Positions 1 through 22,417 of a DNA stretch of 22,417 bases are shown here, piece after piece. The position numbers and the translations under genes were made by a program. Positions within the stretch are counted from its first letter, which is position 1. The number at the start of each line of letters is the position of its first letter. Location: positions 1 through 22,417 of IMG/VR virus record IMGVR_UViG_3300033183_000035, one strand, 5' to 3'. The notes under the pieces are model-generated. The model saw only the letters and a list, made by a program, of their open reading frames with translations, was not told the origin of the DNA and did not search any database. Source of the stretch: a virus.

Positions 1-2
1 AA

Positions 3-212
3 GACGGTGACAAGGTTAAGTTGATTCATTTTGGTGCTACGGGTTATGGTCACAATTATAGTGATGCAGCCCGTAAATCATTTCGTGCCAGACACAAGTG
101 TGACACAGCAAATGATAAGTTGACTGCACGATATTGGGCATGTCGGCATTTATGGAAAGGCAAAGGGGGTAGTACAAAGTCTAGCCCCAAATCACGTAAA
201 GGAAAGTACTAA
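3..212 (+). CDS. DUF5754-like small protein, 5' truncated
   Basis: The reading frame is open from base 3 and has no start inside the window, so the gene begins upstream. The TTG at 21 is not needed as a start, because the codons before it (DGDKVK) already fit the family. Visible signs are the KVKLIHFGATGYGHNY segment, an RKSFRARHKC stretch, a conserved-looking ARYWACRHLW motif and a Lys/Ser/Gly-rich tail. This arrangement (K-hydrophobic-HFG, then FRARH, then a W-rich motif) matches DUF5754-type proteins of marine phages and large viruses as I remember them. Their function is unknown. The stop TAA overlaps the next ATG by one base (TAATG), which suggests translational coupling in one transcript. 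Confidence 0.75.
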   Translation, partial: DGDKVKLIHFGATGYGHNYSDAARKSFRARHKCDTANDKLTARYWACRHLWKGKGGSTKSSPKSRKGKY

Positions 213-478
213 TGGCTACCAAAAAACCACCTAAAAAACCCAAAACACAAGCAAATGTAAATAAAAAAACTGTGTCTATGCTTGCTGACACATTTAACTT
301 GGTTGGTCCACATGCGCAAGACATTGCTAATTATTTAGCGCATGGAACTGCTATTGGCGGTACTGCAGCACTTGGTAAGATTATTCGTGATGTTCGTAAA
401 ATGAAAAGTAAACACGATAAAGAGTTAGGTCGTGCTAAAGGTGGCGTAATTACCAAATCAAAAAAAGGCAAAAAATAA
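212..478 (+). CDS. Small basic hypothetical protein
   Basis: This 88-residue protein is not one I can assign. A clear ribosome-binding site (AAAGGA, 198-203, 8 nt spacing) supports the ATG at 212. The first 20 residues are Lys/Pro-rich. The middle (about 25-65) could form helices with Ala/Gly/His (DIANYLAHGTAIGGTAALGK), and the tail is again basic (GGVITKSKKGKK). It shares one base with the gene before and one with the gene after, so it belongs to the same co-translated string of tiny genes. The charge suggests binding to nucleic acid or to an acidic partner, but that is inference. There is no signal peptide, no convincing membrane segment and no cysteine. Confidence 0.7.
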   Translation: MATKKPPKKPKTQANVNKKTVSMLADTFNLVGPHAQDIANYLAHGTAIGGTAALGKIIRDVRKMKSKHDKELGRAKGGVITKSKKGKK

Positions 479-756
479 TGGCTAAGAAAAAAGATGACAT
501 GGTAACTGTAGTGTCCATTGGTATTGGATCAATGCCCAAAGATAAGCTGGAGAAAAAGATGAAGAAACAAAAAATGAACAAAGGTGGGTATGCTAACTGT
601 GGTGCATCTATGTCAGCTACACAAAAGTCTACACAAAAGATGGCAAAAGGTGGTATGCTTAAAAAACCTGACAATCCCGGTCTTGCTAAACTTCCCACAC
701 CTGTACGTAATAAAATGGGCTACATGATGAAGGGTGGCTACGCCAAGAAAAAATAA
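478..756 (+). CDS. KGG-motif small basic protein
   Basis: This is a 92-residue Lys/Met/Gly-rich protein with repeated KGG motifs: NKGGYANCGASM around 35-46, AKGGM around 58-62 and KGGYAKKK at the end. The PDNPGLAKLPTPVRNKMGYM segment is characteristic, and I recognise similar peptides in marine phage structural regions with no known function. The N-terminal part carries a VTVVSIGIGSM stretch that could be a beta strand. The start ATG overlaps the preceding stop (TAATG) and no strong Shine-Dalgarno is seen, so translation probably relies on coupling. A virion or DNA-compaction role would fit the charge, but nothing in the sequence proves it. Confidence 0.75.
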   Translation: MAKKKDDMVTVVSIGIGSMPKDKLEKKMKKQKMNKGGYANCGASMSATQKSTQKMAKGGMLKKPDNPGLAKLPTPVRNKMGYMMKGGYAKKK

Positions 757-878
757 TGGCATCTAAATCAAAAACATTTGGTGCTAACACCTATTCACTC
801 AAGAAACGCATAAGAAGGCCCGGACGACATGCTAAAAAACCTAACAAACGCTACAAACCTAAAACGCATTTTGGTTAA
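756..878 (+). CDS. 40-residue Arg/Lys-rich protein
   Basis: This tiny gene starts at an ATG that overlaps the previous stop by one base (TAATG) and ends with TAA at 876-878. The 40-residue product is strongly basic, with an SLKKRIRRPGRHAKKPNKRY core and the ending KTHFG. The RPGRHAKK motif is like that of very short basic proteins (often RPG-H-K followed by an aromatic/Gly end) that I recall beside the neighbouring gene types in other marine phages. The function is unknown. Its downstream third is overlapped in another frame by the next gene, which starts at 829. Coupled starts on both sides and the motif are the support for calling it. Confidence 0.65.
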   Translation: MASKSKTFGANTYSLKKRIRRPGRHAKKPNKRYKPKTHFG

Positions 879-978
879 ACAGGCTGCAATGGGCTTTCTC
901 TATATGGGCAAGCCCTTTGGCACAATTGACCAGATGTGCTGGCGTATGCATAAGAAACTGCTGGATATGTCCAGATGA
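829..978 (+). CDS. 49-residue hypothetical protein, overlapping both neighbours
   Basis: The ATG at 829 lies inside the preceding gene in a different frame. It has its own Shine-Dalgarno (AGAAGG, 813-818, 10 nt spacing). Its TGA at 976-978 overlaps the ATG at 975 of the following structural gene as ATGA. The 49-residue product is basic and probably helical, with the readable core QAAMGFLYMGKPFGTIDQMC and tail WRMHKKLLDMSR. I do not recognise the family. Two independent translation signals (SD and ATGA coupling) and tight packing argue that it is real despite the short length. The roughly 50-nt overlap with the upstream gene is unusually long for such small genes. Confidence 0.6.
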   Translation: MLKNLTNATNLKRILVKQAAMGFLYMGKPFGTIDQMCWRMHKKLLDMSR

Positions 979-1541
979 GCATTACAGGTTATCCAAACTA
1001 TACACGCCTAACAAGCACAGGCGGTGGCAATGTAGTCACATTCGGTGGTGGCAACATTGATGCGTTTGGTAGACTACGTGTAAGCGAACCTTTTACTATA
1101 TTTGACAGTCAAAATCGTTTTGGTATTGATGCACAGTTTGATAGCAGCACATCTGGTTCTGCTACGGCAACACATCTTCCTAATGAAAGCAGTGTGGCAC
1201 TTGCAGTGACTACTGCTTCTGGTGATGAGGTTATTCGTGAAACAAAACGAGTGTTTCCTTATCAACCGGGTAAGTCTTTGATGACGATGTGTACGTTTGC
1301 AATGGCTGCATCTCAATCTAATTTGCGACAACGGGTTGGTTACTTCGGTGCTAATGATGGTGTATATTTTGAACAAAACGATACAGACAAGCGTTTTGTA
1401 ATCCGAACATCAACAAGTGGTAGTTCTAGTGACGCAAGGTTTGTTACACAATCTAATTGGAACACTGATAAACTGGATGGCACTGGACCTAGCGGTCATA
1501 CGCTAGATGTTACCAAAACACAAATTCTAATAATTGATTAA
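975..1541 (+). CDS. Phage structural protein, N-terminal part (ends at an in-frame TAA)
   Basis: These 188 residues are the N-terminal part of a marine-phage virion protein. Recognisable features are the opening SITGYPNYTRL, the GGGNVVTFGGGNIDAFGRLR motif, NESSVALAV, ETKRVFPYQPGKSL and a GVYFEQN segment. These are beta-rich stretches typical of a tail- or capsid-associated structural family. The frame ends with TAA at 1539-1541, but the codons directly after it continue the same protein without a shift, so this is not the natural C-terminus. The start overlaps the previous gene as ATGA. If the stop is real the virion receives a truncated product, or readthrough supplies the full 420-codon form. 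The family is recognised from memory and its exact place in the particle is unknown. Confidence 0.75.
   Translation: MSITGYPNYTRLTSTGGGNVVTFGGGNIDAFGRLRVSEPFTIFDSQNRFGIDAQFDSSTSGSATATHLPNESSVALAVTTASGDEVIRETKRVFPYQPGKSLMTMCTFAMAASQSNLRQRVGYFGANDGVYFEQNDTDKRFVIRTSTSGSSSDARFVTQSNWNTDKLDGTGPSGHTLDVTKTQILIID
1539..1541 (+). other. In-frame premature stop codon (TAA)
   Basis: TAA stands between ...TQILIID and EWLGVGTVRCGFIIDG... with both sides in the same frame. The downstream side remains open from 1542 to 2237. One base change (for example TTA Leu or CAA Gln to TAA) would explain it. TAA ends most genes here, so it is not generally reassigned. The context GAT TAA GAG is not a known readthrough signal that I recognise. 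Confidence 0.8.
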
Positions 1542-2237
1542 GAGTGGTTAGGTGTTGGCACAGTAAGGTGTGGGTTTATTATTGATGGTGAAATTGTAAT
1601 ATGCCACAAGTTTCATAACGCAAACGAAGAAACTGCTGTATATATGAAAACGGCTATCTTGCCGATACGTTACGAAATTACGGCTACAGGCACTTTGTCT
1701 AGCTCCGCAACTATGAAACAGATTTGTTCTACGGTTATTAGTGAAGGTGGCTATAATCGGTATGTTCAATCTGATATTGCTCGTAGAACTTCTACAACAT
1801 CTGTCGGCACATCTTTTGAGCCGTTAGTTTCTATAAAATTGAATAGCAGTTATCTTGACGCTATTGTTTTGGTTAGAGCATTTGATATTTTGGCTACTTC
1901 TTCAGGGGACGACTTTGAAGTAGCACTTATTAAAAATGCAACGCTAACGGGTGCTTCTTATGATACAAGCACATTTGACCACGTAGATTTTGATGTGACA
2001 GCTACAGCTTTGACAGGTGGAACTATAGTAGATGTAAGCTATGCTTCACAAGGTTCTTTCTTTTTTCCGGGCGGTCAGCCCAGCATTGCTTCAGATTTAA
2101 CATATAATTATGCTTTGCAGTTAGGGCGAACACAGGCTGGTGTAAGTGATGTCTTTACTTTAGCTGCTCGTGTCTTAACAGGAACAGGAAGCATACTAGG
2201 CAATTTAAGTTTCTTTGATTTAACTAACGGAGCATAA
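1542..2237 (+). CDS. Phage structural protein, C-terminal part (continuation after the TAA)
   Basis: This is the continuation of the frame that opened at 975. The stretch 1542-1643 has no ATG but encodes the conserved-looking EWLGVGTVRCGFIIDGEIV and CHKFHNAN segments, so the gene is intact apart from the stop. An internal ATG at 1644 (MKTAILPIRYEI) could restart translation, but it has no good Shine-Dalgarno. The rest includes the SATMKQICSTVISEGGY motif (about 1700-1752), which I associate with this structural family, followed by beta-rich sequence that ends SFFDLTNGA. The preserved codons after the stop suggest a recent mutation, a sequencing or assembly error, or suppression. The next gene starts two bases after its TAA. 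Confidence 0.7.
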   Translation, partial: EWLGVGTVRCGFIIDGEIVICHKFHNANEETAVYMKTAILPIRYEITATGTLSSSATMKQICSTVISEGGYNRYVQSDIARRTSTTSVGTSFEPLVSIKLNSSYLDAIVLVRAFDILATSSGDDFEVALIKNATLTGASYDTSTFDHVDFDVTATALTGGTIVDVSYASQGSFFFPGGQPSIASDLTYNYALQLGRTQAGVSDVFTLAARVLTGTGSILGNLSFFDLTNGA

Positions 2238-2238
2238 T

Positions 2239-2577
2239 ATGCAAACTAAAAATCGCACCGTTGGATTAGAACTGACAACAAGCAATCAAGACATTTATAC
2301 TGTACCGTCAAACTACGAAGCAGAAGTAGATAGCATTTTTATTAGCAATGCTAGTTCGTCTAAAGTTACATTTAGCCTAGACTGGTATGACAGTCAAACT
2401 ACCACATATTTCACGATTGCAGAGACTGTAGACATTGAAGCCAATTCAATGGTCCATATTAACGATGACCCATTTTGGCTTTTTAAAAATGATAAACTAC
2501 GTGGTCTTGCTAGTGCCAATAGTGCAGTTACAGTAATTGTAAAACTGCGTGAATCATACTTACCACAACGGAGTTAA
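2239..2577 (+). CDS. Small virion protein, beta-rich
   Basis: This 112-residue protein has a good ribosome-binding site (GGAG, 2229-2232, 6 nt). It looks like a single beta-sandwich domain: alternating hydrophobic strands such as DIYTVPSNYEAEVDSIFISN, a VTFSLDWYDS motif, TIAETVDIEANSMVHI, and a final AVTVIVKLRESYL. Short proteins with the YTVP...VDSIFISN...FSLDWYD pattern are frequent in marine phage structural blocks and are usually listed as structural or hypothetical. It follows the interrupted structural gene with two bases between, so the two products are probably made together and may contact each other. There is no signal peptide or membrane segment. Decoration, fibre-base or tail accessory roles are possible, and the sequence does not choose among them. 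Confidence 0.75.
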   Translation: MQTKNRTVGLELTTSNQDIYTVPSNYEAEVDSIFISNASSSKVTFSLDWYDSQTTTYFTIAETVDIEANSMVHINDDPFWLFKNDKLRGLASANSAVTVIVKLRESYLPQRS

Positions 2578-2582
2578 AGGAG

Positions 2583-2942
2583 ATGCCCCTAACAACAAAA
2601 GGAAAAAAAATTAAATCTGCCATGACCAAGCAATATGGGGAGAGTAAGGGTGAAGACATCTTCTACGCAGCAGCCAACAAAGGAACAATTAAAGGCGTGG
2701 CGAAAGGCCAAAAACTCAAGGCGGGTGGGGCAGTTGGAAAAAGTAGCAAACCGAAGGTCAGTAAAACGAAGAGCAAAAGTAGAGTTAATGAGGCTGGCAA
2801 CTACACTAAACCAGCACTAAGAAAAAGATTATTTGAAAAGATTAAGGCTGGCAGCAAAGGCGGTAAGCCCGGTCAGTGGTCAGCCAGAAAAAGTCAAATG
2901 TTAGCACGTGAGTATAAGGCAGCAGGAGGCGGCTACAAATGA
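2583..2942 (+). CDS. DUF5872-like basic protein
   Basis: This is a 119-residue, very basic protein with two recognisable parts. The N-terminal piece (about 5-40) reads KGKKIKSAMTKQYGESKGED followed by FYAAANKGTIKGV, a small motif common in marine phage proteins. The C-terminal piece (about 70-119) has RVNEAGNYTKPALRKRLF, KAGSKGGKPGQWSARKSQML and AREYKAAGGGYK, the DUF5872-type signature. A Lys/Ser linker joins them. AAAGGAG abuts the ATG directly, so the usable Shine-Dalgarno is more likely GGAG at 2570-2573 with 9 nt spacing. Function is unknown; the charge fits DNA binding in the particle. It ends in TGA at 2940-2942, just before the next start. Confidence 0.8.
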   Translation: MPLTTKGKKIKSAMTKQYGESKGEDIFYAAANKGTIKGVAKGQKLKAGGAVGKSSKPKVSKTKSKSRVNEAGNYTKPALRKRLFEKIKAGSKGGKPGQWSARKSQMLAREYKAAGGGYK

Positions 2943-2943
2943 T

Positions 2944-3171
2944 ATGTTGCATGTATTCCTGCTATTGGTATATCTAGGTACAGGAGATACCAGACAGTTA
3001 ATTAGCAATGACATGTACTTTCGCAGTGTAAATGACTGCAACTATTTTGCTCAACAATTATCAAAAAGGTATGGGAACTATTATCACAGAGATTACATAG
3101 ACCCAGAAGACAGGGTAACGGCTTATTGCATACCCAAATACGTTAACCCCGACAACGTAAGGATATATTAA
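2944..3171 (+). CDS. Small secreted or membrane-anchored hypothetical protein
   Basis: The longer frame opens at GTG 2908, but the ATG at 2944 gives the better product: a hydrophobic N-terminus (MLHVFLLLVYLGTG) that looks like a short signal or anchor sequence. It is followed by a polar domain with NDMYFRSVNDCNYFAQQLSKRYG and TAYCIPKYVNPDN. GGAGG at 2925-2929 lies 14 nt upstream, somewhat far. The two cysteines could form a disulfide outside the cytoplasm. I recall similar 70-80 residue proteins in marine phages without a known role. Placement just before a membrane protein and the lysis genes makes an envelope-related job plausible (inference). Confidence 0.7.
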   Translation: MLHVFLLLVYLGTGDTRQLISNDMYFRSVNDCNYFAQQLSKRYGNYYHRDYIDPEDRVTAYCIPKYVNPDNVRIY

Positions 3172-3651
3172 ATGGACCCCGTTACCGCAATGGCAACAGC
3201 CTCTGCAGCATTTAATGTTATCAAAAAGGGATTTGCTGTAGGACGTGACATTGAGCAGATGGCAGGTGACTTGGGTCGCTGGATGAGTGCATTGTCTGAC
3301 ATTGAACAGGCAGAGAAAGAAGCAAAGAATCCTCCTATCTTTAAAAAGTTATTTGCTGGCAAAAGTATTGAACAAGAGGCTATGGAAGCCTTCGCTGCTA
3401 AACGTAAAGCACAGCAGCAACGTGACGAACTAAAGCAATGGCTACAATACACAGTAGGTTCACGTGCTTGGGACGAACTGATTCAGATGGAAGGTCAGAT
3501 TCGTAAGCAGCGACAAGAGACACTATACAGACAGCGTGAACGTAGACAGAAGTTTATTGAGTGGGTTGTGATTGGCATAGCATGTTTGCTTGGATTGGGT
3601 ATACTTGGCGCATCGGTTTATTGGGGAATGAAAAATAGAGGTATGATTTAA
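3172..3651 (+). CDS. Tail-anchored membrane protein, phage hypothetical
   Basis: This 159-residue protein starts one base after the previous stop, with AAGGA at 3159-3163 (8 nt spacing). The N-terminal third has a small hydrophobic segment (DPVTAMATASAAFNVIKKGF). The centre is charged and helical with coiled-coil character (DIEQAEKEAKNPP, AFAAKRKAQQQRDELKQWL, KQRQETLYRQRERRQK). The C-terminus carries one clear transmembrane helix (EWVVIGIACLLGLGILGASV, about 129-148) and a short charged tail. This is a conserved architecture in marine phages near holin genes, but the function is not established. Spanin-like or holin-regulating roles can be imagined; no lipobox or other decisive motif is present. 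Confidence 0.75.
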   Translation: MDPVTAMATASAAFNVIKKGFAVGRDIEQMAGDLGRWMSALSDIEQAEKEAKNPPIFKKLFAGKSIEQEAMEAFAAKRKAQQQRDELKQWLQYTVGSRAWDELIQMEGQIRKQRQETLYRQRERRQKFIEWVVIGIACLLGLGILGASVYWGMKNRGMI

Positions 3652-3652
3652 C

Positions 3653-3681
3653 TTGACATTTAAATCTTAAACTGGTATAAC
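3653..3681 (+). promoter_or_regulatory. Sigma70-type promoter before the lysis block
   Basis: TTGACA at 3653-3658 and TATAAC at 3676-3681 are separated by exactly 17 bases. The box starts two bases after the stop of the preceding gene. The expected transcription start (about 7 nt after the -10) falls at 3688, the A of the next ATG. The only other equally good promoter seen is at 14814-14841 and has the same TATAAC hexamer. Confidence 0.75.
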
Positions 3682-3687
3682 TTAGGT

Positions 3688-3936
3688 ATGACACTAGCAA
3701 AATCACAAAAAAGCCTGAAAGCGTGGACAAAACAAAAGTGGCGCACTAAGAGTGGTAAGCCTTCCAGTGAGACAGGTGAGCGTTATTTACCAGAGAAAGC
3801 AATTAAGTCTTTATCCTCTGCTGAATATTCTGCTACAACTAAAGCTAAACGAGAAGGTACACGTGCAGGAAAACAATTTGTACGACAACCAAAATCAATT
3901 GCAAAAAAGACTGCACGATTTCGCAGAGGAATGTAA
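3688..3936 (+). CDS. Small basic phage protein, probably from a leaderless mRNA
   Basis: This is an 82-residue basic protein with the signature TLAKSQKSLKAWTKQKW, TKSGKPSSETGERYLPEKA, SLSSAEYSATTKAKREGT and QPKSIAKKTARFRRG. I recognise this family as common in marine phages and related viruses; its biochemical function is unknown. The conserved family start coincides with the ATG at 3688, which supports this start even though no Shine-Dalgarno lies at usable distance (TTAGGT touches the ATG). The promoter at 3653-3681 predicts a transcript beginning at or within a base or two of the A of this ATG, so translation may be leaderless. The Arg/Lys-rich C-terminus suggests nucleic acid contact (inference). 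Confidence 0.8.
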   Translation: MTLAKSQKSLKAWTKQKWRTKSGKPSSETGERYLPEKAIKSLSSAEYSATTKAKREGTRAGKQFVRQPKSIAKKTARFRRGM

Positions 3937-3946
3937 CATCAAACTT

Positions 3947-4045
3947 ATGCGAGAAGATATACCTGATTGGGAATCTCGCGTAGAACTGTTACAATTTATT
4001 ATAGGACAACGATATGCTAAACTTGCTGATAGGACCAGTAGCTGA
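3947..4045 (+). CDS. Possible 32-residue protein overlapping the holin start
   Basis: The ATG at 3947 opens a 32-codon frame (MREDIPDWESRVELLQFIIG then QRYAKLADRTSS) that fills the 77-nt gap between the previous gene and the holin and overlaps the holin start by 32 nt. The product is an amphipathic helix-like peptide with an acidic N-terminal motif. The ribosome-binding site is poor (AGAGGA at 3924-3929 is about 17 nt away). The longer frame from 3752 lies inside the previous gene and is not credible. The gap-filling position and the coherent amphipathic sequence support it; length and the weak start argue against it. Confidence 0.4.
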   Translation: MREDIPDWESRVELLQFIIGQRYAKLADRTSS

Positions 4046-4397
4046 ACTAGCAGGGACATGGTTAAATGGAAAAGTTGAAACATCTAAAGCGAACGCTTCA
4101 GCTAAAGTGGCGAAAGCCAAAGCGGAAGCTGTTATCATGGAAAAAAAGGCAACAGGCGAGATTGATTGGGATATTGAAATGGCTAAAGGGTCTGCTAACT
4201 CGTGGAAAGACGAGTGGCTGACAATTCTATTTAGCATTCCATTAATTCTTGCTTTTATTCCGGGGATGGAAGATGTCGTCAAAAACGGATTCGCACAACT
4301 TGAATCAATGCCAGAGTGGTATCAGTATAGTGTCGGAGTCATCGTTGCCGCTTCTTTTGGCGTACGTTCGGCTACAAAATTCTTTGGTAAAAAATAA
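4014..4397 (+). CDS. Holin, 3-TM GTA type
   Basis: This 127-residue protein resembles the 3-TM holin family known from gene transfer agents and marine phages. The first hydrophobic segment is LLIGPVAELAGTWLNG (residues 3-18). An Ala/Lys/Glu-rich charged helix follows (about 22-50). Then come GSANSWKDEWLTILFSIPLI with the hydrophobic stretch LTILFSIPLILAFIPGM, an amphipathic loop with ESMPEWYQYS, and the last hydrophobic stretch VGVIVAASFGV before a basic end (KFFGKK). The SW+DEW...PLI...LPEWY-like pattern is typical. Holins form inner-membrane lesions that release the lysozyme encoded at 4726. The start has AGGA at 4003-4006 with 7 nt spacing. The stop overlaps the next ATG (TAATG). Confidence 0.85.
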   Translation: MLNLLIGPVAELAGTWLNGKVETSKANASAKVAKAKAEAVIMEKKATGEIDWDIEMAKGSANSWKDEWLTILFSIPLILAFIPGMEDVVKNGFAQLESMPEWYQYSVGVIVAASFGVRSATKFFGKK

Positions 4398-4600
4398 TGT
4401 CCGTAATACTAGATGAATGGAAAGTATTACCTCGCTTCATGATGCTGGTAATGACTCTGATGAGTTGGCGTTGTGCAGAGTGGTTTATGAACTTGGATGC
4501 CCCAACAACAGCACAGTCAGCATTTGTAAGCGTTGTAATGGGTGCTATGACAGGTGCGTTTGGTATCTGGATGAATGGCGAACACAAGCGACATACCTAG
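4397..4600 (+). CDS. Small two-helix membrane protein, holin-associated
   Basis: This 67-residue protein is coupled to the holin by a TAATG overlap. It opens with a short polar segment (SVILDEWKVLPR), followed by two hydrophobic helices (about 14-31, FMMLVMTLMSWRCAEWFM; about 42-58, AFVSVVMGAMTGAFGIWM) and a charged C-terminus (NGEHKRHT). The two-helix hairpin and its place between holin and lysozyme suggest an accessory holin, antiholin or holin partner; no direct motif decides among these. I recall close relatives with DEWKVLPR and the GAMTGAFG-type second helix in marine phages. An overlapping frame at 4417-4614 is a shadow. Confidence 0.75.
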   Translation: MSVILDEWKVLPRFMMLVMTLMSWRCAEWFMNLDAPTTAQSAFVSVVMGAMTGAFGIWMNGEHKRHT

Positions 4601-4636
4601 TAAATTGCACATGAAATGTTAAAAATGCAAGGTATA

Positions 4637-4705
4637 TTTAACTAATACTGTAATATCAACTAAAGCAGTAAAACACACTTAACTAATATTACAGTATCAG
4701 TTAAA
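4637..4705 (+). repeat. Long inverted repeat upstream of the lysozyme gene
   Basis: The left arm 4638-4656 (TTAACTAATACTGTAATAT) and right arm 4686-4704 (ATATTACAGTATCAGTTAA) pair at 18 of 19 positions (an A/C mismatch at 4644/4698). One more pair at 4637/4705 flanks them, and the loop is 29 nt. The motif TTAACTAATA also occurs as a direct repeat (4638-4647 and 4679-4688). No T-run follows, so it does not look like a plain terminator for the plus strand. An operator, an mRNA structure controlling lysozyme, or a protein-binding dyad are all possible. The rest of the 125-nt gap (4601-4725) is AT-rich with no gene and no convincing promoter. Confidence 0.75.
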
Positions 4706-4725
4706 AAGTAAAGAATGTTTAACTT

Positions 4726-5211
4726 ATGAAGTATGACAGACCAAATTTAATTGATAAACTAATTGAACATGAAGGCATGGTTCTGAATGTTTATCAAGAT
4801 ACACTTGGCATTGACACAATTGGTAGTGGACGTAACCTAAAAGACCGTGGCATTAGTAAAGAAGAACTGGACCACATGGACATTCCGCATATAGATTTGA
4901 TTTATCGGGATGGCATTACTGAAGCAGATGCACGGTATTTAGCAGAGAATGACGTGCAGATTGTTGAGGATGAACTGTTACGTGCGCACCCTTGCGTAGA
5001 CGGGTTAGACGCTGTACGTCAACTTATATTGGTAGACATGGCATTTAATATGGGTGTGCCTAGACTGTGTAAATTTAAAAAAATGTGGAACGCCATTCAC
5101 GAAGAAAAATTTGATATTGCAGCAAAAGAAATGCTTGACAGCAGGTGGGCAAATCAGGTAAAATTACGTTCAATAAAACTGGCGAACGCAATGCACAATG
5201 GAGCATTTTAA
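4726..5211 (+). CDS. T4-type lysozyme (endolysin, GH24)
   Basis: This is a 161-residue peptidoglycan hydrolase of the phage T4 lysozyme family, close to the 164 residues of the T4 enzyme. The catalytic triad spacing is exact: Glu16 (in IEHEGM), Asp25 (YQDTLG) and Thr31 (IDTIGSG) match T4 Glu11, Asp20 and Thr26. The GRNL stretch, the middle DGITEADARYLAENDV, the RQLILVDMAFNMGVPRLCKF core and the terminal DSRWANQV segment are all typical. The enzyme cleaves the MurNAc-GlcNAc bond. There is no signal peptide, so release depends on the holin at 4014. The start has no strong Shine-Dalgarno (AAAG about 14 nt upstream), and the upstream dyad may influence expression. Confidence 0.93.
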   Translation: MKYDRPNLIDKLIEHEGMVLNVYQDTLGIDTIGSGRNLKDRGISKEELDHMDIPHIDLIYRDGITEADARYLAENDVQIVEDELLRAHPCVDGLDAVRQLILVDMAFNMGVPRLCKFKKMWNAIHEEKFDIAAKEMLDSRWANQVKLRSIKLANAMHNGAF

Positions 5212-5212
5212 T

Positions 5213-5587
5213 ATGGCTAGACAACTAAATGAAAAACAGCAGAAGTTTCTTGATGTGTTGTTTGATGAAGCTAATGGGGATGTAGTGCTGGCTAAAAAAC
5301 TTGCTGGTTATGCAGAAGGTACAGCTACCACACTTATCGTGAATGGCCTTAAAGAAGAAATTCTTGAAGCTACTCAACTGTATATGGCACGTAATGCTCC
5401 ACGTGCTGCCGTAGCCATGACTGGTGCATTGACTGACCCGACTGAACTTGGTATTCGTGACAAGATGGCTGCTGCTAAAGAATTACTTGACCGCACAGGT
5501 TTGGTAAAGACAGAAAAAATGCAAGTAGAAGCAACAGGCGGTGTTATGTTGATGCCACCTAAAGCAGTTGTAGAAGATGACGACTAG
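5213..5587 (+). CDS. terS: Terminase small subunit
   Basis: This 124-residue protein starts at ATG 5213, supported by GGAG at 5200-5203 (9 nt); an upstream ATG at 5198 lies inside the lysozyme gene and overlaps that SD. The N-terminal part (LNEKQQKFLDVLFDEANGD, then LAKKLAGYAEG) is a helix-turn-helix-like DNA-binding region typical of small terminases. The central part (NAPRAAVAMTGALTDPTELG, RDKMAAAKELLDRTGLVKTE) is the helical oligomerisation region. The tail has GGVMLMPPKA and acidic residues. In the packaging motor it recognises the phage DNA and hands it to the large subunit. The end overlaps the next gene by 11 nt. The call rests on family resemblance and position directly before the large terminase. 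Confidence 0.8.
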   Translation: MARQLNEKQQKFLDVLFDEANGDVVLAKKLAGYAEGTATTLIVNGLKEEILEATQLYMARNAPRAAVAMTGALTDPTELGIRDKMAAAKELLDRTGLVKTEKMQVEATGGVMLMPPKAVVEDDD

Positions 5588-5981
5588 AAGCGTAGGCAAG
5601 TGGAAACTTCCACAGCCAACAGACATAAAAGAACAAGACGAATGGGTACAGATACCTCGCATTGCAAGGACTGTACCATTTGGCTACAAGCAAAATGAAG
5701 AAGACCCCGATATTCTTGACCCTATTAAAACTGAATTAGACTTGCTTGAAAAGGCTAGAAAATACGTCAACCAATACTCGTATCGTGAAGTGGCAAATTG
5801 GTTGAGTGCAAATACAGGCAGATACATTTCACACGTAGGATTAAGGAAGAGGATAGCGAATGAACGACAGCGTAAGAACCAAGCTGCAAGCCTCCGCAAG
5901 TGGGCAAGTTATGCGCAAGCGGCAATCGCCAAAGCGGAAGCCCTTGAAGAAAACAGAACAGGCGCAAAGGCCAGCGGTTAA
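5577..5981 (+). CDS. Terminase-associated DNA-binding-type protein
   Basis: This 134-residue protein starts inside the end of the small-terminase gene and itself overlaps the large-terminase start by 122 nt. The N-terminal half has GKWKLPQPTDIKEQDEWVQI and RTVPFGYKQNEEDPDILDP. The middle (about 60-105) reads YVNQYSYREVANWLSANTG then RYISHVGLRKRIANERQRKN, which looks like a helix-turn-helix of the recombinase or regulator kind. A long Ala-rich helix follows. I recall this region preceding the terminase ATPase in marine phages, sometimes apparently as part of the same chain. It may bind the packaging site or guide TerL. Whether it is a separate protein or is joined to TerL by frameshifting is open. 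Confidence 0.75.
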   Translation: MTTRSVGKWKLPQPTDIKEQDEWVQIPRIARTVPFGYKQNEEDPDILDPIKTELDLLEKARKYVNQYSYREVANWLSANTGRYISHVGLRKRIANERQRKNQAASLRKWASYAQAAIAKAEALEENRTGAKASG

Positions 5982-6117
5982 GATTGCAGAGGTAGAATAC
6001 GAAACATCTAATATAGAGGAACATGCAAATGTTCTTTTTAAGCCTAACGCCGGGCCACAGACAGATTTCTTGGCCGCTTCTGAAAGAGAGGTTTTATACG
6101 GCGGTAGTGCTGGTGGT
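5860..6117 (+). CDS. terL: Terminase large subunit, exon 1
   Basis: This is the first 86 codons of the large terminase. The ATG at 5860 has a good Shine-Dalgarno (AGAGGA, 5848-5853, 6 nt) within the preceding gene; ATG 5911 is an alternative. After a basic N-terminal segment come NVLFKPNAGPQTDFLAASER and EVLYGGSAGG, the first half of the Walker A loop. Homologues continue GKSYAML directly. Here the frame instead enters a group I intron at 6118 and meets TAA at 6193-6195, so unspliced RNA gives only a 111-residue dead product. Joining 6117 to 6905 restores GGSAGGGKSYAML exactly. The full spliced protein is 519 residues. Confidence 0.85.
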
Positions 6118-6904
6118 ATGTTAAAGTCTGACACGTTGCCACCTTTCGCAGTAATGCGTCAAAATAAACTGGGTGAACTGCTGGAAACCCGATAAGGGCA
6201 ATCAGCAGCCAAGCCTCGAAAGAGGAAGGTTCAGAGACTATCCGCAAGGAGTAGGCCATATTGGTCGAAGCGCCCAGCCCCTGCAGACAACAGGGTGAAG
6301 ATATAGTCCGCAGCATTATCTATACCATTACATTATGTAATGAAGTACCAAGAGGTAGTTAAATGCAATATCTTTTATACAAGGCTACTTCGCCTTCTAA
6401 CCGTATTTATATTGGTGTTACCAATAACTTTAAGCGAAGGATGAAAGAACACCTATCTTCAAAATACCCATTTGGAGAAGCACTAAGAAAATATGGGAAA
6501 CACAATTTTACTTACGAGTTTGAACAGTTTGATTGTGTCGAGGATGCATTATTAAGAGAAGCAGAACTTGTTACTGAAGAACAAGTCAAAGATAAAAAGT
6601 ATTATAATGTTGCAGTAGGCGGCGGTAATACAAAAATGCTTTTACATAATAATCCTATGCATAGAAAAGAAGTAGTTAAAAGTCACCCAAATTTGTTTTC
6701 AAGTGAATACAATCCTATGTATAATAGTGAATCTAAACAAAAGATGATAGAGTCACAAGATAGAAAACAAGTAAGTATTGATGGTGTTGTATATGATGGA
6801 GTTAGGATAGCTGCACGTAGTATAGGATACTCAAGGCAGAGGTTAATACACCGGCTTAAATCCAACAACTACCCTAATTGGAAATATGTATAGATAATGC
6901 TGTG
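6118..6904 (+). ncRNA. Self-splicing group I intron (IA-like) in terL
   Basis: The 787-nt intron has boundaries that follow the group I rules: the exon ends in U (6117) and the intron ends in G (6904). P1: exon GGTGGT (6112-6117) pairs with GCCACC (6138-6143), placing U·G at the splice site. P2: 6147-6150/6155-6158 with a GTAA loop. P3: 6169-6175/6271-6277. P4: CTGCTG 6178-6183/CAGCAG 6203-6208. P5: 6188-6190/6196-6198. P6: 6214-6217/6222-6225 with a GAAA loop. P7: GACTAT 6236-6241/ATAGTC 6303-6308, with the hallmark TTCAGAGACTA and AAGATATAGTCC boxes. An extra hairpin (6279-6283/6291-6295) between P3 and P7 is a IA feature. P9-like hairpin: 6326-6332/6336-6342. The endonuclease gene fills the 3' part. 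Confidence 0.92.
6363..6893 (+). CDS. GIY-YIG homing endonuclease with NUMOD-type tail
   Basis: This is the intron-encoded mobility enzyme, 176 residues. The N-terminal GIY-YIG nuclease reads YLLYKATSPSNRIYIGVTNN (LLY at 4-6 in place of GIY, YIG at 16-18), then FKRRMKEH with the candidate catalytic Arg25/26. Glu66 or Glu68 (LLREAELV) is the likely metal ligand, and YYNVAVGG (80-87) closes the fold. The middle has two NPM motifs (97-99, 117-119) of the NUMOD3 kind. The C-terminus (137-176; VSIDGVVYDGVRIAARSIGY, then SRQRLIHRLKS and a final PNWKYV) is a NUMOD1-like helix-turn-helix. It should cut intronless terL near the Walker A codons. AGAGG at 6351-6355 (7 nt) is its SD. Codons are AT-rich. 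The stop lies only 11 nt before the 3' splice site. Confidence 0.9.
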   Translation: MQYLLYKATSPSNRIYIGVTNNFKRRMKEHLSSKYPFGEALRKYGKHNFTYEFEQFDCVEDALLREAELVTEEQVKDKKYYNVAVGGGNTKMLLHNNPMHRKEVVKSHPNLFSSEYNPMYNSESKQKMIESQDRKQVSIDGVVYDGVRIAARSIGYSRQRLIHRLKSNNYPNWKYV

Positions 6905-8206
6905 GGCAAATCCTACGCTATGCTTGCAGACCCGTTAAGATATATGGGGCATCCATCATTTAGTGGATTGCTGCTTCGGCATACAACTGAAGAACTGCGT
7001 GAACTCATATTTAAGTCGCAGGAGTTGTACCCAAAAATCTGGCCCGGAATAAAGTGGTCAGAAAGGAAGATGCAGTGGACCGCACCATCTGGCGCAAGGT
7101 TGTGGATGTCATATCTGGATAGGGATGATGACGTCTTGCGTTATCAGGGTCTAGCGTTTAGCTGGATAGGGTTTGACGAGTTGACACAATGGGCCACACC
7201 ATATGCATGGAATTACATGCGAAGTCGTCTACGTTCCACTGCCCCTGATTTGCCTATCTTTATGAGAGCCACAACAAACCCCGGAGGTAGAGGACATCAC
7301 TGGGTAAAGAAAATGTTCATTGACCCAGCACCTTACGGGAAGCCATTTGATGCCACAGACATTGAAACCAATGAAGTGCTGCGATATCCTGCAGGACACG
7401 CAAAAGCAGGAAAACCTCTGTTCAAACGGAGATTTATCCCTGCGAGACTTACTGATAATCCTTACTTATCCGAATCAGGTGACTACGAAGCAATGCTTCT
7501 GTCACTACCAGAGCAACAAAGAAGGCAGCTTTTGGAAGGTGATTGGGATATTAAAGAAGGGGCAGCGTTTACTGAGTTTGACCGCAATATTCATGTTGTT
7601 GAGCCTTATCGTATCCCTAGTAACTGGGTTAAGTTTCGTGCTTGCGATTATGGTTACGGGTCTTATAGCGGTGTACTTTGGTTCGCAGTCTCTCCATCAG
7701 AGCAGCTTATTGTCTACAGAGAACTTTACGTATCAAAAGTACTTGCAACAGACTTGGCAGAGATGGTACTGGACTTAGAGGCAGAAGATGGGAATATTAA
7801 GTATGGCGTTCTTGACAGCAGTCTATGGCACAAGAGAGGTGACACTGGGCCAAGTCTCGCAGAACAAATGATTCAAAAGGGTTGCCGCTGGCGACCATCC
7901 GACAGAAGTAAAGGCAGTCGTGTTGCTGGTAAAAACGAAATACACCGCAGACTGCAGATAGATGAATACACAGAGGAACCTAGACTTGTTATCTTTAACA
8001 ATTGCACCAATCTTATCTCACAATTGCCAGCATTGCCGATTGACAAGAAAAACCCAGAAGACATTGATACAACGTCTGAAGACCACCTGTATGACGCTCT
8101 TCGGTATGGTATAATGTCAAGACCAAGGTTTAGTATATTTGACTATGACCCAATGGGTAGACCCGGTGGTGGCATGAGAGTTGCAGACAGCACATTTGGC
8201 TATTAA
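6905..8206 (+). CDS. terL: Terminase large subunit, exon 2
   Basis: This holds the remaining 433 residues of the packaging ATPase/nuclease. It starts GKSYAMLADP (Lys88 and Ser89 of the spliced protein, the second half of Walker A). The ATG at 6878 gives a frame running into this exon, but its first nine codons are intron sequence and it is not a true start. Walker B is SWIGFDEL (Asp177, Glu178), followed by the coupling motif RATTNPGG. The C-terminal RNase H-like nuclease shows its three acidic positions: Asp334 (RACDYGYG), Asp390 (GVLDSSLW) and Asp479/483 (DHLYDALRYG). The protein pumps DNA into the prohead and cuts the concatemer. The portal gene follows 12 nt later. Confidence 0.95.
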   Translation, partial: GKSYAMLADPLRYMGHPSFSGLLLRHTTEELRELIFKSQELYPKIWPGIKWSERKMQWTAPSGARLWMSYLDRDDDVLRYQGLAFSWIGFDELTQWATPYAWNYMRSRLRSTAPDLPIFMRATTNPGGRGHHWVKKMFIDPAPYGKPFDATDIETNEVLRYPAGHAKAGKPLFKRRFIPARLTDNPYLSESGDYEAMLLSLPEQQRRQLLEGDWDIKEGAAFTEFDRNIHVVEPYRIPSNWVKFRACDYGYGSYSGVLWFAVSPSEQLIVYRELYVSKVLATDLAEMVLDLEAEDGNIKYGVLDSSLWHKRGDTGPSLAEQMIQKGCRWRPSDRSKGSRVAGKNEIHRRLQIDEYTEEPRLVIFNNCTNLISQLPALPIDKKNPEDIDTTSEDHLYDALRYGIMSRPRFSIFDYDPMGRPGGGMRVADSTFGY

Positions 8207-8218
8207 AGGAAAAACAAC

Positions 8219-10354
8219 ATGGCTGATGATGAAATCATGATGGAAGACGATGCTATTGCATTGGAAGATACAGAAAACTCTGTGCAGGAAGATAGCGATG
8301 TTTCTGGCATTGTCCCATTCATTATGGAAAAATATACACGTGCAGAAGATTATCGGTATAATGATGAAGAGCGTTGGCTAAAAGCATATCGTAATTATCG
8401 TGGTCTTTATGGTCCAGATGTGCAATTTACTGAGGCAGAAAAGTCTCGCGTATTTATTAAAGTAACAAAAACTAAAACACTTGCAGCCTATGGTCAGATT
8501 GCTGACGTATTATTTGCAAACAATCAATTTCCTCTTTCCATTGAACCTACGGAACTTCCTGAAGGTGTAGAAGGCGATGTGCATTTTGACCCCCAAATGC
8601 CTGATGAAGTTCGTGCAGAACTGCAAAGCCCATATGGCTATAAAGGCGATGGAGAAGATTTACCACCCGGTGCCACAGCTAAGACACTTATGGATAGACT
8701 TGGCGCACTTAAAAATAAACTTGCACCAGTAGAAGATAAACTTGTAAAAGGTCCGGGTACTACACCTACTGCAATTACATTTAGCCCAGCAATGATTGCT
8801 GCTAAAAAGATGCAGAAAAAAATTCACGACCAGTTGCAGGAGTCTAGTGCAAGCAAATATCTACGTAGCACTGCATTTGAAATGGCACTCTTTGGTACTG
8901 GCGTAATGAAAGGTCCATTTGCTGTAGACAAAGAGTATCCTAGTTGGAATGAAGACGGCGAATACGAACCAGTATTTAAAACTGTACCACAAGTATCTCA
9001 TGTATCTGTCTGGAACTTTTATCCAGACCCAGATGCAAACAATATGGATGAAGCACAGTTTGTAATTGAACGTCATAAGATGTCACGTACACAACTTCGT
9101 GCATTGAAAAAGCGTCCATACTTTCGTAGCAAAGTTATTGATGAAGCAATTCAACATGGCGAAAATTACACTAAAAAGTATTGGGAAGATGACCTAGAAG
9201 ACTATGCACCAGAGCATGGTATTGACCGCTTTGAAGTTCTTGAGTATTGGGGCATGGTTGATACCGAAATGCTCAAAGAACAAGGTGTAGAAATTCCACG
9301 TGAGTTTGATGACTTTGATGAGTTGCAAGCAAACATCTGGATTTGCAATAATAAACTTCTTCGCATGGTTCTTAATCCATTTAAGCCAGCAAAGATTCCA
9401 TATCATGCTGCTCCATATGAACTGAATCCGTATTCATTCTTTGGCATTGGCATTGCAGAGAACATGGACGATACACAGACGCTGATGAATGGCTTTATGC
9501 GTATGGCTGTTGATAATGCAGTATTGTCAGGGAATTTGCTTATTGAAGTTGATGAAACAAACCTTGTGCCGGGTCAAGACTTGTCAGTATATCCGGGCAA
9601 GGTATTCCGCAGACAAGGCGGTGCACCGGGACAAGCTATCTTTGGTACAAAGTATCCTAACGTGTCTAGTGAAAACATGATGATGTTTGATAAGGCTCGT
9701 GTTCTTGCAGATGAAAGCACAGGCTTTCCATCCTTTGCGCATGGTCAAACAGGTGTAACTGGTGTAGGACGCACGGCTAGTGGTATTTCAATGCTTATGG
9801 GTGCTGCTGCAGGTTCAATCAAAACAGTTATTAAAAACGTAGATGATTATCTTCTTCGTCCTCTTGGTGAAGGACTGTTTCGTTTTAATATGCAGTTTGA
9901 TTTTGACCCAGAAATAAAAGGTGATTTAGAAGTGAAGGCACGTGGCACAGAAAGCCTCATGGCAAATGAAGTGCGTAGCCAACGACTTATGCAATTTTTG
10001 CAGATTGCAAGCAACCCATCACTTGCTCCTTTTGCAAAGTTTCCATACATTATTCGTGAAATCGCAAAGGCAATGGACCTTGACCCCGACAAAGTAACTA
10101 ACAACATGAATGATGCCGCTATTCAAGCAGAGATTATGAAGGGTATGCAGCAAGAGCAAATGCAACAGCAGCAGCAAGGTGTTGTAGCAGGTGCGGATGC
10201 TATGGACCCAACAGGTGCTGGTGGTGGCACAATGGGTGTAGGAATGGTTCCTACTCCGGGCGAACAAGGATTTAGTGCAAACAATGGACAAGGAACTGTT
10301 GAGCAAACTCAAGCCGCTGGTCAACAACAAGCGGCAATGGGACCACTTCAGTAA
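8219..10354 (+). CDS. Portal protein
   Basis: This is a 711-residue protein that forms the dodecameric ring at one capsid vertex through which DNA passes. AAAGGA lies about 10 nt before the ATG. The N-terminus is very acidic (DDEIMMEDDAIALEDTENS). The first domain has FIMEKYTRAEDYRYNDEERW, KAYRNYRGLYGPDV, and the VTKTKTLAAYGQIADVLF segment. The core has FEMALFGTGVMKGPF and a NFYPDPDANNMDEAQFVIER stretch typical of large podovirus-type portals. TGVTGVGRTASGISMLMGAA (about 510-530) is a conserved helical part. The C-terminus is Gln/Gly-rich (MQQEQMQQQQQG) and probably disordered. Its last 71 nt overlap the next gene in another frame. Position directly after terL supports the call. Confidence 0.9.
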   Translation: MADDEIMMEDDAIALEDTENSVQEDSDVSGIVPFIMEKYTRAEDYRYNDEERWLKAYRNYRGLYGPDVQFTEAEKSRVFIKVTKTKTLAAYGQIADVLFANNQFPLSIEPTELPEGVEGDVHFDPQMPDEVRAELQSPYGYKGDGEDLPPGATAKTLMDRLGALKNKLAPVEDKLVKGPGTTPTAITFSPAMIAAKKMQKKIHDQLQESSASKYLRSTAFEMALFGTGVMKGPFAVDKEYPSWNEDGEYEPVFKTVPQVSHVSVWNFYPDPDANNMDEAQFVIERHKMSRTQLRALKKRPYFRSKVIDEAIQHGENYTKKYWEDDLEDYAPEHGIDRFEVLEYWGMVDTEMLKEQGVEIPREFDDFDELQANIWICNNKLLRMVLNPFKPAKIPYHAAPYELNPYSFFGIGIAENMDDTQTLMNGFMRMAVDNAVLSGNLLIEVDETNLVPGQDLSVYPGKVFRRQGGAPGQAIFGTKYPNVSSENMMMFDKARVLADESTGFPSFAHGQTGVTGVGRTASGISMLMGAAAGSIKTVIKNVDDYLLRPLGEGLFRFNMQFDFDPEIKGDLEVKARGTESLMANEVRSQRLMQFLQIASNPSLAPFAKFPYIIREIAKAMDLDPDKVTNNMNDAAIQAEIMKGMQQEQMQQQQQGVVAGADAMDPTGAGGGTMGVGMVPTPGEQGFSANNGQGTVEQTQAAGQQQAAMGPLQ

Positions 10355-10490
10355 TTATATTGATGCGTTGATTGAACAAAATCATCGTACTCTTGAACAA
10401 GGTGATAATACAATTCTTATGCATCGTGCGCAAGGTGCAATTGCAGTGTTGCGTAGTATGAAGAAACTAAGGGATGCAGTAAATGGATGA
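10284..10490 (+). CDS. Small helical protein after portal
   Basis: This 68-residue helical protein starts within the end of the portal gene. I prefer ATG 10284 (MDKELLSKLKPLVNNKRQW) over the upstream GTG at 10275, because the MD-x-LLxKLKPLV opening looks like the natural start of the family. AAGGA at 10266-10270 is 13 nt from the ATG and 4 nt from the GTG, so the SD does not settle it. The rest (HFSNYIDALIEQNHRTLEQG, RAQGAIAVLRSMKKLRDAV) forms two amphipathic helices of coiled-coil type. Similar short proteins sit between portal and later head genes in marine phages; a portal or head-assembly accessory role is likely but unproven. The stop overlaps the next ATG by 8 nt. Confidence 0.75.
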   Translation: MDKELLSKLKPLVNNKRQWDHFSNYIDALIEQNHRTLEQGDNTILMHRAQGAIAVLRSMKKLRDAVNG

Positions 10491-13400
10491 TGTTAATAAG
10501 CAGACAGAAGAAATGTTATCTCCCGATGACATGATGCTGGATTCAAAGCCTGTAACACCTGAAAAATTAGCAGAAGCAAAGCAAGATGCAAAAGAAATAT
10601 TTTTTGAGTCTTTTCCGGGAATTGGAGAAGCAGCATCCGCTGGTAGAGTTGTTAAAGAACTAAAAGAAAAAGATTACGTTGGTGCTGGTATTGAAGGTGT
10701 TGCAGGTCTTGTTGGAGTTTTGCCTGTCGCTGGAGATATAGTTGGAAAAGGTATTAGGAAAACAGCGAGCAAACTTCGTAAGTCAGATATTCAAAATGCA
10801 GAAGAACTTTTAGATAATCCAGATAAAATGATGGAATGGCAAGAACAAAATAAACTGCCCGAAACACAACGTCAAGCAAATCCAGAAGTATCTAAAAAAG
10901 CTGCCGAAGATTTATTTGAAGGTAGAATAACTTCTAAACAGGCAAGAGAAGAAATACAAAGTGCCATACCTGCTCCTCAATTATATACAGCAGATAATAT
11001 GCCAGAAATGCCTACTGTAACCGAAGTTACTGGCTCTTTAGGGAAAAAGGCAGGAAAATTCGGAATACTTGGTGTAAAAGGTTTTGATTTAAAACCGGGG
11101 CAAAAGGTATCATCTAGGCTTGATATCCCAGCATACAATAATTACGACACATGGGTAGTATCAATACACGATGGAACAAAAGATGCTGGTTCTGTAGTTG
11201 GTTTTGGTCAAGCAATACGATTAAAAAATATTAGTTTTGGTTCAAAATCAAAAGAAGCCCTAGATATTGCAAGAGGAAAAAGAACTGTAGCAAAAACTGG
11301 CGAAGATAAGCCTATGGGCAAATCTACAATAGCCCGTATTTTTGGTGAATATGTACCAGAAGACCCTTATGTATTACAGGAAGAAGCCAGAAAATTACTT
11401 GCCGATCCTAAATCTGGGTGGACACAAGTTGGAATGAATCCCTATAGAGGCAGTGCCTTTTATAATAAGGAAACTGGTATGCCTGTCTTTGAGGCCGATG
11501 AAGTAATTCAAGTTGGACCTCTTGTCTTGGCTAAAAATGTAAAAAAACCAACTCTAAGTCAATTAAGAGAACTTGCTGTAAAAACAAGAGATGGCAAGAT
11601 TAGAATGTTTAATAAGGGTGGTAACGCTATGTCTATTGCAAAACAAATGGAAATGTTTGAAAACGGCGGCCTTATGGATGAAGGCGGTTCTGTTGACGAA
11701 GAATCAGGTAACGAAGTTCCACCGGGTTCATTGAAAGAGGAAGTTCGTGACGACATTCCCGCCCAACTAAGTGAAGGCGAATTTGTTTTTCCTGCAGATG
11801 TAGTTCGTTACTACGGACTTGAGACATTGATGGAAATGCGGCAACGGGCTAAAGCAGGGCTTGCTCGTATGGAAGCAATGGGTCAAATGGGTAATAGTGA
11901 AGAAGCCACACTTCCTGATGATATTCCTTTTACACTAGAAGACCTTGACATAGAAGAAGATGAGTACAATTACCAGATTGGTGGTTATGTTCCGGGCCAA
12001 TACAGTGGACAGGGCTACGGTACATATACATTGCCCGGAACTGGTGTTATGCAACAGCAGCCATCTTATCTGTCTACATACGGACAGCAGGTATCGCAAC
12101 AACAGCCAATAGATTATGGTATATATAATGTACCTTCTCAGCAACAATTTAGACCAGCTACATATACACCAGAGCCTTACACAGGTCCAAGATTTGAAGA
12201 TATAATTCCTACGCCAACAGGTGCGTATGATGAATTACGTAGATATGTAAATGCGCAAGGTCAAGTGCGCATGATTCCATTTGTAGATGGAAAGCCGCTG
12301 TATCCAATTCCACAAGGATTTTATCCAGAGGCAGAAATACAAGAGCAAGTTCCTGATGCTGTAGCACCTACAACTGGTCAAACAAGTGTTAGAGAAGGTG
12401 GGGATAGAAGCCAAGATGAAATGGGCGGCGGTGACATGAAAAGTGCTGCAGCGTCATTAGGTTACACTTCTGGCTCTGGTACATTAGCCGGATTAGGTAC
12501 AGCAGTGGCAGGTGCTGCTCTTGGTCTTCCCGGTTTAATAGGTGGATTTGGAAAATCTCCTACTTATGGAAATTTTGGAACAATAGACCCCGGTACAGGT
12601 GCTGTATTTGGGCAGTCTAATATTCCGGGTGCTATGGGCGGTACTGTGGCACAAGGCTACAGTCCAATAACAGGACAGCCTGTTTCAGTATTTTCTGGAA
12701 CTCCATCTGCAGGATATATGGGTTCTAGTGTAGCTAGTGCTTTTGGATTTGGTCCTTCTAGGTATTCTGCTCCAAGACTTGATGCGGCTACACCAATGGG
12801 CAAACTAGGATTAAAATCTACACTTGATATTGCTGTGTCAAATACTCTTGGATATGATGTTACTATTTCAAAAGAGAGACTGGAAGCAATGCCAAGTACT
12901 GCATATAAGTCCCAGCCAATTAGCGCATCTATGCTAGGATTTAGCCCAACACAGGCATCTTATAGCTTGGCAGAAAAAAATACAGGTACTATAGGTTCTG
13001 ATACAGGAAATATTACGGCAACAGATTTTGGTCTTGGTGTTGTAAACGAATCTAATCAAGTAGAAACGCCTAAAGGTACTGTAGTTCAAGTTGATTTTAA
13101 AGATGGCACTAAAGGTTCTTTGTTGGGAACGCCTGAAGAAAATAAAGAAGTTTTAGACAAATACAATCAAGAAAAAGGTCATGAGCCGGGTCCAAGTGGA
13201 CCTTCCGCACCTGCTGCTCCCGGAGGCGGTGGAAGTGGTCCACCAGCATCAGAAAAGGGGCAGGGTCCAAGCACAGGTGGAACAGATACTACAGGTGAAA
13301 CAGATACAGGCGGTAGCCCAAGTGCTGGTGGCGGTTCTGAACCTGATGATGATGGTGGCGCACCTTCTGGCGGCAACAGCATGGGTGACCAAGGTCGCGA

Positions 13401-13851
13401 CCGAGATGGTCGTGATGGTCCTCCGGGTAATGACAGTCCAAGTGGCTCATCTTGTTTTGCTGCTGGCACTAAATTTATCATGGAAGATGGGACAACCAAA
13501 AACATTGAAGACATCAAGATTGGTGATAAACTTAAACTTGGTGGGCGTGTGTATTCAACCATTCAAGGCGATGGTCTTATTGAAACATGGTATAATTACG
13601 GAACTACTAAGGTTACTGGAAATCACGCCATATTTGAAAACGGTGAATGGAAACGTGTCAAGGATGCTAAAGAAGCAATTCCAGCCCTACACAAAGAAGA
13701 GATTCTCTACACTCTTATCAACGAAAACCACAGAATGGTTGCAGAAGATGGAGTTGTCTACACTGACTACGATGAAGTTGACAACACAGGAATTGAAGAA
13801 GATTTGCTCATTCAACTTAATGGGCAAGGTGCTGAAGCAACAGCAGCATAA
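10483..13851 (+). CDS. Large multidomain virion protein with C-terminal Hint domain
   Basis: This is a 1122-residue modular protein. Residues about 35-95 hold a Gly/Ala/Val-rich hydrophobic segment (GIGEAASAGRVV, GVLPVAGDIVGKG). Residues about 208-360 form a conserved globular block (SRLDIPAYNNYDTWVVSIHD to VIQVGPLVLAKN). Residues about 395-492 carry the GGLMDEGGSVDEESGNEVPP, RDDIPAQLSEGEFVFPADVV and GLETLMEMRQRAK motifs, seen in many marine phage proteins. Residues 493-640 are Tyr/Gln/Pro-rich, 648-692 hydrophobic Gly/Ala-rich and 900-990 a Gly/Pro/Ser linker. From Cys991 a Hint domain begins (CFAAGTKFIMEDGTTKNIED, block-B-like TGNHAIF). A virion-internal or ejected protein that may self-cleave at Cys991 is the inference. 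SD AGGG is about 9 nt upstream. Confidence 0.8.
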   Translation: MDDVNKQTEEMLSPDDMMLDSKPVTPEKLAEAKQDAKEIFFESFPGIGEAASAGRVVKELKEKDYVGAGIEGVAGLVGVLPVAGDIVGKGIRKTASKLRKSDIQNAEELLDNPDKMMEWQEQNKLPETQRQANPEVSKKAAEDLFEGRITSKQAREEIQSAIPAPQLYTADNMPEMPTVTEVTGSLGKKAGKFGILGVKGFDLKPGQKVSSRLDIPAYNNYDTWVVSIHDGTKDAGSVVGFGQAIRLKNISFGSKSKEALDIARGKRTVAKTGEDKPMGKSTIARIFGEYVPEDPYVLQEEARKLLADPKSGWTQVGMNPYRGSAFYNKETGMPVFEADEVIQVGPLVLAKNVKKPTLSQLRELAVKTRDGKIRMFNKGGNAMSIAKQMEMFENGGLMDEGGSVDEESGNEVPPGSLKEEVRDDIPAQLSEGEFVFPADVVRYYGLETLMEMRQRAKAGLARMEAMGQMGNSEEATLPDDIPFTLEDLDIEEDEYNYQIGGYVPGQYSGQGYGTYTLPGTGVMQQQPSYLSTYGQQVSQQQPIDYGIYNVPSQQQFRPATYTPEPYTGPRFEDIIPTPTGAYDELRRYVNAQGQVRMIPFVDGKPLYPIPQGFYPEAEIQEQVPDAVAPTTGQTSVREGGDRSQDEMGGGDMKSAAASLGYTSGSGTLAGLGTAVAGAALGLPGLIGGFGKSPTYGNFGTIDPGTGAVFGQSNIPGAMGGTVAQGYSPITGQPVSVFSGTPSAGYMGSSVASAFGFGPSRYSAPRLDAATPMGKLGLKSTLDIAVSNTLGYDVTISKERLEAMPSTAYKSQPISASMLGFSPTQASYSLAEKNTGTIGSDTGNITATDFGLGVVNESNQVETPKGTVVQVDFKDGTKGSLLGTPEENKEVLDKYNQEKGHEPGPSGPSAPAAPGGGGSGPPASEKGQGPSTGGTDTTGETDTGGSPSAGGGSEPDDDGGAPSGGNSMGDQGRDRDGRDGPPGNDSPSGSSCFAAGTKFIMEDGTTKNIEDIKIGDKLKLGGRVYSTIQGDGLIETWYNYGTTKVTGNHAIFENGEWKRVKDAKEAIPALHKEEILYTLINENHRMVAEDGVVYTDYDEVDNTGIEEDLLIQLNGQGAEATAA

Positions 13852-13887
13852 ATCTGTTGCATAAACTGGCTACCCTAATCCCCCACC

Positions 13888-13906
13888 CCAACGTGGCTAC
13901 GGTTGG
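13888..13906 (+). other. Short hairpin just before the scaffold ribosome-binding site
   Basis: CCAACGT (13888-13894) pairs with 13899-13906 with one bulged G at 13901, giving seven base pairs and a GGCT loop. It lies in the 76-nt gap 13852-13927, 7 nt before the AAGGAG (13914-13919) of the scaffold gene. The heptamer TGGCTAC also occurs twice in the gap. No T-run follows, so this is not a terminator. It may tune translation or stabilise a processed end. Confidence 0.4.
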
Positions 13907-13927
13907 CCCCAGTAAGGAGAAGACAAA

Positions 13928-14803
13928 ATGTCTGAAACAATTATGGCTGAAGAAATGCAGCCACAAAAGAAAGTAGCGTTTGCAAATCGTAAATACACTA
14001 ACGAAGAAAAACGCAAAATGGAAGAAGAAGAACTGGAACAACTGCTCAAAGAGCAAAAGGGTGCAGTAGAAGAGCAAGAAGATACGGAACCACAAGAAGC
14101 TGAACCAGTAAACGCAGAAGAAAAAACATTTAAAAAACGCTACGGTGACCTGCGTAGGCATATGCAGGAAAAAGAAAAAGAGTTCCAAGAACAACTAAAC
14201 GAACTCAAATCTCAACTGTCTGATGCTACTAAAAAGGAAATGAAGCTGCCCAAGTCTGATGAAGACATTGAACAATGGGCAAAAGATTATCCTGATGTAG
14301 CAGCCATCGTTGAAACAATTGCAATGAAAAAGGCTCGTGAACAAGCAAGTGAACTTGAAGAGCGTATGAAAGCAATTGACGATATGCAGTTGTCAGCAAA
14401 GAAAGAGAAGGCAGAAGCAGAATTGATGCGACTGCATCCTGACTTTGACGAGATTCGTGACAGTGATGATTTCCACGAGTGGGCTGAAGAACAGCCTAAA
14501 TGGGTACAAGAAGCATTGTATGAAAATGACAATGATGCAAAGTCTGCCGCACGAGCAATTGACTTGTATAAAGCTGACAAGGGTATTACAACTAAAAAAT
14601 CCTCTAGCAGCAAAGATGCAGCAAAATCAGTTAATGCACGTAACTCACGTAGCAAGCCGCAAGAAGATGAGGCATCTACTTACTTACGTGAATCTCAAGT
14701 TCAGAAAATGTCGCCTCAAGAATATGAGAAACATTCTGATGAAATCATGGAAGCTATTCGGACAGGAAAGTTTATCTATGATATGTCTGGTTCAGCCAGA
14801 TAA
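13928..14803 (+). CDS. Capsid assembly scaffolding protein
   Basis: This 291-residue, highly charged Glu/Lys-rich protein is almost entirely helical and lies directly before the major capsid gene. AAGGAG at 13914-13919 gives 8 nt spacing to the ATG. After a short N-terminal part, residues about 28-105 form a strongly predicted coiled coil (EEKRKMEEEELEQLLKEQKG, YGDLRRHMQEKEKEFQEQL). The middle has DEDIEQWAKDYPDVAAIVET and a second helix block, then LHPDFDEIRDSDDFHEWAEE, a motif often seen in podovirus scaffolds. A Ser-rich linker leads to a C-terminal helical part (YEKHSDEIMEAIRTGKFIYD) that likely contacts the capsid protein. It directs prohead assembly and leaves or is degraded before DNA fills the head. 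Confidence 0.85.
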   Translation: MSETIMAEEMQPQKKVAFANRKYTNEEKRKMEEEELEQLLKEQKGAVEEQEDTEPQEAEPVNAEEKTFKKRYGDLRRHMQEKEKEFQEQLNELKSQLSDATKKEMKLPKSDEDIEQWAKDYPDVAAIVETIAMKKAREQASELEERMKAIDDMQLSAKKEKAEAELMRLHPDFDEIRDSDDFHEWAEEQPKWVQEALYENDNDAKSAARAIDLYKADKGITTKKSSSSKDAAKSVNARNSRSKPQEDEASTYLRESQVQKMSPQEYEKHSDEIMEAIRTGKFIYDMSGSAR

Positions 14804-14813
14804 AAAAAAAGTG

Positions 14814-14841
14814 TTGACAAATAGTTGTTTCTAAGTATAAC
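14814..14841 (+). promoter_or_regulatory. Sigma70-type promoter for the capsid genes
   Basis: TTGACA (14814-14819) and TATAAC (14836-14841) are separated by 16 bases. The -35 box starts 11 bases after the scaffold stop. The expected start is near 14848, giving a 5' untranslated leader of about 200 nt before the major capsid ATG. Consensus -35 and the same -10 hexamer as at 3676-3681 suggest use of host sigma70 polymerase. Confidence 0.75.
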
Positions 14842-14847
14842 TATAGT

Positions 14848-15045
14848 CATCATTAGTGTAAGTGGGTTCGCTACCTGCTTACACAATCACGCAAACAGTA
14901 CCGTCTTACGGATTACCTGAAGAGCATGGCCCGTTAATTGTCTGGTAGGCCAACTAGATATGATACGCACCCATAGTGAATCAGCCTCTGATTAGTCTGG
15001 TAAGTTTGCATCTGTTGAAAATGCCTAACATAATGGAGAAATATC
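14848..15045 (+). ncRNA. Structured 5' leader of the major capsid mRNA
   Basis: This approximately 200-nt gene-free leader contains several readable hairpins. The first is a continuous 12-bp stem (14856-14867/14873-14884, two G·U pairs, loop TCGCT) about 8 nt after the predicted transcript start. Next are CCGT/ACGG (14901-14904/14908-14911), TGGCC/GGCCA (14927-14931/14948-14952) and AATCAG/CTGATT (14979-14984/14988-14993, 3-nt loop). The octamer GTCTGGTA occurs at 14940-14947 and 14995-15002. The capsid SD is GGAG at 15034-15037, 8 nt from the ATG, and lies outside the strong stems. No T-run follows the first stem, so it is not a plain terminator. A 5' stabiliser or a regulatory RNA are likely roles. 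I do not recognise a named family. Confidence 0.6.
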
Positions 15046-16104
15046 ATGGCTTTTACTACTGCAGCCGGGTATGGTAATCTTCCTAACGGCAATTTTTCAC
15101 CTGTAATCTACAGCAAACAGGTGCAACTTGCTTTCCGCAAGTCTGCTGTTGCTGAAGCAATCACCAACTCCGATTACTTCGGTGAGATTGCTAACATGGG
15201 TGATTCCGTTAAGATTATCAAGGAACCCGAAATTTCCGTTTCGGCTTATGCACGTGGTACTCAAATCACTGCACAAGACCTAGACGATGAAGACTTCAGC
15301 CTGACGATTGACAAAGCTAACTACTTTGCATTCAAGGTTGACGACATTGAAGAGGCACACAGCCACGTTAACTTCCAGTCTCTGGCAAGTGACCGTGCTG
15401 CTTACCGCCTTGCCGACCAGTTTGACCAAGACGTTCTTGGTTACCTGTGCGGTTACAAGCAGTCTGCTCTGCATGGAAATGCAGACACTGTTAACACCAC
15501 TGTTAACGGTTCAAAGGCTGTTTCAACTGCAGGTTCTGACGAACTTCTGTCTTCCATGAAACTGGAAGCAGACGACTTCGGCGGTTCCGCAGGTTCCTCA
15601 ATTGGTATTCAGGCTCGTGCTGGTGGCGCGACTTCTGCAACTGTTGGTTCAGGTAATGCCAACGCACTGCAGATTGTTGCTCGTATGGCACGTAAACTGG
15701 ACCAGCAGAATGTTGATAGCCAAGGCCGCTGGCTGGTTATTGACCCTGTATTCAAAGAAATCTTGATGGACGAAGATTCACGTCTTCTGAACTCTGATTT
15801 CGGTGGTGCAGGTCTGCAGAATGGCCTCATCCTGAATAACCTGCACGGTTTCCGTGTCTACGTTTCTAACAACCTGCCTTCAGTTGGTACAGGTCCATCT
15901 ACTACTGGTGGTACTAACGCTTCCAACTACGGCTTGATGGTTGCTGGTCACGATTCTGCTGTTGCTACTGCAGAGCAGATTAACAAGACTGAAACCTACC
16001 GTGACCCTGACAGCTTTGCTGACATCGTTCGTGGTATGCACCTGTACGGTCGCAAGATTCTTCGTCCTGAAGGTCTTGTTAACGCCAAGTACAACTTGGT
16101 ATAA
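15046..16104 (+). CDS. Major capsid protein
   Basis: This 352-residue shell protein is presumably of the HK97 fold. Recognisable parts are NGNFSPVIYSKQVQLAFRKS near the N-terminus, VAEAITNSDYFGEI, GDSVKIIKEPEISVSAYARG (strand region), ITAQDLDDEDFSLTIDKANY with FAFKVDDIEEAHS, and near the C-terminus RWLVIDPVFKEILMDEDSRL, NNLHGFRVYVSNNLP and DSFADIVRGMHLYGRKILRP. These follow the pattern of podovirus and marine phage capsid proteins I recognise. Codon choice is visibly shifted to C-ending codons (AAC, GAC, TTC) and CTG compared with neighbours, as expected for the most expressed gene. It has its own promoter and leader upstream and a scaffold gene before it. Confidence 0.92.
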   Translation: MAFTTAAGYGNLPNGNFSPVIYSKQVQLAFRKSAVAEAITNSDYFGEIANMGDSVKIIKEPEISVSAYARGTQITAQDLDDEDFSLTIDKANYFAFKVDDIEEAHSHVNFQSLASDRAAYRLADQFDQDVLGYLCGYKQSALHGNADTVNTTVNGSKAVSTAGSDELLSSMKLEADDFGGSAGSSIGIQARAGGATSATVGSGNANALQIVARMARKLDQQNVDSQGRWLVIDPVFKEILMDEDSRLLNSDFGGAGLQNGLILNNLHGFRVYVSNNLPSVGTGPSTTGGTNASNYGLMVAGHDSAVATAEQINKTETYRDPDSFADIVRGMHLYGRKILRPEGLVNAKYNLV

Positions 16105-16119
16105 GGGGGGATTTAGACA

Positions 16120-16530
16120 ATGGCTACTCTTTCACAAACCGTTGCTAAAGGCGTTCGTGTTTACGAAGCCGAAGTAACCCTTCCTACCGCATCTGGTACT
16201 GTAACTGCCGTTAGCATTCCTGCTAACTGCATGGTACTTGCCGCTGGTGCAGTCATCACTGAAGCATGTGCTGGTTCAACTGCTCACGTTGCTGACCTGT
16301 CAATCGGGTCTGCTGACATTGTGACCGCAATTAACCTGCAGTCTGGTTCAGTTGGCGACATCGTCACAGAAGCCGCCGTGCCGCAAGGTACGACTGGTGC
16401 CGACACCATTGACGTTGTATCAACTGTCACTGGTACAGGTACTGCTGGTAAGGCACGTATCTACGCACTCGTTGTAGACATGACCGCACCACGCACTGCT
16501 AACGAAGTTGACCGCGACACACTCGCCTAA
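16120..16530 (+). CDS. Candidate head decoration protein
   Basis: This 136-residue protein begins 15 nt after the capsid stop, with a G-rich SD (GGGGGG, about 9 nt spacing). It is Ala/Val/Thr-rich and looks all-beta: VRVYEAEVTLPTASGTVTAV, NCMVLAAGAVITEACAGST, DIVTAINLQSGSVGDIVTEA and KARIYALVVDMTAPRTANEV. Its size, high-expression codon use like the capsid gene, and place between capsid gene and terminator make a capsid-decorating or stabilising protein the best guess. I recall similar proteins after the capsid gene in marine phages, without confirmed function. A minor capsid or head-fibre protein is the alternative. There is no signal sequence or membrane segment. Confidence 0.7.
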   Translation: MATLSQTVAKGVRVYEAEVTLPTASGTVTAVSIPANCMVLAAGAVITEACAGSTAHVADLSIGSADIVTAINLQSGSVGDIVTEAAVPQGTTGADTIDVVSTVTGTGTAGKARIYALVVDMTAPRTANEVDRDTLA

Positions 16531-16534
16531 TTAA

Positions 16535-16575
16535 GTGAAGGGGCTGGGCAACTGGCCCCTTCCACTCGTTTATTA
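16535..16575 (+). terminator. Intrinsic terminator after the capsid genes
   Basis: A GC-rich stem, GTG-AAGGGGC (16535-16544) with GCCCCTT-C-CAC (16555-16565), has one bulged C and two extra G·U pairs inside. It is followed by TCGTTTATTATA, a broken T-run. It lies in the 66-nt gap between the decoration-like gene and the next gene. With the promoter at 14814 it would define a two-gene capsid transcript, with some readthrough to supply the tail genes. Confidence 0.7.
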
Positions 16576-16596
16576 TAAATAAAGGACACACAAATC

Positions 16597-17034
16597 ATGG
16601 CAATCACAACTGCAATGTGTAACAGCTTTAAGACAGAACTTCTTGGCGGTGTCCATGATTTGGATACTGATTCAATTAAACTTGCTCTGATTAAAGCTAC
16701 ACCGACTGGCACTTACAATGCCAGCACAACGAATTATTCTGACGTAACTGGTAACTCTGATGAAGCATCGGGTACTGGTTATTCTGCTGGCGGTCAGGTA
16801 CTTGATGGTGCAACGATTTCACTATCTAGTTCTACCGCTATTGTTGATTTTACAGATGAAGTATTTGCTGATGTTACTGTATCTGCTGATGGCTGTATTA
16901 TTTATAATGCCTCGCAAGGTAATAAAGCAATTGCTGTAATTGACTTTGGTGGCACTGTGAGTGCTACTGCTGGTGACTTGACAATTGAATTTCCTGCTGC
17001 CGATGCAAGCAACGCTGTAATTCGTATCGCATAA
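16597..17034 (+). CDS. Phage structural protein (head/tail, function unassigned)
   Basis: This 145-residue protein has AAGGA at 16582-16586 (10 nt). It opens AITTAMCNSFKTELLGGVHD, with LDTDSIKLALIKATPTGTYN and TNYSDVTGNSDEASGTGYSA following, then GGQVLDGATISLSSSTAIVD and a CIIYNASQGNKAIAVIDFGG strand region. This sequence pattern (CNSFKxELL...G.H.F/L...D..K.AL) is one I recognise as a common virion protein in phage tail modules. It follows the capsid terminator and precedes a repeat protein and tail adaptor genes, which supports a tail or head-tail location. AT-rich codon use returns here. The exact role is unknown. Confidence 0.75.
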   Translation: MAITTAMCNSFKTELLGGVHDLDTDSIKLALIKATPTGTYNASTTNYSDVTGNSDEASGTGYSAGGQVLDGATISLSSSTAIVDFTDEVFADVTVSADGCIIYNASQGNKAIAVIDFGGTVSATAGDLTIEFPAADASNAVIRIA

Positions 17035-17044
17035 GGAGTGGGCT

Positions 17045-17755
17045 ATGGCAATCATAGCACAGTCTGCACGATATGGTTCAGGTTTATATGGAATATCTGA
17101 ATATGGCGTAATTAATCTTGTTGCTAGTATTAGTGGTGTATCAACTACAGGTACTATTGCCAATGTTGTAGCGGGTGGTTTTGAAGTAGATATTACAGAA
17201 CGTATATCTACAGGTGTCGGTGCTACAGGCTCAATAGGCACAGTAAATGCCTTTATTAAGGTAACACTTACTGGAGTTTCTGCAACAGGCTCTGTAAACA
17301 CTGTTAAGGAAAATATCAACACTCCTGTTACTGGTGTTCAAGGTACAGGTGCTGTAAACACTGTAGAAGAAAAACCAACAGAGGCTTTAAACAGTGTAAG
17401 TGCCACAAGCTCTGTAAATACTGTTCAAGTTAATATTACAGAAATACTTGGCAGCGTAAGTGCTACAGGCTCGATAGGAACCCTAGAGCATAGCAATACA
17501 GTAACACTGACAGGTGTTCAGGCAACAGGCACTGTCAATATACTTGAAGAGAAACCTACAGAGGTTTTAGGTAGTGTTAGTGCTACAGGTGCAGTTAACG
17601 GTAACTTTACGTTTAGTAATACACATGCTCTTACAGGCATACAGGCAACAACAGCACTAGGAACAATAACAAAGACCGCTGTTGTATTTGACTTCCAAGC
17701 TGTTGCTAGTCAATATAGCCGTGCTAGAACAGTTAAGATAGCAAGAGCAGCCTAA
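17045..17755 (+). CDS. Repeat-rich beta structural protein
   Basis: This 236-residue protein has a strong SD (AAGGAG, 17033-17038, 6 nt). The N-terminal part (IIAQSARYGSGLYGISEYG) is followed by about eight imperfect repeats of 20 residues with consensus TGVSATGSVNTVxEx..TxxL. Examples are TGVSATGSVNTVKENINTPV, TGVQGTGAVNTVEEKPTEAL and GSVSATGSIGTLEHSNTVTL. A short C-terminal segment (FDFQAVASQYSRARTVKI) ends the protein. Regular turns (ATG) alternating with strands indicate a beta-solenoid or fibre-like shaft. Related repeats are common in phage tail-region proteins of unknown function. The stop overlaps the next ATG (TAATG). Confidence 0.75.
   Translation: MAIIAQSARYGSGLYGISEYGVINLVASISGVSTTGTIANVVAGGFEVDITERISTGVGATGSIGTVNAFIKVTLTGVSATGSVNTVKENINTPVTGVQGTGAVNTVEEKPTEALNSVSATSSVNTVQVNITEILGSVSATGSIGTLEHSNTVTLTGVQATGTVNILEEKPTEVLGSVSATGAVNGNFTFSNTHALTGIQATTALGTITKTAVVFDFQAVASQYSRARTVKIARAA
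17209..17676 (+). repeat. Imperfect 60-bp tandem repeats within the coding region
   Basis: These are about eight copies of a degenerate 60-bp unit encoding the 20-residue repeat. Similar blocks recur at DNA level, for example GTAAGTGC-ACA-GC-CTGTAAA-ACTGT and ACAGGTGTTCA-GG-ACAGG. The units differ by many substitutions, so the copies are old rather than freshly duplicated. Confidence 0.65.
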
Positions 17756-17934
17756 TGTCTACAACAGCAGAAAGAACAATAGATATACCGTTTGAAAATA
17801 GGAAAGTGTATATTCCTCGTGGTACAACGTTAGATGACAGAACGGTGCTTATAAAGTTTGAAAACAGAACAGTGTATATTGAAAGACAATCAACATCAGC
17901 TGAACGCACTGTTTATGTAACGGAGATATATTAA
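17755..17934 (+). CDS. 59-residue hypothetical protein in the tail module
   Basis: This short gene starts at an ATG overlapping the previous stop (TAATG) and ends in a TAA that overlaps the next ATG the same way. The product contains an internal duplication: RTIDIPFENRKVYIPRG and RTVLIKFENRTVYIERQ, followed by a third shorter copy ERTVYVTEIY. Each copy is a pair of beta strands. Proteins of this kind (repeats of R-x-V/I-Y-V/I) occur beside the fibre-adaptor gene type in other marine phages, and I do not know their role. Double start/stop coupling and the internal repeat make the gene credible although it is short. Confidence 0.7.
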   Translation: MSTTAERTIDIPFENRKVYIPRGTTLDDRTVLIKFENRTVYIERQSTSAERTVYVTEIY

Positions 17935-18278
17935 TGTCATATCGTTGGCCTATTAAAGATAAAGATGAAACGCTGGATTATAGCGTAGATTGGTCACGTT
18001 TTCTTGATACCGCTACTATTAGTTCTGTTTCATGGTATGTACAGACAGATGATATTGGTAAAACTGCGCTTGCATCAGGACAAGATTTAACTACAGCTTC
18101 TGGCGGTTCAGTTACTGACAGTATTCAAAATGTATCACAGTCAAACACAAGCACTGTTGCTACAATTAATCTTGCTGGTGGTGTAAATAACAGTGAATAT
18201 ATATTTACATGCCGCATGACTGATAGCACAGGAAGCACTGCTGAACGTACTATTAAGATTACAATCAGAGAGAAGTAA
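17934..18278 (+). CDS. Fibre-tail adaptor-like protein, Ig-like fold
   Basis: This 114-residue protein has an SD at GGAG 17922-17925 (8 nt) inside the preceding gene. Its opening YRWPIKDKDETLDYSVDWSR is characteristic, with FLDTATISSVSWYVQTDD, then NVSQSNTSTVATINLAGGVN and the final strands EYIFTCRMTDSTG and AERTIKITIREK. This is the pattern of short beta-sandwich proteins that are often labelled phage fibre-tail adaptor. It would link the fibre to the tail tube. It lies just before the adaptor and nozzle-like genes, in keeping with that job. The call rests on recognised sequence pattern and position. Confidence 0.75.
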   Translation: MSYRWPIKDKDETLDYSVDWSRFLDTATISSVSWYVQTDDIGKTALASGQDLTTASGGSVTDSIQNVSQSNTSTVATINLAGGVNNSEYIFTCRMTDSTGSTAERTIKITIREK

Positions 18279-18283
18279 AATAC

Positions 18284-19021
18284 ATGGCTTATAACTTTCT
18301 TGGATTAGTAAATGAAGTCAACCGCCGTTTGAACGAAGTTGAACTTACTTCCTCTAACTTTAGCACGGCAACAGGTTTCTACGCACACGCAAAGGATGCT
18401 GTTAATGCTTCTCTGCGTTACATTAATCAATCGGAATACGAATGGCCTTTTAATCACGTAGAACAAGAAGATACGCTTTCTGTTGGTTTATCGCGCTATC
18501 CATTTCCTGTTGATTGTAAAGTAATTGACTTTGATACATTTAGAATAAAAAAGAATAGCACACTTGGAAATGATACAGTAAAACTTCCTACACTTGCATA
18601 TGAAGAATATCTTGAAAAACACGTAGACCAAGAATACACATCAGATACAAATGGTCAGGGTGTTCCAAATAGAGTTGTGCATACGCCATCTCTTGAATAC
18701 ATTATGACACCTGCTCCTGACAAAGCATATACAATTGTCTATGAATATTATCGTATTCCAGTTGACCTTGAATTATATGACGATGTGCCAGATATTCCTG
18801 ATAGGTTTAAGCATGTAATTACAGATGGTGCTATGCACTATGCTTATCTTTTCCGTGGCAATACACAGGATGCATTGGTAGCAAAAGAAAAGTTTGAAGA
18901 AGGCATTAAACATATGCGTTCTATGATTATTAATCGTTACCATTATGTGCGGTCATACATGATACCTCAAAATACAGGTGGTGGTGGTAGAATTGGCTAC
19001 GCTAGACTGCCGTTAGGATAA
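18284..19021 (+). CDS. Head-to-tail adaptor (tail tubular protein A-like)
   Basis: This 245-residue protein is of the size and pattern of podovirus adaptors (T7 gp11/P22 gp4-like group). The N-terminal helices (FLGLVNEVNRRLNEVELTSS, FYAHAKDAVNASLRYINQSE) are followed by YEWPFNHVEQEDTLSVGLSR and the YPFPVDCKVIDFDTFRIKK segment with aromatic and Pro residues. Then come APDKAYTIVYEYYRIPVDLE and DIPDRFKHVITDGAMHYAY, where helices return. It binds under the portal and starts the tail. The SD-like AGAGAAG is near 18268-18275. The next gene starts 6 nt after its stop and encodes the probable tail nozzle partner. Confidence 0.85.
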   Translation: MAYNFLGLVNEVNRRLNEVELTSSNFSTATGFYAHAKDAVNASLRYINQSEYEWPFNHVEQEDTLSVGLSRYPFPVDCKVIDFDTFRIKKNSTLGNDTVKLPTLAYEEYLEKHVDQEYTSDTNGQGVPNRVVHTPSLEYIMTPAPDKAYTIVYEYYRIPVDLELYDDVPDIPDRFKHVITDGAMHYAYLFRGNTQDALVAKEKFEEGIKHMRSMIINRYHYVRSYMIPQNTGGGGRIGYARLPLG

Positions 19022-19027
19022 TACAAC

Positions 19028-21007
19028 ATGGCAGACAGATGGCAAACCTATCCTGTAGAGTTTCGTGGTGGTCTGGTAACAAATTTAAGCCCTTTGCAAC
19101 AGGGCGTAAATGCACCGGGTTCTGCACGTATTCTTCGTAACTTTGAGCCTTCAGTTGAAGGTGGTTATCGCAGGATTGAAGGTTACGATAAATATGATAG
19201 CAATTTAATACCGCCATATGGCTTGCCTGTTGTACATGGCTCTGGTCAATCTGGCACAACACTTATAATTGGCAATATAGATACTACACCTGAAGATGGC
19301 GACACCCTTACAATTGCTGGCGTATCTGGAACATACACAATTGCATCTTCTGGTGTCACATTTGATGGCACAAACAACAGGGCTACACTTACACTTACAA
19401 CCAGCCTTGATTCAAGCCCAGCAAATGCTGCTGAAGTTACATTTACAAGTACAACATCTAATTATTTAGCATTAGGTGTAGCAAGTTGGGAAGATATTGC
19501 ACTTGTTGCTAAGAATGACAATATCTTTAGTACATCAGGTAGTGGCTATACGCATATAAATGTTCCTAACTACGGAACTCCACTTGTAAATGGCGGTAGC
19601 CAAACAGGTACTAGCCTAGACATAGATGGTCTTACAAGTGCGCCACAAGCAGGTGATGTATTTAAAATTGCTGGTGTAGACCTTATATATACAGTAACTG
19701 CAGATGCAACAGTAACGTCAGGTGCAGCAACACTTACAATAAATCCGGCACTTGATAGCAGTCCAGCAGATAATGCAGCAATTACATTCTTGTCAACAAG
19801 TCGTGATGGTGCAACAAGAACACGATTTGCAAAATACAACTTGACAGGCACTGAAAAAATTGCTATAGTAGATGGAGCAAATGCACCTGCGTTATATGAT
19901 GGTTCAACATTTACAGTATTAAATGATGCACCTTCTGACGTAATTAGTGCTACACATGTAAGAGAATTTAAAAAAGCATTATTTTTTGGTAAAGGAACCA
20001 CACTTACATTTACAGAACCATATACAGATGATTCATTTTCAGTAGCAAATGGTTCTGGTTCAATTAATGTAGGTGGTGTAATTACAGGACTTGTTGTATT
20101 TAGGCAACAGTTAATTGTATTTACAGAAAGAAACATTCAGCAGTTACAGGGTAACACTGTTGCAGACTTTACATTACAGCCAATAACAGAAGACATAGGT
20201 TGTATTGAAGGTGACACAATTCAAGAGATTGGTGGCGACATTATGTTTCTTGGTCCAGATGGACTGAGACTGTTAAGTGCTACAGAACGAATTGGTGACT
20301 TTGGGCTTGCTGCAATATCTAAGCCAATTCAGAAAAACATTACAGACTTTATTGCTGCCAATACTTCGTATGCAAGCACAGTAATAAGAGAAAAGTCACA
20401 ATATAGATTGCTTGGGTATAATAACAATATTAAACAGGAAAATGCTCAAGGTATTATTGCTACACAATTTGCTGAACAAGGCGGTGCTGGTACAGGTTTT
20501 GCAGAAATACGTGGCATAAGGGCATATGTATCTGATAGCAATTACAATGCTACCACTGAAGTAGTATTATTTGCAAATGACGATGGCTACTTGTATCAGA
20601 TGGAGTCTGGCAATAGTTTTGATGGCAGCAATATTCAAACTACATTTGCTACACCGCATCTACCTATTCAAGACCCACGTGTACGTAAGACATTTTACAA
20701 GTTGTTTTTGTATACTGACCCACAGGGTAGTGTCAACTTTGATGTAAGTTTAAAACTAGACTTTGATGGTCAGAATGTAATACAACCAGCACCAATTAGT
20801 TTTGCGAACACTACAGGTGTTGTAGGATTTTACGGGACAGGTACATATGATACAACTTCGTATGGTAGCAAGTTGCAGAAACTTTTTGAGGCACAAGTAA
20901 TAGGTTCTGGGTTTGCTGTTTCATTTCAGTTTACTTCAGACAATAGCGACCCACCATTTTCACTGGACGCATTGACAGTTGAGTATGGTATAAACGACAG
21001 AAGGTAG
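19028..21007 (+). CDS. Tail nozzle/tubular protein B-like
   Basis: This 659-residue protein is typical in size for podovirus tail-tube/nozzle proteins (T7 gp12/P22 gp10 group). It opens ADRWQTYPVEFRGGLVTNLS, with PLQQGVNAPGSARILRNFEP and GGYRRIEGYDKYD, which is the standard start of this family (loss of frame, then RNFEPS-x-GGYRRI). Two similar Ig-like inserts follow (about 75-140 and 180-255), each with a TLTI.G...T...SSPA.AAEVTF pattern. The beta-propeller-like body contains FKKALFFGKGTTLTF, LVVFRQQLIVFTERNIQQL and IGDFGLAAISKPIQ. AGGA at 19015-19018 (9 nt) is the SD. It should form the end of the tail tube where DNA leaves. Confidence 0.85.
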   Translation: MADRWQTYPVEFRGGLVTNLSPLQQGVNAPGSARILRNFEPSVEGGYRRIEGYDKYDSNLIPPYGLPVVHGSGQSGTTLIIGNIDTTPEDGDTLTIAGVSGTYTIASSGVTFDGTNNRATLTLTTSLDSSPANAAEVTFTSTTSNYLALGVASWEDIALVAKNDNIFSTSGSGYTHINVPNYGTPLVNGGSQTGTSLDIDGLTSAPQAGDVFKIAGVDLIYTVTADATVTSGAATLTINPALDSSPADNAAITFLSTSRDGATRTRFAKYNLTGTEKIAIVDGANAPALYDGSTFTVLNDAPSDVISATHVREFKKALFFGKGTTLTFTEPYTDDSFSVANGSGSINVGGVITGLVVFRQQLIVFTERNIQQLQGNTVADFTLQPITEDIGCIEGDTIQEIGGDIMFLGPDGLRLLSATERIGDFGLAAISKPIQKNITDFIAANTSYASTVIREKSQYRLLGYNNNIKQENAQGIIATQFAEQGGAGTGFAEIRGIRAYVSDSNYNATTEVVLFANDDGYLYQMESGNSFDGSNIQTTFATPHLPIQDPRVRKTFYKLFLYTDPQGSVNFDVSLKLDFDGQNVIQPAPISFANTTGVVGFYGTGTYDTTSYGSKLQKLFEAQVIGSGFAVSFQFTSDNSDPPFSLDALTVEYGINDRR

Positions 21008-21013
21008 GTTAAA

Positions 21014-22417
21014 ATGGGTACTGGTTACACTAGAAATGATGTCAGTAACAATATTGCAGACGGGAATATAATTTCGGCTAGTGATATTGATGGAGAGTAT
21101 GACGCTATTGAAGCGGCATTTAACTCGTCCACAGGTCATACACACGATGGTACTTCAGCAGAAGGTGGACCAATTACAGTTGTTGGTCCTGTACAAGACC
21201 TTGTTGTAAGTGCCACCGAGGTTAAACCAAAGACGACAAATACACTTGACTTGGGTACATCTTCACTGCTCTACAAAGATGCGTATCTGCAAGGCAATAT
21301 GTATTTCCGTGATACTGCACTTAAAATTGTATCAAGTGCAGATGGTCAACTTGATATTGACGCAGACGTTGAAGTTGAAATTACTGCACCTACCCTTGAC
21401 ATTGATGCTTCTACCGCTGTAACCATCGACACTACCACACTCACAATCACAGGTTCTGCGAATATTACAGGTGACCTAGACGTTGACAACATCAACATCA
21501 ACGGCAACACCATCTCAAGCACCGACACGAACGGTAACATCGCTCTAACGCCGAACGGTACAGGTGAGGTAGACATTAGCAAGGTGGACATTGACAGCGG
21601 CAACATTGACGGAACAACCATCGGTGCATCTTCTGCTGCTGCTGGCAGCTTCACCACCCTGCAAGCTGACACTAGCCTGAATGTTGATGGCACAGCAGTC
21701 ACAGACGGCCTCACTGTTGCTGGCAACGTATCAGTAGACGGCGGCACGATTAAACTTGACGGGAATTACCCTGTTGGTTCAAACAACGTGGCGTTGGGTG
21801 ATACTGCGCTGGATAGCATTGCTTCTGGTGGCACAAGAAACACAGCAATTGGCTATTCTGCTGGAACGGCTTTGACGACACAAGGATATAACGTTTTTGT
21901 CGGTTCTTACTCTGGGGATGGCGCTACTGGTAGCAGTAACGTAGCTGTCGGGGATGTTACTCTGAGAAACTCATCAGGAAGTTACAACACAGCCATTGGT
22001 GGAGAAGCACTAAACTCCAACACCACCGCATCCAAAAACACCGCTGTGGGGTATCAGGCTGGGTATAGTAATACGACAGGCACTCCTTACACCTTTATCG
22101 GTTATCAAGCAGGTTATGGTCAAACAGCAGGAACGGGTGGTGGCACAGCATTAGGGTATCGTGCTTTATACGCCAGTGGTGGCCCAGTTGGTAATACGGC
22201 TATCGGACATGAGTCTATGTATAGTACGACAAATTCAGGTGATAATAACACAGCGTTAGGGCATCAATCTCTATACTCAAACACCACCGCATCCAACAAC
22301 ACGGCTGTGGGGTATCAGTCCCTTTATGCAAACACCACTGGTGCGGCTAATGCGGCTGTTGGTTATCAGTCGCTATATGCAAACACCACTGGCACACGCC
22401 TTGTTGCTATGGGTGAC
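21014..22417 (+). CDS. Tail fibre protein, 3' truncated
   Basis: The frame is open from ATG 21014 to the last base of the window (468 codons), with no stop. The N-terminus (GTGYTRNDVSNNIADGNIIS, SDIDGEYDAIEAAFNSS, GHTHDGTSAEGGPI) is the virion-attachment type seen on marine phage fibres. The next part (LDLGTSSLLYKDAYLQGNMY, LDIDADVEVEITAPTLDIDA) is a beta-helical shaft. From about residue 250 many copies of N-TAxGYxSLYxNTTG follow, of the YadA-head-like kind, with period about 17. It would recognise the host surface. Base composition changes near 21440 toward C/G-ending codons, suggesting that the shaft and repeats came by recombination. Confidence 0.85.
   Translation, partial: MGTGYTRNDVSNNIADGNIISASDIDGEYDAIEAAFNSSTGHTHDGTSAEGGPITVVGPVQDLVVSATEVKPKTTNTLDLGTSSLLYKDAYLQGNMYFRDTALKIVSSADGQLDIDADVEVEITAPTLDIDASTAVTIDTTTLTITGSANITGDLDVDNININGNTISSTDTNGNIALTPNGTGEVDISKVDIDSGNIDGTTIGASSAAAGSFTTLQADTSLNVDGTAVTDGLTVAGNVSVDGGTIKLDGNYPVGSNNVALGDTALDSIASGGTRNTAIGYSAGTALTTQGYNVFVGSYSGDGATGSSNVAVGDVTLRNSSGSYNTAIGGEALNSNTTASKNTAVGYQAGYSNTTGTPYTFIGYQAGYGQTAGTGGGTALGYRALYASGGPVGNTAIGHESMYSTTNSGDNNTALGHQSLYSNTTASNNTAVGYQSLYANTTGAANAAVGYQSLYANTTGTRLVAMGD
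22019..22403 (+). repeat. DNA repeats in the fibre gene
   Basis: A 39-nt unit at 22019-22057 recurs at 22280-22318 with two differences (37/39 identical). A tandem 51-nt unit starts at 22304 and 22355, sharing GGTTATCAG-type and GCAAACACCACTGG blocks. They encode the 17-residue AVGYQSLYANTTG repeats. Near-identical copies allow slippage or recombination to change fibre length. Confidence 0.7.

Follow-up and report, generated by a model that had tools for sequence, protein, structure and literature searches.

Which element interrupts the terL gene of this phage inside the codons of its Walker A motif, and is an intact packaging ATPase still encoded? The window, by which we mean the whole 22,417-nt stretch of DNA analysed, lies on the contig of an HMO-2011-type phage of marine type, and the insertion falls between two glycine codons of the motif (GGSAGG / GKSYAML). 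From the comparisons below, in which labels such as L096 denote the compared loci or contigs, the insert is very probably a mobile, IA-like phage group I intron.

The split terL gene and its splice sites

A sequence-only reading of the window had placed a group I intron at 6118-6904, and this was correct to the base. Joining 6117 to 6905 gives an in-frame TerL of 519 amino acids with an intact P-loop, in which GG is joined to GK, and the unspliced frame runs into a stop at 6193-6195. Two checks had been suggested, a search with the Rfam group I model and a comparison with intronless terL genes of relatives, and both came out in favour of the intron. RF00028 matches positions 6096-6327 with 70.8 bits (E 2.1e-16), above the gathering score of 50, and the best 80 of 600 candidate TerL loci are all gapless, without an intron, at the insertion point. 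The TerL of HMO-2011 itself is uninterrupted and 86.9% identical across the entire window TerL query. Scans of positions 5800-7000 found three promoters, as against 2.5 in shuffles, and no terminator, as against 0.8.

The identical 5′ junction is present in 30 contigs including the window, several of them near-copies of one another, and the 3′ junction is also in view in 28 of these. For comparison 23 complete introns were kept, the seven contigs left out (L082, L087, L094, L098, L100, L223 and L227) being truncated, misoriented, intein-bearing or near-duplicate. All 23 introns end in G, and in all of them the exons join in frame at GK(S/T).

Proposed RNA fold of the intron and its endonuclease gene

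The elements of the split gene and of the folded intron are collected in the table below.

Table. Features of the interrupted terL gene, the intron fold and the endonuclease gene in the window.
Feature	Position	Strand	Remarks
terL exon 1	5860-6117	+	86 codons, ends ...LYGGSAGG; in-frame join to exon 2, matches intronless TerLs
P1 5′ exon strand GGUGGU (DNA GGTGGT)	6112-6117	+	U at -1; U.G at the cut (6117/6138)
Group I intron, IA-like (P7.1/P7.2)	6118-6904	+	787 nt, ends with G (omega-G, 6904); RF00028, covariation
Internal guide sequence GCCACC (P1 3′ strand)	6138-6143	+	exon pairing in 23/23
P2 hairpin CGC/GCG	6147-6158	+	3/3 counted pairs change on both sides; 85.5% of cells paired
P3 5′ strand	6169-6175	+	partner 6271-6277; 4/7 pairs change on both sides, 99.4% of cells paired
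P4 (6179-6184/6202-6207), enclosing P5	6179-6207	+	98.6% of cells paired, 0 pairs changed on both sides
P5 (6188-6190/6196-6198), inside P4	6188-6198	+	read by eye
P6 (6208-6209/6229-6230) and P6a (6214-6217/6222-6225)	6208-6230	+	P6a: 4/4 pairs change on both sides
P7 5′ strand GACUA	6236-6240	+	pairs with 6304-6308; 5/5 pairs formed in 23/23
P7.1 (6241-6243/6248-6250) and P7.2 (6254-6257/6263-6266)	6241-6266	+	P7.2: 4/4 pairs change on both sides
P3 3′ strand	6271-6277	+	same P3 covariation, 23 introns
P8 hairpin CCCUG/CAGGG	6279-6295	+	2/3 counted pairs change on both sides
P7 3′ strand UAGUC	6304-6308	+	same P7 covariation, 23 introns
P9 5′ strand GCAGCAUUAUCUAUAC	6310-6325	+	16 continuous pairs with 6888-6903
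Small hairpin CAUUAC/GUAAUG in P9 loop	6326-6342	+	by eye; present in MFE fold of the stretch
Hairpin UACC-AAGA-GGUA over likely RBS of endonuclease gene	6346-6357	+	motif in 11/23 introns
GIY-YIG homing endonuclease, 176 aa, I-TevI-type DNA-binding domain, in P9 loop	6363-6893	+	Pfam; relatives at same site
P9 3′ strand	6888-6903	+	overlaps last codons and stop of endonuclease gene
terL exon 2	6905-8206	+	GKSYAML..., 433 codons and stop; Terminase_6N 2.4e-5

The P1 pairing proposed earlier, GGTGGT with GCCACC and a U.G pair at the cut, is borne out by the family: all six pairs are formed in each of the 23 complete introns, the window included. The third pair is A-U in 12 introns, U-A in 10 and G-C in one, and the covariation includes the guide sequence against the glycine codon of the exon. 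One pair of P7 also varies (C-G in 13, U-A in 10), and P7.1 is invariant. A P7.1/P7.2 element between the P7 5′ and P3 3′ strands, which we take to be the criterion of subgroup IA, is present in the window intron. Taken over the whole fold of 43 pairs, 96.8% of cells are paired and 19 pairs show changes on both sides, with a covariation score of 0.380 against a shuffled mean of 0.117 and slid values of at most 0.072, for a structure derived from the window intron itself. The P1 to P7 fold read from the single sequence is thereby supported. One of the five covariation measures, that of further pair types, was not outstanding (44 against 40.5, a value reached in 51 of 500 shuffles), and a P10 between the guide region and exon 2, read by eye only, was weak and not convincing in the window.

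The 16-bp P9 helix was absent from the earlier list of helices. Across the 23 introns P9 helices average 13.1 bp with their own partner strands and 3.3 bp with swapped partners. In 21 of the 23 introns, counting L101 with its truncated frame, the endonuclease frame closes 7-15 nt short of the 3′ end of the intron; in the other two the gene is broken. On this sequence evidence the 3′ splice site would be placed by the long P9 helix, with the endonuclease gene in its loop. At the other end of the gene, we infer that the hairpin covering the likely RBS may regulate its expression.

That a GIY-YIG endonuclease lies inside the intron, as had been read from the sequence, is confirmed by Pfam, in which the open reading frame matches GIY-YIG (E 3.2e-8) and I-TevI_DNA-bd (E 8.6e-10), both above the cut-offs. 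Tyr6, Tyr16, Arg25, Arg26, His30, Glu66 and Asn82 are invariant in 15 of 15 aligned endonucleases; the conserved Tyr, Arg, His, Glu and Asn are presumably the catalytic residues, with roles taken from I-TevI. The best PDB match, both by sequence and by fold, is the DNA-binding domain of I-TevI (1i3j), though both matches are weak; the fold search used a model of only fair quality (pLDDT 73, pTM 0.42) and gave no match at E 0.001 or better. A bacterial reservoir of the endonuclease was also sought in genome contigs and the idea was dropped, there being a single weak match.

Distribution, homing and other readings

Under the Rfam fast filters three of eight intron-bearing relatives reach the gathering score of RF00028 (L262, L101 and L235) and five fall below it (L083, L088, L096, L154 and L236); L087, L256, L264, L427, L428 and L430 pass in a separate run. 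A pattern for the ribozyme core occurs at no fewer than 123 sites in at least 119 loci, of which, among those listed, two (L154 and L168) match this TerL by tblastn, and the core alone was rejected as a diagnostic of terL. Two patterns based on the family found 16 and 19 stretches, 15 and 13 of them at the same terL site; the remainder comprise two at another terL site (L256 and L264) and five that do not match this TerL. In a tree of ribozyme cores the window sits on a long branch and is weakly placed.

It had been argued that the target is hard for the phage to lose by mutation. This stood for the protein, in which Gly, Gly, Ala, Gly, Gly, Gly and Lys at the site all stand at 1.00 when intronless loci are aligned, although the conservation of the upstream residues is partly built in because the set was chosen for a match to G[GS].[AG]GG upstream of the insertion point, which omitted 2 of 240 loci with GGSAGS. 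For the DNA it held only partly: T is found at -1 in 109 of 184 distinct intronless sites and GG(A/T)GGT, the match to two common guide types, in 85. The 36-nt segment from -30 to +6 is outscored in conservation by 8 of 451 gene windows and that from -18 to +18 by 85 of 451; the idea that conservation of terL DNA peaks at the target was rejected because other segments, for example at GHHWVKKMFIDP, score higher.

Patchy distribution, plus/minus allele pairs, a shared tract of about 540 nt and decayed endonuclease copies (L101, L235 and L262) point to homing, in keeping with the mobility supposed at the outset. On a TerL tree with 23 intron-bearing and 60 intronless rows, the latter identity-thinned from 234 loci with 15 named by hand, intron presence needs 12 changes, at least 8 of them forced by starred branches; the tree comes from a quick search and 21 of its 78 inner branches are open. 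In comparisons with the window, higher TerL identity goes with lower endonuclease identity (Spearman -0.72, n = 14, non-independent pairs), and over all 105 pairs the two are uncorrelated (0.03). The endonuclease tree, which covers 15 of the 23 introns (L101, L235 and L262 being without an intact gene and L154, L222, L225, L236 and L242 lost to a motif filter), has no starred branch containing the window. The shared tract is that of L096 and L097, identical at 536 of 540 positions on the 5′ side and 517 of 600 beyond (99.3% against 86.2%), where L096 and the intronless L266 share 344 of 540 and 575 of 600, with the 540-nt limit picked after the profile was seen. L096/L266 and L091/L391 are the plus/minus allele pairs; the second shows no transfer tract, and near the window itself co-conversion was not clear against L014 or L066.

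At sequence level a mobile intron is supported by splice-site geometry, covariation, the shared site, intronless alleles, the flank tract and decayed endonucleases. Its RNA would fold into a P1 to P9 core and use the U.G pair at 6117/6138 and the omega-G at 6904 for self-excision, joining GG to GK, with the long P9 helix bringing the 3′ splice site to the core. When infections are mixed, the enzyme would cleave terL alleles that lack the intron, close to the same codons, and the ensuing repair would transfer the intron along with exon sequence mostly from its 5′ side.

Other readings were weighed against this one. An intron that splices but is rarely or no longer mobile, mostly inherited, often lost and with little active homing, would seem quite improbable: change counts on the TerL tree cannot separate gain from loss, copies with decayed or absent endonucleases exist (those named above and the Rhizobium isolates described below) and the L091/L391 pair lacks a tract, but the L096/L097 tract lies so far above the backbone that recent transfer is needed, the endonuclease and TerL similarities of the window run oppositely, and the endonuclease frame is still full-length in 20 of the 23 complete introns. 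An intein or an expressed extra TerL domain has next to no probability despite apparent inteins at the adjacent GK^S of L336, L410 and L256, and was rejected because stops break the frame, the length of 787 nt is not divisible by 3 and the RNA covaries. It is scarcely credible, too, that the locus is an assembly artefact or a dead split terL: the window is a single environmental virus record, but 29 other contigs share its 5′ junction, two cultured Rhizobium phages carry a related intron, and both terL exons are intact and in frame.

It is rather unlikely that the intron is kept because it benefits the phage, with splicing timing TerL synthesis or the endonuclease disabling the intronless terL of competitors, a reading that can be compatible with the mobile intron. 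The end of the endonuclease frame lies in or next to the P9 3′ strand, so that ribosomes translating it to the stop would be expected to unwind the 3′-splice-site helix, an RBS-covering hairpin occurs in 11 of 23 introns, and interference by an intron endonuclease, phiPA3 against phiKZ, is described in the consulted part of PMC11620839; against this, none of the 80 best relatives carries the intron. Because the 3′-splice-site helix uses the last codons of the endonuclease gene and the start of the gene is covered by a hairpin, translation of the endonuclease and splicing of terL might, tentatively, be mutually exclusive on each transcript, a translation-sensed switch that would time packaging and set homing against phage production.

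Significance and comparison with known systems

The family amounts to a natural collection of the states of a single homing intron at a single pair of codons, comprising unoccupied sites, complete introns and introns whose endonuclease is broken or missing, and it includes a transfer tract that can be followed. HMO-2011-type phages are an abundant marine group. A word search of the main text of a survey paper on the group (PMC9038755) returned none of 'intron', 'homing' and 'intein', and no record of this terL intron was found in the literature searched; introns in terL and inteins at Walker A have both been published, and this intron adds to that known kind. The family also suggests competition between RNA introns and protein inteins for one small set of packaging-ATPase codons; apparent inteins occupy the neighbouring GK^S site in three relatives.

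Two cultured Rhizobium phages, RHph_N3_13 and RHph_I3_11 (L427 and L428), carry a 222-nt terL insert. It resembles that of the window in its RF00028 match (60.7 bits), its GGTGGT exon and GCCACC guide and its position in the P-loop of a related TerL, but lies 12 nt further upstream (LYGG^SAGGGK) and is free of an endonuclease; in the deposited records terL exon 1 is called a hypothetical protein. Splicing and its cost would be open to experiment in Rhizobium phages, of which there are isolates that carry the related intron and isolates that lack it.

The T4 td intron, in the thymidylate synthase gene, encodes I-TevI in its P6 loop. It shares with the window intron an IA-type core with P7.1/P7.2, a GIY-YIG endonuclease and the same type of DNA-binding domain, whereas here the gene is a terminase and the frame lies in the P9 loop adjoining the 3′ splice site. 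In Lactobacillus phage LL-H (NC_009554) the annotation of terL likewise joins two segments that flank an endonuclease gene, but the enzyme is HNH and exon 1, by reading of the sequence, extends well past the P-loop. Group I introns are described in terL of Bastillevirinae, where that of SIOphi splices in vitro and during infection; these are different phages, and their terL-associated endonuclease cluster is HNH with a VSR-like domain (PMC11878797, in part). The same source puts forward 'molecular-on-switches', an idea that resembles timing control, for other phages. The terL of ICP1 is spliced, with a short N-terminal exon, as seen by RNA-seq and RT-PCR, but according to the excerpted text its T5orf172 endonuclease gene lies beside the intron (PMC10448857) and here the gene is inside. 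Mycobacteriophage TerL inteins, as far as the cited portion describes them (PMC5050341), are selfish elements of the Walker A motif too, most commonly at or next to Lys-Thr, but they act by protein splicing, whereas the element here would be spliced as RNA, between glycine codons.

The interrupted terL and its ribozyme

The TerL of the window, a virus record of 22,417 bases, is 86.9% identical over its full length to that of Puniceispirillum phage HMO-2011, and its gene is split between the codons GGT and GGC by a 787-nt insert flanked by two in-frame exons. Without splicing the terL frame runs into a stop codon, while the joined exons encode LYGGSAGG-GKSYAML, the Walker A motif. An Rfam scan, as proposed in the sequence-only reading that had recognised the intron, returned a single group I intron in the window (RF00028, 70.8 bits), and the P1 helix described in that reading is exact. 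Of eight intron-bearing relatives given to Rfam, three reached the gathering score; the intronless locus L266 fell below it, as expected.

The structure was examined in 23 complete introns from the same site, the window among them, aligned from the exon end through P7 on the structure taken from the window. In this alignment 96.8% of cells are paired, compared with a mean of 83.0% in shuffles, and 19 of 43 pairs are changed on both sides (13.1 in shuffles). The covariation score is 0.380, whereas shuffles give 0.117 and slid structures no more than 0.072, though the number of further pair types is not outstanding (44 against 40.5). The guide tracks the third base of the exon Gly codon, as A-U in 12 introns, U-A in 10 and G-C in one. 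Both P7.1 and P7.2, whose presence marks the IA arrangement, are found.

Other RNA matches were seen. A weak RAGATH-32 match in the window (23.3 bits, gathering score 41.8, E 0.15) is probably due to chance, an abiF RNA match in the intron-bearing contig L083 (40.5 bits) lies above its gathering score, and in four contigs (L137, L173, L192 and L200) the group I core pattern occurs twice, with the copies separated by about 0.35 to 3.5 kb.

Features in the window and in compared contigs
Feature	Sequence	Positions	Strand	Remark
terL codon GGT, 5′ of split	window	6115-6117
terL codon GGC, 3′ of split	window	6905-6907
Group I intron match	window	6096-6327
Stop codon if unspliced	window	6193-6195
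P9 strands	window	6310-6325 and 6888-6903		unbroken pairing
RAGATH-32 match	window	10726-10785
1122-aa ORF	window	10483-13851
Hint-like stretch	window	13453-13533		starts CFAAGTKF
abiF RNA match	L083	832-867
Group I intron region, distant TerL	L256	around 2760-3029	-	read on L256
Counterpart of the L256 region	L264	8021-8290		same tblastn and Rfam picture as L256
TerL with intron and insert	L087	1164-3443
terL intron	RHph_N3_13 (L427)	2009-2230

The endonuclease and the P9 helix

The P7 element ends with UAGUCC at 6309 and is followed directly by the P9 helix, the 3′ strand of which stops at 6903, near the terminal G, with exon 2 starting at 6905. Across the 23 introns this helix has 8-17 bp (mean 13.1) when each strand is matched with its own partner, but a mean of only 3.3 bp when partners are swapped between introns; the 18 of 506 swaps that reach at least 10 bp were put down to near-identical introns. 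The helix and this contrast place the endonuclease gene in the P9 loop. In 21 of the 23 introns, counting the truncated copy in L101, its frame stops 7-15 nt short of the end of the intron, so that the last codons overlap one strand of the 3′-splice-site helix; a ribosome finishing the gene would be expected to pull this helix apart.

The 176-aa product carries GIY-YIG and I-TevI DNA-binding domains. The residues that are catalytic in I-TevI are unchanged in all 15 aligned relatives. The predicted model is fair (pLDDT 73), with a weak top fold match to the I-TevI DNA-binding domain (E 0.022), and among annotated phages the best tblastn match of each of 534 records is below 60% identity. In the remaining two introns of the 23, the gene is broken, to an in-frame remnant in L235 and scattered remnants in L262, while L101 retains residues 102-176 only. 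None of the three has lost the ribozyme, P9 or the splice sites, and each passes RF00028. Homing introns go through a cycle of invasion, decay and loss, and these copies fit such a cycle.

Distribution, target and probable transfer

Comparison with intronless relatives, also proposed beforehand, showed no insert in the best 80 of at least 600 candidate TerLs from IMG/VR. In a wider survey of three neighbourhoods of 80 TerL loci, with some contigs recurring between scans, 236 of the 240 were intronless (234 with the usual GG, two with GGSAGS); two others were already known intron contigs, and in two the GK^S site carries an apparent intein tail that closes with HN^S, as judged by sequence. The P-loops of the L336 and L410 TerLs are interrupted at GK^S by an intein-like end, just upstream of 1998. 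The same 5′ junction occurs in 30 contigs including the window, and in 28 of them the 3′ junction is visible as well. Several of these contigs nearly duplicate one another (L096 and L098 are an example, as are L092, L094 and L095).

The sequence-only reading had held that the site is a hard-to-mutate target. In 205 intronless sequences, chosen by a pattern requiring GG before the site, the surrounding motif residues are invariant, Ser/Ala aside. For the 36-nt segment from -30 to +6, 8 of 451 segments score higher, and for -18 to +18, 85 of 451. Among 184 distinct sites 109 have T at -1 and the GGA/GGT guide types fit 85, so the argument is reasonable for the protein, while at the DNA level synonymous changes leave many alleles that fit imperfectly. 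The conserved-protein-target argument has been published in a general form (PMC2814812).

On a TerL tree of 23 intron-bearing and 60 intronless rows, intron presence requires 12 changes, at least eight across starred branches, and the starred set that holds the window contains 10 intronless rows and no second intron row. The window endonuclease most resembles its counterparts in contigs whose TerLs are distant (Spearman -0.72, from 14 non-independent pairs); across the full 105 pairs endonuclease and TerL identity have a correlation of 0.03. In the ribozyme-core tree the window lies outside a starred branch of 14 introns, on a long branch grouping weakly (56/81) with L083, L085 and L091.

The exon 2 protein of intron-bearing L096 is the same as that of intronless L266. 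At the DNA level the identity of these two is 63.7% over the 540 nt preceding the site and 95.8% over the 600 that come next, against 99.3% and 86.2% between L096 and L097, whose introns match at 832 of 852 positions. Because the similarity of this tract exceeds that of the backbone, the comparison, with tract limits fixed after the profiles had been seen, argues for a recent transfer, in either direction, of the intron and its 5′ flank. On the 3′ side L096 is closer to L097 (90%) than to L266 (70%) in the first 30 nt only. L095 and intronless L291 make a weaker case (93/120 beside the site, 113/124 beyond), and L091 and intronless L391 (96.7%) have no transfer tract.

Related elements and known terL introns

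Other elements occupy the same motif. In the distant TerL of L256 the Walker A motif holds a related intron at the first Gly pair (RF00028, 72.8 bits), with its own, different GIY-YIG gene, and, at GK^S, an intein-like insert of the LAGLIDADG kind. In L087 the studied intron shares its TerL with an in-frame insert before TTNPGG, in which a domain resembling LAGLIDADG narrowly misses its cut-off (E 0.0002). Rhizobium phages RHph_N3_13 and RHph_I3_11 (L428) carry an identical 222-nt intron of the same type without endonuclease, after the first GGTGGT and 12 nt upstream of the studied site; their deposited records name terL exon 1 "hypothetical protein", and RHph_N3_19 is an intronless relative with 98% identity in exon 2. 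Elsewhere in the window, the C-terminal part of the 1122-aa phage protein includes a Hint-like stretch (residues 991-1017; Hom_end_hint at E 4.5e-5, which is below the cut-off), and this may point to self-cleavage of the protein.

Among the matches listed in the open-licence literature on introns in the HMO-2011 terminase, on group I introns and the terminase P-loop or Walker A motif, and on such introns in Rhizobium phages, no report of the studied intron was found. Published accounts describe terL introns in Bastillevirinae (PMC11878797), Jug phages and ICP1 (PMC10448857), and inteins in the TerL Walker A (PMC5050341); the terL of Lactobacillus phage LL-H is annotated as two pieces round an HNH gene. 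That the intron is a further case of an already known type is well supported.

Follow-up and report, generated by a model that had tools for sequence, protein, structure and literature searches.

The coat gene of an HMO-2011-type marine phage is preceded by a structured RNA leader that is conserved among relatives, and the internal-loop module forming the core of this leader recurs at the ribosome-binding site of the neighbouring scaffold gene. We consider conservation of the RNA structure a near certainty, with a signal well beyond chance. That the leader acts in cis and binds a head protein, thereby co-ordinating scaffold and coat synthesis, is in our estimate an evenly balanced proposition. 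The leader is a new RNA family, absent from Rfam, of a known general kind, the cis-regulatory leader.

The window, i.e., the whole stretch of 22,417 nt analysed here, is a 22-kb virus fragment from IMG/VR (record IMGVR_UViG_3300033183_000035). Its source is an HMO-2011-type phage; phages of this type have been described as a dominant, widespread marine viral group (PMC9038755). The coat protein of the window was 83% identical to the coats of Puniceispirillum phage HMO-2011 and Roseobacter phage CRP-345. The gene preceding the coat gene sits between the portal-side genes and the coat gene, the usual place of scaffold genes. The predicted structure of its product is all-helical and matched a BFVD "scaffolding protein" by fold at 5e-4. 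Based on the position, the all-helical model and this fold match, we strongly infer that it encodes the scaffold. Sequence and fold searches with its product found no match in the PDB, and no recognised RNA-binding domain was found in it by Pfam, PDB sequence search or structure/fold search. Feature coordinates are collected in Table 1.

Table 1. Features of the scaffold–coat region of the window. Positions count from the first nucleotide of the window.
Feature	Position	Strand	Details and basis
Scaffold leader, outer helix and loop	13865–13913	+	Helix ACUGG 13865–13869/CCAGU 13909–13913; loop CUAC 13870–13873/CC 13907–13908
Scaffold leader, inner loop	within 13865–13913	+	CC 13881–13882/UAC 13898–13900
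Scaffold Shine–Dalgarno site and start codon	13914–13930	+	AAGGAG 13914–13919, directly 3′ of the outer helix; start codon 13928; sequence
Probable scaffold protein gene	13928–14803	+	291 aa; position, all-helical model, BFVD match
Coat promoter	14814–14841	+	TTGACA 14814–14819, 16 nt, TATAAC 14836–14841; sequence; conserved
Structured 5′ leader of the coat mRNA	14848–15045	+	~198 nt; covariation; covariance model R1 finds held-out leaders
P1, hairpin near the predicted 5′ end	14856–14884	+	12 bp, 14856–14867/14873–14884; two-sided changes, e.g., AU/GC/UA, GC/CG/AU
P2, long-range helix closing the core	14891–15009	+	GCAAAC 14891–14896/GUUUGC 15004–15009; 97% of cells paired
Module A	14909–14990	+	Helix CGGA/UCUG (14909–14912/14987–14990); loop UUAC 14913–14916 opposite CC 14985–14986
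Central helix	14917–14984	+	5′ strand 14917–14929 (13 nt); 3′ strand 14971–14984
Module B, inverted	14930–14970	+	CC 14930–14931 opposite CAC 14968–14970; covariation
Module B inner helix and apical hairpin	within 14930–14970	+	Inner helix 14932–14934/14965–14967; apical hairpin 14939–14946/14953–14960
Possible alternative helix	15008–15024	+	GCAU 15008–15011/AUGC 15021–15024; inferred from sequence
Coat Shine–Dalgarno site and start codon	15035–15048	+	GGAG 15035–15038; start codon 15046; sequence
Major capsid (coat) protein gene	15046–16104	+	phrog_267 major head protein, 6.9e-67
GC hairpin after the coat gene and a 136-aa gene	16534–16566	+	Strong; counterpart in relatives

The consensus promoter noticed in the preliminary description is conserved. 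Both hexamers were kept, at one mismatch in 12, in 109 of 111 window-type leaders (46/46 relatives with a coat identity of at least 80% and 63/65 at 70–80%), at a position 180–280 nt before the coat AUG. A simple promoter scanner missed this site because it demands a T at the final position. The position of the promoter predicts a transcript start at about 14848. The gap before the coat gene measures 242 nt in the window, and the distance between scaffold stop and coat start was 208–297 nt in nearly all of the dozens of relatives whose upstream sequence was long enough. Pelagiphages HTVC033P and HTVC115P were found to be without a long coat leader. The earlier statement that the genes are otherwise packed within a few bases was too strong: gaps of 76 nt (13852–13927) and larger occur, and the 76-nt gap holds a scaffold leader with a related fold. 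The idea drawn from that statement, that the gene-free gap before the coat gene is functional at the RNA level, is strongly supported by its conserved length, position and promoter and by compensatory pairs. A conserved upstream ORF was rejected, as the short AUG-GCC-CGU-UAA frame in the leader is lost in relatives. In phage ctYwJ313 (MW202701; locus L085), an HNH/PacI-like endonuclease gene (1815–2384) lies inside the coat leader, splitting it.

Each of the 15 phages compared had a strong GC hairpin in the corresponding gap, which follows either the coat gene itself or the small gene next to it. The U-tract of the hairpin in the window is weak or absent, and the hairpin is likely the 3′ end (terminator) or a stabiliser of the coat transcript. 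Since such a hairpin follows the coat gene in all 15 phages, the promoter, leader, coat gene and hairpin look like a single compact transcript.

We assessed the fold of the leader by covariation. In 30 leaders aligned without structure, the 43 supported pairs were paired in 95% of cells, and both sides had changed in 20 of the 43. In a control with slid partners, at most 44% of cells were paired and at most nine pairs were doubly changed. The number of doubly changed cells was 139, compared with a shuffled mean of 46. A phylogeny-aware test was also applied to 62 sequences; this was a home-made counterpart of R-scape rather than R-scape itself, and used a G-test with APC and a null in which substitutions were redistributed along a FastTree tree. 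The five strongest of the 13,695 column pairs all fell within the structure, and 8 of 46 structure pairs were significant. Conservation and compensatory changes in relatives, which the preliminary description had proposed to look for, were therefore both found. Many core pairs never vary inside the window-type clade, so their support comes from other clades. The folding energy of the window leader alone was unremarkable (z = −1.17) and thus uninformative, and the evidence for the fold is the covariation. Compensatory changes, together with a fixed position before the same genes in relatives, characterise the leader as a structured cis-regulatory RNA.

The individual helices differed in how well they were conserved. 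P1, the 12-bp hairpin that the preliminary description placed about 8 nt from the predicted 5′ end, was confirmed and showed strong covariation; in cousins, P1 carries a third YAC/CC loop, as read from the sequence. The sequence of P2 varies little among the aligned leaders. The possible alternative helix lies just before the Shine–Dalgarno site, overlaps the 3′ strand of P2 and is not kept in all clades. Two features that had been singled out are present in the window and poorly conserved elsewhere. The 6-bp hairpin with the loop CCU (14979–14984/14988–14993) retains 6 bp in only 21 of 62 relatives and at most 2 bp in 17 of them; its bases pair instead in a conserved long-range helix, with at least 3 bp in 62/62. 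The 8-nt repeat GTCTGGTA occurs twice (14940–14947 and 14995–15002) and is shared, according to the alignment, by the window and its nearest relatives alone. Lacking conservation, both were rejected as functional features.

Comparison of divergent leaders identified a repeated unit consisting of a helix closed by G-C (or A-U), CC opposite YAC (UAC or CAC, plus 0–2 further nt), and a second helix. The leader core is made of two such YAC/CC internal loops in opposite orientations flanking a central helix, and is two-fold pseudo-symmetric. Pairs 14932–14967 and 14946–14953 were among the strongest covariations. A strict rule for the nested double module, written after about fifty leaders had been inspected and giving coat-leader counts that are not fully independent, was satisfied by 124 of 244 distinct leaders, whereas dinucleotide shuffles predict 0.17. 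Three results given below are independent of that rule-writing: those on the scaffold leaders, the held-out matches of the covariance model and the IMG/VR scans. The coat leader was the sole nested-module match on either strand of the window. The 5′ strand of the central helix was exactly 13 nt long in 98 of 119 distinct leaders, and the apical part spanned 9–59 nt. Such rigid spacing between two inverted copies would be expected under selection by a symmetric binding partner. The core was also recognised by eye in the coat leaders of phiM6 (Sinorhizobium) and RHph_N3_13 (Rhizobium), and the module therefore extends beyond marine phages; the strict rule catches 4 of 23 distinct phiM6-group leaders. 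UUACC/GCC recalls what we take to be the asymmetric loop of SRP RNA domain IV, and no SRP family match to the leader was found in Rfam.

A few nested-module matches outside coat leaders lay just before the scaffold gene. The scaffold leader adopts the two-loop fold of the coat leader with a shorter central helix (5–6 bp), as exemplified by locus L018 (UUGG-CUAC-CUAUG-CC-CCU..AGG-CUAC-CAUAG-CC-CCAA) and by CRP-235 (UUGGG-CUAC-CCGUAUACGG-CC-CCCAA-GGA). Scaffold-leader pairs were counted by anchors, since alignment A3 does not keep leaders with 5-bp and 6-bp central helices in register. CC was present at the place predicted by the strand lengths in 48/48 aligned scaffold leaders; CUAC and CC were invariant, and the helix pairs switched between UA and CG or among UA, AU and CG. 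The module was detected in 116 of 200 distinct scaffold upstream regions; shuffles predicted 8.1, and the reverse strand gave 26. In nearly all, the outer helix ends 8–17 nt before the AUG, which places it against or inside the Shine–Dalgarno site. When the 248 genes of HMO-2011, CRP-235, CRP-207 and phiM6 were ranked by module score, coat and scaffold genes took five of the top seven places. An outer helix of only 2 bp gives the scaffold genes of CRP-207 and phiM6 a score of zero. At 33 loci, apparently of the CRP-207 type, an ATAACTA element resembling the coat promoter −10 begins 10 nt before the scaffold module (e.g., in L088, just upstream of the scaffold start at 1308). Given this distance, the first bases of the scaffold transcript at these loci may be the module itself.

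Next, we searched for the leader in other phages. Covariance model R1, trained on the 30 leaders, recovered cousins outside the training set, including CRP-345 and CRP-1, with E-values of 8e-15 to 2e-8, all at the coat leader. Searched against 13 whole records, R1 matched eight, each with a single match on the plus strand; it missed CRP-9, CRP-207, phiM6 and RHph_N3_13, whose leaders differ too much in sequence. Reverse-strand matches of R1 were rejected as a second element: in the same leaders they coincide with the promoter and P1, and we read them as echoes of the palindromic P1. Among the IMG/VR matches listed for the coat-leader pattern, 71 of 72 newly fetched loci have a coat homologue 50–400 nt downstream, and the sequence of the remaining locus ends after 163 nt. 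Among those listed for the scaffold-leader pattern, 66 of 71 newly fetched loci precede a scaffold homologue; of the others, one is truncated and four are repeats within coding sequence that have no relation to the scaffold. Comparison of Rfam 15 with the window yielded no match to the leader at the gathering score or at E ≤ 5, and comparison with the coat leader alone yielded none at E ≤ 10. The phiM6 leader produced chance-level matches only.

We propose that the coat leader acts in cis and that its YAC/CC loop pair would be bound by a phage head protein; the scaffold protein is the most likely candidate, and free coat protein the alternative. Since the internal-loop motif is common to the coat leader and the scaffold ribosome-binding site, one RNA signal probably tunes the output of both main shell-building proteins. 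For the scaffold gene, the location of the module points to translational repression: a protein bound against the Shine–Dalgarno site would block ribosomes. The core of the coat leader lies about 55 nt before the AUG and leaves the coat Shine–Dalgarno site uncovered, so simple ribosome occlusion fails for the coat side. The larger coat-leader version, farther upstream, would instead set coat translation or mRNA life, and the alternative GCAU/AUGC helix might couple folding of the core to coat translation. Free head protein would thereby feed back on scaffold and coat synthesis, and their ratio would fit assembly. In this reading the binding, its ligand and the sign of regulation are inferred. 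A more specific version, in which HMO-2011-type and related alphaproteobacterial phages share a double-loop operator through which a dimeric head protein would couple the capsid assembly state to scaffold and coat synthesis, is put forward tentatively, with credence somewhat short of even.

The preliminary description had offered mRNA stability, processing and feedback by a virion protein as possible functions. Sequence evidence favours feedback over the other two, because the coat-leader module is also found at the scaffold ribosome-binding site. A passive leader, in which the 5′ hairpin and core shield the abundant coat mRNA from RNase E, or an RNase III cut defines its 5′ end, and the GC hairpin closes its 3′ end, is unlikely but deserves attention. 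The stable 12-bp hairpin so close to the predicted 5′ end is consistent with it, as is the conserved GC hairpin after the coat gene and the next gene. Stability would, however, require neither invariant loop bases nor a fixed 13-nt spacing, and CUAC and CC stay invariant in scaffold leaders while the helices change. RNase III usually acts on a near-continuous double helix of about 20 bp, whereas the scaffold-leader helices are short; the CRP-235 scaffold hairpin, which has 5 bp and a short inner hairpin, does not reach the length of a usual site.

A riboswitch for a small molecule or ion, with two pseudo-symmetric ligand sites, could account for the invariant loop bases and two-fold arrangement, and tandem-site riboswitches exist. 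We consider it improbable: among the matches listed, the element is confined to the upstream regions of two head genes in one phage family and is absent from those of metabolic or transport genes, and it matches no Rfam riboswitch. Similarly improbable is an RNA that would modify RNA polymerase for antitermination or attenuation in the late operon, on the model of HK022, in which two put stem-loops give read-through of downstream terminators. The leader does begin right after the promoter, ahead of the coat and tail genes, and a terminator-like hairpin lies downstream, but the scaffold copy sits at a ribosome-binding site inside the operon, where such an element is unneeded. Its compact, strongly conserved fold and own promoter would also suit a trans-acting or virion-packaged RNA released from the leader in the manner of phi29 pRNA, which is very improbable given that the leader is always joined in cis to the coat gene among the matches listed, that the same module is present in the scaffold mRNA, and that no terminator-like site was found between leader and coat.

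For the head-protein reading, the nearest precedent appears to be phage P22, whose scaffolding protein (gene 8) controls its own level by autogenous, post-transcriptional feedback; we know of no RNA operator for it. The window phage would resemble P22 in a scaffold-based head assembly and in having the probable scaffold gene adjoin the coat gene, and differs in the RNA module before both genes, a candidate site. In the single-stranded RNA phages MS2 and R17, the dimeric coat protein binds a hairpin near a start codon and represses translation. That operator is a bulged hairpin with a loop, whereas the paired YAC/CC internal loops occur in a double-stranded DNA phage and before two target genes. 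Among ribosomal-protein leaders, L10(L12)4 binds the structured autoregulatory leader of its own operon, rplJL (PMC4538822). That leader and the phage leader are both structured and precede genes for products of one assembly, with binding and regulation putative in the phage; the L10(L12)4 leader mimics an rRNA site, and no such mimicry was found in the phage leader. The structured RNAs manA, wcaG and PhotoRC-II were first seen in marine phage or metagenome sequence (PMC2864571) and precede metabolic or photosynthesis genes, whereas the phage leader precedes head genes. All three are in Rfam and showed no match to the leader; Ocean-VI (PMC2864571) has no Rfam number and lies outside this comparison. 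We found nothing in the literature on the coat leader RNA.

A module common to the scaffold and coat genes of tailed phages is unusual. With it, the long-standing question of how scaffold and coat synthesis are matched in tailed phages gains a concrete target at the RNA level. It is also a compact, recurrent internal-loop module that has invariant loop bases and no counterpart in Rfam. Should it be an operator for a dimeric head protein, it would represent a previously unrecognised RNA-level control of stoichiometry in tailed double-stranded DNA phages.

Two further observations were made elsewhere in the window. The 1122-aa product of the gene at 10483–13851 showed weak, sub-threshold Hint similarity (Hom_end-associated Hint, Vint) at residues ~990–1086, near its C-terminus, which is unusual for a virion-region gene. 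A Group I intron (RF00028, 2e-16; 6096–6327) lies within the large terminase gene, and the ORF 3′ of it (6363–6893) encodes GIY-YIG and I-TevI DNA-binding domains, the whole feature spanning 6096–6893.
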